A stretch of 64,000 nucleotides of DNA. It comes from Winogradskyella vidalii. GTDB taxonomy: Bacteria > Bacteroidota > Bacteroidia > Flavobacteriales > Flavobacteriaceae. Numbering within the stretch: the first letter of the stretch is position 1; every line of letters starts with the position of its first letter. The notes beneath the pieces were generated by a model. The model had not been told where the DNA came from. It saw nothing but the letters and a program-made list of their open reading frames with translations, and did not search any database. The position numbers and the translations under genes were made by a program. Shown in pieces: positions 1-64,000 of this stretch. The stretch covers positions 434,001 to 498,000 of the forward strand of contig NZ_JABFDG010000002.1 in the NCBI RefSeq assembly GCF_013403955.1, in the 5' to 3' direction.

Positions 1-479
1 TCTTCATCTCCAAATATACGTTTCGCTGCTAGCTCAGTCATTACCACAGAAGACTCTGACATTATTGGGTTTTTGGTATCTCCTTTTACAATAGGAAAGC
101 TGAACATCTCAAAAAAATCGGGATCTACATAAGCAGTACCCATACCGAGTTGCTTATCTTGATAAGTTAATAAGACTCCAGAACCATTATAACGTGTAAT
201 TTTCTCAACTCCCGCAACCTCATCTTTCAAAGCGGCAGCAAAAGGTTCGGATTTTGAGATGTTAGCTTCAATGCCATTTAACCCACTATCTTCTGTATAC
301 ACTTGATAGATTTCATCTCCATGCTCATGAAAGCGATCAAAAGACAATTGAAAAACAGCATACATCGCCAACAATATGGCTACACCAAACGCTGCCGTAA
401 GTCCAACCACATTAAGCGCTGTAAACGTTCTATTCTTCCAAAGGTTTCTGAATGCTATTTTTATATAATTTTTAAACAT
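1..479 (-). CDS. ABC transporter permease, MacB/FtsX type (3' part outside window)
   Basis: This frame is open from the ATG at 479 to the window edge, giving 159 N-terminal residues. The protein begins MFKNYIKIAFRNLWKNRTFT, the cytoplasmic lead-in typical of large Bacteroidota MacB-like permeases. A membrane helix follows at about residues 20-43, then the start of the periplasmic MacB-PCD-like domain (it contains QVYTEDSGLNGIEANISKSE and, near the edge, AAKRIFGDE). It starts 24 bp after the stop of the neighbouring permease on the same strand, so it is the last visible gene of a four-gene export operon. The remaining three membrane helices of the FtsX domain should lie beyond position 1. The transported substrate cannot be told from the sequence. 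Confidence 0.85.
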   Translation of the reverse strand, partial: MFKNYIKIAFRNLWKNRTFTALNVVGLTAAFGVAILLAMYAVFQLSFDRFHEHGDEIYQVYTEDSGLNGIEANISKSEPFAAALKDEVAGVEKITRYNGSGVLLTYQDKQLGMGTAYVDPDFFEMFSFPIVKGDTKNPIMSESSVVMTELAAKRIFGDE

Positions 480-503
480 GATTTCTTTGATTTTGATTGA
501 TGA

Positions 504-2891
504 CTACTCCGTTCTTAAACTTTTAATTGGGTTGGCAACTGCAGCTTTTATTGCTTGATAACCCACCGTAAAAAAGGTTATGATTAATGATAAGGTACTA
601 GCAATTGCAAATACACTCCAACGGATATTAATATGGTACGCAAAATCTTGCAACCAATTATTCATAATATAAAATGCCAATGGAAAACTGATAACAAATG
701 AAATTAAAATCAGTTTCATAAAATCCAAAGACAACAATTGAACTATTTTTGGAACACTTGCACCGAACACTTTACGCACTCCTATTTCTTTTTGACGTTG
801 CTCTGCCATAAATGCAGCCAAAGCGAATAAGCCTAAGCAAGCTACTATTACTGCCAAAACTGAAAACAATAGACTTACGTTGGCCATCTGTTTTTCTTTT
901 TGGTAAAAGAATTCTAAATTTTTATCGATAAAAGAGTATTCAAAAGCAGAATTTGGAGCAATGTCTTTAAATGTATTTTCAAATTCTGAAACGGTTTCCA
1001 TTAATACTCCATTTTTAAACCGGACTAACAAATAATTATAATTTCCTTTTCTGGCTGTATTATGAAAAACATAAGCTCCAATAGGTTTATGCAGTGAGGT
1101 AAAATTAAAATCATCTACAACTCCACAGATATAACTGTTATTACCAAGTTGAGCATCCACTTTTTTACCTATCGCTTCTTCTGGTGTATAGCCTAAAAAA
1201 TCTAATGCTGTTTTATTAATTAAAACCTCAACTAACGAATCACCATTTTGTTTAAGCTCTGGTAATCGCTGACCTGCCAATAATTTTAATTGTAAAATAT
1301 CCACAATATTGTGCTGTGCTAAATTGGTGTTGACACTCATGCCAACATCACTATTAGGCTTATAAATGCTGTTTAAACTCACACTAGCGGTTGGAAAACC
1401 TTGTGCCATTGCTACTAGAGACACATTTGGTCGTCTTTCAAAAGCATTTACCAAAGCCTCATTGGTTGCAAAATCTGGAATTGCTGTTGTAGATATAGCA
1501 ATGACATTTTCTGGATTAAAACCTAAGTTCTTATTTTGAATATATTCTAATTGCTGACGAACAACAAGAACTGCTACAATAAGAACTACCGATGCCGAAA
1601 ATTGCACCACTACTAATCCTTTTCTAATAAAACTAGTCATTATCCCTTTGTTACTAGAAGGTTTTAAAGCTTCTTTTGGCGAAAAACGAGATAGATATAA
1701 AGCAGGATAAGAACCTGAAATGAGTGTTGTTACTAACCAAGTAAGGACTAAAAAAGAAAGAATTTCAAGTGAAAAAAGAGAAGATACCTCTAATGTGCGA
1801 TTCACAATTTTATTAAATGATGGTAAGATTAATATGGAAAAGAACCCTCCCAACAACATGGCAATTGCAGTTATAAGTCCCGTTTCAACATAAAACCTTA
1901 AAATCAATTGTTTTGAAGAAGCCCCTAAAGTTTTATTTACACCAACATCTTTTGCTTTTTTTTGAGAACGTGCCGTAATTAAATTCATATAATTTATGCA
2001 GGCAATAATCAAGATAATGATAGCTAATGCGGTAAGATTTTTTATTTGTCTTATATCTCCATAGTTCTCCAAATAACTATCGGAATAGGCAGAAGAATTT
2101 AAATGAATCTCCTTTAAAGGTTGAAGCGAAAACGTGTACCATTGCTGCTCTTTATCCATATTGGCATCAATTATACTTTGAAGTTTGTTTTCAATAGCAC
2201 CAAGGTTAGGTTTGTCTGAATTAAGCATTACAAACGTCTCAAAACTTGCATTTCCCCAACTTGGATGTTTAGCTTCTTGGCGCATCATAAACGGCACAAC
2301 AGCATTAAAATTTAATGAACTATTATCTGGAAAATCTTCAAATACCCCTTTAACCTCAAAGGTATTCCTGTTATCTACAGATAGCGTTTTTCCCAGTGGA
2401 TTTTCTGATCCAAAATAACGCTTTGCAGTACTTTCTGAGAGTAATATATTATTCGGTTTATTTAGCGCTTCTGCGCCTATACCACTAAGCATTTTCACAT
2501 CGAACATCTCAAGAATCGATGGATCTACCCAAAATAATAGTCTTTCAGTCAGCACCTTATCTCTAACCTTAATAAATGCATTTCCACCATAACCATTTTG
2601 CAATATTCTTCCAGATTTTACAGCATTTGGAATATGCTCTGTAAGTTCCGGTCCCAAAGCTGATGGCACTTGTCCCCAAGTTTCAATACCTTCTTCCGTA
2701 GTATGTAAAAGCACTCTAAAAATCTTGTCTTTATGTCCATACATTGTATCGAAACTGCGTTCATGTAAAATGAATAAAAAAAGCAATAATGTTGTTGCTA
2801 AACCTATTGATAGCCCAAAAATATTTATTACCGAAAACAGTCGATTTGTCTTTAAACTTCTCCATGCTATTTTGAAATAATTTTTGATCAT
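504..2891 (-). CDS. ABC transporter permease, MacB/FtsX type
   Basis: A 795-residue inner-membrane permease of the Bacteroidota double-FtsX kind. One membrane helix lies at about residues 19-42, followed by a MacB-PCD-like periplasmic domain (about 45-250), a first FtsX block of helices (about 285-420), a second helix and periplasmic domain (about 430-670), and a final FtsX block (about 675-790) with the typical QRQKEIGVRKVFGAS cytoplasmic loop. This is about twice the size of E. coli MacB, which is usual in this phylum. It follows the ATPase gene (3073-3750) on the same strand and precedes another permease. The family carries out mechanotransmission-type export or signalling; the substrate is unknown. 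Confidence 0.9.
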   Translation of the reverse strand: MIKNYFKIAWRSLKTNRLFSVINIFGLSIGLATTLLLFLFILHERSFDTMYGHKDKIFRVLLHTTEEGIETWGQVPSALGPELTEHIPNAVKSGRILQNGYGGNAFIKVRDKVLTERLLFWVDPSILEMFDVKMLSGIGAEALNKPNNILLSESTAKRYFGSENPLGKTLSVDNRNTFEVKGVFEDFPDNSSLNFNAVVPFMMRQEAKHPSWGNASFETFVMLNSDKPNLGAIENKLQSIIDANMDKEQQWYTFSLQPLKEIHLNSSAYSDSYLENYGDIRQIKNLTALAIIILIIACINYMNLITARSQKKAKDVGVNKTLGASSKQLILRFYVETGLITAIAMLLGGFFSILILPSFNKIVNRTLEVSSLFSLEILSFLVLTWLVTTLISGSYPALYLSRFSPKEALKPSSNKGIMTSFIRKGLVVVQFSASVVLIVAVLVVRQQLEYIQNKNLGFNPENVIAISTTAIPDFATNEALVNAFERRPNVSLVAMAQGFPTASVSLNSIYKPNSDVGMSVNTNLAQHNIVDILQLKLLAGQRLPELKQNGDSLVEVLINKTALDFLGYTPEEAIGKKVDAQLGNNSYICGVVDDFNFTSLHKPIGAYVFHNTARKGNYNYLLVRFKNGVLMETVSEFENTFKDIAPNSAFEYSFIDKNLEFFYQKEKQMANVSLLFSVLAVIVACLGLFALAAFMAEQRQKEIGVRKVFGASVPKIVQLLSLDFMKLILISFVISFPLAFYIMNNWLQDFAYHINIRWSVFAIASTLSLIITFFTVGYQAIKAAVANPIKSLRTE

Positions 2892-3032
2892 GGTTAATAA
2901 GAATTATTGTTCGTTTTTTGATTGATTTGGCTTCGACACTTCAGTACAGATACTGAATTAAATTCAGCACTCGTTGGTTGTTTTATGATTTACTGAAGTG
3001 TTTTCGGCCTGATTGATTGATGATTATTTCTA

Positions 3033-3065
3033 AGACCTGTCAGGTTTTAAAAACCTGACAGGTCT
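3033..3065. repeat. 33-nt perfect palindrome, intergenic repeat copy 1
   Basis: Arms AGACCTGTCAGGTTT (3033-3047) and its exact reverse complement (3051-3065) enclose a 3-nt centre. It lies 7 nt beyond the stop of the ABC ATPase gene, inside the export operon. A second 33-nt copy with the same outer arms (AGACCT..CAGGTTT / ACCT..CAGGTCT) sits at 16151-16183 over the trpC stop codon. It has the form of a dispersed palindromic element rather than a terminator, because no T-run follows. Confidence 0.75.
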
Positions 3066-3072
3066 ATTCTTT

Positions 3073-3750
3073 CTATGCCAATATATTTTCTGTTACTTTT
3101 TGTCCGTCTAACATTCTTATAATTCTGTGACTGTATTTTGCATCGTGTTCACTGTGTGTTACCATGATAATGGTTGTTCCTGCTTCATTAAGATCTATTA
3201 ATAAATCCATTACCTCATTACCATTAGTACTATCTAAATTTCCTGTGGGCTCATCGGCAAGAATTAATTTAGGTTTGTTTACAACGGCTCTTGCCACAGC
3301 CACACGTTGTTGCTGACCACCAGATAACTGTTGTGGAAAGTGATTTCTTCGGTGCATAATTTGCATTTTCTCTAAAACCGCTTCGACTTGCTGTTTACGT
3401 TCTGCCGGTTTAACACCTGTGTAGATTAAGGGTAATTCTACATTTTCAAAGACGGTAAGCTCATCTATAAGATTAAAACTCTGAAATACAAAACCAATAT
3501 TATGTTTACGTAATTCCGAACGCTTGCGCTCATTATAACCAGCGACTTCTGTTCCGTTGAACATGAAACTTCCTCCATCCGGATCGTCTAGTAATCCCAA
3601 AATATTTAATAAGGTCGATTTCCCACATCCCGAAGGTCCCATGATCGCCACAAACTCACCTTCTTTCACATCAAATGATAATTTGTTTAAGGCTATGGTT
3701 TGTACTTCTTCGGTTTTATAGAATTTTTCTAGGTCTTTGATTTGTATCAT
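3073..3750 (-). CDS. ABC transporter ATP-binding protein (MacB/LolD type)
   Basis: A 225-residue nucleotide-binding subunit of an export-type ABC transporter. It has the Walker A motif GPSGCGKST (38-46), a Q-loop at FVFQS, the signature LSGGQQQR (142-149), Walker B LILADEP (162-168) and an H-loop His at about 199. The length and the GNLDS segment after Walker B match the MacB/LolD/YknY group. It is the second gene of the operon, after the membrane-fusion adaptor (3932-5182) and before two large permeases. A palindromic repeat (3767-3786) sits just upstream of its ATG, and another (3033-3065) just after its stop. Confidence 0.93.
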   Translation of the reverse strand: MIQIKDLEKFYKTEEVQTIALNKLSFDVKEGEFVAIMGPSGCGKSTLLNILGLLDDPDGGSFMFNGTEVAGYNERKRSELRKHNIGFVFQSFNLIDELTVFENVELPLIYTGVKPAERKQQVEAVLEKMQIMHRRNHFPQQLSGGQQQRVAVARAVVNKPKLILADEPTGNLDSTNGNEVMDLLIDLNEAGTTIIMVTHSEHDAKYSHRIIRMLDGQKVTENILA

Positions 3751-3766
3751 TCTATTCGTTTTTACT

Positions 3767-3786
3767 ATTCCTGCGAAGGCAGGAAT
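3767..3786. repeat. Short palindrome ATTCCTGC-GAAG-GCAGGAAT
   Basis: A perfect 8-bp inverted repeat with a 4-nt loop, 16 nt upstream of the ABC ATPase start codon (minus strand). The same arms recur at 17085-17104 (perfect), 16233-16252 (one mismatch pair) and 13360-13373 (core only). This marks a dispersed repeat family. All four copies lie within 2-16 nt of a start codon. Confidence 0.75.
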
Positions 3787-3846
3787 CTGTTTTGTTTTAA
3801 ATTATTTTAGGCATTCTACTTTATCTCAAAAAACACCCCTAAAGTC

Positions 3847-3862
3847 CCCTCAAGGGGACAAT
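3847..3862. repeat. Small palindrome GTCCCCTCAAGGGGAC
   Basis: An inverted repeat with arms GTCCCCT / AGGGGAC and a two-base centre, in the 181-bp gap between the adaptor and ATPase genes. Sequences of this form are common between genes in Flavobacteriia. It has no T-run, so I do not call it a terminator. Confidence 0.5.
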
Positions 3863-3931
3863 CCACATAAGGATCATCAGCGTAATAATGTGATATTTTT
3901 TTTATGTAAATTTTATACTTTCTTTTATCTG

Positions 3932-5182
3932 CTATTTCAAAATCAACTCTTCCGTATCTCCAAAAGCATCATAACTCGAGGTGACTACTTTATCTCCAGG
4001 ATTTAAACCATCAAGCACCTCATAATATTCTGTATTCTGGCTTCCTAATCTTATATTGACTTTGTACGCGGTATTTCCATCTTCACTGACTTTAAACATC
4101 CAATTACCACCTGTTTTTTGAAAGAAGCCACCTTTCGCTACTAACAACGCTTCTTTTTCTGCGCTTAAGGCCACTCTAATTTGAAGATTTTGACCTCTTC
4201 TAATACCTTCAGGCACATCACCCTGAAATTTCATATCCACTTGAAAACGGCCATTGGTAACTTGTGTAAATACCTTTTTAATTTCTAAAGTGTAGGTTTT
4301 ATTATTCAACACAAAGGTTCCAGTTTGACCATTATAGATTCTTGAAATATAGTGCTCATCAATACCCACTCTTACTTTATAGCCAGTGATCACATCTACT
4401 TGACCTAATCGTGTGCCTTTATTAATAGACTGCCCGATTTCAGCATCTAGTGACGTTAACTGACCATCAATTGGTGCTCTCACCACTAAATCGCCTACTT
4501 TTTTTCGCATCAACTCTAATGCACTTTGCGTTCTGGCATATGAGTTTTTAGCTTGGCTCACTTCTAATTTGGAAGAAATGGTATCTTCAGACAATACTTG
4601 TTTGGCCAGCTTCATCCGTTCTTTTTGGTATTCGTAATTATTTTCAGACGATTCATAATCCATTCTTCCAATCGCTCCTTTTTCATATAAACGTTTGTTT
4701 AAATTGTAAACACGTTCTGCTTCAATCAGATTATTTTCAACATCGGTAAATTGATTTTGTCTGTTAATAGTATTTTGGCGCGCTGCATTTTGAGAAATCT
4801 GCATTTGGGTTAATAAATTATACACCGACGTTTCCTGGTTAATGAGACTCAATTCCAAATCGGTATTAGATAATCTTAAAATTGGCTCTCCTTTTTTCAA
4901 CATAGCACCATCTTCAACAAACTTCTCTTCTACTCGCCCACCTTCCAAAGCATCTAAATAAATTGTAGTGATTGGAAGCACAATGCCGTTAACCGGAATG
5001 TTTTCTTGAAATACATTTTCACTTACTGTACTAATTGAAATACGCTCTTTATCCACATTCAATTTAGAACCACCTGAGGTTTGAAAAATAACATATATGA
5101 TTAAAGCTATTATTGCAATAATCCCTATAGCTAATCCTATTTTTTGAGTTGAAAATTTCTTCTTTTGAATTGGAACGTCCAT
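3932..5182 (-). CDS. Membrane-fusion / periplasmic adaptor (HlyD/MacA family)
   Basis: Adaptor subunit of the adjacent ABC exporter. It starts with a short cytoplasmic stretch (MDVPIQKKKFSTQKIG), one membrane anchor (about residues 17-34), a split biotinyl-lipoyl domain (ERISISTVSENVF..., and later VVRAPIDGQLTSLDAEIGQS), a long coiled-coil hairpin (about 115-220) and beta-barrel domains towards the C-terminus. I chose the ATG at 5182; the frame is open to 5254, but the extra 24 residues precede the family's usual start and look non-homologous. It is the first gene of the export operon, divergent from the two-component genes at 5390. An outer-membrane TolC-like partner is not present in this window. 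Confidence 0.9.
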   Translation of the reverse strand: MDVPIQKKKFSTQKIGLAIGIIAIIALIIYVIFQTSGGSKLNVDKERISISTVSENVFQENIPVNGIVLPITTIYLDALEGGRVEEKFVEDGAMLKKGEPILRLSNTDLELSLINQETSVYNLLTQMQISQNAARQNTINRQNQFTDVENNLIEAERVYNLNKRLYEKGAIGRMDYESSENNYEYQKERMKLAKQVLSEDTISSKLEVSQAKNSYARTQSALELMRKKVGDLVVRAPIDGQLTSLDAEIGQSINKGTRLGQVDVITGYKVRVGIDEHYISRIYNGQTGTFVLNNKTYTLEIKKVFTQVTNGRFQVDMKFQGDVPEGIRRGQNLQIRVALSAEKEALLVAKGGFFQKTGGNWMFKVSEDGNTAYKVNIRLGSQNTEYYEVLDGLNPGDKVVTSSYDAFGDTEELILK

Positions 5183-5275
5183 TATATATCTATTATTTAT
5201 ACTTTTTATATAGTGAAGATGATGCCGAAAACACAAAATATTGATTTTCAACACATTATTATTTTTATCAAAACT

Positions 5276-5323
5276 AAAAGTGTCCGATTTTGATACACTT
5301 TATGTTCGGAAATGCACACTTTT
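5276..5323. promoter_or_regulatory. Candidate response-regulator binding sites between exporter and two-component genes
   Basis: In the 207-bp divergent gap, AAAAGTGT (5276-5283) faces two inverted partners, ACACTTT (5295-5301) and ACACTTTT (5316-5323). Such a dyad upstream of an exporter operon and its NtrC-type regulator is a natural enhancer-binding site. I looked for a GG-N10-GC sigma-54 core on both strands and did not find a convincing one, so the assignment is inferred from position and symmetry only. Confidence 0.45.
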
Positions 5324-5389
5324 AAACACTACTAAAATTTTACTTTTTGAATTTTTATAAGCTGAATTTAATATCGTAATATTGTATGG

Positions 5390-6742
5390 ATGGTACTTAA
5401 AAACGCTACAATATTAGTTATAGACGATGATGTTGATGTATTAACAGCATTGCGCTTGCTATTAAAACCACTGGTTAAAGAAGTGGTTACTGAAAAGAAT
5501 CCGAGTAATATTCTATCTCAAATTGAGAAGACTGCTTACGACATTATTGTTCTAGACATGAATTTTAATGGTTTAGTGAATACTGGTAATGAAGGTATTT
5601 TTTGGCTAAATAAAATTCGACAACAAAAACCTGAAACCTCTGTTATTTTGATGACCGCTTATGCTGATATTGATTTGGCGATACGCGGATTAAAAGAAGG
5701 AGCTTCCGACTTTTTAATGAAACCTTGGAAGAACGAAAAAATCGTAGAAACCATGACTACGATTCTTGGTCAGAAGACCTCTCAAAACAGTACAAAGAAC
5801 CAACTTCAAAATAATTCAGTTGACATTATTGGTGATAGCGATGTGATGACTGATGTTTTTATGAAACTTAAAAAAGTGGCTCCAACAGATGCTAATGTTT
5901 TAATCCTTGGTGAAAATGGTACTGGTAAAGATTTAATTGCTCGTGCGCTTCATGATAACTCTAATAGAAGACACCACCCTTTTGTAAAAGTCGATGTTGG
6001 TGCCTTAACCGAATCCTTATTTGAAAGTGAATTATTCGGTTATAAAAAAGGGGCTTTCACCGATGCTAAAGAAGATAGAAAAGGCCGTTTTGAAGCCTCC
6101 CATGGTGGCACACTATTTTTAGATGAAATAGGAAATATTAGTTTGAGTCAGCAAGCCCGATTACTCACCGTCTTACAAAACAGACAAGTGACTCCTTTGG
6201 GCTCAAATGAACCAATCCCTATTGATATTCGATTAATTTGCGCTACTAATATTAATCCTCAAGTTTTAGCAGATGAAAAGCGGTTCAGGAAAGATTTAAT
6301 CTACAGAATTAATACGGTTGATATTGTTGTGCCTCCATTAAGAGATCGTGGTACTGACATTACAGCGTTAGCACACCATTTTGTGACTTTATATGCTGAA
6401 AAATATAATAAAAACCCCTTTTCTTTTGATTCCGGATTTATTTCGAAGCTCAAAAAACACGACTTTCCTGGTAATGTAAGAGAGCTTCAATACGTTTTAG
6501 AACGCGCAATTATTATGACTGATGGTTCAGTTTTAAAACCAGAAGATTTAGTATTTTCATCTATAGAACGTTCATCGACAGCTACAAATATTGAAACTCA
6601 AAGTTTAAACTTAGACGCTATAGAAAAAAATGCCATTTTAAAAGTTCTTGAAAAAAACAAAGGCAATGTGTCTAAATCGGCTAAAGATTTAGGGATTACC
6701 AGAGCAGCTTTATACCGAAGACTAGAAAAGTATGAACTATAG
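5390..6742 (+). CDS. Sigma-54-dependent response regulator, NtrC family
   Basis: A 450-residue activator. The receiver domain (about 5-125) has the acidic pocket at D12-D14, phospho-acceptor D56, T89 and K111. The AAA+ domain has Walker A GENGTGKD (174-181), the sigma-54 contact loop GAFTDA (221-226) and Walker B TLFLDEIG (241-248). It ends in a Fis-type helix-turn-helix (about 410-450, SKSAKDLGITRAALYRRL). The gene overlaps the following kinase by 11 bp, so the two are translationally coupled. It is divergent from the ABC export operon, which it probably activates together with sigma-54. Confidence 0.95.
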   Translation: MVLKNATILVIDDDVDVLTALRLLLKPLVKEVVTEKNPSNILSQIEKTAYDIIVLDMNFNGLVNTGNEGIFWLNKIRQQKPETSVILMTAYADIDLAIRGLKEGASDFLMKPWKNEKIVETMTTILGQKTSQNSTKNQLQNNSVDIIGDSDVMTDVFMKLKKVAPTDANVLILGENGTGKDLIARALHDNSNRRHHPFVKVDVGALTESLFESELFGYKKGAFTDAKEDRKGRFEASHGGTLFLDEIGNISLSQQARLLTVLQNRQVTPLGSNEPIPIDIRLICATNINPQVLADEKRFRKDLIYRINTVDIVVPPLRDRGTDITALAHHFVTLYAEKYNKNPFSFDSGFISKLKKHDFPGNVRELQYVLERAIIMTDGSVLKPEDLVFSSIERSSTATNIETQSLNLDAIEKNAILKVLEKNKGNVSKSAKDLGITRAALYRRLEKYEL

Positions 6743-8075
6743 AAGTTACATTCTTTGGCTCTTTTTTAGAGTGCTCCTTTTAGTAGGTGCTATACTTGCA
6801 TTAGTCTATTTCATTTACAACGATCAATCCACTTATATTGTTATTATTAGCATCGCGCTACTCTATTTACTCGTAAACACCTATACCTTTGTAAAACGCC
6901 GTTTTGTGGCTATAGACGATTTTTTTGAAGCGGTTAAATACCGTGATTTTTCAAGATGGTTTCCGGAAGACAGAGGACCAAAGGACATTCGATTTTTATA
7001 TACTGGTTTTAACGAGATTAATCGCACTATAAAAGAAATCAACTCACAAAACGAAGCGCAATACGTCTACCTTCAAAAGATTTTAGAAATGGTAGATATT
7101 GGAATTATTGCTTATAACCTAGAATCTGGTGACGTACTCTGGAGTAATGAACCTTTCGGAGATATTCTAGATGTACCGTCTTTTAAAAACATACGCTTTG
7201 TTGAAAACAGAAAACCAGAACTCTTCAATACCGTTTTTGAAACCTATCATCGTGAACCTGATTCTATTTCCATTGCGCTTCAAAATGAAAGTATAAAAAT
7301 TTTAATTTCAGATACCGTATTTCAAGTTAAGGATGATGCTTTCAAATTAATTGTAATTCAGAATATCGATGACACTTTAAATAAAAATGAATCGGAATCA
7401 TGGAAGAAATTATTAAGCGTAATGACGCACGAAATCATGAATTCCATTGCTCCAATTTCTTCTTTAGCCGATACACTTCAACAAAATTTACAACTCGCTA
7501 TTAAACACCCTGAAGAAACACGTTTAGAGTTAGAAGACTTAAATGCTGGCGTAAAAACCATTAAAAACAGAAGTGAAGGGCTTTTAAAATTTGCAAAAAC
7601 CTATAGAAGCTTGAATAAAGTGACACACCTTAACTTACAACGTGTTAAGATTGAAGAGATGTTTACAAATATTCAGCATTTGATGGAGCCTTCAATAAAA
7701 GCTAAAAATATGGACATCGCCTTCCATATTTCAACTCCAAAATTAGAGTTAGACATTGATACACATCTTATTGAACAAGTGCTTATCAATCTTATTTTAA
7801 ATGCGGTTGATGCTTGCAAACATAAAGATGACGCCAAAATTAAAGTTCAAGCGGCTCAAAACCCAAATAGAGATATCGTTATAAAAGTTTATGACAATGG
7901 CTCTGGTATTCCTCAAGACATTTTAGAGAACATCTTTGTCCCTTTCTTTACGAGTAAAGCTACAGGAAGTGGCATCGGACTAAGCCTCTGTAAGCAAATT
8001 ATGCTACTTCATAAAGGTCGCATCCTCGTTAAAAGTGTAGAAGGCGAAGGGTCTGTTTTTAGTTTGGTGTTTTAA
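6732..8075 (+). CDS. Sensor histidine kinase partner of the NtrC-type regulator
   Basis: A 447-residue membrane kinase. Two hydrophobic helices (about 8-28 and 32-54) are separated by only a few residues, so there is almost no periplasmic sensor and the signal is probably intramembrane or cytoplasmic. A PAS-like segment (about 110-215) is followed by a HisKA motif with H233 in [11 protein letters not shown], the N-box around N357 ([11 protein letters not shown]), a G1 box DNGSGIP and a G2 box [10 protein letters not shown]. Its start codon lies inside the end of the response regulator gene. Its 3' end overlaps the convergent DsbD-like gene by 4 bp. Confidence 0.93.
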
Positions 8076-10474
8076 TTCTTAAAATTCCCAATACCCTCTT
8101 TTAACCAAGCATCGTATTCCTCAATATCTGGTGTATAAGCAACGGGCTCATTAAGGTTGTCTTCATTATGATCCATTAACACATAGTAGGGTTGTGTATT
8201 GGTCTTATAACGTACCGTTTGAAATTCACTCCATTTCTGACCTACATTTCTTAACTTTTTACCTGGTCGTAATTGAGAATCTGGCGCTTCACCTTCAGGA
8301 AAATCAATTTGCTCATCAACATATAATGAGATAAGTACAATATCGTTTTTTAGTTTAGATAATACACTCGGATCTACCCAAACGTTTTGTTCCATTTTTC
8401 GGCAATTCACACAAGCCCAACCCGTAAAATCAAGCATCACAGGTTTGCCTACTTTTTTAGCATAAGCCAATCCTGTTTCGTAATCGTTAAAAGCTAAAAT
8501 ATCGTGTGGCGCTAGCAAATGCGCGCCTTCAGGAATATCTGTAGTACTTGCAGAACCTCCACCTCTAGTATTACCAACACCATAAGGTGACTCCGAATAA
8601 TCCAATGGTGGCGGAAAGGCACTAATAATTTTTAAAGGCGCTCCCCAAAGTCCTGGAATCATATAAACGGTAAAGGTTAAGGTAAGTAAACCTAAAAGTA
8701 ATCGTCCTACGGAAATATGCTTTAAAGGCGAATCGTGTGGCAATTGAATTTTCCCAAAAAGGTACAATGAAAGTGTTCCAAAAATGGCAATCCAAATGGC
8801 GATGAATACTTCACGTTCTAAGAAGTGTAATTGTAATACTAAATCGGCCTGCGATAAAAATTTAAATGCTAAGGCCAGCTCTAGAAATCCTAAAACAACT
8901 TTTACTGTATTTAACCAACCACCTGATTTTGGTAAGGTATTTAACCAACCTGGAAATGCTGCAAACAATGCAAACGGTAAAGCGATTGCTGTAGAAAATC
9001 CTAACATTCCGATTACAGGAGCAACGCCTCCTTTTGAAGCGGCTTCCACTAAAATAGTACCGACAATTGGACCTGTACAAGAAAATGATACAATAGCTAA
9101 AGCTAAGGCCATAAAGAATATTCCAACTAAACCGCCTCTATCAGCTTGTCTATCGGCTTTATTGGCCCAAGAATTAGGGAGTACAATTTCAAAAGCACCT
9201 AAAAAAGATATCGCAAAAACGACCAAAAGCAAAAAGAAAATAACATTAAACCAAACGTTTGTTGCTAATGCGTTTAATGCATCTGCTCCAAAAATAGCGG
9301 TAATTATGGTTCCTAATAATACATAAATAACTATAATTGACAGACCATAAATTATGGCATTACGAATACCTTTTGCTTTGGATTGACTCTGTTTTATAAA
9401 GAAGCTCACCGTCATCGGTATCATAGGAAATACACAAGGAGTTAACAGCGCTACAAATCCTGAAAAGAAAGCAATAATAAAAATTGACCACAAACCTTTG
9501 CTAGATTCGTCATCACTAGACTCAGAAGTTTCAGAAATATTTGAAGTGGCCGCAACAGTTTTTGTTAAATCATAGTCGAGATCTACATAGGTTGGCGCTG
9601 TGCATTGTGTGTCATTACAAGCCATAAAACCAACTTCTCCAGAAACAGTAGTGGTTTCTGTATTTGAAACTTTTATTTTCTGCCTAAATTCAGCAGTGTT
9701 TTTAAAGTATTTAATCTCCATATCGAAGACTACATCTAAACTTTCTTCACCCTTTTCTTCAATAGTACGACCTTCTAGTGTTACACCATCTGGCAATGTG
9801 TACTCAAAACTTGTCGGAATTGGTCCACCTTCATCAATATTTTGAGCATACAACTTCCAATCGTCATCTATAGTAGCGATTGATACTAATATAAATTCTT
9901 CAGTATTTATTTTTTCAACAGAAGTATGCCATTTAACAGGTTCTAAAATTTTATTTTCTACATCACCACCAAAAGTTAATGTGTTAGAGGTCGTTTCAGA
10001 TTCCGATTCTTTTGCTTCTTTTAAATTAAATTTAAGATCTATATACGTTGGTGGTAAACATCTTTGGTCGTCACAAACCATAAACTCTACTTCGCCTTCA
10101 ACTAATGATAACTCTTCATTTAGAACTTTAATACGTTGTACAAACTCTGCTTTGTGATCAAAAAATTTAATTTTCATCTGAAAAACAGGGTCATCTACAA
10201 TCTCACCTTCAGCTTCAGAAGTTTCACCTACTAATTCAAAATTATTATTATTTGCAAACGAAAATCCTGTAGGAATCGGACCATTTTCAGGCACATTTTG
10301 AGAATATAAATGCCATCCGTCATCAATTGTTGCGGTAGAAATTAAATCGTATTCGGTATTAGAAACTTTTTTTACTTTCGTTTCCCATGTTACGGGATCA
10401 AAAACTTGTGAAGATAAATTAATTGAAAAAGAAAATGCCAAAAGGCAAAGCAGAAATACTTTTTTAAAGTTCAT
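8072..10474 (-). CDS. DsbD-like thiol:disulfide interchange protein with duplicated N-terminal domain
   Basis: A transmembrane reductant conduit. After a signal peptide come two similar DsbD-N-like periplasmic domains, each with a Cys pair (C141/C146 and C293/C298, numbered from the upstream TTG at 10495). The CcdA/DsbD membrane core follows with C354 ([10 protein letters not shown]) and C473 ([10 protein letters not shown]), then a C-terminal thioredoxin-like domain with C695-VN-C698. About 800 residues is longer than E. coli DsbD (about 565), mostly because of the duplication. I chose the ATG at 10474; an upstream ATG (10483) and TTG (10495) lie too close to the -7-like box at 10493-10500. 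The role is to pass electrons from cytoplasmic thioredoxin to periplasmic thiols. Confidence 0.9.
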
Positions 10475-10492
10475 ATACGACATGTTAATTTG

Positions 10493-10500
10493 CAAAAGTA
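10493..10500 (-). promoter_or_regulatory. -7-like promoter box for the DsbD-like gene
   Basis: On the minus strand this reads TACTTTTG, matching the Bacteroidota -7 consensus TAnnTTTG. Transcription would begin about 10486, which argues for the ATG at 10474 as the true start. No clear -33 element was identified. Confidence 0.45.
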
Positions 10501-10604
10501 ACAGATGAATTTCTGTTATAACATTACAGTCGCCTAATTTATAAAAACCTTAAGAATTTAGAAAAAGAAATGAAGCAATAAAAAAATAATGTTTACCGAT
10601 TTAC

Positions 10605-11003
10605 TTAGATATCTTGTTTATCTGAGTGCCTCCATTTAGAAATACCGCCTTCTAGATCGTAAATTTTTTCAAAGCCAGCATCTTTCATCTTTTTAGCACA
10701 CTTCGCACTTCTTCTCCCTGATTTACAATACAGTATAACAGGTTTATTTTTATCTAATTTAGAAATATCGTCTGCAAATGTTGGCGAATTAAAATCTATA
10801 TTCTGAGAATTAGGTATATGATTTTCTTCATGCTCTTTAGGCGTACGCACGTCTATTAACTGCACCTCTTCTAAATCTAGAATAGATTGCATTTCCTCAG
10901 CTGTTATTTGTTTAATTTCATCTTTTTCAAACTTATCATCGATACAGCTTAAACTAACGCCAGACATTATAAGGAAACAACAGAAAATAATTATTTTTTT
11001 CAT
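10605..11003 (-). CDS. Rhodanese-domain lipoprotein
   Basis: 132 residues. An N-terminal signal ends in a lipobox-like VSLSC (Cys about 20), so it is probably lipid-anchored outside the cytoplasm. A single rhodanese domain follows (about 33-128) with QLIDVRTPKEHEENHIP and the active-site loop CKSGRRS, whose Cys would carry a persulfide. The end DLEGGISKW is typical of stand-alone rhodaneses. A second, cytoplasmic rhodanese lies 40 bp upstream on the same strand, and the DsbD-like gene lies downstream. The grouping suggests sulfur/thiol handling, but the sulfur acceptor is unknown. Confidence 0.88.
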   Translation of the reverse strand: MKKIIIFCCFLIMSGVSLSCIDDKFEKDEIKQITAEEMQSILDLEEVQLIDVRTPKEHEENHIPNSQNIDFNSPTFADDISKLDKNKPVILYCKSGRRSAKCAKKMKDAGFEKIYDLEGGISKWRHSDKQDI

Positions 11004-11043
11004 CTTTAGTATTCCACCAAATGGAAGATCTTACTTAATAAAA

Positions 11044-11361
11044 TTATTCTTGAGAAACGACCTCGCCTTGCCATTCCATAAAACCTCCTAATAAATTATA
11101 GGCGTTTTTAAAATTTAATTGGCTTAGTATTTTACATGCTTGTCCGCTTCTAGCACCTGATCTACAATACACATAATAGTTTTTTGTCTTATCTAGCTGT
11201 TCAACTTCGTCAATAAAACCTTGCCCTTTATAAATATCAATATGCTTAGCATTAGGAATCATTCCTGAATCTACTTCCTCTTGTGTTCTAACATCTAAAA
11301 TCACTGAATTAGTATCTTCTTCCAGTTGATTTGTCCATTCTTGTTGTGATAAATCTGCCAT
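11044..11361 (-). CDS. Cytoplasmic rhodanese-like sulfurtransferase
   Basis: 105 residues with no signal peptide: a single rhodanese domain (VILDVRTQEEVDSGMIPNA near the N-terminus, active loop CRSGARS, terminal LLGGFMEWQG). The loop Cys is the catalytic sulfur carrier of the family. It is the first gene of a probable two-gene unit with the rhodanese lipoprotein. It is divergent from the trp operon across a 490-bp gap. Confidence 0.88.
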   Translation of the reverse strand: MADLSQQEWTNQLEEDTNSVILDVRTQEEVDSGMIPNAKHIDIYKGQGFIDEVEQLDKTKNYYVYCRSGARSGQACKILSQLNFKNAYNLLGGFMEWQGEVVSQE

Positions 11362-11614
11362 TATATATTCTTTATATTTTAAACAAAATTAATATTTCAT
11401 AGTAATATAGACTAAAAAAAATAAAACACTTACATATCTAATTCAATATTTAACATATTCAACTCCATTTTACACGACATATTAAGGCAAAACTAAGATA
11501 TGATGACATCCTATTAAATGTTACTATTAAAATGAAATCCTTTAACAAGTCAAGTTAATAAGCGTTGGCTGCAGTTTATTAAAATTAATAACTCAATATT
11601 TTTTTCTTAAAGTG

Positions 11615-11645
11615 TTTGAAATCTGAAATTTGATTTCTATATTTG
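11615..11645 (+). promoter_or_regulatory. trp operon promoter
   Basis: TTTG at 11615-11618 and TATATTTG at 11638-11645 are separated by 19 nt. This matches the Bacteroidota sigma-A consensus TTTG-N19-23-TAnnTTTG. Transcription should start about 11650-11652, only a few bases before the leader-peptide ATG (11654). The leader would therefore be almost leaderless. Confidence 0.65.
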
Positions 11646-11653
11646 AACTTCTT

Positions 11654-11710
11654 ATGAAAACAAATACAAATCATACTTGGTGGTGGAATTTCTCAAACTT
11701 ACGTTCGTGA
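11654..11710 (+). CDS. trpL: trp leader peptide (attenuator peptide)
   Basis: An 18-residue open frame, MKTNTNHTWWWNFSNLRS, with three consecutive Trp codons (TGG at 11678-11686) and a TGA stop at 11708. It sits between the trp promoter and a strong intrinsic terminator, 142 bp before trpE. The run GGTGGT over the Trp codons can pair with ACCA-U-CC at 11712-11718 (6 bp, one bulge), like the 1:2 hairpin of classical attenuators. Ribosome stalling at Trp codons when tryptophan is scarce would break this pairing. It is too short for gene finders but its context is very specific. Confidence 0.8.
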   Translation: MKTNTNHTWWWNFSNLRS

Positions 11711-11740
11711 AACCATCCTTGTTATGTAAAATCATATAGT

Positions 11741-11775
11741 AAAAAGGCTTGTCAATCACGACAAGCCTTTTTTTT
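11741..11775 (+). terminator. trp attenuator: intrinsic terminator
   Basis: A 13-bp perfect stem (11741-11753 with 11760-11772, core GGCTTGTC/GACAAGCC), a 6-nt loop, and a run of eight T (11768-11775). It lies between the leader peptide and trpE, so it must be read through for the operon to be expressed. A competing antiterminator is only weakly visible: CCTT at 11717-11720 could pair with AAGG at 11744-11747. Confidence 0.85.
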
Positions 11776-11852
11776 ATTTAACATGGCTTCAAAAGCTATG
11801 ATATTAAAACGCTTCTCTGTTTAAAGAGATATCAAATAGAATTAGACATAAA

Positions 11853-13253
11853 ATGAAAACATTTAGTTTATATACACATTATAAAAAAATACTCGCAGAC
11901 ACCATTACACCTGTAAGTATCTATCTTAAAATTAGAGATAAATTTCCCAATAGTATTTTACTAGAAAGTAGTGATTATCGCGCTAACGATAACAGTTTTT
12001 CTTATATCTGCTGTAATCCCATTGCTTCAATTAAAGTGGAAGGCGATACCATTTCGCAATCGTTTCCCGATGGAAGCACAAAAAGCAACTCTACAGATTC
12101 CGTGAGTGTTGTTGAAGAAATTCACAAATTCACCCAACGCTTTAAAGTTGATACCAACGACGATTTTAAGTTTATAAACAATGGTATTTTTGGGTATACC
12201 GCTTATGATGCAGTAAAGTATTTTGAAGATATTGAGATTTCTAAAAAAGATGATTCAGTAGTTATTCCAGAGATTTATTATGCCGTATACCAAAACATCA
12301 TTGCTATAAATCATTTTAAAAACGAAGCCTATATTTTTGCACATTGTTTTGATACGGAAAATAATATAGAAGACATTCTTCAACTTATCCAAACCAGACA
12401 ATATGCCTCCTACGACTTTAAAACCAAAGGCGCCATTGGTTCGAATCTTACAGATGAAGATTATAAAAAAAATGTAGCCTTAGCCAAAAAGCATTGTGGT
12501 AGAGGTGATGTATTTCAACTCGTGCTATCTAAACGATTTTCGCAAGAATTTAGTGGCGACGAATTTAATGTGTACAGAGCATTACGAAGCATTAACCCTT
12601 CTCCTTACCTCTTCTATTTCGATTATGGCAATTTTAAAATATTCGGAAGTTCTCCCGAAGCACAATTAGTAGTGAGTGAAGGAAAAGCAGAAATTCATCC
12701 CATCGCAGGGACCTTTAAACGAACCGGAAACGACTCAAAAGATGCAGAGCTCGCCGAAGAATTGATAAAAGACAAAAAAGAAAATAGCGAACATGTTATG
12801 CTCGTAGATTTAGCCCGAAACGACCTCAGCAGACATGGCAGCAATGTTACCGTTGAAAACTATAGAGAGGTTCAATTCTTTTCTCACGTTATCCATTTGG
12901 TGAGTAAAGTTACAGGCACCATTCACCAAAACACCGACACCATGCAAGTGGTTGCCGATACGTTTCCGGCCGGAACTTTAAGTGGCGCACCCAAACATAA
13001 AGCCATGCAATTAATAGAAAAATACGAAAAAACGAGCCGAGGCTATTACGGTGGTGCTATCGGGTTTATGGATTTTAATGGTAATTTTAACCATGCTATA
13101 ATGATTAGAACCTTCTTAAGTCAGAATCATAAATTATTCTGGCAAGCCGGTGCTGGATTAGTCGCAAAATCAAATCCTGAAAGTGAACTGCAAGAAGTTT
13201 ATAATAAACTTGGCGCGTTAACAAAAGCTATTGAACAGGCTGAAGAGATTTGA
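11853..13253 (+). CDS. trpE: Anthranilate synthase component I
   Basis: 466 residues. It converts chorismate to anthranilate using ammonia from TrpG, the first step of tryptophan synthesis. The N-terminal LLESS (36-40) is the conserved tryptophan feedback-binding motif. The chorismate-binding half shows GRGDVFQLVLSKRF, GSSPEAQLVV, HPIAGTFKRTG and MLVDLARNDL. The length fits TrpE better than PabB. It is the first structural gene behind the leader peptide and terminator, so it is likely under both transcriptional attenuation and feedback inhibition. The gap to trpG is 128 bp, unusually long for this pair, and holds two inverted repeats. Confidence 0.96.
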   Translation: MKTFSLYTHYKKILADTITPVSIYLKIRDKFPNSILLESSDYRANDNSFSYICCNPIASIKVEGDTISQSFPDGSTKSNSTDSVSVVEEIHKFTQRFKVDTNDDFKFINNGIFGYTAYDAVKYFEDIEISKKDDSVVIPEIYYAVYQNIIAINHFKNEAYIFAHCFDTENNIEDILQLIQTRQYASYDFKTKGAIGSNLTDEDYKKNVALAKKHCGRGDVFQLVLSKRFSQEFSGDEFNVYRALRSINPSPYLFYFDYGNFKIFGSSPEAQLVVSEGKAEIHPIAGTFKRTGNDSKDAELAEELIKDKKENSEHVMLVDLARNDLSRHGSNVTVENYREVQFFSHVIHLVSKVTGTIHQNTDTMQVVADTFPAGTLSGAPKHKAMQLIEKYEKTSRGYYGGAIGFMDFNGNFNHAIMIRTFLSQNHKLFWQAGAGLVAKSNPESELQEVYNKLGALTKAIEQAEEI

Positions 13254-13266
13254 GTTTAGAAATAAT

Positions 13267-13328
13267 TCAGAAATAAGGAACGAAAGAACGAAGATGCGAG
13301 GCGAAGCCTCAAACACGAAATTCTGAAA
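13267..13328. repeat. Imperfect inverted repeat after trpE
   Basis: Outer arms ATTCAGAA (about 13267) and TTCTGAA (about 13321) surround a central perfect stem GAGGC-GAA-GCCTC (13299-13311). The element begins about a dozen bases after the trpE stop and has no T-run. It resembles a mobile palindromic repeat. Confidence 0.5.
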
Positions 13329-13359
13329 GTGAATAAAAGAGAAGTATAATTAAAAGATA

Positions 13360-13373
13360 CCTGCTTTCGCAGG
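13360..13373. repeat. Hairpin CCTGC-TTTC-GCAGG before trpG
   Basis: A 5-bp perfect stem belonging to the ATTCCTGC..GCAGGAAT family. It ends 8 nt before the trpG start codon at 13382. Confidence 0.6.
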
Positions 13374-13381
13374 CATTTAAG

Positions 13382-13948
13382 ATGAAAAAAATATTAGTCA
13401 TAGACAATTACGACAGCTTCACCTACAATCTCGTCCATTATCTAGAGGATTTAGACTGTGAAGTCACTGTAAAACGAAACGATAAATTAACCGTCGAAGA
13501 AGTCGATGCTTTTGATAAAATTGTGTTATCACCAGGTCCAGGAATTCCTGAAGAGGCCGGTTTACTTAAACAAATAATCGCCACTTACGCCGCAACTAAA
13601 AGTATTTTGGGGGTTTGTTTAGGCCAGCAAGCCATAGGTGAAGTTTTTGGAGGCACACTAAAAAACCTCGATAATGTATACCACGGAGTCGCTACTAACG
13701 TTACTATTTCAGTCGACGATGAACCGTTGTTCATGGGCTTAAATAAAACATTTGAAGTCGGTCGTTACCACTCTTGGGTGGTTAATACCAATTTACCAGA
13801 TAGTTTAGAAGCTACATCTTTTGACGAAAACGGACAAATTATGTCATTACGACATAAGATTTACGATGTAAAAGGTGTTCAATATCATCCAGAATCCGTG
13901 TTAACACCAGATGGAAAAAAGATTTTGGAGAATTGGGTGAAGAGTTAG
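13382..13948 (+). CDS. trpG: Anthranilate synthase component II (glutamine amidotransferase)
   Basis: 188 residues of class I glutamine amidotransferase. It releases ammonia from glutamine for TrpE. The oxyanion strand is SPGPGIP (50-56), the nucleophile is C79 in GVCLGQQAIG, and the catalytic His/Glu lie in GVQYHPES near the C-terminus. It is a separate subunit rather than a TrpE fusion. A PabA role is possible in principle, but the operon position favours TrpG. The stop codon TAG is also part of the first unit of a 21-copy heptamer repeat. Confidence 0.95.
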   Translation: MKKILVIDNYDSFTYNLVHYLEDLDCEVTVKRNDKLTVEEVDAFDKIVLSPGPGIPEEAGLLKQIIATYAATKSILGVCLGQQAIGEVFGGTLKNLDNVYHGVATNVTISVDDEPLFMGLNKTFEVGRYHSWVVNTNLPDSLEATSFDENGQIMSLRHKIYDVKGVQYHPESVLTPDGKKILENWVKS

Positions 13949-14090
13949 AAGTTAGAAGTTAGAAGTTAGAAGTTAGAAGTTAGAAGTTAGAAGTTAGAAG
14001 TTAGAAGTTAGAAGTTAGAAGTTAGAAGTTAGAAGTTAGAAGTTAGAAGTTAGAAGTTAGAAGTTAGAAGTTAGAAGTTAGAAGTTAGAA
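13944..14090. repeat. Tandem repeat (GTTAGAA) x 21
   Basis: Exactly 21 uninterrupted copies of the 7-mer GTTAGAA (147 nt), beginning inside the last codons of trpG so that the first unit contains its TAG stop. All copies are identical, which suggests recent slippage expansion. The array carries stop codons in forward frames and cannot encode protein. It lies inside the operon between trpG and trpD. Confidence 0.97.
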
Positions 14091-14325
14091 GAAATTAAAA
14101 TATAAATTGGGAAGAAAAAAAATTCGGTAAAAATTAATGTCTAAAATTTCAACATAATCGAACTCAACTAAAATCAATTAAAATTAGTGAGTTATTTCTT
14201 GATTTTGATTGTGATTTTTGGCTTGGTTTATCCTGAACGTAGTCGAAGGGTTTTGCTTCAATGCAATTAAACTATCAAAGAAAAAATATAAATAAAAAAG
14301 ATATTCCGTTATACGGAACATTGAT
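13949..14325. other. 377-bp spacer between trpG and trpD
   Basis: It holds most of the 21-copy heptamer array (to 14090), then an AT-rich stretch. A segment CCTGAACGTAGTCGAAGG at about 14231 resembles a dispersed intergenic repeat known from many bacterial genomes. A hairpin ends 7 nt before trpD. I see no gene in the spacer. Confidence 0.6.
14304..14318. repeat. Hairpin TTCCGT-TAT-ACGGAA before trpD
   Basis: A perfect 6-bp stem with a 3-nt loop, ending 7 nt upstream of the trpD ATG at 14326. Confidence 0.6.
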
Positions 14326-15318
14326 ATGAAACAAATATTAAATAGACTTATCAACCAAGAAAGTATCTCTAGTAACGAAGCTAAAAACGTCTTGGTTAAT
14401 ATATCCGAAGGCCAATACAATCAAAGTCAAATCGCTTCGTTTCTCACGGTTTATATGATGCGAAGTATCACCACCGAAGAGCTTCGAGGGTTTAGAGATG
14501 CACTTTTAGAACTCTGTATTCCTGTTCATCTAGACAACTACAACACCATCGATTTATGTGGTACTGGAGGCGATGGCAAAGACACCTTTAACATTTCAAC
14601 ATTATCTTCATTTGTAACGGCAGGTGCTGGAGTTCATGTAACCAAACACGGAAATTACGGTGTGTCTTCGGCTTGTGGTTCTTCTAATGTCATGGAACGT
14701 TTAGGAATTAAATTTACAAACGACATTGACTTCCTAAAACGAAGTATTGACGAGGCAGGTATTTGTGTCTTACACGCCCCATTATTTCATCCTGCAATGA
14801 AAAACGTAGCACCAATTCGAAAAGCTTTAGGTGTAAAAACATTTTTTAATATGCTCGGCCCAATGGTAAATCCGGCATTCCCAAAAAATCAAATGGTTGG
14901 TGTTTTTAACCTCGAACTATTAAGACTTTACGGTTATTTATACCAAGGGTCTGATAAAAATTATGCGATTGTACATGCCTTAGATGGTTATGATGAAATT
15001 TCATTAACTGGAAAAACCAAGGTCATTTCCAATTCGGCTGAAACCCTATTTGAACCCAACGAATTAGGGGTTCAACAGATTCAACAATCTGAAATATTTG
15101 GTGGTAATACGGTAGAACAAGCGGCAAAATTATTCGTTAAGATTATAGAAGGTCAAGGTAGCGAGGCACAGAACAATGTGGTTTGTGCCAATGCCGGACT
15201 CGCCATTGCCACAGCAAAACAAGTTTCACATAAAGAAGGTTTTGAGTTGGCAAAAGCATCATTATTAAGCGGAAAAGGAAAACAAAGCTTAGATAAACTG
15301 ATTGCATTGAGTCGATGA
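14326..15318 (+). CDS. trpD: Anthranilate phosphoribosyltransferase
   Basis: 330 residues. It transfers phosphoribose from PRPP to anthranilate, the second step of the pathway. The glycine-rich LCGTGGDGKDTFNIST (about 82-97) binds the PRPP diphosphate; KHGNYGVSSACGSSNVME (about 106-123) and the FFNMLGPMVNP segment are characteristic. The protein is full length (family about 330-345). Its stop codon TGA lies inside a four-copy GATGAGA repeat. Confidence 0.96.
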   Translation: MKQILNRLINQESISSNEAKNVLVNISEGQYNQSQIASFLTVYMMRSITTEELRGFRDALLELCIPVHLDNYNTIDLCGTGGDGKDTFNISTLSSFVTAGAGVHVTKHGNYGVSSACGSSNVMERLGIKFTNDIDFLKRSIDEAGICVLHAPLFHPAMKNVAPIRKALGVKTFFNMLGPMVNPAFPKNQMVGVFNLELLRLYGYLYQGSDKNYAIVHALDGYDEISLTGKTKVISNSAETLFEPNELGVQQIQQSEIFGGNTVEQAAKLFVKIIEGQGSEAQNNVVCANAGLAIATAKQVSHKEGFELAKASLLSGKGKQSLDKLIALSR

Positions 15319-15341
15319 GAGATGAGAGATGAGAGATGAGA
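15314..15341. repeat. Tandem repeat (GATGAGA) x 4
   Basis: Four exact copies of a 7-mer. The first copy supplies the trpD stop codon (TGA at 15316). It has the same unit length and the same placement over a stop codon as the GTTAGAA array after trpG, but a different sequence. Confidence 0.92.
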
Positions 15342-15360
15342 GAAAAAAATAAATAAACAC

Positions 15361-15372
15361 CCACAATAGTGG
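15361..15372. repeat. Small hairpin CCAC-AATA-GTGG before trpC
   Basis: A 4-bp stem with a 4-nt loop, ending 8 nt before the trpC ATG. It is weak on its own, and is listed because every other trp junction has a stem in the same place. Confidence 0.35.
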
Positions 15373-15380
15373 AAAAGCAA

Positions 15381-16169
15381 ATGAATATCCTAGATAAAAT
15401 CGTATTCGACAAACGTAAAGAAGTTAATTTACGTAAAGCATTAATTCCAGTGTCTCAACTAGAGCAATCCATACTGTTTGAAAAAACAACCATTTCTTTG
15501 GCTTCTAATTTAAGAAACAGCACATCTGGAATTATTGCCGAACACAAAAGGCGTTCGCCTTCAAAATCTGTAATTAATCAGAATTTAAATGTTCAAGATG
15601 TAGCATTAGGTTATGAAAATGCTAGTGTTTGCGGTATGTCTGTACTAACAGACGCAAAATATTTTGGTGGCTCCTTAGACGATTTACTATTGGCACGAGC
15701 AAGTTGTAATTTACCGCTTTTGAGGAAGGAGTTTATAATCGATGAATACCAGATTTTAGAAGCAAAAGCTTACGGTGCCGATGTCATTTTACTCATTGCC
15801 GCAATATTGACCAAAGACGAAATAAAGCAGTTTTCAGAGTTTGCAAAACACCTAAACCTTGATGTTTTATTAGAAGTCCATAACGAAGAGGAATTACATA
15901 AATCTATTATGCCAACCTTAGATATGCTTGGCGTAAATAATAGAAATCTAAAAACTTTCGAAGTAAGTTTAGACACCTCTAAGCAATTGAGTGAATTAAT
16001 ACCAGACGATTTTGTAAAAGTATCCGAATCAGGAATTAGTACCATAGAAGCCATTAAAGAACTAAAGCCTTTTGGCTTTAAAGGCTTTTTGATTGGAGAG
16101 AACTTTATGAAGACAGATAATCCTGGAGTTAGTGCTGCTAAATTTATAAAAGACCTAGCAGGTTTATAA
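15381..16169 (+). CDS. trpC: Indole-3-glycerol phosphate synthase
   Basis: 262 residues from the ATG at 15381 (a GTG four codons upstream is possible but falls within the small hairpin). The TIM-barrel enzyme closes the ring of CdRP to indole-3-glycerol phosphate. Family motifs are IIAEHKRRSPSK (catalytic Lys), VCGMSVLTDAKYFGGS, LLRKEFIIDEYQ, LLEVHNEEEL and GVNNRNLKTFEV. The last residues DLAGL and the TAA stop are encoded by the left arm of a 33-nt palindromic repeat. The C-terminus therefore seems to have been reshaped by a repeat insertion. Confidence 0.95.
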   Translation: MNILDKIVFDKRKEVNLRKALIPVSQLEQSILFEKTTISLASNLRNSTSGIIAEHKRRSPSKSVINQNLNVQDVALGYENASVCGMSVLTDAKYFGGSLDDLLLARASCNLPLLRKEFIIDEYQILEAKAYGADVILLIAAILTKDEIKQFSEFAKHLNLDVLLEVHNEEELHKSIMPTLDMLGVNNRNLKTFEVSLDTSKQLSELIPDDFVKVSESGISTIEAIKELKPFGFKGFLIGENFMKTDNPGVSAAKFIKDLAGL

Positions 16170-16183
16170 CACCTAGCAGGTCT
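16151..16183. repeat. 33-nt palindromic repeat copy 2, over the trpC stop codon
   Basis: Arms AGACCTAGCAGGTTT and ACCTAGCAGGTCT. It has the same length and outer sequence as the palindrome at 3033-3065. Its first half encodes the last five residues and stop of TrpC. It also contains an 11-nt direct repeat ACCTAGCAGGT at 16153 and 16171. Confidence 0.7.
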
Positions 16184-16232
16184 GAAATTGAAAGAGAAAA
16201 TTATTAATTTTAAATGTTGATAGCGAGATAAG

Positions 16233-16252
16233 ATTCCCGCTTTCGCTGGAAT
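16233..16252. repeat. Hairpin ATTCCCGC-TTTC-GCTGGAAT before trpF
   Basis: A member of the ATTCCTGC..GCAGGAAT palindrome family with one mismatched pair. It ends only 2 nt before the trpF ATG at 16255, so in mRNA it would lie directly against the start codon. Confidence 0.65.
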
Positions 16253-16254
16253 AT

Positions 16255-16932
16255 ATGAAACTAAAAATCTGCGGCATGAAATATAAAGAGAACCTAGAAG
16301 CGGTTGCCGAGTTGCAACCCGACTATTTGGGCTTTATATTTTACGAGAAATCAGAACGCAACTTTGATGGTCATATTCCTAATTTACCAAAGTCCATAAA
16401 AAAGACAGGTGTTTTTGTGAATGAAGCATTAGATGTTGTTATTGAAAAAATAAAAGAATTCAATTTACAAGCCGTACAATTACACGGTAAAGAATCACCT
16501 GAATATTGTGATAAACTCAGAAAATATTTTCATGACAAACTTGTTTCGGTACCTCAATTGAAGAGAAAGAACAATACATTAGAAATCATCAAAGTTTTCA
16601 GTATTAAAGACAAATTCAACTTTGATGTTTTAGAACCTTACGAAACCGTATGCGACTATTTTCTATTTGACACCAAAGGAAAATTACCGGGAGGAAATGG
16701 CTACACCTTTGATTGGGCTCTTTTAAAAGATTATTCTTCCACCAAACCTTATTTTTTAAGTGGCGGTATTGGATTAAGAGAAGTTGAAAACATACATAAA
16801 TTCCAAAAGAGTTCTGCTTCAAAATTTTGCTACGCAATTGACGTGAATAGTAGGTTTGAAATAGAACCAGGATTGAAGAACATAAAAGAATTAGAAAAAT
16901 TTAAAACACAGGTCACTTCGAGTGATTTTTGA
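16255..16932 (+). CDS. trpF: Phosphoribosylanthranilate isomerase
   Basis: 225 residues, slightly longer than the usual 200-210. The TIM-barrel Amadori isomerase converts PRA to CdRP. The N-terminal KICGMK carries the catalytic Cys; DYLGFIFYEKSER, AVQLHGKESPEYC, FLFDTKGKLPGGNG (general-acid Asp) and FLSGGIG (phosphate site) follow in order. TrpF stands alone, not fused to TrpC. The last codons (TSSDF and stop) fall in the left arm of a large inverted repeat that fills the gap to trpB. Confidence 0.94.
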   Translation: MKLKICGMKYKENLEAVAELQPDYLGFIFYEKSERNFDGHIPNLPKSIKKTGVFVNEALDVVIEKIKEFNLQAVQLHGKESPEYCDKLRKYFHDKLVSVPQLKRKNNTLEIIKVFSIKDKFNFDVLEPYETVCDYFLFDTKGKLPGGNGYTFDWALLKDYSSTKPYFLSGGIGLREVENIHKFQKSSASKFCYAIDVNSRFEIEPGLKNIKELEKFKTQVTSSDF

Positions 16933-17013
16933 AGGATGAAAAAATTGTATCGAGAAGTAATTTCAAATGTTCTCGATACAATTTCGAAAAAACTCGAAAT
17001 CACTCGAACTGAC
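16913..17013. repeat. Nested inverted repeat between trpF and trpB
   Basis: The outer arms are about 19 nt (16913-16931 with 16995-17013; core TCGAGTGATTT / AAATCACTCGA). The inner perfect 12-bp arms are TTGTATCGAGAA (16945-16956) and TTCTCGATACAA (16970-16981). The left outer arm overlaps the trpF 3' end including its TGA. The RNA could fold as one long hairpin. No T-run follows, so a terminator is unlikely. Confidence 0.75.
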
Positions 17014-17084
17014 GAATACAATTTAAAATGCATTTGTCATTCCGCACTTGAAGCGAAATCCATAATGACAATTAAAACAATTAG

Positions 17085-17104
17085 ATTCCTGCCTTTGCAG
17101 GAAT
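17085..17104. repeat. Palindrome ATTCCTGC-CTTT-GCAGGAAT before trpB
   Basis: A perfect 8-bp stem with identical arms to the copy at 3767-3786. It ends 11 nt before the trpB ATG. Just upstream (17038-17070) the phrase TGTCATTCCGCACTTGAAGC also looks like a dispersed flavobacterial repeat. Confidence 0.75.
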
Positions 17105-17115
17105 GACAAAGGATT

Positions 17116-18303
17116 ATGAAAAACACATATCACATCAACGAAAAAGGCTATTACGGAGAATTTGGTGGGGCATACATTCCAGAAATGCTTTACCCAAACG
17201 TAGAAGAGTTACGCCAAAACTATTTGAAAGTTATGGCTGAACCAGACTTTCAAGAAGAATTCAATCAACTTTTAAAAGATTATGTTGGTCGTCCTTCACC
17301 GCTCTATTTTGCGAAACGCCTTTCAGAAAAATATAACACTAAAGTCTATTTAAAACGCGAAGACCTCAACCATACAGGTGCACATAAAATCAATAATACT
17401 ATTGGGCAAATCCTTATGGCTAAACGTTTAGGAAAGAACAGAATTATAGCAGAAACTGGTGCTGGCCAACATGGCGTAGCCACAGCAACGGTTTGTGCTC
17501 TAACCGGCATTGATTGTGTGGTTTATATGGGTGAAATTGATATTGCACGTCAAGCACCAAATGTAGCTAGAATGAAAATGTTGGGCGCTAAAGTGGTTCC
17601 TGCATTGTCCGGAAGTCGTACCTTAAAAGACGCCACTAATGAAGCGATTCGCGATTGGATTAACAATCCGGTAGACACACATTATATCATTGGGTCTGCC
17701 ATTGGTCCACACCCCTATCCGGATATGGTGACGCAGTTTCAATCGGTGATTTCGGAAGAAATAAAATGGCAGTTAAAAGACAAAGAAGGAAGAGAAAACC
17801 CAGATTACGTTGTCGCTTGTATTGGTGGCGGTAGTAATGCTGCAGGAACCTATCATCACTTTCTAAATAACGAAGACGTTGGTATTATTGCTGTAGAAGC
17901 TGCAGGAAAAGGGATTCATTCAGGTGAAAGTGCAGCCACTTCGGTATTAGGAAAAGAAGGTATTATTCACGGTTGTAAAACCTTGTTAATGCAAACTAAA
18001 GATGGGCAAATTACAGAGCCCTACTCTATTTCTGCCGGATTAGATTATCCAGGTGTTGGACCTTTACATTCACATTTATATAAAACTGGTCGTGGTGAAT
18101 TTTACTCCGCAACAGATGATGAAGCGATGACATCGGGATTAGAATTAACCCAATTAGAAGGAATTATTCCTGCTATAGAAAGTTCTCATGCCTTGGCGAT
18201 TTTTAAGCATAAAACTTTTAAACCAACAGATGTTGTTGTAATCAGTCTATCGGGTCGTGGTGATAAAGATTTACAAAATTATATTGATTATTTTAAGCTG
18301 TAG
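17116..18303 (+). CDS. trpB: Tryptophan synthase beta chain
   Basis: 395 residues of PLP enzyme joining indole and serine to make tryptophan. K91 in [12 protein letters not shown] is the PLP Schiff-base lysine, [12 protein letters not shown] the substrate loop and [10 protein letters not shown] the phosphate-binding loop. The [13 protein letters not shown] start is typical of TrpB1, the form that partners TrpA. The expected trpA does not follow: the next gene, after 143 bp, is ftsE. TrpB1 normally receives indole through a channel from TrpA, so a trpA elsewhere or an external indole source is implied. Confidence 0.96.
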
Positions 18304-18310
18304 ACCTACT

Positions 18311-18345
18311 TGAAGTTGAATTTGAATTCGAATTCGAATTTGAGG
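18311..18345. repeat. GAATTC-type hexamer repeat after trpB
   Basis: A run of GAATTT/GAATTC hexamers (about four units) starting 8 nt after the trpB stop; because GAATTC is self-complementary, the run is also partly palindromic. It is followed by another small duplication (AATTAAGAATTCATAATTGG). Confidence 0.6.
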
Positions 18346-18446
18346 TTTCATAATTAAGAATTCATAATTGGATTTAATAATTTAGTTTTTGGAATTTAGT
18401 TTATTAGCAATACATTTACAGTTACCAATTTATTTATATCTACAAT

Positions 18447-19130
18447 ATGTCCGAAACGGTTTTAGAACTAAAAGATGCTACTATTTATCAAGGTGACAGT
18501 ATGGTGCTGTCTAAGGTAAACTTTGAAATGAAAAAAGGCGATTTCGTTTACCTTATTGGTAAAACAGGAAGTGGAAAAAGTAGTTTTATGAAAACCCTTT
18601 ATGGCGATTTAGAATTAACTGAAGGCGAAGGTGCTGTGGTTGATTTTAACCTAAGAACCATGAAGGAGAAACACATTCCGTTTTTAAGACGAAAATTGGG
18701 TGTGGTGTTTCAGGATTTTAAACTCTTACCAGACCGAACTATAAATGGTAATCTTGAATTTGTTTTAAAAGCGACAGGTTGGAAAGAAAAAGAAAAAATT
18801 AAAGACCGTATAGACACCGTTTTAGATAAAGTAGCTATGAAGACCAAAGGCTTTAAATATCCACATGAGCTTTCTGGTGGTGAGCAACAACGTATTGCTA
18901 TTGCACGTGCTCTACTTAATGACCCTGAGCTTATTTTAGCCGATGAACCCACTGGGAATCTAGACCCTCAAACTAGTATTGAAGTCATGGAAGTATTACA
19001 AGACATTAATAAAAATGGGAACACTATTCTAATGGCAACTCATGATTATGCATTACTTTTAAAATACCCGAGTAAAACCTTGAAGTGTGACGAGAATAAG
19101 GTATTTGAAGTGGTACAACGTAAGAGTTAA
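18447..19130 (+). CDS. ftsE: Cell division ATP-binding protein FtsE
   Basis: 227 residues of ABC ATPase. It has Walker [10 protein letters not shown] (38-46), the signature LSGGEQQR (142-149), Walker B LILADEP (162-168) and H-loop ATHDYALL. The FtsE-like features are [20 protein letters not shown] and the [10 protein letters not shown]-like end. FtsE works with FtsX at the division site to control septal wall hydrolases. No ftsX is adjacent; the next genes are glycosyltransferases. It could in principle be another LolD-like ATPase, but the DFKLLPDRT signature favours FtsE. Confidence 0.9.
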
Positions 19131-19175
19131 TTAGGATTACCTTTTTAATTACAAGTTAAAACCTTGTTCGCTAAT

Positions 19176-20072
19176 ATGATTTCTGTATTAATTCCTGTTT
19201 ATAATTACAATATTTCAGAACTAGTTTTTGAAGTGCATAAACAGTTAACAAAAACAAAATCACCTTTTGAAATTATATGCTTAGATGATTGTTCTACTAA
19301 CAGTGATTTACAAGAAGCTAACAAAATTATAAATACACTTTCACATAGCAGATATGTTATTCTCAAAAATAATATAGGACGTAGTGCAATAAGAAATCAA
19401 TTAGCACAAGAAGCCGCCTATGAATGGTGTCTTTTTCTAGATGCTGATGTAATACCAAAACATACTAACTTTATTGAACGCTATCTCGAAGCAATTTCAG
19501 AAAAAACAGAGATTATTTATGGCGGTATTTTATATGAAGAAAACCGTGTAAGTGATAGTTCTTTATTGCGTTGGGTTTATGGAAACGAAAGAGAAGCATT
19601 ACCTACAGAAACCCGTAAAAAGAACAAATATTTAAGCTTTTTGACCTTAAGTTTCTTAATCCATAAAAGAGTGTTTGGGAAAGTCCGTTTTAATGAAGAC
19701 ATCCCGAATTTAAGGCATGAAGACACCTTATTTTCTTACAATTTAAAAGAACAAAATATTGAGATAGAACATATTGAAAACCCCGTTTATCATTTGGGCA
19801 TTGAAAACAGTGAAACATTTCTACAAAAATCACTTGATTCCGTAAAAGCCATCGATTTATTTGTGAAGAAAGGTTTATTACCTTCTAATTACACAAAAAT
19901 TACTAAGGTATATGCCTCTATTAAAAATAATGGAATTTCAAAATTACTCGCTGCTATTTACTTAAAGCACGAGAACATCTTTATAAAAAATTTATTAGGA
20001 CAAAAACCATCTCTCAAGTTATTTGATTTGTACCGACTCTCATATTATTGTTATATAAACTCGAAAAAATAA
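19176..20072 (+). CDS. Family 2 glycosyltransferase
   Basis: 298 residues from the ATG at 19176 (a TTG at 19164 would add four). GT-A fold: MISVLIPVYNYN start, DDCSTNSDLQEANKI, a GRSAIRNQLA segment, and the metal/nucleotide motif LDADVIPKH. RHEDTLFSY is a likely acceptor-site acidic motif. There is no membrane helix, so it acts at the cytoplasmic face on a lipid-linked sugar or similar acceptor. Its TAA overlaps the ATG of the next glycosyltransferase by one base. The sugar donor cannot be predicted. Confidence 0.88.
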   Translation: MISVLIPVYNYNISELVFEVHKQLTKTKSPFEIICLDDCSTNSDLQEANKIINTLSHSRYVILKNNIGRSAIRNQLAQEAAYEWCLFLDADVIPKHTNFIERYLEAISEKTEIIYGGILYEENRVSDSSLLRWVYGNEREALPTETRKKNKYLSFLTLSFLIHKRVFGKVRFNEDIPNLRHEDTLFSYNLKEQNIEIEHIENPVYHLGIENSETFLQKSLDSVKAIDLFVKKGLLPSNYTKITKVYASIKNNGISKLLAAIYLKHENIFIKNLLGQKPSLKLFDLYRLSYYCYINSKK

Positions 20073-21007
20073 TGGCTTTTTTTTCAATAATCATATCGGT
20101 CTACAATAAAGAAAAATGCATAAGAAATACGATTGAAAGTGTTTTGAATCAAACCTATAATGATTTTGAAATCATTATTATCAATGATGGATCGACTGAC
20201 AGAAGTGAAGAAATAATTTCCACAATTGAAGATAAACGCATCAGACTTATAACAACTAAAAATCAAGGGGCTTCAACGGCTAGAAATACAGGTATAAAAG
20301 AAGCAACATCAAAATATATTGCTCTTTTAGATGGTGATGATAGTTGGCAAGTGGAATATCTACAGCATATGTATGATGCTATCTGTAAGTTCCCAAACTT
20401 CAAAATTTTTACAACTGGTGTTAGTCAGAATTATAGAACTAAGGCCGTTCCTGTTCCGTATAGTTTTAAGCAACAGGAACTCTATGGTATTCATAATTAT
20501 TTTAAAGCAAGTCAAAAAAACACTGTTATAACCAGTTCAAGTGTCGTTTTTAAAGCTTCCATAATTGAAAAAACAGGACTTTTTGACCCTTCTATTATTA
20601 CAGGTGAAGATACCGATCTTTGGATACGATTTGGGATTTATTATGAGGTGTTGTTTATTAATAAGCAATTGGTTTACTATAACTTTAATGAATCGAGCTT
20701 ATCTAATACAACCTACGAACTTAGTAAGAAACCGAAGTTTGATAAATACTTAACTGAAGAAAAAGAAAATAATGATTTAAAAACATTTTTAGATAGAAAC
20801 CGCTATTCATTAGCACTACTGAGTAAACTACAAGGTGATCAAAAACATTTTTCTTATTACACATCGCATTTAGATTCAAAAAATTTAAGTTTTAGAAAAA
20901 ACTTCTTATTAAATAGTCCTAAATGGTTATTACAATTATTCGTTAAAATTAAATCTTTAAAAGGCGAAAAAATATATTATCCAAAAACTAAAAAAGTATC
21001 AAAATAG
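20072..21007 (+). CDS. Family 2 glycosyltransferase
   Basis: 311 residues starting at the TAATG overlap with the previous gene, so the two are translationally coupled. GT-A motifs: FSIIISVYNKEKCIRNTIESV start, IIINDGSTDRSEEI, GASTARNTGI and the DxD-type LDGDDSWQ. TGEDTDLWIRFG is the catalytic-base region common in GT2 proteins. It is probably part of the polysaccharide locus that follows. Its end is 10 bp from the convergent fdtA-like gene. Confidence 0.88.
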   Translation: MAFFSIIISVYNKEKCIRNTIESVLNQTYNDFEIIIINDGSTDRSEEIISTIEDKRIRLITTKNQGASTARNTGIKEATSKYIALLDGDDSWQVEYLQHMYDAICKFPNFKIFTTGVSQNYRTKAVPVPYSFKQQELYGIHNYFKASQKNTVITSSSVVFKASIIEKTGLFDPSIITGEDTDLWIRFGIYYEVLFINKQLVYYNFNESSLSNTTYELSKKPKFDKYLTEEKENNDLKTFLDRNRYSLALLSKLQGDQKHFSYYTSHLDSKNLSFRKNFLLNSPKWLLQLFVKIKSLKGEKIYYPKTKKVSK

Positions 21008-21017
21008 TGGGTTAAAT

Positions 21018-21428
21018 CTATTGAGGATAATTCTTTGTTTTAAACACTTCATAATCGCGCACATATTCGGCTTCGTTATAATCCGTAGATGCCAAAACCA
21101 AACAAACCGCTCCAGAAGAAAAATTATCTATTTCTCTCCAAATACCTGTTGGAATATACAAGCCTTTGTTGGGTTTATTTAGCATGATGCTTTTTTTTGA
21201 ATGGCCATCATCTACAACAACTTCAAAACTTCCGCTTAATGCAATTATTACCGATTGTTGTTCTTGGTGTGCATGGCCTCCTCTACTGCTTTCCGTTGGT
21301 ACATCATATAAATAATAAACACGTTTCATGACAAAAGGAATCGTGTTTTTTTCAATAACCGCTAAAAATCCACGTTCATCATGTACTTTTGGAATATCAA
21401 TTACGGTAACGTTGTTTATGGTATTCAT
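21018..21428 (-). CDS. fdtA: FdtA-like dTDP-4-keto-6-deoxyhexose 3,4-ketoisomerase (WxcM cupin)
   Basis: 136 residues of small cupin. VHDERGFLAVIE near the start, H52/H54 in SSRGGHAHQEQQ and a closing SFEVVVDDG/IPTGIWREI pattern match FdtA/QdtA sugar ketoisomerases. They convert dTDP-4-keto-6-deoxyglucose to the 3-keto isomer for 3-amino sugars. A DegT-type aminotransferase (26582) and an acyltransferase (27682) in the same locus complete a plausible Fuc3NAc/Qui3NAc-type route. rmlA and rmlB, which supply the precursor, are not in this window. FdtA and QdtA cannot be told apart by eye. Confidence 0.82.
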   Translation of the reverse strand: MNTINNVTVIDIPKVHDERGFLAVIEKNTIPFVMKRVYYLYDVPTESSRGGHAHQEQQSVIIALSGSFEVVVDDGHSKKSIMLNKPNKGLYIPTGIWREIDNFSSGAVCLVLASTDYNEAEYVRDYEVFKTKNYPQ

Positions 21429-21437
21429 AAGTCGATT

Positions 21438-22520
21438 TTAATTTAAAAGTAATTGCCATTGTTCCACAATATTTTGTTCGGAAAAATGAGCAACAGAAGA
21501 GGTTGAATTGGATTTGCAATATAAATATAAGTCTTTGTCTTCAATAAGACGATTCATGGCAACTGCTAATGCTTCAGGATTATGATTATCTACTAAAATA
21601 CCATTAAAATTATTCTTAATAATTTCATTGGGTCCCGACTTACAATCAACAGAAACGACTGGTGTTCCAAGTGCTAAAGACTCAATAATAGATCTTGGAA
21701 ACCCTTCATATCTACTGGTTAATACCGTAAATAATGCCGATCTCACAATGGTTGAAGGCTTAGGATTATAAGGCAAAAACTTTACATGGGAAGCGATATT
21801 TAAGCTTTTAGCCATATTTTTTAATTTTTCTAAATCTTCACCCTCACCCAAAAGCTTCAAATTGATATTATGAGAAGGTAAAATAGATTTTGAAAAAGCT
21901 TCCAGTAGTAAAGAAATATTTTTAACAGCATCTTCTAAGCGTCCAAAAAATAAGATATATTTATCTTCTGTTTCAATATTTGACGGCTGATTTTCTATAC
22001 TTATTGGATTGTATATTGAAGTTACATTCTTTAAATTATAAACAACTTTAACCTTCTCTGCAATAGCTTTAGAAACTCCAACCACTTTATAAGCATTACC
22101 GTAAATCAATTTAGTTAAAAACCGATTAGGGTTTAAATAATGGTCAATTTTATAGCTTCGAATACAGTAAATTGTTTTTTTAGGATGATATACAAATTGT
22201 GAAATAATAAACTCTTTTAAACTACCAATTCGTGTTCTATTATCAATCACATAATCAAAATTATGAGCTTTTAAATAGGCCTTTAAAACCCGTAAACGCT
22301 TCAACCTACCAAAAGCAGAATCATTTTCATCTTTTAACTCTCCTAAATTAAGCAACGTTCCTTTATACGGAAACTCAATTGTGTTGAGTACACTAACCAC
22401 ATGAACATTAAAACCGACCTCAAATAACATTTTAGATAACAACCCAGAAGAGCGCTCTGCACCACCTTTACCCAAGGACATTACCACAATACAAACCTTT
22501 TTATTATTGGCTTTTGTCAT
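21438..22520 (-). CDS. Family 4 glycosyltransferase
   Basis: 360 residues of GT-B fold. The N-terminal VVMSLGKGGAERSSGLL is the acceptor-side glycine loop of GT4 enzymes. The C-terminal half has ILFFGRLEDAVKNISLLLEAF and the donor-site motif TSRYEGFPRSIIESLALGTPVVS (EX7E). It lies 9 bp upstream of the fdtA-like gene on the same strand. It is a retaining transferase of the surface polysaccharide; donor and linkage are not predictable. Confidence 0.9.
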   Translation of the reverse strand: MTKANNKKVCIVVMSLGKGGAERSSGLLSKMLFEVGFNVHVVSVLNTIEFPYKGTLLNLGELKDENDSAFGRLKRLRVLKAYLKAHNFDYVIDNRTRIGSLKEFIISQFVYHPKKTIYCIRSYKIDHYLNPNRFLTKLIYGNAYKVVGVSKAIAEKVKVVYNLKNVTSIYNPISIENQPSNIETEDKYILFFGRLEDAVKNISLLLEAFSKSILPSHNINLKLLGEGEDLEKLKNMAKSLNIASHVKFLPYNPKPSTIVRSALFTVLTSRYEGFPRSIIESLALGTPVVSVDCKSGPNEIIKNNFNGILVDNHNPEALAVAMNRLIEDKDLYLYCKSNSTSSVAHFSEQNIVEQWQLLLN

Positions 22521-22668
22521 TAACTAGTATCTTTGAAACAAATGTAACGATATAAATGAAACATCCTTATTGTAATTATATTATACCTAAGGAAAGATTC
22601 TTAACTTACGCTTACATTACTAATGTAATCAAGCAATTATCTGAAACCAAAATAATACTTTTTAACGC

Positions 22669-23808
22669 ATGAAAATTTTATTGGTTGGCGAATTCAGCAG
22701 GCTTCATAATTCTTTAAAGGAAGGTCTAGAACGTCTAGGGCACAAGGTTACGATTGTTGCAGCAAAGGATGGTTTTAAAAATTATGATGTAGATTTACTT
22801 ATTCATAAAAAATTTGAAAATGGATTATTAAAAAAATTCAAAAATCTAATCTATAGATTAACAAGCATTGATTTAGAATCACTAAACATAAAAAAACAAA
22901 TCTTAAAACTCCAACCGAAGCTTAGTAATTATGATATCGTACAGTTTATAAATGAATCTTCTTTTGGTTGTACACCTCAAATTGAAAAAGACATTTTTGA
23001 TTTTATAAGTAAGTGGAATAAAAATGTTTTTCTTCTTTCTTGTGGAATTGACCACATCAGTTTACAATATGCTTATGATAAAAAAACACGTTACTCATAT
23101 CTTGACCCTTATTTAAATGGTAAAGAAAAACAATCAAGTAGCTATGGTCTAAAATTTTTACAACCCGATTTCAAAGCGTTACACCACCATATTTATAAAA
23201 CGATTGCAGGTGTTATAGCTTCCGATTTAGATTATCACTTACCACTTTTAAATCACCCTAAGTATTTAGGCCTTATTCCCAACCCTATTAACACCGCAGA
23301 TTTAGAATTTAAAAAGCTTACTGTTGAAAATAAGATTGTAATATTTCATGGCATTAATTCCAACAACTATTATAAGAAAGGCAATGACATTTTTGAAGTA
23401 GCCTTGGCTATTATCAATCAAAAATATGCTGATAAAATAGAAATTATAACCGTTAGGAGTTTACCTTATGACGAATACATAAAAACTTATAACACAGCGC
23501 ATATCATGCTCGACCAAATCTATGCCTACGACCAAGGGTTTAATGCTTTAGAAGCTATGGCAAAAGGAAAGGTTGTATTTACAGGCGCAGAAAAAGAATG
23601 GCTAGAGTACTATAATTTAGAAGAAGATACGGTAGCAATAAATGCGTTACCAGATGCCGAAAAAATTGCAAAAAAACTAGAATGGTTAATTTTAAACCCT
23701 GAAAAAATTGTTGACATTTCATCAAATGCTAGACGGTTTATAGAAACACAACATAATTATAAAACTTGTGCTAAACAGTATTTGGAAACCTGGAAAAAGC
23801 AGCTATAA
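22669..23808 (+). CDS. Glycosyltransferase, GT4-like
   Basis: 379 residues starting MKILLVGEFSRLHNSLKEGL, a group 1-like N-terminal fold. A C-terminal donor domain holds VIFHGINSNNYYKKGNDIFE and DQIYAYDQGFNALEAMAKGKVVFTG, where the usual EX7E is partly replaced by a Q/E arrangement. It is divergent from its neighbours on both sides. The family is recognisable but more distant from standard GT4 than the preceding gene. The acceptor is unknown. Confidence 0.75.
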   Translation: MKILLVGEFSRLHNSLKEGLERLGHKVTIVAAKDGFKNYDVDLLIHKKFENGLLKKFKNLIYRLTSIDLESLNIKKQILKLQPKLSNYDIVQFINESSFGCTPQIEKDIFDFISKWNKNVFLLSCGIDHISLQYAYDKKTRYSYLDPYLNGKEKQSSSYGLKFLQPDFKALHHHIYKTIAGVIASDLDYHLPLLNHPKYLGLIPNPINTADLEFKKLTVENKIVIFHGINSNNYYKKGNDIFEVALAIINQKYADKIEIITVRSLPYDEYIKTYNTAHIMLDQIYAYDQGFNALEAMAKGKVVFTGAEKEWLEYYNLEEDTVAINALPDAEKIAKKLEWLILNPEKIVDISSNARRFIETQHNYKTCAKQYLETWKKQL

Positions 23809-23905
23809 TAATGATTGTTTCACTTCTAAACAAGATGCTTTTGTATAGGTATTGAATAACAATTTACTAATTAAACCTTTCAAGATTTTATAAATTAAGA
23901 AAATA

Positions 23906-25189
23906 TTAAACCTTAGTTTTAGACCCATAATAGCCTTTAATCACAAAAACTACGATTATAAAATAAATAATATAACGTACAAAATGGGCGATTACAATAC
24001 CTTCTGTTCCATAATATTGAATAAACAGTTTTGACAGTACAAAAAACAATCCTAGAGAAATGATTTCAGTAATTACAAAACTCTTCACTAAGCGTTTCGC
24101 TAAAAATTGATGTGATAATACTAAAGCACCTAATCTTATAAAATCGCCTAAGAGTTGCCATTTAAATAAGGGTTCCATACCTGTAAAATCGGGATAAATA
24201 AGTTGAATAATAAGATTCCTAAAAAGGTAAACTAGAATCATTCCTAAGCCAAAAATGGGCAATATGGTTTTATAAATATTTAAAACTTCATTCTTAAACT
24301 CGTGTTTGGTATGAATACTGGCAAATTTCGGTAGTACATATAAGGTAAATAATCCCGTAGCAAACACCATATAATTTTTTGAAATAAAGCTTACGGCTGT
24401 CCAATAACCTGCTTCATTCATATTGATTTCATCAGCAACTAATGTTCTAATATACAATTCAATATAATTCAATAAAAAAGTTGAAACAAACGACATTAAA
24501 GTAAATGCTAATAGTTTGTTTTTATAGATTAAATTAAGGCGAAGTGATTTAAATTTTACATAGGTATTTAGTGTTTTACCAAATACAAAAGCCAAAACAA
24601 CCAATTGAATAAAAGGAGCTAAAGCAATGGCAATAAGCACACCTTTTAGTTCAGAGGTATAAAGACCAATTATAATCGCCAAGGTTGCCAAAAGATAACT
24701 TATGAGTTCAATTTTAGCATAGCGCTTATAATCAGACAAACCACTAACCACAGCATTTACAACTCTCCCCATAGCAATAAAGGGGCTAATAACTGCCAAA
24801 AGTTGAAAAATATAACTGTAATTTATAGAATTAAATAGATACTGAGATAAGAAATCAGCGCCAAAGAATAAAACAGCGGCAGAACTTATAGCGCCAATAA
24901 TTGTAAATATACTAACGGTAGAAAATAGTTTTGAAAGTTCGGGTTGATCTGTTTTAAACTCCGCTACGTATTTTACAATTCCACTAAACGTTCCTAAAGT
25001 TGTGGTGCTTGTTAGCATTGCTAAAACATTACGTACTTGGCCTATACTGGCAATACCAGCTTCGCCAACTGTTACAGCTAATAATCGTTGTATAATTGCA
25101 GAAACAATCAGTCTTATGGTAATAACAACGGCATTTAGCGATGTTATCTTAAGCACTGTATTATTACTTATAAACTTAGGGAGCTTCAC
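23906..25189 (-). CDS. Wzx-like O-antigen/polysaccharide flippase (second copy)
   Basis: 427 residues and about 12 membrane helices, of the polysaccharide-export MOP superfamily. VGEAGIASIGQVRNVLAMLTSTTTLGTFSGIVKYVAEF is the N-terminal block seen in WzxE-type translocases. The start is a GTG at 25189. It follows a second flippase gene of similar layout (25253-26581) by 63 bp on the same strand. Flippases of this kind move lipid-linked repeat units across the inner membrane. Confidence 0.85.
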   Translation of the reverse strand: MKLPKFISNNTVLKITSLNAVVITIRLIVSAIIQRLLAVTVGEAGIASIGQVRNVLAMLTSTTTLGTFSGIVKYVAEFKTDQPELSKLFSTVSIFTIIGAISSAAVLFFGADFLSQYLFNSINYSYIFQLLAVISPFIAMGRVVNAVVSGLSDYKRYAKIELISYLLATLAIIIGLYTSELKGVLIAIALAPFIQLVVLAFVFGKTLNTYVKFKSLRLNLIYKNKLLAFTLMSFVSTFLLNYIELYIRTLVADEINMNEAGYWTAVSFISKNYMVFATGLFTLYVLPKFASIHTKHEFKNEVLNIYKTILPIFGLGMILVYLFRNLIIQLIYPDFTGMEPLFKWQLLGDFIRLGALVLSHQFLAKRLVKSFVITEIISLGLFFVLSKLFIQYYGTEGIVIAHFVRYIIYFIIVVFVIKGYYGSKTKV

Positions 25190-25252
25190 GTTTCTTTTTT
25201 TAATAACATTTTCAATAGAGACAGGAGTTAAAGTGACCTATCAAAAATACCT

Positions 25253-26581
25253 TTATTCATTATTAGACACCTCATCATCCTTTAACCCACCTTCATCTAA
25301 CACACCAAATAAAGAACTACTAAAGAGTAATAATATAATTCCGAAATACATAAAATAACTTAAGCAATGCCCCATTACAGCACCTTTTAGTCCAAATTCG
25401 TCAATAAGATAAACACTAGAAATATACATAATGACAAACAAGAATACTTCCATAATAACAAAATGAGAAAACATCTTTTTTGCTAAAAACTGATACACAA
25501 TTACCATAGAGAACACGCGTGCTACATCACCTAATATTTGATACCCAAATAGGTTTTCAACGGACCTAAAGTCTTCTGTAAACAGCACATTTACGATTAA
25601 AGATCGACTGAGATAAATAACGAGTAAAAGCACTAAAAATACGGGCATTATTGTTTTGTAAAAACTAAACACTTCTTTTCTAAACCCGCTTTTAGAATTA
25701 ATTTCAGAAAAACGAGGCAGAATATAAAGCGCCATTAACGAATTAAAAAACATTAAATAATAATCCGAAACTCGGGTCATGGCTGTCCAGTACCCTGCGG
25801 ATTTTATACCGGTTTCAGAAATAAGATGATTTCTAATAATAATCATTACAATAGGCATAGCAACGGCGCTTACAAGAGCTACTAACATATAAGGACTCAA
25901 TTTATTTAAAATTGAAAAGCTTACTTGAGTAATTTTTATTGAAGACATTAAACTTCTTCTAAACGCAATCCCTACAATGGTAATTAATAAATTAAGCGCT
26001 GGTGAAATAACAATCGCCAATAATGCACCATCAATATTTTCTTGATAAATTAGAATTAAAGTTACTAAGAGCCCTAAAATTTGACCAAGGCTATTGATAA
26101 GCAATAAATATTTATGTTTAGAAAATCCATTCATAATGGAAAACGTAAACATATTTAAAGCATATAATGGTAAAACAATCGCTAGCGTCTCAATGATATA
26201 GACATAATTGTAATTTGAAGCAAAAAGAAAATTATTAATAACATTAGCATTGTAATAGCATACAAAGGCTAAAAAAATCGAGGAGAAAAACCCAAAGTAA
26301 AATACGGTTGACAGGGTCTTAGTAAGCGCAACAGCATCCTCTTTAAACCGGTTTACAAATTTAACGACACCTTTGTAAAGTCCGGAAATAGCTATGGTCT
26401 GCAGTGCTGCCATAAAATTCCTTAAATTTCCAACAAGCGCCATCCCTTGAGGACCAATGTAAACCGCTATAAATTTAGAAATTAGAATTCCAGCTAAAAC
26501 TCTGAGACTAATATTAAATAAGTTGAGGCGTCCAGCTTTAACTAGAACTTCAGTATTAATATAAGTAAAGAGCTTTTTCAA
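25253..26581 (-). CDS. Wzx-like O-antigen/polysaccharide flippase (first copy)
   Basis: 442 residues, about 12 membrane helices. The N-terminal block GPQGMALVGNLRNFMAALQTIAISGLYKGVVKFVNRF aligns by eye with the same block of the next gene, so the two are paralogues. The start is TTG at 26581, directly after the aminotransferase TAA (TAATTG), which implies coupled translation; no ATG lies near. Having two flippases in one locus is unusual and may mean two lipid-linked substrates or a recent duplication. Confidence 0.83.
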   Translation of the reverse strand: MKKLFTYINTEVLVKAGRLNLFNISLRVLAGILISKFIAVYIGPQGMALVGNLRNFMAALQTIAISGLYKGVVKFVNRFKEDAVALTKTLSTVFYFGFFSSIFLAFVCYYNANVINNFLFASNYNYVYIIETLAIVLPLYALNMFTFSIMNGFSKHKYLLLINSLGQILGLLVTLILIYQENIDGALLAIVISPALNLLITIVGIAFRRSLMSSIKITQVSFSILNKLSPYMLVALVSAVAMPIVMIIIRNHLISETGIKSAGYWTAMTRVSDYYLMFFNSLMALYILPRFSEINSKSGFRKEVFSFYKTIMPVFLVLLLVIYLSRSLIVNVLFTEDFRSVENLFGYQILGDVARVFSMVIVYQFLAKKMFSHFVIMEVFLFVIMYISSVYLIDEFGLKGAVMGHCLSYFMYFGIILLLFSSSLFGVLDEGGLKDDEVSNNE

Positions 26582-27682
26582 TTAGTAAGAGTTTAATACA
26601 TCTATAACCGTCTGAACTTCATCATCTGTCATCACAGGGCTTATAGGCAAACTTATAATTCTTTTGTGAATCTTTTCAGTAAGTGGAAAGTTTTTGTCTA
26701 AAAAATATTGTAATGCCTCTTGTTTATGAGGCGGAATTGGGTAATGAATTAGCCATTCTATTTGATGGTTATTCAAAAATGTAATAAAACCAGCCCTATC
26801 TTCAACCTCAACAACAAAGGCATAAAACACATGATTTTCTGAGTTATCGTAAAATGGCAGTTTTAATTTTGAATTGTTTATCTCTTTTAAATAGGCTTTA
26901 GCTATGGTTCTGCGTCTTTGATTGTCTTTATCTAAATGCTTTAATTTTATACTTAAAAAAGCCGCTTGCATATCATCTAAGCGGCTATTATAACCTATTA
27001 TTTTATTGTTGTACTTTTCTTGACTCCCATAATTGCGTAGTAATTTAGTAACCTCCAGTAATTCTAAATCATTTGTGGTCACTGCCCCACCATCGCCAAG
27101 CGCACCAAGATTTTTACTAGGATAGAAACTAAAGGCAGCTGCATGAGAAAGGTTGCCCGCTTTACATGAGTTAGTATTTGCAATAGCACCATGCGCCTGA
27201 GCAGCATCTTCTATTAAAAGGCAATCATAAGTTTCTGCTATATGCTTGAAGTTTTCAATAGCTGCTAATTGGCCATATAAATGAACTATGATAATCGCTT
27301 TAGCTTCAATTAATAGGTCTTTATTAATTTTTTCAGAAATCGTGTAAGTTTCAGGATTGGGCTCAACTAAAACAGGTTCTAAATCGGCATGTAAAATTGA
27401 TAAAATAGTTGCTATAAACGTATTTGCTGGAACAATTACCTTATCACCTTTTTTTAATTTTCCGAGTTGAATATAACCTCTTAAAATTAAAGTTAGTGCC
27501 TCTAAACCATTCCCTGTACCAATACAATATTTAGTGCCACAATAAGCTGCAAATTCACTTTCAAAGTTGGTAACGTTTTGACCTAACACAAAATGCGCAT
27601 CATCTAAAGATTTACTAAAAGACGTTTTAAATGCGTCTCTAAAACGATTATTAATTTTATGGAGGTCTAAAAACTTAATCAT
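26582..27682 (-). CDS. DegT/DnrJ/EryC1/StrS sugar aminotransferase (FdtB-like)
   Basis: 366 residues of PLP-dependent nucleotide-sugar aminotransferase. GTGNGLEALTLILRG binds the cofactor phosphate, IEDAAQAHGA holds the PLP-pyridine Asp (159), and K190 in FSFYPSKNLGALGDGGA is the Schiff-base lysine. With the FdtA-like isomerase at 21018, the likely product is dTDP-3-amino-3,6-dideoxyhexose (Fuc3N or Qui3N). Its ATG overlaps the TAA of the upstream acyltransferase gene (TAATG). Confidence 0.9.
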   Translation of the reverse strand: MIKFLDLHKINNRFRDAFKTSFSKSLDDAHFVLGQNVTNFESEFAAYCGTKYCIGTGNGLEALTLILRGYIQLGKLKKGDKVIVPANTFIATILSILHADLEPVLVEPNPETYTISEKINKDLLIEAKAIIIVHLYGQLAAIENFKHIAETYDCLLIEDAAQAHGAIANTNSCKAGNLSHAAAFSFYPSKNLGALGDGGAVTTNDLELLEVTKLLRNYGSQEKYNNKIIGYNSRLDDMQAAFLSIKLKHLDKDNQRRRTIAKAYLKEINNSKLKLPFYDNSENHVFYAFVVEVEDRAGFITFLNNHQIEWLIHYPIPPHKQEALQYFLDKNFPLTEKIHKRIISLPISPVMTDDEVQTVIDVLNSY

Positions 27683-28632
27683 TAGATGTTCAATTTATAA
27701 AAATGTTGCTTAAAAACAGTACAACCCAATTCTTCTTTTTGCTTTAATAAGCCTTCGTTGTAACCTAGTGGTCTATCAGGATCTCTTACAGTTCCCATAG
27801 AAAAAAAAGTTCTTCCTTCTTCCTTAAATTTATAGATAAGATGCATAAATAAAAATTCTAAAGCACGTTCTTTCTCGCCATGTTCGGTGGTCGCTCCATA
27901 TTGGGACTTAATCACTTCACCCTTATCAAATATGGTAATACCTGCTAAAATTTCTGAACCTAAATATATGTTAAATTGCCTTATGTTATTAGGGAATTTA
28001 GATTTTAATTTCTGAATCTCATCCAATGAATGCACAGGCTTCACTTTATGTTTTTCTTTTAATCGAGGTATAAGCACGCTATTCCAAAAGGCATCTAAAC
28101 TAGATTCTTCTTTAATTTCAAACCCCTTAATTTTATTTTTTCTGTAGTGTTTTAATTTTGTTTTATGGATTTGTAATGGCGCACTATAATCAATTGCCAA
28201 CACCATATCGGTTCTAAAATTTTGCGTATTGGCGTTCTCTAAGTAATCTAGAAGCATTTTTGAAGCTTCTTTTTGGTAACAACCTGGCAAAAGTTTTAAT
28301 TCAACAGACCTAATCTCTTGTGCTTTTAAGAATTGTGTTAAGCTTTGGCATATAGGATTAAGTTCAGATTTCGATAAATCATTATCTAAAATAAAGCCAC
28401 CATAAGTTAAACCTTGATGTGAATAGATTGCATCCTCAAAACAGTTAGCAGGCAACAACGCAATTAAGCTGTTTTTTTTATAAATCATCAAAGAAAAATC
28501 TTGAAATCGATCACTGTGATATTCCATAAAATCCCGTTGAAATAGAAATGTTTTTTCGGCACTATTTTCAACAAAACGATTCCATTTTTCTTTTTCTGAA
28601 GATTTATATAATGTGACTTTATAATCTGACAT
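27682..28632 (-). CDS. FemAB/GNAT-type acyltransferase in the sugar locus
   Basis: 316 residues from the ATG at 28632 (a TTG one codon upstream is possible). The layout matches FemAB-superfamily proteins: two weak GNAT folds, with KTKLKHYRKNKIKGFEIKEE in the first half and LGSEILAGITIFDKGEVIKSQYGATTE in the second. It is coupled to the sugar aminotransferase by a TAATG overlap. From context it may acylate the 3-amino sugar in place of a left-handed beta-helix enzyme such as FdtC. FemAB relatives can also add amino acids, so the donor is open. Confidence 0.7.
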   Translation of the reverse strand: MSDYKVTLYKSSEKEKWNRFVENSAEKTFLFQRDFMEYHSDRFQDFSLMIYKKNSLIALLPANCFEDAIYSHQGLTYGGFILDNDLSKSELNPICQSLTQFLKAQEIRSVELKLLPGCYQKEASKMLLDYLENANTQNFRTDMVLAIDYSAPLQIHKTKLKHYRKNKIKGFEIKEESSLDAFWNSVLIPRLKEKHKVKPVHSLDEIQKLKSKFPNNIRQFNIYLGSEILAGITIFDKGEVIKSQYGATTEHGEKERALEFLFMHLIYKFKEEGRTFFSMGTVRDPDRPLGYNEGLLKQKEELGCTVFKQHFYKLNI

Positions 28633-28690
28633 CAATCAAAAATAATTTTAATTTTCTATTAAGACTAAATGAATTCAAATTGATTAAGAA

Positions 28691-29644
28691 TTATTTTTCT
28701 TTTTTTTCTGAAGTATCAATATTGGAAGCATCCACAATGTATAATGGCCTATTTTTAACATTAACATTAATTCTACTAATATATTCTCCTATCACTCCAA
28801 TAGACAACAATTGAATGCCTCCTATAAATGAAGCACTGATAATTAAAGATGTCCAACCCGTAATCGTTTGCTCTAATACATAATGAGAGAAAACAGCAAA
28901 AATGATGAGTAGAAAAGAGAATATAGAAATCACAAAACCTAAGCGACTTACAAAAAGTAAAGGTTTATCAGAAAAACCAGTAATTCCATCGAATGCTAAA
29001 CGAAACATTTTGCTATAAGTATAAGCGCTTTTACCATATTTTCTTGAATCTCTATGATATAAAACATGGGTCTGCTTAAAACCTAACCAAGCAATCTGAC
29101 CTCGTAAGAACTTATTCTGTTCTGGCATGCTAATAATAGCATTAATTACTTTTTTAGACACCAACCTAAAATCGCCTGCATCTAAAGGAATTTCGAAAGA
29201 CACAATGCTTTTTAGTAATCTATAATACAATTTAGCCGTTAGTTTTTTAAGAAATGATTCTCCTTTTCGTTTCTCTCTTTTTGCATATACAACATCAAAA
29301 CCTTCTTTATACTTAGAATATAAATCGGCAATTAATTCTGGTGGGTCTTGTAAGTCGGAGTCAATAATAACAGTACAATTTGCATTACAATGCTCTAAGC
29401 CTGCTGAAACGGCTATCTGATGCCCAAAATTCCTACTGAGATCTATAAATAAAACCTTTTGATTTGTTTCTGCTATGGCTCTTATTTTTGACATTGAATC
29501 ATCAGTACTACCATCATTTATAAATAAAATTTCATAATAATCTGTGATACCAGCAAGTGTTTTTATCAGTCTGTCATACAAATCCTGTAAATTATTACAT
29601 TCATTGTAAACAGGAATTATAATGGAAATTTCATTGTCTTGCAT
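28691..29644 (-). CDS. Polyprenyl-phosphate glycosyltransferase (GtrB/ArnC-type GT2)
   Basis: 317 residues. The N-terminal GT2 domain shows ISIIIPVYNECNNL, FINDGSTDDSM and IDSDLQDPPEL (DxD). The C-terminus carries two membrane helices (about 230-255 and 265-290), as in DPMS-like enzymes that put a sugar on undecaprenyl phosphate. The next gene on the same strand upstream encodes a GT-C-like multi-span protein, the usual acceptor of such Und-P-sugars, so the two probably work as a pair. Confidence 0.87.
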   Translation of the reverse strand: MQDNEISIIIPVYNECNNLQDLYDRLIKTLAGITDYYEILFINDGSTDDSMSKIRAIAETNQKVLFIDLSRNFGHQIAVSAGLEHCNANCTVIIDSDLQDPPELIADLYSKYKEGFDVVYAKREKRKGESFLKKLTAKLYYRLLKSIVSFEIPLDAGDFRLVSKKVINAIISMPEQNKFLRGQIAWLGFKQTHVLYHRDSRKYGKSAYTYSKMFRLAFDGITGFSDKPLLFVSRLGFVISIFSFLLIIFAVFSHYVLEQTITGWTSLIISASFIGGIQLLSIGVIGEYISRINVNVKNRPLYIVDASNIDTSEKKEK

Positions 29645-29686
29645 AATCTTAAATTAAAGATGCTACTAATATAACTTAAATCAATT

Positions 29687-31438
29687 TTATTGTTCTTCAG
29701 TTTGATAAATATCAAAATAAGCATTGCTCCAAACAACTTTATAATTATTCCGATTTAAAAATGCATTCATAATTGCATTTCTTTCATTGCTATGAAAATC
29801 ACTGTTCTCTTTTTGAGTTGACATATAATCAGGTATCGGCTCCGAAAATTTATAGATAGTTTCAAACTTTTGTTTTACCACGATTGGTAAAACAGGGATT
29901 TCCGTTTCTGCTTTAACTAACTTTTTTTCAAATGAATTATAGTCATAAATCCATACCCAAGGATTATACATAAATGGTTTGGTTTCTGTTAGAAAATGCA
30001 GCATTGGAATTTTATCATAAACCATTAAATAATCATCAGGTTCTACGTATTTATCTAAGTTAAAAAGCAACTCATTAATAATATCTGCTCGTCGTTCTGT
30101 TGTATAAATTCCTCTAGCTAAAGGACTATTAATAGTCTCTTTTTTTTCAAACCTACTCCCCATATCAAAATAAGCTTGCTGTGAAATATTATATGTTTGT
30201 AATACTAAAAATGCCGCTGCAATTGCGTACAGAAATAAATGCACTTGCATCTTAGAGCCTTTATTATTTTGAAGGTAGCTAAGGTATTTTAAGTTTTGAA
30301 AATCTAAAGTGCTAATGACATAAAAAAACAATGGCAAACCAATCCAAATTCCCATAAAACCACTATTTTTTATCCCTCCTCCTGTACCTAAGGAAATGGT
30401 GATTAATGTTAGAAAAGATAAGCATCCTAAAAGTTTTACTTCATGTTTTATCTTTTTCATAAAAAGCGCACTAACACTACCTATTAAACACAGACTATAA
30501 ATTGGATATATATTACCTGTATTAAACCAAAACACAAATAACCCTATTGCTAATAAAAAAAGTACTCCTAAAACTGATTTATTTTTTGGAGTAAATCTAT
30601 TCAATAAATAAAGCGCTAAAACCAATAAAACAAGTTTAACAGTTTCTTTAGCAATACTTATATAATTAAAATACGGTGCTATAAAAACCGATTTAAAATT
30701 GTGCGAGCTATCTGCTGTATTGCCTAAATCATTTATTGTAAAGAGTGCATTCTTCATTATTTCCAATTGCCCTAGCAAGCTTAATAAGACATAAACCAGC
30801 AAAAACCCAATTACTGAACCAATCCCCATATATAACATAGGTTTAATGGCTTTTAAAATTGGTTCTTTCCTTAAGTAATAAGCATATGGGATGACTAATA
30901 TTAATGAAAAAAGTACAAGATTAGGAATTCTAGTAAAAACATTTACACTGAGTAAAACACCAGACAGTATATATAAGAATGAATTGTGCTTTAAAACGGA
31001 ATGGTGTAATACATAAATAATTAGAATAGCCATAAGGGCCGTTAAGTAATTATGGTAAAAGGTTAAAAAACCAAAATCATTGACAAAGAGCACCATAACT
31101 AAAGCCAACAGCAAAAATTCCTTTTTCACATACTGACGCAATAACTTATAGGACAAATAAAATGTGGAGGTGTTAACAATAACTCCAAGCAGTCGAAACC
31201 ATAAAATACCACCATCTTCATAGAGTAAATACCACAGTCCACCCACAAAACCAGAAAACCAATATAAAAAGTTATATTCTACACTTTCAGGATTTGAAAA
31301 AATTTGTTGATAGAAGGTTAAAACAAATCCATCATCACAAACATCAAAGCCTTGAAAAGCTAATAATATTTGTAAAAGCACCACAATTACTAATGTTATT
31401 TTAAATAAGTGATTCTTAACTGATAAAGCAACGTTCAT
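29687..31438 (-). CDS. Multi-span membrane protein, GT-C glycosyltransferase-like
   Basis: 583 residues with about 11-12 hydrophobic helices in the first 430 and a C-terminal, mainly soluble, periplasmic domain. The first external loop holds FQGFDVCDDGF, an acidic pair placed like the catalytic Asp/Asp-Glu of GT-C (PMT/ArnT-like) enzymes. It is adjacent to a GtrB/ArnC-like gene that would make the Und-P-sugar donor. I do not recognise a named subfamily. A GtrC-like glucosyltransferase role is the best guess. Confidence 0.6.
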   Translation of the reverse strand: MNVALSVKNHLFKITLVIVVLLQILLAFQGFDVCDDGFVLTFYQQIFSNPESVEYNFLYWFSGFVGGLWYLLYEDGGILWFRLLGVIVNTSTFYLSYKLLRQYVKKEFLLLALVMVLFVNDFGFLTFYHNYLTALMAILIIYVLHHSVLKHNSFLYILSGVLLSVNVFTRIPNLVLFSLILVIPYAYYLRKEPILKAIKPMLYMGIGSVIGFLLVYVLLSLLGQLEIMKNALFTINDLGNTADSSHNFKSVFIAPYFNYISIAKETVKLVLLVLALYLLNRFTPKNKSVLGVLFLLAIGLFVFWFNTGNIYPIYSLCLIGSVSALFMKKIKHEVKLLGCLSFLTLITISLGTGGGIKNSGFMGIWIGLPLFFYVISTLDFQNLKYLSYLQNNKGSKMQVHLFLYAIAAAFLVLQTYNISQQAYFDMGSRFEKKETINSPLARGIYTTERRADIINELLFNLDKYVEPDDYLMVYDKIPMLHFLTETKPFMYNPWVWIYDYNSFEKKLVKAETEIPVLPIVVKQKFETIYKFSEPIPDYMSTQKENSDFHSNERNAIMNAFLNRNNYKVVWSNAYFDIYQTEEQ

Positions 31439-31544
31439 TAAAAATTGAGCTAGTTAGGATAAATAAGTTTAGTAAAAATCAAATATACCATCTTATTTTA
31501 TTGTTATTCCTTTAACTTAGCATCAATATAATTAGATTTTAGAA

Positions 31545-32162
31545 GTGAAAATTAAACTTGATCCTAGAACAATTCTCAGTCATCCCATCATTTACACTAC
31601 ATACCAAAAAATTGTAGGAGGATATAGAGCACGTCAACTTTTTGTTGAAAATAATGTTAAGATAAAACCTGGACAAAAAATTCTTGACATTGGTTGTGGT
31701 CCTGGAGACATCTTGGAGTTTTTACCGGATGTTGATTACTTGGGTATTGATTTGGACGCGAATTATATTGAACAAGCTAAAAAAAAATACGGTAACAAAG
31801 GTACTTTTAAGTGTGCCGGAGTAGACGGTCTAGACTTAGAAGAAGCAAACACATTTGATATTGTTATTTCAGCTGGAGTACTGCATCATTTAACAGATGA
31901 ACAGTGTTTTAATTTATTTAAGATTGCAAAGAAAGCATTAAAACCTGATGGCCGTTTTATATCTTTTGATGGTTGCTACATTCCTAATCAGAATAAAATA
32001 TCTGAATACTTCTTAAAGAAAGATAGAGGACAGTTTGTTAGAACTCAACCAGAGTATGAACGACTTACCAAATCCTACTTTGCAAAAGTAGATTCGACAA
32101 TCGACGAATCTTATTTCTTTATTCCTTACACATCTATTATTATGGATTGTAAAAAAGCTTAA
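31545..32162 (+). CDS. Class I SAM-dependent methyltransferase
   Basis: 205 residues. Motif I ILDIGCGPGD (about 46-55), a ribose-binding acidic residue in YLGIDLDANYIEQA, and FDIVISAGVLHHLTDEQC as post-motif region define the Rossmann methyltransferase fold. The start is GTG at 31545, with no suitable ATG nearby. It stands at the edge of the polysaccharide locus and may methylate a sugar or lipid carrier, but the substrate is not visible. Confidence 0.82.
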   Translation: MKIKLDPRTILSHPIIYTTYQKIVGGYRARQLFVENNVKIKPGQKILDIGCGPGDILEFLPDVDYLGIDLDANYIEQAKKKYGNKGTFKCAGVDGLDLEEANTFDIVISAGVLHHLTDEQCFNLFKIAKKALKPDGRFISFDGCYIPNQNKISEYFLKKDRGQFVRTQPEYERLTKSYFAKVDSTIDESYFFIPYTSIIMDCKKA

Positions 32163-32186
32163 CACAACTTAAAAGTTCACTATAAA

Positions 32187-32220
32187 AAAAAGAGAAACAC
32201 CTTTCGGTATTTCTCTTTTT
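32187..32220. terminator. Bidirectional terminator between methyltransferase and typA
   Basis: Stem AGAGAAA/TTTCTCT extended by ACC/GGT around a TTTC loop, flanked by an A-run on the left and T-run on the right. It serves two converging genes. Confidence 0.8.
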
Positions 32221-32241
32221 ATATTTATAATAATTTGAATA

Positions 32242-34041
32242 TTACATATTCTTATTACGTTTACGGTCAACTTCTTTTAAGTAAATCTTACGTAATCTTA
32301 AGTGGTTAGGCGTTACTTCAACATACTCATCTTTCTGAATATATTCTAAAGCTTCTTCTAAAGAAAACTTAATTGCTGGTACAATCTTAGCTTTATCATC
32401 AGCACCAGAAGAACGTACGTTACTTAACTTTTTAGTTTTAGTTACGTTAACCGTCATATCATCTTGACGCGAGTTTTCTCCAATAACCTGACCTTCATAA
32501 ATATCTTCACCTGGATCAACGAAAAACTTACCTCTATCTTGTAATTTATCAATAGAATAAGGAATCGCTTGTCCGTTTTCCATAGATACTAAAGATCCAT
32601 TTTGACGTTCTGGAATTCCTCCTTTAAGCGGTCTGTAATCTACAAAACGGTGTGCCATAATGGCTTCACCTGCAGTTGCCGTTAATAATTGGTTACGTAA
32701 ACCAATAATACCACGAGAAGGTACAACGAACTGACAAACCATACGGTCGCCTTTAGCTTCCATACTTGTCATTTCACCTTTACGCATCGTCACCATTTCA
32801 ATAGCTTTACCTGAAACATTTTCTGGTAAATCAATCGTCATTTCTTCAAAAGGCTCACATTTTACACCATCAACTTCTTTGATGATTACTTGTGGTTGTC
32901 CAATTTGAAGTTCGTAACCTTCACGACGCATCGTTTCAATTAATACCGATAAGTGTAATACACCACGACCAAAAACCATAAACTTATCTGCACTATCGGT
33001 TTCTTCAACACGTAATGCTAAGTTCTTTTCAAGCTCTTTAGTTAAACGATCTTTAATATGACGAGACGTTACAAATTTTCCGTCTTTTCCGAAGAAAGGC
33101 GAATCGTTAATTGTAAACAACATACTCATTGTTGGCTCATCAATAGCAATTGTTTTTAAGCCTTCAGGATTTTCAGCATCAGCAACAGTATCACCAATTT
33201 CAAATCCTTCTAAACCTACAATAGCACAGATATCACCTGTTTGAACTTCATCAACTTTTAATCGACCAACACCTTCAAACGTATGTAATTCTTTAATTTT
33301 ACTCTTTACAATAGAACCGTCTCTTTTTACTAAAGAAATCTGTTGGTTCACTTTTAAACCACCTCTAGTTAAACGACCAATAGCTATTCGTCCTGTAAAA
33401 GAAGAGAAATCTAACGATGTAATTAACATCTGTGTCGTTCCTTCTTCAATTTTTGGTTCAGGAATATGCTCAATAACCATATCTAATAATGGCTCTACAT
33501 TTTCTGTTTCCACTTTCCAATCATCACTCATCCAGTTATTCTTAGCCGAACCGTAAACCGTTGGAAAATCTAACTGCCATTCTTCAGCACCAAGTTCAAA
33601 CATTAAGTCAAAAACTTTTTCGTGTACTTCATCTGGTGTACAGTTTTCCTTATCCACTTTGTTTACAACCACACAAGGCTTAAGACCTAAGTCAATAGCT
33701 TTCTGTAATACAAAACGCGTTTGTGGCATTGGCCCTTCAAAAGCATCTACTAAAAGTAAAACACCGTCTGCCATGTTTAATACACGCTCTACTTCACCAC
33801 CAAAATCGGCGTGACCAGGGGTATCAATAACATTGATTTTTGTGTCTTTGTAAATAACAGAAACATTTTTAGAGGTAATAGTGATCCCTCTTTCACGTTC
33901 TAAATCGTTGTTATCTAGAATTAAGTCTCCTGTATTTTCGTTTTCACGAAACAATTGACAGTGATACATGATCTTATCTACTAGTGTCGTCTTTCCGTGA
34001 TCGACGTGTGCAATAATTGCAATATTTTTAATCTTAGCCAT
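32242..34041 (-). CDS. typA: Ribosome-associated GTPase TypA/BipA
   Basis: 599 residues of translational GTPase. The G1 motif is AHVDHGKTTL (11-20), the switch II region is DTPGHADF, and G4 is NKVD. The Asp-rich start and the DNNDLERERGITITSKN switch I are characteristic. After the G and beta-barrel domains come EF-G-like domains III and V and the TypA-specific C-terminal domain (RSSGADDKAKIVPAIKFSLEEALEYI). It binds the ribosome in assembly and stress adaptation. It is a single gene with its own -7-like box at 34066-34073. Confidence 0.97.
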   Translation of the reverse strand: MAKIKNIAIIAHVDHGKTTLVDKIMYHCQLFRENENTGDLILDNNDLERERGITITSKNVSVIYKDTKINVIDTPGHADFGGEVERVLNMADGVLLLVDAFEGPMPQTRFVLQKAIDLGLKPCVVVNKVDKENCTPDEVHEKVFDLMFELGAEEWQLDFPTVYGSAKNNWMSDDWKVETENVEPLLDMVIEHIPEPKIEEGTTQMLITSLDFSSFTGRIAIGRLTRGGLKVNQQISLVKRDGSIVKSKIKELHTFEGVGRLKVDEVQTGDICAIVGLEGFEIGDTVADAENPEGLKTIAIDEPTMSMLFTINDSPFFGKDGKFVTSRHIKDRLTKELEKNLALRVEETDSADKFMVFGRGVLHLSVLIETMRREGYELQIGQPQVIIKEVDGVKCEPFEEMTIDLPENVSGKAIEMVTMRKGEMTSMEAKGDRMVCQFVVPSRGIIGLRNQLLTATAGEAIMAHRFVDYRPLKGGIPERQNGSLVSMENGQAIPYSIDKLQDRGKFFVDPGEDIYEGQVIGENSRQDDMTVNVTKTKKLSNVRSSGADDKAKIVPAIKFSLEEALEYIQKDEYVEVTPNHLRLRKIYLKEVDRKRNKNM

Positions 34042-34065
34042 AACTAATGCTGATTTTTAAGCGTG

Positions 34066-34073
34066 CAAATGTA
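34066..34073 (-). promoter_or_regulatory. -7-like promoter box for typA
   Basis: The minus strand reads TACATTTG, a match to TAnnTTTG, 25 nt before the typA ATG. No clear TTTG -33 element was found. Confidence 0.45.
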
Positions 34074-34253
34074 CGTCTAATTCTTTGCATTCCGTTAATA
34101 ATATGTTATTATTTCAATTAGAAGCTATTTCAGTTCGTATCTTTAGGTAAATAATTGATTCACAGTTTAGAGCCTATTTTTTTAAACGAACCGTTAATTG
34201 GGCTATTATTACTGCATTTTCAGACTAATTACAACCCCTAAAAATTAAACAAA

Positions 34254-34613
34254 ATGCATACCATTAATAAATACACAAAATTCATCCCTTACCTCTATTT
34301 TTTGTCGGTAATAGTATATTGGTTTACAACCCTAAATAAAAGTGAAGGTCTTTCTGCCTACCCTATTTTACTCTTTGCGATACCTTTTTTATGGCAACTT
34401 ATAAAACCGAACAGAAAATTAAATTTCTCTCTAGGAATTGTTTTTGTTTGTTTGTCCTCTTACCTCATTTTAGCTTACTTGTTTAATGTGCTCAACATTA
34501 TTTATTGGACAGAAACTTCGAAAAATTTGTTGTTTTACGGTGGAGTTTTAGTGGTTATCAACTTTGTAATGTCACTTTGGATGATACGAAATAGTATTAG
34601 AAAAGAGTTTTAG
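34254..34613 (+). CDS. Small membrane protein of unknown function
   Basis: 119 residues with four likely membrane helices (about 10-28, 34-50, 57-80, 89-112), short loops and a basic C-terminus (RNSIRKEF). I do not recognise a family. It begins with a clear ATG and stands alone between typA (divergent) and kdsA (same strand, 164 bp away). Hydrophobic composition and codon use look like a real gene. Confidence 0.65.
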   Translation: MHTINKYTKFIPYLYFLSVIVYWFTTLNKSEGLSAYPILLFAIPFLWQLIKPNRKLNFSLGIVFVCLSSYLILAYLFNVLNIIYWTETSKNLLFYGGVLVVINFVMSLWMIRNSIRKEF

Positions 34614-34718
34614 CGACAAGTAAATACTTATTAAATTATTTTGAATGACAACAAAATATAAAATTAACTCCCTAGCTGCCATCGATTTATTTCTGAAACT
34701 TAATATATAAAATCATAG

Positions 34719-34749
34719 TTTCAACTAAACATTGATAATCGTATCTTTG
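34719..34749 (+). promoter_or_regulatory. kdsA promoter
   Basis: TTTC (34719-34722) and TATCTTTG (34742-34749) with 19-nt spacing fit the Bacteroidota promoter. Transcription from about 34755 supports the TTG at 34778 as the kdsA start, as nothing further upstream would be in the mRNA. Confidence 0.55.
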
Positions 34750-34777
34750 CCACATAACAATTATAAGCCTTACTACT

Positions 34778-35590
34778 TTGATTACTATTCCAAAATTAAA
34801 ACATACAGATTCTAACAACTTCTTTCTACTTTGTGGTCCATGTGCTATTGAAGGTGAAGATATGGCCTTACGTATTGCTGAAAAAGTAATAACAATCACT
34901 AATAAACTTGAAATCCCTTATGTTTTTAAAGGCAGTTTCAAAAAAGCTAATCGCAGTAGAATTGATAGTTTTACAGGTATCGGAAACGAAAAAGCCTTAA
35001 AAATCCTTAGAAAAGTTTCTGAAACCTTTGATGTGCCAACGGTTACTGATATCCATGAAGCGTCTGATGCTGCTATGGCTGCAGAATATGTTGATGTGTT
35101 ACAGATTCCTGCATTTTTAGTACGACAAACCGATTTAGTAGTTGCTGCTGCCGAAACTGGAAAAGTGGTCAACTTAAAGAAGGGCCAATTTATGAGTCCG
35201 GAAGCCATGAAGCATGCGGTTCAAAAAGTAAAGGATGCGGGTAACGAACAGGCTTGGATTACAGATAGAGGCACCATGTTTGGCTACCAAGATATGATTG
35301 TAGATTTTAGAGGTATCCCAACCATGCGTACATATGCACCAACGGTTTTAGATGTGACACATTCTTTACAACAACCTAATCAAAGCATTGGTGTAACAGG
35401 CGGACGACCAGATATGATTGAAACCATCGCCAGAGCTGGTGTGGTTAATAATGTTGACGGCTTATTTATTGAAACCCATTTTGATCCTGCAAACGCTAAA
35501 AGTGATGGCGCTAATATGTTACATTTAGATAATCTAGAAGGTTTACTAAGTAATTTAGTAGCCATCAGAAAAACAATAAATAGTTTATAA
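34778..35590 (+). CDS. kdsA: 3-deoxy-8-phosphooctulonate synthase (KDO-8-P synthase)
   Basis: 270 residues. It condenses arabinose-5-phosphate with PEP to make KDO-8-phosphate for lipopolysaccharide. Family motifs are FLLCGPCAIEGED, the FKGSFKKANRSR phosphate-binding segment, LQIPAFLVRQTDL, GQFMSPEAM and TGGRPDMIETIARAGV near the end. The start appears to be TTG, as the promoter lies just upstream and no ATG is in frame. A GNAT gene follows after 16 bp. Confidence 0.95.
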   Translation: MITIPKLKHTDSNNFFLLCGPCAIEGEDMALRIAEKVITITNKLEIPYVFKGSFKKANRSRIDSFTGIGNEKALKILRKVSETFDVPTVTDIHEASDAAMAAEYVDVLQIPAFLVRQTDLVVAAAETGKVVNLKKGQFMSPEAMKHAVQKVKDAGNEQAWITDRGTMFGYQDMIVDFRGIPTMRTYAPTVLDVTHSLQQPNQSIGVTGGRPDMIETIARAGVVNNVDGLFIETHFDPANAKSDGANMLHLDNLEGLLSNLVAIRKTINSL

Positions 35591-35606
35591 ACCATAGGCT
35601 TAAAAC

Positions 35607-36080
35607 TTGAAAAACACCATCGAAATAAGACCTGCTACTTTAGAAGATATTCCTGAAATCACATCACTTTTCAGGAATACAATTACACATATCAGCGCCA
35701 AACATTATTCCGAAAAACAAATTAAAGCTTGGGCTTCTGCTGCGGATGATATTGAAGAATGGGAAAAACGAATCCATAAACTCTATTTTATCCTAGCTGA
35801 AATTGACAACAATATCGTTGGTTTTGCGTATTTAAAAAACGGTAATTATTTTGACGGCTTATTTGTTCATAAGGACTTTCAACGCCAAGGTGTCGGTTCT
35901 AAATTATTACGAATTATCGAGTCGAAAGTTATGATGAATGATTTTGAAGTTTTAAAATCTGACGTTAGTAAAACCGCTTTACCGTTTTTTGACAACAAGT
36001 ATTTTGAAGTCATTAAAAAACAAAAGAAAACTTACAAAGGCGTCATGTTTGAAAACTATTTGGTTGAAAAATACCTATAA
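35607..36080 (+). CDS. GNAT family N-acetyltransferase
   Basis: 157 residues of single GNAT domain. IRPATLEDIPEITSLFRNTI is the N-terminal substrate-side helix, FAYLKNGNYFDGLFVHKDFQRQGVGSKLL holds the acetyl-CoA pyrophosphate loop RQGVGS, and YFEVIKKQKKTYKGVMFENYLVEK closes the fold. The start is TTG at 35607, 16 bp after kdsA, so they are probably co-transcribed. The substrate is unknown. Confidence 0.85.
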   Translation: MKNTIEIRPATLEDIPEITSLFRNTITHISAKHYSEKQIKAWASAADDIEEWEKRIHKLYFILAEIDNNIVGFAYLKNGNYFDGLFVHKDFQRQGVGSKLLRIIESKVMMNDFEVLKSDVSKTALPFFDNKYFEVIKKQKKTYKGVMFENYLVEKYL

Positions 36081-36109
36081 AAAATTAGTGCTAATTCGTG
36101 CAAACCGCA

Positions 36110-36724
36110 TTATTCTTTTTCATACGCACTAACAAAAGCCTTGACACCTGCTTTAATTTCTAAAGCCACATAATTTTCCATTGGAACAATTGGACAAGAA
36201 TATTTTTCATCATAAGCACAATACGGATTGTAAGCGGAGTTAAAATCTATTTCAATCGTATTACCTTCCGGAATCTCTAAATCAATATAGCGTCCACCTT
36301 TATAAGTTGATGTTCCATTGGTATGATCTAAAAACGGCAGAAATAAATAATCTTCAGAACCTTCACTTTGCGATAGTTCTTTCCCTTGATAAGTATTCAA
36401 CTGAAATGTTTGTCCTTTTAATTCAAAACTCACAATACCAAAAACACGTTCTTTAGACAATCGATCTGTGGTTGTTTTCATATCAAACCACTCCGTATCT
36501 GGTGTACGTTTTAAAGTGGCTGTAACAACAAAAGTAGAATCGTAAGGAAAGAAATCTAAGCTTTCAAAGTTCTTTAAATCTTTAGGTTTTAAAGGCGATA
36601 GTGAAGCGTCTTTAAATTCCGTATTCATTTTTTCCTGAAAAGGCGTTTCAAATTTCAACGTTTTTTTACCCTCACCACAACTTGAAAACAATAAAATTGT
36701 CACTAAAACTATAAAAATGCGCAT
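36110..36724 (-). CDS. DUF1684 domain lipoprotein
   Basis: 204 residues. The N-terminal signal MRIFIVLVTILLFSSCGEGK ends in a lipobox (SSC), so the protein is lipid-anchored. The rest matches the DUF1684 pattern, with the signature FNSAYNPYCAYDEKYSCPIV near the C-terminus that contains two conserved Cys. Function in the family is not established. It is convergent with the GNAT gene and divergent from ypdA. Confidence 0.85.
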   Translation of the reverse strand: MRIFIVLVTILLFSSCGEGKKTLKFETPFQEKMNTEFKDASLSPLKPKDLKNFESLDFFPYDSTFVVTATLKRTPDTEWFDMKTTTDRLSKERVFGIVSFELKGQTFQLNTYQGKELSQSEGSEDYLFLPFLDHTNGTSTYKGGRYIDLEIPEGNTIEIDFNSAYNPYCAYDEKYSCPIVPMENYVALEIKAGVKAFVSAYEKE

Positions 36725-36840
36725 ACGTTTAAAATTTAAACATCAAAAATACAACATATAGAATTTCATTATAGATTTAAGAGATATTTAATAGCTATAC
36801 ATTTTATAATTATCAACAATAAATGTAATTTTAAGGTCCT

Positions 36841-37815
36841 ATGAAAGATTTACACTTAGATGTTTTAATTATTGGTGCAGGACCCATTGGAATTGCCTGT
36901 GCTTTGGAATTAAAAAAACAAAACTTGAATTATTTAGTGTTAGAAAAAGGCACTTTAACCAATTCATTATTCAATTACCCTTTGAATATGACTTTTTTTT
37001 CAACGTCGGAAAAATTGGAAATTGATAACATTCCCTTTATCAGCAACAATCCAAAACCAACACGTAACGAAGCTTTAGAATATTATAGGCGTGTGACCAC
37101 ATCAAATGCTTTAAAAATAAATCTCTACGAGGAAGTTACCGACCTCAATAAAACAGAAGAAGGTTTTAAAGTACAATCTGATAAAGCCAACTATACAGCA
37201 GAAAACGTCATTATTGCTACAGGCTTTTATGGCATCCCAAATCTATTAAATGTTCCTGGCGAGGATTTACCTAAAGTGTTTCATTATTACAAAGAAGCGC
37301 ATCCATTCACTTTACAAAATATTGCGGTTGTTGGCGCTAGTAATTCGTCTGTAGATGCAGCGCTCGAAATTTATAGAAAAGGTGGTAATGTCACCATGAT
37401 TGTAAGAGGCGACAGTATTGGCGAACGCGTGAAATATTGGGTAAAACCCGATATTGAAAACCGAATTGAAGAAGGCAGTATTAAAGCATATTTTAATTCT
37501 AATATTGAAGATATAAAGCCTTCAGAAATCACCATTAACACCCCAGATGGTAAGAAGACCATCGCTAATGATTTTGTCATGGCACTCACAGGTTACAAGC
37601 CTAACTTTAAATTTTTAACAAAAGCTGGCATTGCATTTTCTAATGATGAAAAACACATCCCTGATTACAATCTTGAAACCATGGAATCTAACGTAAAAGG
37701 CTTGTACTTAGCAGGTGTGATTTGTGGCGGCATGGAAACTCATAAATGGTTTATTGAAAATTCTAGAGTTCATGCCAAGATGATTGCAAAAGCTATAGAA
37801 AGTAAAGCTGATTAA
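36841..37815 (+). CDS. ypdA: YpdA-family bacillithiol disulfide reductase-like flavoprotein
   Basis: 324 residues of two-dinucleotide-binding flavoprotein. The FAD motif is IIGAGPIGIACALE (about 11-24) and the NADPH motif VVGASNSSVDAALE (about 162-175). The conserved end is GVICGGMETHKWFIENSRVHAKMI. There is no CxxC redox pair, which separates YpdA from thioredoxin reductase. The family reduces bacillithiol disulfide. The gene is alone, facing an Lrp/AsnC regulator gene. Confidence 0.88.
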   Translation: MKDLHLDVLIIGAGPIGIACALELKKQNLNYLVLEKGTLTNSLFNYPLNMTFFSTSEKLEIDNIPFISNNPKPTRNEALEYYRRVTTSNALKINLYEEVTDLNKTEEGFKVQSDKANYTAENVIIATGFYGIPNLLNVPGEDLPKVFHYYKEAHPFTLQNIAVVGASNSSVDAALEIYRKGGNVTMIVRGDSIGERVKYWVKPDIENRIEEGSIKAYFNSNIEDIKPSEITINTPDGKKTIANDFVMALTGYKPNFKFLTKAGIAFSNDEKHIPDYNLETMESNVKGLYLAGVICGGMETHKWFIENSRVHAKMIAKAIESKAD

Positions 37816-37867
37816 TATTTGGAGAACACTATTTCTATAATAAATTGGAATAAATCACGATTTACCT

Positions 37868-38311
37868 CTACGAAAGTGGTTTTATCTCTTTATACTTCAC
37901 CACATGAGACAAAACAATCTGCGTTTTAGTTTCCCCATAACTAATTAACTGATCTATAAATATTTCAAGATGCTTTTGATTCTTAAGCACCACTTCCATC
38001 ACAATATTTTCATTCCCTGTAATTCGGTAACAGTTCACCACCTCATCATAGGTTTTTACTTTTTCTAAAAAAGGCTTAAGCATTCCCATAAATGCACGTA
38101 ACGTGATTAAAGCTTTTAACTGGTAACCCGCTTCAAAAGGCGATACAAATGTGGTATAGCCTTGAATAATCTCAGCATCTTCCATTTTTTTTATCCGCTC
38201 TGAAACTGCTGGAGATGATACACCTACACGCCTGCCAATTTCTGCATTAGACATTCTCGCATTTTCTTGAAGACACTTTAAAATCTTCCAGTTTAGATTA
38301 TCAATACTCAT
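37868..38311 (-). CDS. Lrp/AsnC family transcriptional regulator
   Basis: 147 residues. The N-terminal winged helix (LNWKILKCLQENARMSNAEIG, then GVSSPAVSERIKKMEDAEII) is followed by the RAM/ACT-like ligand domain (ALITLRAFMGMLKPFLEKV ... ITGNENIVMEVVLKNQKHLEIFIDQLISYGETKTQIVLS). The typical length is about 150. It is convergent with ypdA and divergent from the helical protein at 38429. The regulated genes and effector amino acid are not visible here. Confidence 0.93.
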   Translation of the reverse strand: MSIDNLNWKILKCLQENARMSNAEIGRRVGVSSPAVSERIKKMEDAEIIQGYTTFVSPFEAGYQLKALITLRAFMGMLKPFLEKVKTYDEVVNCYRITGNENIVMEVVLKNQKHLEIFIDQLISYGETKTQIVLSHVVKYKEIKPLS

Positions 38312-38428
38312 TTAAAGTAATTTAACAAAATTAACACTGTTATTAAAGTAAATATACAAAATCACTTTAAAAACGAAAGATAGTTGTCAGTATTTGTTCT
38401 TAAATTCGTATGTATTGCTATTGAGATT

Positions 38429-38824
38429 ATGAGTTATAACCTACCATCACATTTATCTGATTTGCCTGTTTATCAAAAGGCTATGGATATTATTGCGCTA
38501 TCTCAACGTATTTCTAATTATCTTATTCAAGATTTATCCTATTTAAATACTGATGGCACTGAAGATAAGCACATTTATTTTACAGGCGATATTATTCAGC
38601 AATCCACCAATCTTGCACCACAGATTATTAGTGCTGAACGTGAGAAATGTTCGCAGAAAAAAAGCAAACACTTAGATCGTTTAGATCGTTTAACATCGCG
38701 CTTATATAGTAATTGTAGACGCCTAGAAAAATCGAATAGTAACGGCAGAGATTACCTACCTATTCTTAGAGGTGAACTAAAAAAATTCAGAAAGTTACAA
38801 CGGCATTGGGTGATGACGCTTTAA
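38429..38824 (+). CDS. Conserved-looking helical protein of unknown function
   Basis: 131 residues from the ATG at 38429 (frame open from 38384). The protein is soluble, charged and almost wholly helical: SHLSDLPVYQKAMDIIALSQRISNY, then DIIQQSTNLAPQIISAE and a basic helix LDRLDRLTSRLYSNCRRLEKS. The LPVYQKAMDI start recalls four-helix-bundle (S23/IVP-like) proteins, but I am not sure of the relation. It ends 19 bp from the convergent DEAD-box gene. Confidence 0.6.
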   Translation: MSYNLPSHLSDLPVYQKAMDIIALSQRISNYLIQDLSYLNTDGTEDKHIYFTGDIIQQSTNLAPQIISAEREKCSQKKSKHLDRLDRLTSRLYSNCRRLEKSNSNGRDYLPILRGELKKFRKLQRHWVMTL

Positions 38825-38843
38825 AAGAAAAAATCTTAAGTAT

Positions 38844-39452
38844 TTATTTTACAAGATGTGCATTTGCCATAAATGAATTCTGATAATTCTTAATCTTAGA
38901 ATTCATCTCATCGGCCATAATTATAAATTGGCATCTATCAATACTTTCAGACAATCTTAAAATATGATTGTAAGCATTCTGACGCCCTAAATAATCCGCA
39001 TCTTCAATAGCAAATAGTTGAATTTCGCCTAAATGAATACCGTTTAAAAAATAGAGTTTACTTAATCTTGAAGGCGTTGCAATAACAATATCTTGTCCGT
39101 AATAAACTTCTTCTTTTTGCTTTTCAATATCGTATTCATCATACAAGGCGTAAACTCGTAAATCAGTTGTCTTGGTAAACCTTTCAAATTCAGATTTTAA
39201 CTCTAAAGCTTCCTTTTTATCCTTTACAATAATTAAAGCTCTAGGTGAATCTTCAAAAGCTTCGGCTTTTAGCTTATGAATTGTAGCAATAATAAGTGCG
39301 GTTGTTTTTCCACTAGCTTTTGGCGCAATAATATAAGCATCTGCACCACCTTTTAAAACTGGTAATACTTTCTTTTGAAATGGATTTGAAGTTTTAAACC
39401 CTGCATTTTCTAGGGATTCTTTTAATAAAGGGTGTAGTTTTTTGAAAGACAT
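38844..39452 (-). CDS. Single-domain DEAD-box-like ATPase (RecA1 half only)
   Basis: 202 residues that cover only the first RecA domain of a DEAD-box helicase. It has a Q-motif-like FKTSNPFQKKVLPVL, Walker A APKASGKTT (43-51), TPSRL (motif Ib-like) and IEDAD (149-153) in place of DEAD. Motif III reads ADE rather than SAT, and there is no helicase C-terminal domain. The frame ends cleanly, so it seems a stable short form rather than a broken gene. It lies 58 bp downstream of sigZ on the same strand. Helicase activity alone is doubtful. Confidence 0.75.
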   Translation of the reverse strand: MSFKKLHPLLKESLENAGFKTSNPFQKKVLPVLKGGADAYIIAPKASGKTTALIIATIHKLKAEAFEDSPRALIIVKDKKEALELKSEFERFTKTTDLRVYALYDEYDIEKQKEEVYYGQDIVIATPSRLSKLYFLNGIHLGEIQLFAIEDADYLGRQNAYNHILRLSESIDRCQFIIMADEMNSKIKNYQNSFMANAHLVK

Positions 39453-39510
39453 CTGTATAATTAAGAAAATAGCTTGTTAGTAATTCAGCTATTAATTTTC
39501 AAAGGTACAA

Positions 39511-40050
39511 TTAATGACAAACTTTACAGTCTGCTTTGTCTTGTATTTCTCCAACTAAGTGTCCTTCTTCGTTCATTTTAAAGCCACAACAATCCATAAA
39601 TCCCTGAGCAATCTGCTTTCTTGCACGTTGAATTTGTGATTTTACAGTTGGTAATGACAAGTCTAATTGATTGGCGACCTCTTGTTGTTTTAAGCCTTTT
39701 ATATCTGATAAAAATAAAGGGTCTCTATATTTTTTAGGTAAGTTTTTTATTATACCTCTTAAGCAATCTTGTTCCGAATGTTCCATGGGTTCCGGATCAG
39801 CCTCTATGTCAATTTGTTCAACTGGTAATTCTTGTTTATTTGTTCTAAAATAATCTAGAACGCTATATCGTGCTACAGAAAACAGCCAAGATTTCAGCTT
39901 GTCTTCATCTTTTAGTGTTTGTAATTTGGTATGCACTTTTATAAAGGTGTCCTGTAGAATATCTTCAGCCACAGCAACATCTTTCACTTTACTCAAAATA
40001 AAGCGTCTTAAATCATCTGCATAAGTGTCCCAAACATTTTTTGTAGTCAT
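39511..40050 (-). CDS. sigZ: RNA polymerase sigma factor SigZ (ECF type) with Cys-rich tail
   Basis: 179 residues. Sigma region 2 (about 8-72: AEDILQDTFIKVHTKL ... KSWLFSVARYSVLDYFR) and region 4 (about 95-148: LPKKYRDPLFLSDIKGLKQQEVANQL, then LSLPTVKSQIQRARKQI) are complete. Unusual for ECF factors, a 30-residue tail holds C154-C155 and C175-xx-C178-H179, a likely metal or thiol site. No anti-sigma gene is adjacent. Instead a 33-residue peptide with 11 cysteines precedes it. The pair suggests metal- or redox-responsive expression. Confidence 0.9.
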   Translation of the reverse strand: MTTKNVWDTYADDLRRFILSKVKDVAVAEDILQDTFIKVHTKLQTLKDEDKLKSWLFSVARYSVLDYFRTNKQELPVEQIDIEADPEPMEHSEQDCLRGIIKNLPKKYRDPLFLSDIKGLKQQEVANQLDLSLPTVKSQIQRARKQIAQGFMDCCGFKMNEEGHLVGEIQDKADCKVCH

Positions 40051-40110
40051 TCTTTAAAATTAATTAAAATCAGTTCGAATACCAAGTTTAGTATCCGAAC
40101 TGACTATAAT

Positions 40111-40212
40111 TTAACAATTGCAGTTTACACATGTACAATTTTCACAAGTACAATTACTACAACCTCCTTTTGCGCAACCTTCACAGTTACAAGTACAATC
40201 TATATTTTTCAT
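40111..40212 (-). CDS. Metallothionein-like Cys-rich mini-protein
   Basis: A 33-residue open frame, ATG at 40212 to TAA at 40111. Eleven of the residues are Cys (positions 6, 8, 10, 13, 18, 21, 23, 26, 28, 31, 33), in CxC and CxxC spacing with Asn, Thr, Glu and Gly between and no aromatic residue. This composition fits a metal-binding peptide. It lies 60 bp upstream of sigZ on the same strand and just downstream of an ECF-like promoter, so it and sigZ probably form one unit. I know of no exact named family. Confidence 0.72.
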   Translation of the reverse strand: MKNIDCTCNCEGCAKGGCSNCTCENCTCVNCNC

Positions 40213-40234
40213 GATATTAAGTTTTATTGTTCAC

Positions 40235-40266
40235 CTAATAGACGAAAGAATTGCTGAAAAGATGCA
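40235..40266 (-). promoter_or_regulatory. ECF-type promoter candidate before the Cys-rich peptide and sigZ
   Basis: On the minus strand TGCATC (40266-40261) and CGTCTATTAG (40244-40235) are 16 nt apart. CGTC-type -10 elements with 16-17 nt spacing are typical for ECF sigma factors, and this is unlike the TAnnTTTG housekeeping box. The position suggests autoregulation by SigZ; this is inference. Confidence 0.45.
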
Positions 40267-40277
40267 AAAAAGATGAC

Positions 40278-40660
40278 TTATTTTTTATTGAATGTATCAT
40301 CACACCATTTTTCAGGGTTTTGATGAATATCATTTATGATGTTTACATACGTTTTTCATCTTTAATAATATGGTCGTGAAACGAACTTTTCCGTTTAAAA
40401 GCTATAAAACCAGCGTCGTGGATTAATTTTGAAGAAGTGTTTTTGAAAGCTCCTACTAATCCCGATAAAGATTTAATTTTTACATTTTCATCAAAAACTA
40501 AACTGCGATTAATTTCTAAAACCATAAGAACATGATTTGGCATTACAATTTTTGCATGAATAACAACATATGCATATTGATATTGCCACCAATTTAATTG
40601 CGCATATGCAATTTGCCCATATGGATTTAATTACATGATTTATTGGTATTATATAATTAA
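40278..40660 (-). pseudogene. Decayed REP-associated tyrosine transposase (Y1/IS200-like)
   Basis: Three fragments in order on the minus strand recall a RAYT transposase. First, LNPYGQIAYAQLNWWQYQYA runs into AKIVMPNHVLMVLEI, where MPNHVH is normally the catalytic HUH-like site and the last His is lost. Then KSLSGLVGAFKNTSSKLIH and SFHDHIIKDEKRM run to a stop at 40343. A shift of frame then gives NIINDIHQNPEKWCDDTFNK, the usual family C-terminus, ending at 40278. The N-terminal third is unrecognisable. A perfect palindrome of REP type lies at 40705-40724. Confidence 0.78.
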
Positions 40661-40704
40661 TGACATTTCAATTGGATTCTGATTTCTATTTCTGCTGTGC
40701 GAAC

Positions 40705-40724
40705 GGACAAGTCGCGACTTGTCC
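40705..40724. repeat. 20-nt perfect palindrome, REP-like
   Basis: GGACAAGTCGCGACTTGTCC is fully self-complementary. It abuts the icmF stop codon (40725-40727) and lies about 45 bp beyond the transposase remnant, so it may be that transposase's own REP target. No other copy is present in this window. Confidence 0.8.
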
Positions 40725-43700
40725 CTACATATTCCGGCGATACTGCCCTCCGACCTCGAATAATGCTGATGTGATTTGCCCCAATGAACAAACCTTACAC
40801 ACTTCCATTAATGCTTCAAAAATATTTTCATTATTGATGGCTTTGCTTTGTAAATCTTTTAATAATTCTTCTGAATTATGGGCTTCATGCAGATTTTCTA
40901 ATGTTTTTATCTGAAATTGCTTCTCCTCCTCCGTTGCTCTAATCACTTCCGCTGGCTGAACTGTTGGTGACCCCTTACTACTCAAAAAGGTATTCACGCC
41001 AATGATGGGAAATTTCCCGTTATGCTTCAACGTTTCATAATATAAGCTTTCTTCTTGAATCTTACTACGCTGATACATGGTTTCCATCGCGCCAAGCACA
41101 CCACCTCTTTCAGTAATACGATCAAACTCTAATAAAACAGCCTCTTCAACTAAATCCGTTAATTCTTCAATAATAAAAGAGCCTTGAATTGGGTTTTCGT
41201 TCTTCGCTAACCCTAACTCCTTATTAATAATCAATTGAATAGCCATAGCTCTACGAACTGATTCCTCTGTTGGGGTGGTAATAGCCTCATCATAAGCATT
41301 AGTATGCAATGAGTTACAATTGTCATAAATGGCATACAAGGCCTGAAGTGTGGTTCTGATATCATTAAAATCAATTTCCTGAGCATGTAAACTACGCCCT
41401 GAGGTTTGAATATGATATTTCAACATTTGTGCTCTTGGATTGGCCCCGTATTTATGCTTCATGGCTTTCGCCCAAATTTTTCTTGCTACACGACCAATAA
41501 CCGCATATTCTGGGTCGATTCCGTTTGAAAAGAAAAATGATAAGTTTGGCCCAAATTTATTGATGTCCATCCCTCTACTTAAGTAATACTCTACATACGT
41601 AAATCCGTTAGATAAGGTTAGGGCGAGTTGTGTAATAGGATTAGCACCTGCTTCTGCGATATGATAACCAGAAATAGAAACCGAATAAAAATTCCGAACA
41701 TTATTATCTATAAAATATTCTTGAACATCGCCCATTAAACGCAATGCAAATTCCGTAGAGAAAATACAGGTATTTTGGGCTTGATCTTCTTTTAAAATAT
41801 CAGCCTGAACCGTTCCTCTCACCTGAGCAATAGTATTCTTTTTAATCTCTGCATAGACCTCAGCAGGCAAAACTTGATCCCCTGTAACGCCTAAGAGCAT
41901 TAAACCTAAACCATTATTACCTTCAGGAAGTTTACCATTGTATTGGGGACGCTCCTTCCCTTTATAAATAGTCTTAATTTTAGTTTCAACCTCTTTTTCT
42001 AGACCATTTTCTTTAATATAGAATTCACATTGCTGATCAATAGCAGCATTCATAAAAAAGCCAAGCAACATGGGTGCTGGCCCATTAATGGTCATACTCA
42101 CTGAAGTCATCACATTTGCTAAATCGAAACCAGAATATAATTTTTTAGCATCGTCTAAACAGCAAATTGAAACTCCTGCATTTCCGATTTTTCCGTAAAT
42201 GTCTGGTCGTAAATCGGGATCACTTCCGTAGAGTGTAACACTATCAAAGGCTGTAGATAAACGTTTGGCAGGTAAGCCTGCACTGACATAATGAAAACGT
42301 CTGTTGGTTCGCTCTGGTCCGCCTTCGCCTGCAAACATTCTTGCGGGGTCTTCACCTGTTCTTTTAAAAGGGTACAAACCGGCTGTATACGGAAATTCTC
42401 CAGGTACATTTTCTTGTAAACACCATCTTAAAATATCGCCCCATGCTTGATATTTGGGTAAGGCGACTTTTGGTATTTGTGTATGCGAAAGCGATTCTGT
42501 TTGAGTTTCAATTTTAATTTCTTTATCTCTAACTTTAAAAGAATATATAGGATCCTTATAACGGTTTACTTTTTGGTCCCAACCTGTAATCACTTCCCAA
42601 TTGTAGGGATCTAAATTAAGTTTTACACGATCAAATTCTTTTATTAAAAGTCCTAAAAATTCTTCTGAACTTTCATCTTCAACTTGACTGAGAATATCCT
42701 CATCATTTAATCCTAATTTTCCGATGAAAGACCTTTCGACAGCGCTTAAGGTTACATTTCCGACAGAACAAATGGTTTTATAAATACCATATAATTTCTG
42801 CGCGACTTCAACTTGTTCATCGGCCGTTTTATCGTAGGCTCTATTATTCTCTGCTATTTCAGACAAATAACGTGTTCGTGATGGTGGAATAACAAAAATC
42901 TTCTCACTCATTTCTTTAGAGATCTCAAACGTAGATTTTAAAACAGAATCTGCTTTTTCAACTAATTTATCCATAACCGCTTTATACAGCGTATTCATTC
43001 CTGGGTCATTAAATTGAGAGGCAATGGTTCCGTAAACTGGTAAGTCATCTTGTGGAATATCCCAAAGATTATTGTTACGCATGTATTGTTTTTTTACATC
43101 ACGCAAGGCATCTAAAGCGCCACGCTTATCAAATTTATTGATGGCCACTAAATCGGCAAAATCGAGCATATCAATTTTTTCGAGTTGTGTAGCTGCACCA
43201 AATTCTGGCGTCATTACATACAGTGACACATCAGAATGCTCTATAATTTCGGTATCTGATTGACCAATTCCAGAGGTCTCCAAAATAATTAAGTCGTATT
43301 CGGCAGCTTTTAAAACTTCAACCGCTTCGTTAACATACTTAGACAAAGCCAAATTAGATTGACGTGTTGCTAAACTGCGCATATAAACACGCGGTGAATT
43401 AATAGCATTCATACGGATACGATCACCTAAAAGCGCACCACCTGTTTTTCGTTTAGATGGATCTACAGAAACAATACCAATTGTTTTTTCAGGAAAATCA
43501 ATTAAGAAACGACGTACTAATTCATCAACTAATGAAGACTTTCCTGCCCCACCAGTTCCCGTAATACCAAGAACGGGAGTTTTTGAATTCTTGTTTTTTT
43601 CATGAATAGCAGCTAAAGCATCTTTTGCAACTTCAGGAAAATTTTCTGAAGAAGAAATTAATCTTGCAATAGATTTTGAGTCTTTTTTATGAAGCACTTT

Positions 43701-44165
43701 TACTTCATCATTGAGATTATCACCAATAGCATAATCCGATTGCTCTACTAAGTCATTAATCATTCCCTGTAAACCAAGACCTCTTCCATCATCTGGCGAA
43801 TAGATTCTGGTAACCCCATAGTCCATTAATTCCTTAATTTCCTCAGGAAGAATCACGCCGCCGCCGCCGCCAAAAATTTTAATATGGCCTGCGCCTTTTT
43901 CCTGCAGCAAATCATACATATATTTAAAATACTCGTTATGTCCACCTTGGTAAGAGGTCAAAGCAATAGCATTAGCATCTTCTTGTATGGCTGTATTTAC
44001 GACCTCCTCTACGCTTCTATCGTGACCTAAATGAATCACTTCGACTCCTGTAGATTGAATAATACGCCGCATGATATTTATTGAAGCATCATGCCCATCA
44101 AAAAGTGATGCAGCGGTAACTATACGTACTTTATATTTTGGTTTATATGGTGTAACTTGTTCCAT
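40725..44165 (-). CDS. icmF: Fused isobutyryl-CoA mutase (IcmF)
   Basis: 1146 residues joining three parts. The N-terminal B12-binding domain (about 12-145) has the base-off motif in [11 protein letters not shown] (H25) and [10 protein letters not shown]. The MeaB-like G-protein chaperone domain (about 190-430) has Walker [10 protein letters not shown] (203-211), [15 protein letters not shown] and NKFDKRGA. The mutase large-subunit domain (about 570-1146) has [20 protein letters not shown] and [15 protein letters not shown]-like segments. This order is diagnostic of IcmF, which interconverts isobutyryl- and butyryl-CoA (some also pivalyl/isovaleryl-CoA) with adenosylcobalamin. It is a single gene next to purU (divergent). 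Confidence 0.93.
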
Positions 44166-44192
44166 TCGTAAAAATATTGCTTATTTAAGTGA

Positions 44193-44221
44193 CAAATCTA
44201 AGGAATATTCAAAAAATACAA
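44193..44221 (-). promoter_or_regulatory. icmF promoter candidate
   Basis: The minus strand reads TTG (44221-44219), 18 nt, then TAGATTTG (44200-44193), matching TAnnTTTG. It lies 28 nt before the icmF ATG. Confidence 0.45.
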
Positions 44222-44310
44222 GCAACAATTAACAAACACCTAAAATTTAAAGAAAACCCTTAATCATTTTAAAATTAATTATTTTTAACAATTCAATTAA
44301 GAATAATTTT

Positions 44311-45165
44311 ATGCATAAAATCACTTTACTTATCCACTGCAAAGACCAGCCAAATATAATAGCTTCGGTAACTAGTTTTATGGCTTCAAACGATGGAAAT
44401 ATTATTTATATTGACCAACATGTTGATCGTGAACAAAACATCTTCTTTATGCGTTTGGAGTGTGAATTCGCTTTAGAGTCGTTTTCTTTTGAAGATTTTA
44501 AAAACCAATTCAAAAATTCTTTAGTAGAAAAATTCAAACTAAAATGGCGAATTTACACGGCAGAAAAAAAGCCTAAAATGGCTCTATTTGTATCTAAATA
44601 CGATCACTGTTTATATGATATTTTAGGCCGCTATAATTCGGGTGAGATGCGACTTGAAATTCCATTTATATTAAGTAATCATCTCGATTTAAAACCAATT
44701 GCAGATAGTTTTAATATTCCTTTTTATCATGTTCCTATTACGAAAGACACAAAACATGAAGCAGAACAAAAACAACTAGAACTATTAGAAGCGCATAATA
44801 TTGACTTTGTCGTTTTAGCACGCTATATGCAAATTGTATCAAAAACCTTAATAGATAAGTATCCTAATAAAATCATTAATATCCATCATTCATTTTTACC
44901 TGCTTTTATTGGAGCAAAACCATATCATTCAGCTCATAAACGCGGTGTAAAAATTATAGGCTCTACAAGTCATTATATTACAGAAGAACTCGATGCCGGA
45001 CCAATTATAGAACAAGATGTGGTGCGTGTATCGCATACACACGCGATTAAGGATTTAATTGCCAAGGGACGCGATTTAGAAAAAATTGTTTTATCTAATG
45101 CCATTAAACTTCACGCTAACCGAAAAGTGATGGTTTTTAATAATAAAACTATAATATTCTCTTAA
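44311..45165 (+). CDS. purU: Formyltetrahydrofolate deformylase
   Basis: 284 residues. The N-terminal ACT domain (ITLLIHCKDQPNIIASVTSFMA) is followed by a formyltransferase-fold catalytic domain with VLARYMQIVSKTLIDKYPNKIINIHHSFLPAFIGAKPYHSA (conserved Asn, His) and EELDAGPIIEQDVVRVSH (catalytic Asp). It hydrolyses 10-formyl-THF to formate and THF, balancing one-carbon pools. The length (about 280) and ACT domain separate it from PurN. It is divergent from icmF. Confidence 0.95.
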   Translation: MHKITLLIHCKDQPNIIASVTSFMASNDGNIIYIDQHVDREQNIFFMRLECEFALESFSFEDFKNQFKNSLVEKFKLKWRIYTAEKKPKMALFVSKYDHCLYDILGRYNSGEMRLEIPFILSNHLDLKPIADSFNIPFYHVPITKDTKHEAEQKQLELLEAHNIDFVVLARYMQIVSKTLIDKYPNKIINIHHSFLPAFIGAKPYHSAHKRGVKIIGSTSHYITEELDAGPIIEQDVVRVSHTHAIKDLIAKGRDLEKIVLSNAIKLHANRKVMVFNNKTIIFS

Positions 45166-45273
45166 ATGTGACTATTATTCTTGACACGTGTCTATTAAAT
45201 AAGCGACTTTTACGCCAGAACGCATTTATGCATTTAACTTAAAAATTATCTTTAAAAAATTAAAAACAAAATC

Positions 45274-45984
45274 ATGATAAAAAAAATTTTAGCCTTAGTA
45301 ATCGTTTGTAATTTAATGGCTTGTGCAGAATTACAACAGGTTGTAGACTCATTACCTCAAGGTACTAGTGATGTTTTAGGTAACGCAGATATAGCTGCCG
45401 GATTACGAGAAGCCTTAGATTTAGGTATTGAAAAGCAAGTTACAAAACTGACAGCCGAAGATGGTTTCTTTAAAAATGAATTGGTAAAAATTGTTCTACC
45501 AGAAGAACTTCAAAAAGTAGATAGCGCTTTACGTAAAGTCGGCTTAAGTAGTTTAGCTGACGAAGGTTTAAAAGTCCTTAATAGAGCTGCTGAAGATGCT
45601 GTTTCTGAAGCAACACCAATCTTTGTAAATGCAGTAAAAGATATTACTTTTGATGATGCTAAAACTATTCTATTAGGTGCAGACAACGCAGCGACGTCTT
45701 ATTTAACTACAAAAACCGAAGCTGAACTTTATGACAAATTTAAACCTGTAATCAATAGCTCTTTTAGTAAAGTAGGTGCTGATCAAATATGGTCTAACTT
45801 AATTACAAAATACAACAATCTTCCGTTGACTACCGATGTAAATCCTGATTTAACGGATTACGTAACTACAGAGGCTTTAGAAGGCGTTTACACAATGATT
45901 GCTGTAGAGGAATTAGAAATAAGAAATTCTGTTGCTTCTCGTAGTACGGATTTATTGAAGAAAGTATTTGCTTTACAAGACTAA
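45274..45984 (+). CDS. DUF4197 domain lipoprotein
   Basis: 236 residues. The signal MIKKILALVIVCNLMACAEL has a lipobox (LMAC). The remainder matches the DUF4197 pattern: IAAGLREALDLGIEKQVTKLTAEDGFFKNELVKIVLPEEL, then RAAEDAVSEATPIFVNAVKDITFDDAKTILLG and YLTTKTEAELYDKFKPVI. It is helical. Family function is not established. It follows purU by 108 bp. Confidence 0.88.
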   Translation: MIKKILALVIVCNLMACAELQQVVDSLPQGTSDVLGNADIAAGLREALDLGIEKQVTKLTAEDGFFKNELVKIVLPEELQKVDSALRKVGLSSLADEGLKVLNRAAEDAVSEATPIFVNAVKDITFDDAKTILLGADNAATSYLTTKTEAELYDKFKPVINSSFSKVGADQIWSNLITKYNNLPLTTDVNPDLTDYVTTEALEGVYTMIAVEELEIRNSVASRSTDLLKKVFALQD

Positions 45985-46076
45985 ATCACAATTAAGCAAT
46001 ATTTTATACACTTTTTTAATTAAAAAACATTTATTCTGGTCAAATTTTAGTAATTTACTATCGTAATTATTAAAAT

Positions 46077-46277
46077 TTGGCTGTGAATAATACAAATCAA
46101 CTTCTAAAAAAGAGAACTAGACTAAAGCAAAAGTACGCTCAACTCGTAGAAAACGCATATAATTTAAGGCAAACTGATCATGCCCTGAGTGATTTTTCAG
46201 AGTACAAAGCCACTAAAGTTCTTTATAAAATTAATAAGCTAAAATTTGTAATTGGCGATATAACACAAGCCAATTAG
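46077..46277 (+). CDS. Small basic helical protein (Lacal_2735-like)
   Basis: 66 residues from a TTG (46077); a GTG two codons later is equally possible and no ATG is present. The pattern LKQKYAQLVENAYNLRQTDHALSDFSEYKATKVLYKINKL resembles small flavobacterial proteins of the Lacal_2735 type, though that link is by memory only. It is charged, cytoplasmic, probably two helices. The non-ATG start lowers certainty. Confidence 0.5.
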   Translation: MAVNNTNQLLKKRTRLKQKYAQLVENAYNLRQTDHALSDFSEYKATKVLYKINKLKFVIGDITQAN

Positions 46278-46352
46278 CTTGTTAATTTACAATTAATTAT
46301 ATCCTAATGTTAGCATAACATTCGACCTGAAGAATATGACCATCTTTGCAGA

Positions 46353-46432
46353 GCAGAAGATTGAGTTAGTTAGATCTCAAAACAGTTAGTTAGTCAGAAG
46401 TCGATATTTTAGTTAGGTATCGACTTTTTTTT
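46353..46432 (+). ncRNA. Possible small RNA ending in a strong terminator
   Basis: CATCTTTG (46341-46348) resembles a -7 box (first base off consensus). About 50 nt later an intrinsic terminator follows, with no open frame between. The segment holds a GAGTTAGTTAG..CAGTTAGTTAG duplication. It could be an independent short transcript or simply the 3' end of the preceding mRNA. No -33 box is clear. Confidence 0.3.
46398..46432 (+). terminator. Intrinsic terminator
   Basis: A 9-bp perfect stem AAGTCGATA (46398-46406) / TATCGACTT (46418-46426) with an 11-nt loop, followed by eight T. Confidence 0.8.
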
Positions 46433-46512
46433 GGCCTTAAGCCAAATTAAAGATTTATTCGCAGATACGCAAATAAGATTCGCAAAAATCACCTATAACT
46501 AAACAAACTTAC

Positions 46513-47295
46513 CTAATTATGAAGAGTTTTAAAATATTCGTAGGATTTTAATAAACGACTACCATACCAAGAAAACAACTCTCCATCAACGATTTTTATT
46601 TCCTTATCAGGAAATTTTGATTTCAACGCTATAACATGTGCTTCTTTAAACGGAAATGGTTCACTAGAAAGAAATATGCAGTCTGCAGCTGCTAACGTAG
46701 CACTATCTAAATGGATTTCAGGGTAACGGTTCTGATTTTCAAATACATTTATAAACCCTGCTTCCTTAAGCATCTCATGAATAAAATTATCAGAAGCTGC
46801 CACCATCCAAGGTTTTTTCCAAATAAAATAAGCTGCTTTTAACGTTGTTTTATTTTGAAACTGAAGTTGAAATGCTTCACGCTCTAATTTAATATTCCCG
46901 ACTAATGCAGTAGCAATTCTGTCTCTTTTAAAGAGCTCACCATACATTTCAATGAGCTGAAAACTATCTTCAAGATTATAAACATCACTAATATGAACTT
47001 GAGCCACTTTCTCTAATACCTCAATCATTTCTTTAGTGTTTTCTTCTTTATTACAAAGAATGATATCTGGATTGAGCGCTTTTATTTTTTCAATATTAAT
47101 TTGCTTTGTACCACCGACAACTGCTTTAGATATACGAAGATGTTTTGGATGTACACAGAATTTAGTCACCCCAACAATTGAAGCTTCCAACCCTAAATCT
47201 ACTAATAATTCGGTTTGAGAAGGTACTAACGAAATGATTCGAGTTGGTGTTGTATTTATCTGAAGACTTCTATGAAGTTGATCGTAATACGTCAT
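46513..47295 (-). CDS. BtuF-like substrate-binding-fold protein without signal peptide
   Basis: 260 residues of the helical-backbone metal/cobalamin binding fold. TRIISLVPSQTELLVDLGL ... IVGVTKFCVHP is the N-lobe start, NIEKIKALNPDIILCNKEENT follows, and the C-lobe has SDNFIHEMLKEAGFINVFENQNRYPEIHLD. True BtuF proteins are periplasmic, but this frame begins only about 16 residues before the fold with no hydrophobic signal, so it is cytoplasmic or has lost its leader. Its ATG lies in one arm of a GTCATTGCGAG..CTCGTAATGAC repeat. No btuCD is nearby. Confidence 0.78.
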   Translation of the reverse strand: MTYYDQLHRSLQINTTPTRIISLVPSQTELLVDLGLEASIVGVTKFCVHPKHLRISKAVVGGTKQINIEKIKALNPDIILCNKEENTKEMIEVLEKVAQVHISDVYNLEDSFQLIEMYGELFKRDRIATALVGNIKLEREAFQLQFQNKTTLKAAYFIWKKPWMVAASDNFIHEMLKEAGFINVFENQNRYPEIHLDSATLAAADCIFLSSEPFPFKEAHVIALKSKFPDKEIKIVDGELFSWYGSRLLKSYEYFKTLHN

Positions 47296-47371
47296 TGCGA
47301 GGAAAATTTATGTTCTCTGGAATCTCTTCCTTTTTATGAGATTACTTCGTCATTCGTTCTCGTAATGACGG
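47292..47371. repeat. Dispersed inverted repeat (CGTCATTGCGAG .. CTCGTAATGACG)
   Basis: Arms CGTCATTGCGAG (about 47292-47303) and CTCGTAATGACG (about 47360-47371) face each other, with GAGATTACTTCGTCATTCG in between. This has the form of a widespread intergenic repeat. The left arm contains the start codon of the BtuF-like gene. Confidence 0.6.
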
Positions 47372-47414
47372 CTTATTTTAGTGTTCACATTGCATCAATT
47401 TGAGACTGCGGCTG

Positions 47415-48227
47415 TTAACTTAATTCAACAGCCATTTGCAATTGTAATTCCTTAGCTTTTTTGGCTGCAGCCTCTGCAAAATTATCATCTTGTGAAGCAT
47501 AAATAATTCCACGAGATGAATTAATTAATAATCCGACAGAATCATTCATACCGTATTTACAGACCTCTTGTAAGTTGCCGCCTTGTGCACCAACACCTGG
47601 CACCAACAAAAAACTATCAGGAATAATTTTTCGGATATCACCTAAATACTCTGCTTTTGTAGCACCGACGACATACATTAAATTTTCAGAATTGGTCCAA
47701 GACTTAGACGTTTCTAATACTTGTTTATACAACTCTACACCGTCAACGATTTTAGTTTGAAAATCGAAAGCCCCTTGATTAGACGTTAAAGCCAAAAGAA
47801 TGGTGTGTTTGTCTTTAAATGCTAAAAAAGGCTCTACAGAATCTTTGCCCATATAAGGTGCAATGGTGACACTATCAAACCCTAAATCGTCGAAAAAAGC
47901 CTTTGCATACATGGTACTTGTATTACCAATATCGCCACGTTTGGCATCGGCGATAGTATAAATTTCAGGATATTTTTCGTTGAGATAATTGATGGTTTTC
48001 TCTAAAGCTTGCCAACCTTTAATACCATAAGCTTCGTAAAAAGCCGTATTAGGTTTATAGGCTACACAAAGTTGATGTGTAGCATCTATTATCGCTTTAT
48101 TAAAGGCGAAGATAGGATCTTCTTCGTTTAATAAATGCTTTGGAATTTTATTTAAATCTACATCTAATCCGATACAAAGAAAAGATTGCTTTTTGTGTAT
48201 TTGTGTAATAAGTTGCTGTGTTGTCAT
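47415..48227 (-). CDS. pyrF: Orotidine 5'-phosphate decarboxylase (type 2)
   Basis: 270 residues. It makes UMP, the last step of pyrimidine synthesis. The N-terminal [14 protein letters not shown] and the catalytic [10 protein letters not shown] (Lys between Asps) mark the family. The length and [12 protein letters not shown]-like segment fit the longer type 2 enzymes. It begins 33 bp after prfA on the same strand, but an intrinsic terminator fills that gap. Confidence 0.95.
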
Positions 48228-48232
48228 ATTAT

Positions 48233-48256
48233 AAAAAAAGCCTCAAAAAGAGGCTT
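48233..48256 (-). terminator. prfA terminator directly upstream of pyrF
   Basis: The minus strand reads AAGCCTC-TTTTT-GAGGCTT followed by a T-run. The T-run ends about 6 nt before the pyrF ATG at 48227, leaving almost no room for a separate pyrF promoter. Confidence 0.8.
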
Positions 48257-48260
48257 CAAT

Positions 48261-49337
48261 TTAAATTACATCATCATTAGCCTTCAACAACTCTGTGTTT
48301 TCTGCTAACATTAATTCGTCTATTATTTTTTGGATATCACCATTTATGATATTCGATAAGTCGTAAAGCGTTAACCCAATTCTGTGATCGGTTACTCGAC
48401 CTTGTGGATAATTATAGGTTCTAATCTTAGCCGATCGATCACCTGAACTCACCATACTTTTACGTTTTTCAGAATCGGCTGCTTGTTGTTTTGCTAATTC
48501 TAAATCGTATAAACGGGAACGCAATACCTTTAAGGCTTTTTCTAAGTTTTTATGTGAGGATTTTTGATCCTGACAACTTACAATCATACCTGTTGGTTCG
48601 TGATGTAACTTAATAGCTGAATAGGTGGTATTCACCGATTGACCTCCAGGACCTGTTGATGTAGTACGTTCTATACGGACTTCAGTCATGTCTAATTCAT
48701 AATCAAACTCTTCTGCTTCTGGCAATACCATAACGGTAGCTGCACTTGTATGTACACGACCTTGAGTTTCGGTTTGTGGTACACGCTGTACACGATGCAC
48801 ACCAGCTTCAAACTTTAAAGTTCCGTAAACATCTTCACCCGAAACTTCAAAAATAACCTCCTTAAAACCACCAGAAGTTCCGTCACTCTGACTTACTACA
48901 TCGACTCTCCAGCCTTTATCACTACAGTACTTAGAATACATACGGTATAAATCACCCGCAAAAATACTCGCTTCATCACCACCCGTTCCGGCACGTACCT
49001 CAACAACAACATTTTTAGCATCATCGGGATCTTTAGGAATCAACATAAAACGAATTTCTTCTTCTTGCTTGTCGATAGATTCTTTAGCTTCTTCGAGTTG
49101 CATTTTGGCCATTTCTACCATTTCTTCATCAGAACCATCTGCAATAATCTCTTCGGCTTCAGAAATATTATCTAAAGCTTCTTTATAAATTTCGCCTTTA
49201 TCTACAATTAATTTAAGGTCTTTGTATTCTTTCATCAGCTTGGTATAACGTTGCTGATCTGATATAATATCGGGCTGAATGATAAGGTCATTAACCTCAT
49301 CAAAACGTTGTTTTATAATTTGTATTTTCTCTAACAT
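48261..49337 (-). CDS. prfA: Peptide chain release factor 1
   Basis: 358 residues. [15 protein letters not shown] contains the GGQ motif that triggers peptidyl-tRNA hydrolysis. [19 protein letters not shown] carries the PxT-type stop-codon recognition element of RF1 (UAA/UAG), as opposed to SPF of RF2. The length is standard and there is no frameshift. It is divergent from the small membrane protein at 49525. Confidence 0.96.
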
Positions 49338-49524
49338 CTACTTCAAAAATTGGACTCCAAAAATACGCTTTTTTTAAGATATTTAAACACTTTGTGCTTA
49401 TAAACTAGAAACCAGACTGCTATACCTTTATCAAAAAATTTAGCTTCATGAAGGCTGAACCAGTCATTTTTATTTATTCTGTAGCTCATAAAAATAAATA
49501 CATTAAAAATTACGTTATAATGTT

Positions 49525-49812
49525 ATGTATCAATTTCTAGCTGTACTTAGATTTTACAAAACTTTTATGGTTTGGTCTTTTATTGCCAATGCTATTATTG
49601 GATTTTTTAATCCTGTTATAGTGCCTGCATTAATAACTAAATTATTTCTTACAGTTTTTGCATGGTATTATGTGAGCGAAACGACTACAAAACGAAAACT
49701 TACATTTTATAAAAATTTAGGAATTTCTACTTTTAAGCTTTTTTCTATTATATTTATAGTAGACAGTTTGCTAACCGTAATTTTCCTTATTTTAATTAGG
49801 GAATTCACCTGA
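49525..49812 (+). CDS. Small membrane protein upstream of an ABC ATPase
   Basis: 95 residues with about three hydrophobic helices (about 14-34, 33-51, 70-92) and a basic loop TTTKRKLTFYKN. It starts at ATG and ends 7 bp before the ABC ATPase, so the two are surely one operon. I do not recognise a family. It may be the membrane partner of the ATPase, although it is far too small for a usual permease. Confidence 0.65.
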   Translation: MYQFLAVLRFYKTFMVWSFIANAIIGFFNPVIVPALITKLFLTVFAWYYVSETTTKRKLTFYKNLGISTFKLFSIIFIVDSLLTVIFLILIREFT

Positions 49813-49819
49813 TATCAAA

Positions 49820-50479
49820 ATGACATTTGAACTAGACAATGTAGAACTTTACTTTAAAAACAAATGCATTTTAAATGGCATTTACTTAAAAGGTGAAACA
49901 GGTAAAGTAACGGCTATTTTAGGTAGAAATGGCTGTGGAAAAAGTTGCTTACTCAACATTGCATTTGGAAATCTAAAACCTAAATACAAGTTAATTAGAT
50001 TAAATAATCAGCCACTTTTAAAACCGCTTTACACGACAGGAATTGCCAAGTATCTACCACAATACAATTTTATACCTAACAACTTTAAATTAACTTTTAT
50101 ATTTAAACTTTACGGTTTAGATTGGCCAACTTTTATAAAGCATGTAGAAGCTTTCTCTATTTATGAACATGCAAAAATAAACGCTTTATCTGGTGGCGAA
50201 AGACGCATTGTTGAAACCTATATTATTTTAAAAGCTAAAAGTAAAATTGTTTTCTTAGATGAACCTTTCTCACATTTAGCGCCTTTACAAATCGATACGA
50301 TAAAGCAACTTATAGCTAAAGAAAAGAAAGATAAAATTATTGTAATATCGGATCATATGTATCAACATATTATCGATTCATCTGATGTCATCTATTTACT
50401 AAAAAATGGCAGCACAAAAAAGATAGAGCAACTCACAGAACTAGAAGACTACAAGTATTTAAGCGAAGGTAGTCTCTAA
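49820..50479 (+). CDS. Atypical ABC ATPase
   Basis: 219 residues. It has Walker A GRNGCGKS (35-42), signature LSGGERR (123-129), Walker B IVFLDEP (143-149) and an H-loop in ISDHMYQHI. The segment between Walker A and the signature is short and aromatic-rich (YLPQYNFIPNNFKLTFIFKLYG). It stands next to a 95-residue membrane protein and no normal permease. The LSGGERR and HAPL-type features recall lipopolysaccharide or small-peptide exporters only loosely, so the function is open. Confidence 0.82.
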   Translation: MTFELDNVELYFKNKCILNGIYLKGETGKVTAILGRNGCGKSCLLNIAFGNLKPKYKLIRLNNQPLLKPLYTTGIAKYLPQYNFIPNNFKLTFIFKLYGLDWPTFIKHVEAFSIYEHAKINALSGGERRIVETYIILKAKSKIVFLDEPFSHLAPLQIDTIKQLIAKEKKDKIIVISDHMYQHIIDSSDVIYLLKNGSTKKIEQLTELEDYKYLSEGSL

Positions 50480-50488
50480 AACTATGAT

Positions 50489-51493
50489 TTAAGAAGATTC
50501 GTTGGAGTTAATTATATTATCTAAGTCAACTACCACACCAACACCTAAGATTTGTTTCCATTGTAATTTAGGTCCTGTTATAACAATTTCCTCATTAGTA
50601 ATTTCATTGGTTTCAACCTCAACTTTAACATCATCATCATATCTGAGATGAGATCCTAAAGTCGCTTTTACATACTTATTCACCTTCATATCTAAGTTGA
50701 GCTCCCACTCAATATCTATGTTTCCGAAACTATTAATATAGTCGGTATAAAGTCGTAAAAGGCTAGTGAATTTAATATTTTCAAATAACTCTTCTTCATA
50801 TTGGTTGGTTAATAAAATCCCCAACTCTTGGCGTACTTTTTTTCCTTCTTTAAGTAGGTTACCTTCTAAATCATAAAGTGCTGGATCAACACCAAAAGCA
50901 CCTCTATTAGCTAAACTTTCATCTAAAACAAAAGTTGTTTTAAGCGTAAAGGGAGACGCATAGAAAGTCATACGGTTAATATGCCTACCATATTCCATAC
51001 CCAAACCAAAAAACATATAAGCAGGAGCCATCAACTTGGATATAGGCTCATCTCTATTAGGATAATTATAACCATTAGCCAACTGTGTATTAAAGCTAAA
51101 TCTTGCCGAATAAAACCAATTACTTTTAGGATCTAACTCTAGACCAGCATTAGATATAACTTCGATAAGATCTTCAGTTTTTCTAATATTTACATCATCT
51201 TGTTTGTTTAGGCCATAACGCACATTGAAGTTAGAATTCCAAAACCATTTTTTTTGTTTAAAATTAGCAGAAGCTTTTCCAGAAATAATTCCGGAAATAG
51301 AATTTGTACCACCAGAACTCCAATTCGTAAATGAGACCTGATTCAGAGTTAATCCAATTTCTTTTTTAGTTTGCCATCCTAATTCTACAGGTGCTTTTTT
51401 AGTTTTCTGAAAGTATAAGGAATCTGGCTGCGCTGTTAAAACACCTGCGCACAACATAATAAGACTAAAAATAAACCACGAATCGTTTTTCAT
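50489..51493 (-). CDS. DUF3078 outer-membrane-type protein
   Basis: 334 residues. A signal peptide (about 1-21) precedes a beta-rich body with the DUF3078 signature QVSFTNWSSGGTNSISGIISG and many alternating aromatic strands (FKQKKWFWNSNFNVRYGLN, TKLQW-like repeats), as in a small outer-membrane barrel. Function is unknown in the family. It lies 11 bp after purM on the same strand, probably by read-through. Confidence 0.85.
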   Translation of the reverse strand: MKNDSWFIFSLIMLCAGVLTAQPDSLYFQKTKKAPVELGWQTKKEIGLTLNQVSFTNWSSGGTNSISGIISGKASANFKQKKWFWNSNFNVRYGLNKQDDVNIRKTEDLIEVISNAGLELDPKSNWFYSARFSFNTQLANGYNYPNRDEPISKLMAPAYMFFGLGMEYGRHINRMTFYASPFTLKTTFVLDESLANRGAFGVDPALYDLEGNLLKEGKKVRQELGILLTNQYEEELFENIKFTSLLRLYTDYINSFGNIDIEWELNLDMKVNKYVKATLGSHLRYDDDVKVEVETNEITNEEIVITGPKLQWKQILGVGVVVDLDNIINSNESS

Positions 51494-51504
51494 AAATATA
51501 GAAA

Positions 51505-52683
51505 TTAATAAGTGAACGTTCCATACTCGCTTTCTATTGTTAACTTCTTTTGATTTGCACCTTCCACACGACCAATAATTTTTGCGTCTACGTTAAAAGA
51601 TTTAGAAATTTCAATAATAGCGTTTGCCACCTCTGGCTTTACGTATAATTCCATACGATGTCCACAATTAAATACCTGATACATCTCTTTCCAATCAGTT
51701 TTTGATTGTTCTTGAATCAGTTTGAATAACGGAGGAACTGAAAACATATTATCTTTTATAATATGAAACTGATCAACAAAGTGAAGAATTTTAGTTTGGG
51801 CACCACCACTACAATGGACCATACCGTGGATTTCTTCACTTGTATAAGTATTTAGAATTGCTTTTATAATTGGTGCATAAGTCCGGGTTGGTGACAATAC
51901 CAATTTCCCAGCATCTATAGGTGAATTTTCTACAGCATCCGTCAATTTAGTTTGTCCGGAATAGACTAACTCCTCTGGCACAGCAGCATCAAAGCTTTCA
52001 GGGTATTTTTCGGCTAAATATTTTGAAAACACATCATGTCTTGCAGATGTTAAGCCATTACTTCCCATACCGCCATTATAATCTGTTTCGTAAGAAGCTT
52101 GACCAAAAGACTCTAAGCCAACAATAACATCACCTTCAGAAATATTGGCATTATCTATAACCTTACTTCGTTTTATACGAGCAGTAACTGTAGAATCTAC
52201 AATTATAGTTCTAACTAAATCACCAACATCGGCAGTTTCACCACCTGTAGAATGAATAGTGACTCCAAAAGATTTTAAATCTTCTATTAATTCTTCTGTA
52301 CCATTAATTATTGCTGAAATTACTTCGCCCGGAATAAGGTTTTTATTTCTTCCTATGGTTGAAGATAGCATAATATTATCGGTAGCACCAACGCAAAGTA
52401 AATCATCAATATTCATTATTAATGCATCTTGCGCTATACCTTTCCATACAGATAAATCGCCTGTTTCTTTCCAATACATATAGGCTAATGCAGATTTAGT
52501 TCCTGCGCCATCAGCATGCATAATCAAGCAATAATCATCATCATTAGTTAAATAGTCAGGAACTATTTTACAAAACGCTTTAGGAAACAAGCCTTTGTCT
52601 ATATTTTTTATGGCATTGTGCACATCTTCTTTTGATGCAGAAACACCTCTTTGTGCATATCTCTTACTAACCGAATTACTCAT
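51505..52683 (-). CDS. purM: Phosphoribosylformylglycinamidine cyclo-ligase (AIR synthase)
   Basis: 392 residues of PurM-fold, the long form seen in Bacteroidota. SKRYAQRGVSASKEDVHNAI, LIMHADGAGTKSALAYMYW (ATP/Mg site), IVSGG-like IHSTGGETADVGDLVRTI and VHCSGGAQTKILHF are the recognisable motifs. It converts FGAM to AIR in purine synthesis. No other pur gene is adjacent. Confidence 0.9.
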   Translation of the reverse strand: MSNSVSKRYAQRGVSASKEDVHNAIKNIDKGLFPKAFCKIVPDYLTNDDDYCLIMHADGAGTKSALAYMYWKETGDLSVWKGIAQDALIMNIDDLLCVGATDNIMLSSTIGRNKNLIPGEVISAIINGTEELIEDLKSFGVTIHSTGGETADVGDLVRTIIVDSTVTARIKRSKVIDNANISEGDVIVGLESFGQASYETDYNGGMGSNGLTSARHDVFSKYLAEKYPESFDAAVPEELVYSGQTKLTDAVENSPIDAGKLVLSPTRTYAPIIKAILNTYTSEEIHGMVHCSGGAQTKILHFVDQFHIIKDNMFSVPPLFKLIQEQSKTDWKEMYQVFNCGHRMELYVKPEVANAIIEISKSFNVDAKIIGRVEGANQKKLTIESEYGTFTY

Positions 52684-52874
52684 AGGACTATTTATTTGTA
52701 TTGGTGGTGCAAAAATAAGGATTGCGTTTAATTATACGGAATGATTAGGCTGGAATTAATTACGGTTTTCAATTTTATTGTTACCCGAGAAACACATATG
52801 AGATCCGGTATTAAAAAAAACTTTGTCAGAGTAGTTAAATAAAGCCAATAGGAAGAAAAATATTAAAAAAAAAA

Positions 52875-52902
52875 GGATAAAACTGAATTATCAATTTCAT
52901 CC
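52875..52902 (-). terminator. Terminator of the small secreted-peptide gene
   Basis: The minus strand forms a 12-bp stem (GGATGAAATTGA with TCAGTTTTATCC, two G-U pairs, loop TAAT) followed by about ten T. It lies 30 nt beyond the stop of the 45-codon frame at 52933. Confidence 0.75.
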
Positions 52903-52932
52903 CTATGTTAATAATAACAATTATCTTAAAAT

Positions 52933-53070
52933 TTAAGACTCTGCTTGTAGCTTAGGTTGGATTTTCACAACATCTTCTTTGACTACTTCATTCAGATTTT
53001 CTGAACTACCATGTGAAAGAATTAAAGTTGCACCAACAAGAATAGCTACACTTAATAGTAACTTTTTCAT
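52933..53070 (-). CDS. Small secreted peptide of unknown function
   Basis: 45 residues from the ATG at 53070. MKKLLLSVAILVGATLILSHG is a clear signal peptide. The remaining about 24 residues (SSENLNEVVKEDVVKIQ and so on) are acidic, hydrophilic and may be helical. A TATTTTTG -7-like box lies at 53105-53098 (minus strand), and a good terminator follows the stop, so it looks like a complete small gene. I know no family. Confidence 0.6.
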   Translation of the reverse strand: MKKLLLSVAILVGATLILSHGSSENLNEVVKEDVVKIQPKLQAES

Positions 53071-53097
53071 TTTTACAAATATTGATTAATAGCACTA

Positions 53098-53105
53098 CAA
53101 AAATA
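53098..53105 (-). promoter_or_regulatory. -7-like box for the small secreted peptide
   Basis: The minus strand reads TATTTTTG (TAnnTTTG), 27 nt before the ATG at 53070. No convincing -33 box was seen. Confidence 0.4.
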
Positions 53106-53320
53106 CTAAACAAAGGCATTACAGAAATGACTATTATCAATTATTTCACATGACTTTAGCACCTTTTCGATTATTAGTTTGAAGTTATCGACAAACGACA
53201 TAAAACATTTACTCAAACTCAAAATACGTACGTAGTATTACGTATAAATTAGTCCATTTAAACTCTAATAATCAATCTTATGACCTCAAGAAATCACTAT
53301 TTAACAAACAAAAAAATCAC

Positions 53321-55507
53321 TTATTTAGTAAACAAAAGCTCTCTGTATTTAGTTAACGGCCAAAGCCCATCGTCAACCATAAGTTCTAATTTATCGCAAT
53401 GGTATCTGATATCCTCAAACAACGGTTTAATTTTATGACAATAGCCATCAGCTTTCTTTTCTAAATTAGTTTCCTTGTTACAAGTTTTCCGTTCCCCAAT
53501 CATTTTTGTAACTGAAGAATTAATCGCTTCAATATGTTGTGATATTTGTTCGATTAAGGCTAATTGCTCTTTAGCAAAATCTTTATATTGATTACCATAA
53601 ATCGCCTTAAGACCTGTAACATTTTCAATTAAAATATTCTGATATCTTACAGCCGTTGGAACAACATGATTTCTAGCCATATCGCCAATAACACGACTTT
53701 CTATTTGAACATGAAGAATGTACTCCTCCATCTCAATCTCATAACGCGCTTCCGTTTCAACCTTATTCATAACTTTTAAACTACTAAAAAGGGCTATTGT
53801 TGATTTTGCTTTTTTAATTTTTAAAGCTTCAGGTGTGGTTTTATTGTTACTTAAGCCTCGTTTTTTTGCTTCCTTTTCCCAAGCTTCACTATAGCCATTA
53901 CCCTCAAAAAGAATGGCTTTAGAAGTTTTGATATACTCTCTTAAAACATTGAAAATAGCATCATCCTTTTTCATGTCTTTTTTATCGATAAGCTCATCAA
54001 CTTCAATTTTGAAATCAATTAACTGTTTAGCTACAATAGTATTTAACACCATCATTGGCTTCGCACAGTTTGCAGTAGACCCAACAGCTCTAAACTCAAA
54101 CTTATTACCCGTAAAAGCAAAAGAAGAAGTTCTATTTCGATCCGTGTTATCTCTTAAAATCTCTGGTATTTTACCAACCACATTAAGTTTTAAATCTGTT
54201 TTTTCCTTGGGTGACAATTTACCTTTGGTTACAGATTCTAACTCATTTAAAACCTTAGTTAACTGTTCCCCTATAAAAACCGAAATAATAGCAGGAGGCG
54301 CTTCATTAGCCCCCAATCGGTAGTCGTTACTAGCAGAAGCAATTGCAGACCTTAATAATTCTTCATGAGTTTGAACCGCCTTAATTGTACTAATAAAAAA
54401 GGTTAAAAACTGAAGATTACTCATTGGTGTTTTTCCAGGAGATAATAAATTGACCCCGGTATTTGTGCTTAAACTCCAATTATTATGCTTACCAGACCCG
54501 TTAACACCTGCAAAAGGTTTTTCGTGCATTAATACGGTAAAATTATGCCGTTTAGCTATTTTCTGCATGATATCCATAAGCAAGGTGTTGTGATCAACAG
54601 CTAAATTAGCTTCTTCGTATATTGGCGCTAATTCAAACTGATTTGGCGCCACCTCATTATGTCTTGTTTTAGCTGGAATCCCCAACAACATACAGTGATA
54701 TTCTAGATCGCGCATATAAGCCAAAGCTCTCGCTGGTATGGTTCCAAAATAATGATCATCTAGTTGCTGACCTTTTGCTGGTGAATGCCCAAAAACTGTT
54801 CGACCAGTAAGCAAAATATCTGGCCTAGATGCTGCCATAGCACTATCGATTAAAAAGTACTCTTGCTCCCAACCCAAAGACGCAGTAACCTTTTTAACAT
54901 TTTTATCAAAATATTTACAAACGGCAACAGAAGCATTATCAACAACCTGCAAAGCTCTTAAAAGTGGTGTTTTATAATCTAATGCTTCACCTGTGTAAGA
55001 AACAAAAACCGTTGGTACACATAAAGTACCATCGTAAATAAAAGCTGGAGACGTAGGATCCCAAGCTGTGTAGCCTCTAGCTTCAAAAGTATTTCTAATA
55101 CCACCACTCGGAAAACTAGACGCATCAGGTTCTTGTTGTACCAATTGGTCGCCTCCAAATTTCTCAATTGCCATACCCCCTTCTATCGTTTCAAAAAATG
55201 CATCGTGTTTTTCTGCGGTAACGCCAGTTAAAGGCTGAAACCAATGGGTGTAATGTGTTGCTCCTTTAGAAATAGCCCACTCTTTCATTCCTGTAGAAAT
55301 ATGACCTGCTTCAAGACGGTTTATTTTTGTCCCTTTTTCAATAGCTTCTATAACACTATTCATGGCCGTCTTAGTTAAATATTGACGCATGGCTGCTTCA
55401 TTAAAAACATAAGAGCCAAAGATTTCTGATCGTCGTTTAGACTCTTTAATTTTTAAAGGTTTTCGTTTTAATGATGCTTTAACAGCATGGAATCTGAGCG
55501 TTGACAT
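53321..55507 (-). CDS. glnN: Glutamine synthetase type III
   Basis: 728 residues from the ATG at 55507 (frame open to 55561, but the -7 box at 55527-55534 excludes the extra codons from the mRNA). It is a large GSIII: SLGWEQEYFLID metal/glutamate site, RHNEVAPNQFELAPIYEEANLA, the ammonium/ATP region HEKPFAGVNGSGKHNNWSLSTN and DRNRTSSFAFTGNKFEFRAVGS. It forms glutamine from glutamate and ammonia. It is divergent from a GSII gene across 178 bp, so the cell has two unrelated glutamine synthetase types under shared control sequence. Confidence 0.96.
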   Translation of the reverse strand: MSTLRFHAVKASLKRKPLKIKESKRRSEIFGSYVFNEAAMRQYLTKTAMNSVIEAIEKGTKINRLEAGHISTGMKEWAISKGATHYTHWFQPLTGVTAEKHDAFFETIEGGMAIEKFGGDQLVQQEPDASSFPSGGIRNTFEARGYTAWDPTSPAFIYDGTLCVPTVFVSYTGEALDYKTPLLRALQVVDNASVAVCKYFDKNVKKVTASLGWEQEYFLIDSAMAASRPDILLTGRTVFGHSPAKGQQLDDHYFGTIPARALAYMRDLEYHCMLLGIPAKTRHNEVAPNQFELAPIYEEANLAVDHNTLLMDIMQKIAKRHNFTVLMHEKPFAGVNGSGKHNNWSLSTNTGVNLLSPGKTPMSNLQFLTFFISTIKAVQTHEELLRSAIASASNDYRLGANEAPPAIISVFIGEQLTKVLNELESVTKGKLSPKEKTDLKLNVVGKIPEILRDNTDRNRTSSFAFTGNKFEFRAVGSTANCAKPMMVLNTIVAKQLIDFKIEVDELIDKKDMKKDDAIFNVLREYIKTSKAILFEGNGYSEAWEKEAKKRGLSNNKTTPEALKIKKAKSTIALFSSLKVMNKVETEARYEIEMEEYILHVQIESRVIGDMARNHVVPTAVRYQNILIENVTGLKAIYGNQYKDFAKEQLALIEQISQHIEAINSSVTKMIGERKTCNKETNLEKKADGYCHKIKPLFEDIRYHCDKLELMVDDGLWPLTKYRELLFTK

Positions 55508-55526
55508 ATTGATAATATTTTTGGGG

Positions 55527-55534
55527 CAAAAATA
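55527..55534 (-). promoter_or_regulatory. -7-like box for GSIII
   Basis: The minus strand reads TATTTTTG, matching TAnnTTTG, 19 nt before the ATG at 55507. TTTTG about 17 nt further upstream (55556-55552) may be the -33 element. Confidence 0.5.
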
Positions 55535-55623
55535 CGAAATATTTAAAATCACAAAAGACACCCCCTATAAAATAGGGTTATTATCATTTTTTTACAATAC
55601 ACAACCTAAAACACCCTAAATTA

Positions 55624-55655
55624 TTTGACGTTATTAAAAAAAAAAGCAATATTTG
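55624..55655 (+). promoter_or_regulatory. GSII promoter
   Basis: TTTG (55624-55627), 20 nt, then AATATTTG (55648-55655), one base off TAnnTTTG. It lies 30 nt before the GSII ATG. Confidence 0.5.
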
Positions 55656-55685
55656 TGATATTATAAATTAGTAAACCACACGAAA

Positions 55686-56702
55686 ATGAGTAAATCAAAA
55701 TTAGAGTATATTTGGCTAGATGGCCATGAACCAACTCAAAATATGAGAAGCAAAACTAAGGTTGTAGAAGACTTTAGTGGTAAATTAGAAGATTGTGAAA
55801 TTTGGTCTTTTGATGGATCTTCGACAGAGCAAGCCTCTGGTGGTGCTTCAGACTGTTTATTAAAACCTGTTGCTATCTATCCAGATCCCGTTAGAAAAAA
55901 TGGTTTTTTAATCATGTCAGAAGTTTTAAGTGCTGATGGAACACCTCACCCTTCTAATGCAAGAGCGACTATTGATGATGACAATGATGATTTCTGGTTT
56001 GGTTTTGAACAAGAATATTTTTTAATGGATACTAAAACAGATTTACCACTAGGATTCCCTAGAGGTGGATTTCCTGGCCCACAAGGACAATATTATTGTT
56101 CTGTTGGAGGACGCTACACATGGGGAAGAGATATTGTTGAAGAACATGCTGACCTTTGTATAGAAGCTGGATTAAATTTTGAAGGTATTAACCAAGAAGT
56201 TGCTCCAGGACAATGGGAGTTCCAATTGTTCGCTAAAGGCGCTAAAAAAGCTGGAGATGAAATTTGGATTGCAAGATATTTATTAGATCGTTTGACTGAA
56301 AAATATGGCTACTATATCGATTACCATCCAAAACCTGTAAAAGGAGACTGGAACGGTTCTGGTATGCATGCTAACTTCTCTAACACTGTTTTAAGAACTT
56401 GTGGTTCTCAAGAAACTTATGAGAAAATATGTGAAGCCTTTAGACCTGTTACCGAAGAACATATTGAAGTCTATGGTGAATTTAATGACGAGCGTTTAAC
56501 TGGTGAGCACGAGACTGCTTCTATAGACGATTTCAGCTATGGCGTTTCAGATAGAGGTGCTTCTATTCGTATCCCTATTATTACTGTTGAGAAAGGTTGG
56601 AAAGGATGGTTAGAAGATCGTCGTCCTGCTTCTAACGGTGATCCATATAAAATTGCAGGTATAATTATTAAAACTGTAAATAGTGCTAATATTAAATCTT
56701 AA
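55686..56702 (+). CDS. glnII: Glutamine synthetase type II (eukaryotic type)
   Basis: 338 residues of GSII. YIWLDGHEPTQNMRSKT and WSFDGSSTEQA start, then WFGFEQEYFLMD (metal site), QYYCSVGG, EVAPGQWEFQ, GDWNGSGMHANFSN (ATP/ammonium) and DRGASIRIPI. The length is typical of GSII and much shorter than GSI or GSIII. It has the same reaction as the divergent neighbour. A strong terminator follows. Confidence 0.96.
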   Translation: MSKSKLEYIWLDGHEPTQNMRSKTKVVEDFSGKLEDCEIWSFDGSSTEQASGGASDCLLKPVAIYPDPVRKNGFLIMSEVLSADGTPHPSNARATIDDDNDDFWFGFEQEYFLMDTKTDLPLGFPRGGFPGPQGQYYCSVGGRYTWGRDIVEEHADLCIEAGLNFEGINQEVAPGQWEFQLFAKGAKKAGDEIWIARYLLDRLTEKYGYYIDYHPKPVKGDWNGSGMHANFSNTVLRTCGSQETYEKICEAFRPVTEEHIEVYGEFNDERLTGEHETASIDDFSYGVSDRGASIRIPIITVEKGWKGWLEDRRPASNGDPYKIAGIIIKTVNSANIKS

Positions 56703-56720
56703 TTAGCTCATAAAATTTTA

Positions 56721-56763
56721 AAAAAGGTCGTTTAGATTTTACCCTCTAAACGGCCTTTTTTTA
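56721..56763 (+). terminator. GSII terminator
   Basis: Stem AAAGGTCGTTTAGA / TCTAAACGGCCTTT (one G-U pair) with an 8-nt loop and a T-run. It starts about 20 nt after the GSII stop. Confidence 0.88.
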
Positions 56764-57066
56764 TATCAAAAAATTAAAATTCATCAACTTAAACAATACA
56801 ATTACAAGTAGTATATAATCTGATTAATAATCATAGACTTACAACTACAATTATATTTTTTTATCTTAAGAAATTAAGCGTTTTTAAGCCACTTTTTCCT
56901 TAATAAAAAGCTTAACTTACAACAAATTACCTTTCATCGTTAAAATCCGTAACTCATAGCAATACTCATCATTTCATCGAGTTTTGCAAGACAGTCTTCG
57001 TTTTTATTATTCTACCATAAAATACCTTCATAATTTTGTACAGTTATTAACCAAATGTAAATACTT
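56764..57066. other. About 300-bp AT-rich gap before the T9SS protein
   Basis: No gene or strong structure is visible. A likely promoter -7 box, TAATTTTG, sits at 57031-57038, 28 nt before the ATG at 57067. Confidence 0.5.
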
Positions 57067-58908
57067 ATGAAGAACTTTACAAAGCATCTACTCCCTGTTT
57101 TATGTGGAGCTGCTACTTTTATGACAATGAATCTGAATGCCTTTCAGGACAATTCGCAAGACAGTTGTAATGCTGTTGAAGTAATTGCCTCCACGCAAGG
57201 GACTAAATCAGATGGAACCTCAGTAAATGCAGATCGTTCTGATGTGAATGCTGCATTACAAACACCCGACAAAGCTAACGCTGGAGGAGGCTTTTACTCT
57301 TTAGGAATAAACGGAAGCATTACACTCGCTTTGGGAGGTGCTGTTTACAATCAATCAGGAACTGATATTATCATTTATGAAACTTCGTTCTCAGGTGACT
57401 CTTGTGGTACATCTGATGATGAAACCGCATTGATAGAACTATCTCAAAATGGTGATATATGGGTTGAATACGGCTCTGTATGTCGTGATGGAATGATTGA
57501 TTTTGAAGGCTTAGACTTAGATTACGTAACACAAATTAGAATTACAGATACCACCATAAATTCTGGTGATGGTTATGACCTAGACGGTATAGAAGCCGTT
57601 AATGGTTGTGAAGAAATTCCTGCTGATTTTTGCTACGGCTCAGGCGCATTAAATTATGTCCCTGGTCTTGATAAAGATGGAAACGCTTTGCCTGCAGAAC
57701 GTATGGATACCAACAATGCTCTAGGTCAACCTGAAGCTGATGATACATTGAACTTTTTATCTTTAGGTTACGGTGGAGAAGTTACTATTACTTTTGATGG
57801 TGTTGTTTATAACAATGAAGGACCAGATATCGAAGTTGTTGAAACAACATTTGGTAACTATTCATTTTCTAACTACCCAGAATCTGCTGATATTTACGTC
57901 TCTCAAAACGGTATAGATTTTTACCTTATAGGTGCTGTTCTTACAGATGATGCTGGCGATTTAGACATTAGTAATGCTCCTATTGAACTTACATATATTA
58001 CTGAAGTTAAGATTGTAGACACAACGCCTAGTGATTCAATTTCAGACGATGGTTTTGATTTAGATGGTGTTATTGCTTTAACAGGTTGTAATGAAGCTAT
58101 TGAGCCAACTCCTGCAGGATGTTACCCTATAGACTTTTTTAACTACGTTGAAGGTACTACTAAAAATGGCGGCGACATTGACGCTATAAGAACTGACACA
58201 CCAGAAAACGTACTTGGAGCTCCTGAACAAACTGATGAATATGTATTCACTTCACTTGGTTATGGTGGAGAAATCACTTTAACTTTTGGTGGTGCAGTTT
58301 ACAATACGGCAGGACCAGACTTAGTGGTTATTGAAACGACATTCCAGAACACTTGGGGTTGCGACACTTATAGAGAGTTTGCTGACGTGTATGTTTCTGC
58401 TGATGATATTAATTATCATTTTGCAGGTACGGTATGTAAATCAGATAATGCAATTGACATTTCAGACGCTGGTGATTTTGATTACATCTATTATGTAAAA
58501 ATTGTAAATAATAATGATCTATCAACAACTGAAGATGCATATGATCTTGATGGTGTTATTGCTGTTGGAACTTGTGAAGAGTTTAACTACGCAGCGTATG
58601 CAGAGGCTCATTATAATGCACTAAATGTAGAAACACTTAATGCTGATCAATTAGGATTTAGAACATTCCCTAACCCAACAGACGGTGTTTCTTATATTGA
58701 GTTCACACCAAAAACGACAGGAGACGTTCAGGTAGAAGTATTTGATATAAATGGTCGTAAAATTGGTCAAGTTTTTAACAAAGAAGCTTATCCTGGTCAA
58801 GTTTACAAGGCTGAATTCAACACTAATAATTTAGTTCCTGGCTTATATATTTATAAAGTTACAACAGGTAATACAAGTATTACTGAGAAGTTTGTAGTTT
58901 CAAAATAA
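57067..58908 (+). CDS. Secreted triple-repeat protein with T9SS sorting domain
   Basis: 613 residues. A signal peptide (about 1-26) is followed by three copies of a beta-rich domain of about 145-165 residues. Each has LGYGGEVTITFDGVVYN / GPDIEVVETTF-type strands, a VSQNG or SADDI strand, and a closing D-x-DLDGVIA motif with a Cys before the next copy. The last 80 residues are a type A sorting domain (FRTFPNPTDGVSYIEF ... GLYIYKVTTGNTSITEKFVVSK), so it is exported by the type IX system and probably attached to the surface. The repeats look like carbohydrate- or calcium-binding modules, but I cannot name them. Confidence 0.85.
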   Translation: MKNFTKHLLPVLCGAATFMTMNLNAFQDNSQDSCNAVEVIASTQGTKSDGTSVNADRSDVNAALQTPDKANAGGGFYSLGINGSITLALGGAVYNQSGTDIIIYETSFSGDSCGTSDDETALIELSQNGDIWVEYGSVCRDGMIDFEGLDLDYVTQIRITDTTINSGDGYDLDGIEAVNGCEEIPADFCYGSGALNYVPGLDKDGNALPAERMDTNNALGQPEADDTLNFLSLGYGGEVTITFDGVVYNNEGPDIEVVETTFGNYSFSNYPESADIYVSQNGIDFYLIGAVLTDDAGDLDISNAPIELTYITEVKIVDTTPSDSISDDGFDLDGVIALTGCNEAIEPTPAGCYPIDFFNYVEGTTKNGGDIDAIRTDTPENVLGAPEQTDEYVFTSLGYGGEITLTFGGAVYNTAGPDLVVIETTFQNTWGCDTYREFADVYVSADDINYHFAGTVCKSDNAIDISDAGDFDYIYYVKIVNNNDLSTTEDAYDLDGVIAVGTCEEFNYAAYAEAHYNALNVETLNADQLGFRTFPNPTDGVSYIEFTPKTTGDVQVEVFDINGRKIGQVFNKEAYPGQVYKAEFNTNNLVPGLYIYKVTTGNTSITEKFVVSK

Positions 58909-59365
58909 GCAAACGGAATAGTAAACTCATCGTTTACTGTAATACAAAAGCCTCCTGAAAATTCTTTTCAGGAGGCTTTTTCTATTTTAACCTCTTACTT
59001 CTTTGATGCGCTTTAAACAAATAACCAGTAATATGTAGTTTTTTAAATAGCTCACACAACTTAATATGTCATAGCTAAGCTATTTGTTAATTGACTCAAG
59101 CAGTGTTTAGACCTGATATTAACTGAATTAGTCAAGACAATCAAAGGTTTATTAATCATATGTTTATACTATGCGCTGTACCCCTACTAAAAATATAATT
59201 CGACTATTTTATCATTTTAGTAATCTAACATAGAGCCAATAAAAATTAAAAGTTTAGCACTACTTATAGCACTAAATTAATCTTAAAAATAAACCAACAT
59301 ATAATGAGTCACTAAGAAAGTAATAGAAAGAATTTCACTTGAATCAACAGTAAATTTAGAAAACC
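58909..59365. other. 457-bp gap after the T9SS protein
   Basis: Apart from the terminator at 58946-58983 it is AT-rich and shows no open frame with a convincing start or any clear repeat. Confidence 0.55.
58946..58983 (+). terminator. Terminator of the T9SS protein gene
   Basis: A 16-bp perfect stem AAAAGCCTCCTGAAAA / TTTTCAGGAGGCTTTT with a 3-nt loop and following T-run. Confidence 0.92.
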
Positions 59366-60316
59366 TTACTTAAGCGCTATAAATATAAAAACAATATAGG
59401 CCCCAAATAAGAGCATTCCTTTAAGTCTTCCTATTTCAAAACGCTTAGGAATTAAAATCAATGGAATTAAAACGGCAGCAAAAGCAATCATCCAAAAAAT
59501 ATTAGTAGAAAGAATTTCTGGTGTTTCTGGATTTACCGCAATAGGTTTCACTATTGCTGTCAACCCTAATACAGAAGCAATGTTAAAAATATTTGACCCT
59601 ATAAGGTTTCCTAAAGATAAGGCCTTCTCTTTTTTTAACGCAGCTATAACAGAAGCAGCAAGTTCTGGCACACTTGTACCAATGGCTATAACGGTTACTG
59701 AAATAGCATAATCGCTGATACCAATAGAAGTAGCTAACTGCTTAGCTCCTTGTACCAACCAATCAGATCCAAAATACAAACCTGCAGCACCAATTAACAA
59801 CCACATCACAATTTTGAAGTTAGAAACAACAGCAAGCGTATCATCGACCTCACTAGTGCTTGCTTTTATAGACTTTCTAGAGCTTCTTATTAAAACAATC
59901 AAAAAAACAATTAAGGCTATAAATAAAATTCCACCTTCCATAGCGGATAACAGGTTGTCGTTCCACAAGAAATAATACAGCACAAAGGAAATCAACATCA
60001 TCATTGGCCAATTCAGTTTATAGAAATCTTTATCTACTGCTAATGGTGAAATAATAGCTGTGATACCTAAAACTAGACCTATGTTTGCTATATTAGACCC
60101 AATAACATTCCCTAAGGCAATATCTGAAACGCCATCTAAGGCAGCTTGTAAACTCACTAATAATTCTGGAGCTGATGTAGCAAAAGATACTACCGTCATC
60201 CCAATAACTAACTTAGAGAGTTTAAGTTTAAAAGATAAACCTACCGATGCTCTAACCAAAAAATCACCTCCAACAACTAACAACGCCAAACCAGCAAAAA
60301 CTAGGACTATACTCAT
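59366..60316 (-). CDS. Calcium/sodium antiporter (CaCA family, YrbG-like)
   Basis: 316 residues and about ten membrane helices in two inverted halves. The alpha repeats are GNVIGSNIANIGLVLG and GNLIGSNIFNIASVLG, each with the GNxxGSN ion-binding core, and TSAPELLVS / TSVPELAAS carry the ion-coordinating Glu. The length fits the bacterial YrbG group of Ca2+(or H+)/Na+ exchangers of the inner membrane. It is divergent from the blaI-like gene, 165 bp apart. Confidence 0.93.
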   Translation of the reverse strand: MSIVLVFAGLALLVVGGDFLVRASVGLSFKLKLSKLVIGMTVVSFATSAPELLVSLQAALDGVSDIALGNVIGSNIANIGLVLGITAIISPLAVDKDFYKLNWPMMMLISFVLYYFLWNDNLLSAMEGGILFIALIVFLIVLIRSSRKSIKASTSEVDDTLAVVSNFKIVMWLLIGAAGLYFGSDWLVQGAKQLATSIGISDYAISVTVIAIGTSVPELAASVIAALKKEKALSLGNLIGSNIFNIASVLGLTAIVKPIAVNPETPEILSTNIFWMIAFAAVLIPLILIPKRFEIGRLKGMLLFGAYIVFIFIALK

Positions 60317-60406
60317 GTATTTTATTTAATTTACTACTCTGTTTTTATTTTGTTGCGAAGATAACACTTCATTTTTACAGTTGCTAAGAACTATACTTTT
60401 CGTTAC

Positions 60407-60453
60407 ACAACTATTTAATTAGTTGTATAACTACAAAAATAGTTGTAATTTTG
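60407..60453 (+). promoter_or_regulatory. BlaI-type promoter with two operators
   Basis: Dyad 1 is ACAACTA-N6-TAGTTGT (60407-60426). Dyad 2 is AACTA-N6-TAGTT (60429-60444). The -7 box TAATTTTG (60446-60453) and a TTG at 60423-60425 (spacing 20) show that the dyads cover the promoter. Repression by the adjacent BlaI-like protein is the obvious reading. Confidence 0.7.
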
Positions 60454-60481
60454 AAAAAACAAATACTTAAAGATTATTGAC

Positions 60482-60841
60482 ATGCAGAAGCTCACCAACA
60501 AAGAAGAAGAAATAATGCACATCCTGTGGAGGCTAGAAAAAGCTTTTGTTAAGAATATTTTGGCTGAAATAAAAACAAACAAACCGCATTATAACACTTT
60601 ATCTACTATTGTGAGAAATCTAGAAGAAAAAGGTTACGTAAGTTATAATGCCTATGGTAAAACACACCAATACTACCCTATTGTCTCTAAAGAGAGCTAT
60701 AAAACTAAATTTATGAACTCAGCTATTGAAAATTACTTTAATAGCTCTTATAAAAATGTCGTGTCTTTTTTTGCCAAAGAAGAAAAAATAAGTGTCGATG
60801 AGCTTAAAGACATTATTAAATTAATTGAAAACCAAAAATAA
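60482..60841 (+). CDS. blaI: BlaI/MecI/CopY-family transcriptional repressor
   Basis: 119 residues. The winged helix (LTNKEEEIMHILWRLEKAFVKNIL ... HYNTLSTIVRNLEEKGYVSYNAYGKTHQYYPIVSKE) matches BlaI/MecI, and the C-terminal helices (YFNSSYKNVVSFFAKEEKISVDELKDIIKLIEN) serve dimer formation and would hold the protease cut site. It stands 3 bp before the BlaR-like gene and behind two dyad operators that overlap its own promoter. Confidence 0.93.
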   Translation: MQKLTNKEEEIMHILWRLEKAFVKNILAEIKTNKPHYNTLSTIVRNLEEKGYVSYNAYGKTHQYYPIVSKESYKTKFMNSAIENYFNSSYKNVVSFFAKEEKISVDELKDIIKLIENQK

Positions 60842-60844
60842 ATT

Positions 60845-63208
60845 ATGGCGTACTTTTTAAAAGCCTCTATAGTCATAGGAATATTCTACCTCTGTTTTTT
60901 GGTTTTTCTTAAGAGAGAAACATTTTTTCAACACAACAGGTGGTTTCTAATAATAGGTTTAGTTATTGCTTTATTATTTCCATTCATAGTGATTCCTATT
61001 TATATACCTATTGAACCGGTAACCATTAATGAATCAATATTTACAACTTCTACAACAACTTCTAATTTCACGAATACACAACCAGAAACAGTTTTCGACT
61101 GGTATCAACTTATTCTTATAATATATGGGGTTGGATTGATTGTCTTTTTTATGCAGTTCCTATTGCAATTCGGATCCTTAATGGTGTTGCTTTTAAAAAA
61201 TAAAAAACAAAAAGAAAATCAATACACCTATGTGATTGTACCTAATAAGATTTCGCCTTTTTCTTTTTTTAAATGGATTGTTTATAATCCAGATACTTAT
61301 AAGAATCAAGACCTTCAATTAATTCTCACACACGAGAAAGTCCACGTTGATCAATTGCATTCTACAGATATTTTATTTACTCAATTAGGATGTATTTTAT
61401 TTTGGTTTCATCCTCTAATCTGGTTATACCGAAAAGAAGTTCGTCAAAATTTAGAATATATAGCCGATTCTAAAACACAAAAACTATCTAAGACTAAAAA
61501 ACAATATCAGCATTTATTGTTGAAAACCAGTGTTGCTAATCACGACATGTCATTATCTAATAATTTTTACAATTCATCAATCAAAAAACGAATCCTTATG
61601 TTAAACAAATCAAGATCAAACAACAAAAATCAGTGGAAATTTTTATTAGTATTACCGCTCTTGGCTGGTCTATTATTAAGTATGAACACAAAAAACATCT
61701 ATGTTGAAACTAATAAAGCAGAGATAACTTCAAAAGAAATTACCCAATTTGTAGTCACTAAAAACACTACAGATACAGAACTTAGTGCCATGAGTCGAGC
61801 TATAGAACGCAAAGGTGGCTCGTTAGTTTTTAGTAAAATATACAGAAATGATGCTAATGAATTAGCTAGTATTTTCTTGAAACTAAATAATCACAGTTAT
61901 GGTGTGAGCACTTCTAAATCTGCAATAGATGCCTTCATAATTTATAAAGAATGGTTTGGCGACAAAGGAGGTTATGTCGGGCGCATCGAAGGTGCCACAT
62001 TACAATTTGACAACAAAGAGAACATTAAAAATAAAAGCACAATAGAAGCACTTACAAAGCGAGCAATTAACGCTATTCTAGAAACAGGTATCCAAGATGA
62101 AGAGGATTTAAAAAGATTTCAGCAACTACAGCATAAATCCAAAGAAAAAACAAATAAAGGCCAAAAACAATTAAAGGATTCTATTGTTTCTGAAAGCATA
62201 AAAATTAAGTTCACCAATCAAATGAGTGATGAACGTATTAATGACGTTAAAACACTATTAAAGTCTAAAGGTGTCAACATGGAAATAAAACATTTAAAAC
62301 GAAATCAAAACCATCTCATAAGTTCCATAGATATCGTTTTTGAGTCGAAAAAAGGTACTGCAAAACACAGTGCAACAATTGAAAAGGGTATTTTACCTTT
62401 CTATTTTGAAATGAGTGACACTAATTATGGTGTTATTACAATTCAAAAATCAGAACACATTGAAGAAACACTAATGGTTTATGAAACAGAACAGCCTACT
62501 GATACATTATATTATAGATTAATCGATTCTTCAGCTGTACAACGTTTATCAAAAGAGAAATCTGACTATTATTATGAAGATGGTAAAACAATAAAGATTA
62601 ATAAACTTAATGAAGAAATTACGGTTCATCAGCCAGAAATGATTTATAAAAATATCCAAAAACAAACTTATAACACACCAAAACCTTTAATAATTGTAAA
62701 TGGCAGCCCTGTTGCATCAGCATATTTAAAGTCTATAAATCCTGATGTTATCAAAAGCATGACGGTTTTAAAAGGTGAGGATGCAATTAGCGCTTACGGT
62801 GAAAAAGGGAAGCATGGAGTTATTCAGTTAATTACAAAAGACAGTTCTACAGAGAAAAATTACAATTCAAAAAAAGACGATTTATCTAAGATTAGAACTG
62901 AAGTAACTCATCTTACTTTTACAGATGATGAAGACCCTTCTAAAAATGCTAACATCGCTTATATTTCAAAATTTACAACAGATAAAATTTTAGACAGTCA
63001 TAAAACAAACTTTAAAGCCGCTGGAATTACGGTTAAGTATTCAAAACTAAAGCGAAATAAGTCTGGGGAAATTACAAGTATAAAAATTAGTTTAAGCGAT
63101 GGAGATGGTAAAAAAAGTAGTTCTTCTTGGAAAGTAAACGACGGTATTCCCAATATAGAATTTGGCAAATATGAAGATGCTTTAATTGCTAGAACAAAGC
63201 AGCCGTAG
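60845..63208 (+). CDS. BlaR1/MecR1-like M56 membrane metallopeptidase with extended C-terminus
   Basis: 787 residues. Helices at about 5-22, 33-52, 88-115 and 175-195 surround the zinc site H163-EKV-H167 with E204 in QNLEYIADSK, as in M56 sensor peptidases that cut the partner repressor. After a fifth helix (about 262-280) comes a long periplasmic part with two related segments (about 300-390 and 440-520) and a TonB-plug-like motif (PLIIVNGSPV ... ISAYGEKGKHGVIQLITK, about 615-680). There is no penicillin-binding sensor as in classical BlaR1, so the signal is something else. Confidence 0.88.
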   Translation: MAYFLKASIVIGIFYLCFLVFLKRETFFQHNRWFLIIGLVIALLFPFIVIPIYIPIEPVTINESIFTTSTTTSNFTNTQPETVFDWYQLILIIYGVGLIVFFMQFLLQFGSLMVLLLKNKKQKENQYTYVIVPNKISPFSFFKWIVYNPDTYKNQDLQLILTHEKVHVDQLHSTDILFTQLGCILFWFHPLIWLYRKEVRQNLEYIADSKTQKLSKTKKQYQHLLLKTSVANHDMSLSNNFYNSSIKKRILMLNKSRSNNKNQWKFLLVLPLLAGLLLSMNTKNIYVETNKAEITSKEITQFVVTKNTTDTELSAMSRAIERKGGSLVFSKIYRNDANELASIFLKLNNHSYGVSTSKSAIDAFIIYKEWFGDKGGYVGRIEGATLQFDNKENIKNKSTIEALTKRAINAILETGIQDEEDLKRFQQLQHKSKEKTNKGQKQLKDSIVSESIKIKFTNQMSDERINDVKTLLKSKGVNMEIKHLKRNQNHLISSIDIVFESKKGTAKHSATIEKGILPFYFEMSDTNYGVITIQKSEHIEETLMVYETEQPTDTLYYRLIDSSAVQRLSKEKSDYYYEDGKTIKINKLNEEITVHQPEMIYKNIQKQTYNTPKPLIIVNGSPVASAYLKSINPDVIKSMTVLKGEDAISAYGEKGKHGVIQLITKDSSTEKNYNSKKDDLSKIRTEVTHLTFTDDEDPSKNANIAYISKFTTDKILDSHKTNFKAAGITVKYSKLKRNKSGEITSIKISLSDGDGKKSSSSWKVNDGIPNIEFGKYEDALIARTKQP

Positions 63209-63230
63209 TTAGTTTTCTTCTATTAAAAAA

Positions 63231-63268
63231 TAAAAAGCCAAACTAAAATCATTCAGTTTGGCTTTCTA
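63231..63268. terminator. Bidirectional terminator between BlaR-like and endonuclease genes
   Basis: Stem AAGCCAAACT (63235-63244) / AGTTTGGCTT (63255-63264), 10 bp perfect, with A/T runs at both sides. The genes converge. Confidence 0.85.
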
Positions 63269-63285
63269 TTTATTAAGTATTTTTA

Positions 63286-64000
63286 TTACTCTACAATAAC
63301 CTTCTTAATCACAGAACGATTATTACTAGTTAACTTTAAAAGATATATACCTGAGGTAAGATCTAAATCTATGTAATTTTCAACAGACTGATATTGCATT
63401 AAAAGTTTTCCATCCATACCAAACACTTCAATAGTAGTAGCCGTATTTAAACCCGAAAAATAAACGCGACCGGTTGTAGGATTAGGAAAAACAGAAACGT
63501 TAAGTGCCGTTACATTTTCAACACTTAAAGGTTGATTCCATGTTTCACCAATCATATTCCCCCAAATATATTCTATCATATCGGGTTGATCTATAAAAGG
63601 GTTTCTATTTTTCTGCCAATTATAAACGACGTTATTTCTATTCATTTCAAAGTCATCTGGCGGATCATTTCTATGCCATTCTAGCAAGGTTTCTAAATCA
63701 CCAAACTGCCCAACGTTACCTTCTGGAAATCCGTTTACAATTTCTAAGCCATTATAACGTACCGTCATATAAAAGACACCTCTGGCAACATCGCCTTTAA
63801 ACATTCCTGCAGTACCCGTTGGCCCATTGTATTGGCCATAAAACTGATTATTTCTACTACTATTTTCAGGACCGTCTGCAGCTCTTAATGCATGTACATC
63901 AGAATTACCATGACGTAAAGAATCTGCTTCTGTAGTCCAATAAATATCAATTCCGTCTGCTACTTCATCCTCTTCTATACTATCAAACCCACCACGAGAT
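63286..64000 (-). CDS. Secreted endonuclease I-family protein with T9SS sorting domain (5' part outside window)
   Basis: The frame is open from the stop at 63286 through the window end (238 codons visible). Near the edge, SLRHGNSDVHALRAADGPEN with SSRNNQFYG matches the DxHxLRxxDxxxNxxRxNxxF core of endonuclease I-type nucleases. MFKGDVARGVFYMTVRY and IEYIWGN-like segments follow. The last 75 residues are a sorting domain (VSVFPNPTTGRVYFSG ... GIYLLKLTSNNRSVIKKVIVE), so it is exported by the type IX system, probably to degrade extracellular nucleic acid. The signal peptide lies beyond position 64000. Confidence 0.85.
   Translation of the reverse strand, partial: SRGGFDSIEEDEVADGIDIYWTTEADSLRHGNSDVHALRAADGPENSSRNNQFYGQYNGPTGTAGMFKGDVARGVFYMTVRYNGLEIVNGFPEGNVGQFGDLETLLEWHRNDPPDDFEMNRNNVVYNWQKNRNPFIDQPDMIEYIWGNMIGETWNQPLSVENVTALNVSVFPNPTTGRVYFSGLNTATTIEVFGMDGKLLMQYQSVENYIDLDLTSGIYLLKLTSNNRSVIKKVIVE

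Follow-up and report, generated by a model that had tools for sequence, protein, structure and literature searches.

The window analysed here, a stretch of 64,000 nucleotides from Winogradskyella vidalii, carries on its minus strand a promoter, a gene for a 33-residue Cys-rich peptide, a hairpin and a gene for a SigZ-type ECF sigma factor, in that order. We hold with moderate confidence that these parts form a self-contained, autoregulated metal-response operon, in which a CorE-like sigma factor acts without an anti-sigma factor and a metallothionein-like buffer is the first product.

The sequence-only reading of this DNA had proposed a Cys-rich peptide of 33 residues just upstream of sigZ, and the gene is indeed found there, at 40111-40212 on the minus strand and 60 nt upstream of the sigma factor gene. 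The peptide (MKNIDCTCNCEGCAKGGCSNCTCENCTCVNCNC) contains 11 cysteines and, in the window's copy, no histidine. Like the metallothioneins, it is small and Cys-dense with CxC/CxxC arrays, and such spacing is typical of metal-thiolate proteins. Homology to a described metallothionein family was not found in Pfam, NCBIfam or the PDB: the peptide matched no Pfam or NCBIfam family at E<=10 and no PDB chain, in searches whose HMMER filters may hide low-complexity matches. The SmtA/BmtA-type metallothioneins are also small and rich in Cys with CxC/CxxC arrays; the window peptide differs from them in being very short and in its presumed control by a sigma factor instead of an ArsR/SmtB-type repressor. 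The gene bmtA is named in one source (PMC10141476). We regard the peptide as a putative metallothionein-like metal buffer, with metal binding suggested by its Cys array.

Is the peptide a regular companion of the sigma factor? The earlier reading would have been contradicted if close relatives had sigZ without the peptide beside it, and the opposite was found. A first sample comprised the source genome and 59 relatives. The sigma factor was present at E<=1e-30 in 19 of these 60 genomes (the source and 18 others), all from one genus and making up 19 of its 37 genomes, and the peptide accompanies it at all 19 loci, window included. An even sample of 397 family genomes, with at most eight candidates scored per genome, gave matches to the peptide profile in 65 and to the sigma profile in 107; every one of the 52 sigmas at E<1e-45, window included, is preceded on its own strand by the peptide, at a distance of 3-249 nt. 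Among 395 genomes sampled across the class, the peptide occurs in four, all in the same family. These samples overlap, and related genomes and loci within a genus are not independent.

Detailed comparison used 65 loci, namely the window and those 64, of 80 named loci returned by a scan of a genome collection, whose sigma factor is at least 58% identical over nearly its full length; the 16 excluded loci carry more distant sigmas or, in L123, a gene cut by the contig end. The set spans Winogradskyella, Mesoflavibacter, Polaribacter, Tenacibaculum, Lutibacter, Bizionia, Tamlana, Lacinutrix and unnamed bins. All 65 loci keep the array CxCxCxxCxxxxCxxCxCxxCxCxxCxC, and at every one of the 11 Cys positions both TGT and TGC occur and never a non-Cys codon. 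The peptide cores are otherwise variable, with 64 distinct sequences, and some non-Cys residues are also conserved. Comparable Cys-rich mini-ORFs number zero in 791 strand-kb of flanking DNA from the relatives, a background drawn from Flavobacteriaceae only.

The peptide is also found apart from the sigma factor. Of the 65 peptide-bearing family genomes, 13 have no sigma match at E<=1e-25, which suggests that the peptide has a function of its own. Three of these orphan peptides (L248, L256, L257) adjoin genes that commonly surround the pair, AsnC-type ones among them, and a CDF-like gene is found one gene away from another (L251). Some orphans are decayed or divergent: L257 has lost Cys residues, no intact Cys ORF is among those listed for L260, and some others are divergent or near contig ends. 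In genome G663, stops in the sigma reading accompany a shortened peptide, which looks like joint decay of the two genes.

The promoter proposed at the outset, with a CGTC-type -10 box, is likewise seen in the window. It occupies 40236-40267 on the minus strand as an ECF-type TTGCATCTTTT-N12-CGTCTATTA, with the -10-like element CGTCTATTA at 40236-40244 and TGCATCTTTT at 40257-40266, and is a putative site of SigZ autoregulation. Across relatives, 64 of the 65 loci have the form TGCATCTTTTT-N12-GTCTAYTA-nn-TGAAC, with no more than 3 mismatches of 24, some 52-55 nt ahead of the peptide start. At the remaining locus, L070, the contig breaks, and a matching site lies at the end of a different contig in that assembly. 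As a background, the 160 nt in front of each of 417 ORFs longer than 150 aa in the relatives contain no site with 5 or fewer mismatches of 24, the best being one with 6. Considering the strict 52/52 pairing, the empty mini-ORF background, the TGT/TGC variation and the absence of the promoter from the 417-ORF background, the pair is not a product of chance.

The distribution of the site also bears on its regulation. The only mismatch-free site of the source genome is the operon's own. Sites with at most one mismatch occur in all 19 sigma-bearing genomes of the genus, two of which have a pair of them; the four sigma-less genomes searched (of 18) contain no such site, and one of these four has a single match with 3 mismatches. 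This is the pattern that an autoregulated, dedicated sigma factor predicts, and this comparative evidence supports the view that SigZ autoregulates through this promoter.

Between the peptide stop and the sigma start, a hairpin at about 40062-40111 on the minus strand is followed by a T-rich stretch, and may be a leaky terminator. The segment 40051-40125 folds at -25.1 kcal/mol with a z of -7.4 against shuffled controls, which were run for the window only. Folds stronger than -10 kcal/mol (MFE, here without shuffle control) occur in the peptide-sigma gap of 56 of the 65 loci, with sequences that vary by group; of the other nine, five have a gap no longer than 10 nt and four fold weakly. In a second SigZ group, several hairpins have T runs behind them and look, by eye, like intrinsic terminators. 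Rfam has no match within 38000-41500. The hairpin would cause partial termination, such that the peptide is made in excess over the sigma factor. Alternatively, a Cys-rich short ORF, a strong hairpin and a regulator gene in that order could be an attenuator, in which ribosomes stalled at the Cys codons by low charged tRNA-Cys alter the hairpin and open read-through into sigZ. Cys-rich attenuators are known in mycobacteria. We consider this very unlikely, given that conservation extends to the exact spacing of the cysteines and to some non-Cys residues, that the peptide persists in the 13 genomes without a sigma match, and that nine loci lack a strong hairpin. Moreover, some distant SigZ loci have their Cys mini-protein downstream of the sigma factor, a position from which it cannot attenuate sigma expression.

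The sigma factor itself (39511-40050, minus strand, 179 aa) consists of regions 2 and 4 followed by a Cys-containing tail. It scores 169.2 bits against the SigZ model TIGR02959, barely over the cut-off of 168.65, and 181.2 against PRK09637, under the cut-off of 212; the likeness to this family extends over nearly the full length. The tail (39511-39591) ends in DCCGFKMNEEGHLVGEIQDKADCKVCH and has the pattern CC-x19-CxxC, with four cysteines (C154, C155, C175, C178) that are invariant in all 65 loci and form a putative metal site. The AlphaFold model is usable for the core only, with low confidence in the tail, and no PDB sequence match extends past residue 152, which leaves the tail without a solved sequence relative. 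From its sequence, we suggest that the tail senses metal and thereby switches on SigZ.

A precedent for such a switch exists in Myxococcus xanthus, where the ECF sigmas CorE and CorE2 are activated by metal through a C-terminal Cys domain and have no anti-sigma factor, with CorE2 answering Cd and Zn (PMC8999054, PMC3107203). The window sigma resembles these proteins (former ECF44, now partly ECF238), as described in the passages available, in its Cys-rich extension after region 4, present in 65/65 loci, in its association with metal genes, and in the lack of a visible linked anti-sigma factor. Pfam and NCBIfam scans found no anti-sigma factor among five neighbouring ORFs, in agreement with the earlier reading, and recurrent neighbour clusters in relatives were judged by eye. 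Unlike the window sigma with its CC-x19-CxxC tail, CorE has a 38-residue domain with six Cys, and those passages show no metallothionein paired with it. The CxC of the CorE linker is absent as well (0/65 loci, residues 60-110), and we therefore suppose that the window SigZ works like CorE without filing it as a member of that group. A list of CorE-type sigmas from 2011 contains 21 from four phyla, with Bacteroidetes absent (PMC3107203), and ECF287 and ECF288 have been named as likely CorE-like by their Cys content (PMC8999054). The comparison differs for CnrH, an ECF sigma for Co/Ni resistance that works with an anti-sigma, CnrY (structure 4cxf shows the two together); no counterpart of CnrY was seen among the window's scanned neighbours.

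The surroundings of the pair recur in relatives. In the window it is flanked by a 202-aa protein matching a DEAD helicase N-domain (38844-39452) and by a fused isobutyryl-CoA mutase IcmF (40725-44165), and IcmF-, helicase- and AsnC-type genes are recurrent neighbours elsewhere. Short ORFs at 40343-40592 (MPNHV..., ..AFKRKSSFHDHII), between the IcmF gene and the promoter, match no Pfam or NCBIfam profile, but bear a resemblance to a broken REP-associated transposase. An OsmC gene lies near 12 of the 65 loci and is taken as a syntenic neighbour, since the promoter separates it from the peptide in the coordinates of L060.

What else does the promoter drive? A scan of 33 other genomes with a shorter pattern (at most 2 mismatches of 18) gave 101 matches, against 62 for the reversed pattern used as control. 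The operon's own sites account for 33 of the matches. The other 68 are secondary and were all read, 21 first picked by eye and then the remaining 47 exhaustively. The number of secondary sites is in effect no higher than the 62 control matches, and 49 of the 68 precede no gene of the kinds named below, most having no sizeable ORF starting behind them; the case for a regulon thus rests on gene identity and position. At ten secondary sites a metal exporter gene starts 39-62 nt further on: a CDF gene in seven cases (L169, L170, L171, L173, L174, L177, L183), a P-type ATPase in two (L172, L182) and a CusA/CzcA pump in one (L176). Seven more precede DUF3703 genes (L187, L188, L384, L396, L409, L415, L419) and two precede TonB receptor genes named by eye (L171, L181). 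Profiles confirmed two of the CDFs, one Cd-family P-type ATPase, the CusA/CzcA pump and DUF3703, and the remaining exporters were named by likeness. Exporter-linked promoters occur in some Polaribacter and Tenacibaculum genomes and DUF3703 in several genera. In addition, 18 of the 65 loci have DUF3703 as the gene directly upstream of the pair, and nine of these 18 have a site with at most 5 mismatches of 24. The TonB receptor-like genes of L171 and L181 are possibly metal-linked outer-membrane receptors; each has its own SigZ-type site, and the one in L171 adjoins the CDF gene.

A follow-up in 80 genomes gave a weaker result. It found that CDF at 49% identity or more in five, four of which carry the sigma factor. 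Among these four, one has a clear site (4 mismatches), two have sites with 9-10 mismatches that by eye keep only TGCATC, and one has none; the sigma-less genome with the same CDF has no site. The source genome's single CDF gene also has no SigZ site, which rules it out as a regulon member there. The source genome has six further matches with 3 mismatches of 20, where the reversed control has two; one of the six shows 7 mismatches of 24 when re-scored on the longer pattern. A wider regulon in the source genome was rejected, the operon's own promoter being the only clear target.

These targets are relevant to the nature of the signal. Thiol, disulfide or electrophile stress might act instead of metal, with oxidation of the tail cysteines altering the sigma factor and the peptide serving as a sacrificial thiol pool. 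The Cys-rich peptide and tail would suit this, as would the small CC-containing, thioredoxin-like proteins (named by eye) after some distant SigZ genes and the OsmC genes mentioned above. However, those promoter targets and neighbours to which a function could be assigned are mostly metal or metalloid detoxification genes, and the CxC/CxxC spacing is of the metal-thiolate type; we judge stress of this kind an unlikely signal.

How would a metal-response operon of this design operate? A thiophilic metal, most likely Zn- or Cd-like, would load the CC...CxxC tail of SigZ and render the sigma factor active. Zn or Cd is favoured because of the exporter families found in relatives. Active SigZ would then recognise TGCATCTTTTT-N12-GTCTAYTA, and the 33-aa peptide would be transcribed in large amounts. 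If the hairpin behind the peptide passes only part of this transcription into sigZ, the buffer would come to outnumber the sensor. The mini-metallothionein would take up the metal and SigZ would turn off again. In some relatives the same promoter would also drive metal exporters (CDF, P-type ATPase, CzcA). The sequence-only reading had already sketched a metal-buffer system of this type; its autoregulation gains support from the comparative distribution of sites, its lack of an anti-sigma from the scanned neighbours, and its metal role from the exporters behind the promoter in relatives. The further part of that sketch, that peptide and sigma tail compete for metal, may fairly be inferred.

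The peptide-sigZ pair belongs to a wider SigZ pattern, of which it is one form. The 397-genome family sample gave 116 sigma places, all of which were examined: 52 close ones and 64 others. Another Cys mini-protein accompanies 24 of these 64; in 21 cases it has 36-41 aa with about 14 Cys and follows a promoter resembling TGTATCyTTTTT-N-GTCTmC, and in three (L286, L338, L372) it is unlike that form. Mini-proteins occur within about 500 nt of 24 of the 41 sigmas with CC plus another Cys in the tail, versus none of the 23 without such a tail (Fisher p about 1e-6, calculated on the first 63 places and uncorrected for relatedness). Of these 23, 15 sit before a PhzF-like gene recognised by motif match only (L334, L336, L340, L342, L343, L346, L349, L354, L355, L359, L361, L363, L364, L366, L367).

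The confinement of mini-proteins to sigmas with a CC+C tail, along with the strict pairing in the close group, would be expected if the peptide were a soluble anti-sigma factor, its apo-form binding the SigZ tail (or bridging to it via a shared metal) until displaced by excess metal. Yet the peptide alignment has no conserved hydrophobic residues, the mini-proteins are of several dissimilar sequences and lie on either side of the sigma gene, and 17 of the 41 CC+C-tail sigmas outside the close group have no mini-protein within about 500 nt. We think this role quite improbable, and retain the metal buffer as the preferred function of the peptide.

Other distant SigZ genes adjoin genes for arsenite methyltransferase, ArsI/CadI-like or DUF2703-like proteins, and in several of these loci a TGCGTCTTTTT-type site lies between the sigma factor and such a neighbour. 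The neighbour in L284 was confirmed by profile, that in L287 is a weak match under the cut-off, and the rest were named by likeness. Arsenite methyltransferase-like genes were noted downstream of SigZ in L289, L290, L284, L331, L339 and L345, which are possibly an arsenic-responsive branch. In a phylum-wide sample, SigZ is present at E<=1e-25 in 83 of 335 genomes, with 12 over the model cut-off. Among the best 30 loci of that sample, 11 have a mini-protein within 500 nt, five of these being the 33-aa form (window included), against zero in the 791 strand-kb background. Among the other loci, profile-confirmed neighbours are arsM (L290), ArsI/CadI (L293), ACR3 (L298) and, nearby, MerTP (L297); those in L289 and L294-L296 look similar by eye, and several loci have no such neighbour.

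Perhaps those SigZ-type ECFs of Bacteroidota whose tail is CC+C form a phylum-wide family of direct, one-protein sensors of metals and metalloids, sorted by their tails into those for Zn/Cd exporters, arsenic methylation and mercury. Many would be accompanied by a replaceable, unrelated Cys mini-protein that stores metal and strips it from the sigma tail, as a chemical anti-sigma, and sigmas without CC would have moved to other targets such as PhzF-type enzymes. We offer this generalisation tentatively, as a possibility that is doubtful at present.

SigZ is a named family (TIGR02959/PRK09637) for which neither a function nor a Cys-peptide partner was found in model names or the literature searched, and a SigZ-metallothionein pair was not found described in the full-text literature searched, most subscription papers being outside its scope. 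The data offer SigZ a testable role, a metal response through its own tail, together with a promoter sequence, candidate targets and a partner. The Cys mini-proteins are unannotated and are missed by current family models. The tails with CC versus those without form a natural contrast set for studying possible metal sensing by a sigma factor that has no anti-sigma.

Further afield, a SigZ relative in Cytophagales (L122) has a TGCATC...CGTCT site that begins 48 nt ahead of the match and, 57 nt downstream, a Cys-rich ORF of 19 aa. SigZ-like genes also occur on 180 plasmid records, many of them enteric, including 88 from Salmonella, 27 from Escherichia and 23 from Klebsiella. Neighbourhoods were read for five of the 180 records. 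The annotated sigZ genes on Priestia and Vibrio plasmids have no metal gene among their annotated neighbours. On an Arenibacter plasmid the SigZ-like gene is beside thioredoxin and permease genes, on a Hymenobacter plasmid it is 2 kb from arsenic genes, and on a Sulfuricella plasmid it lies inside an arsenic operon.
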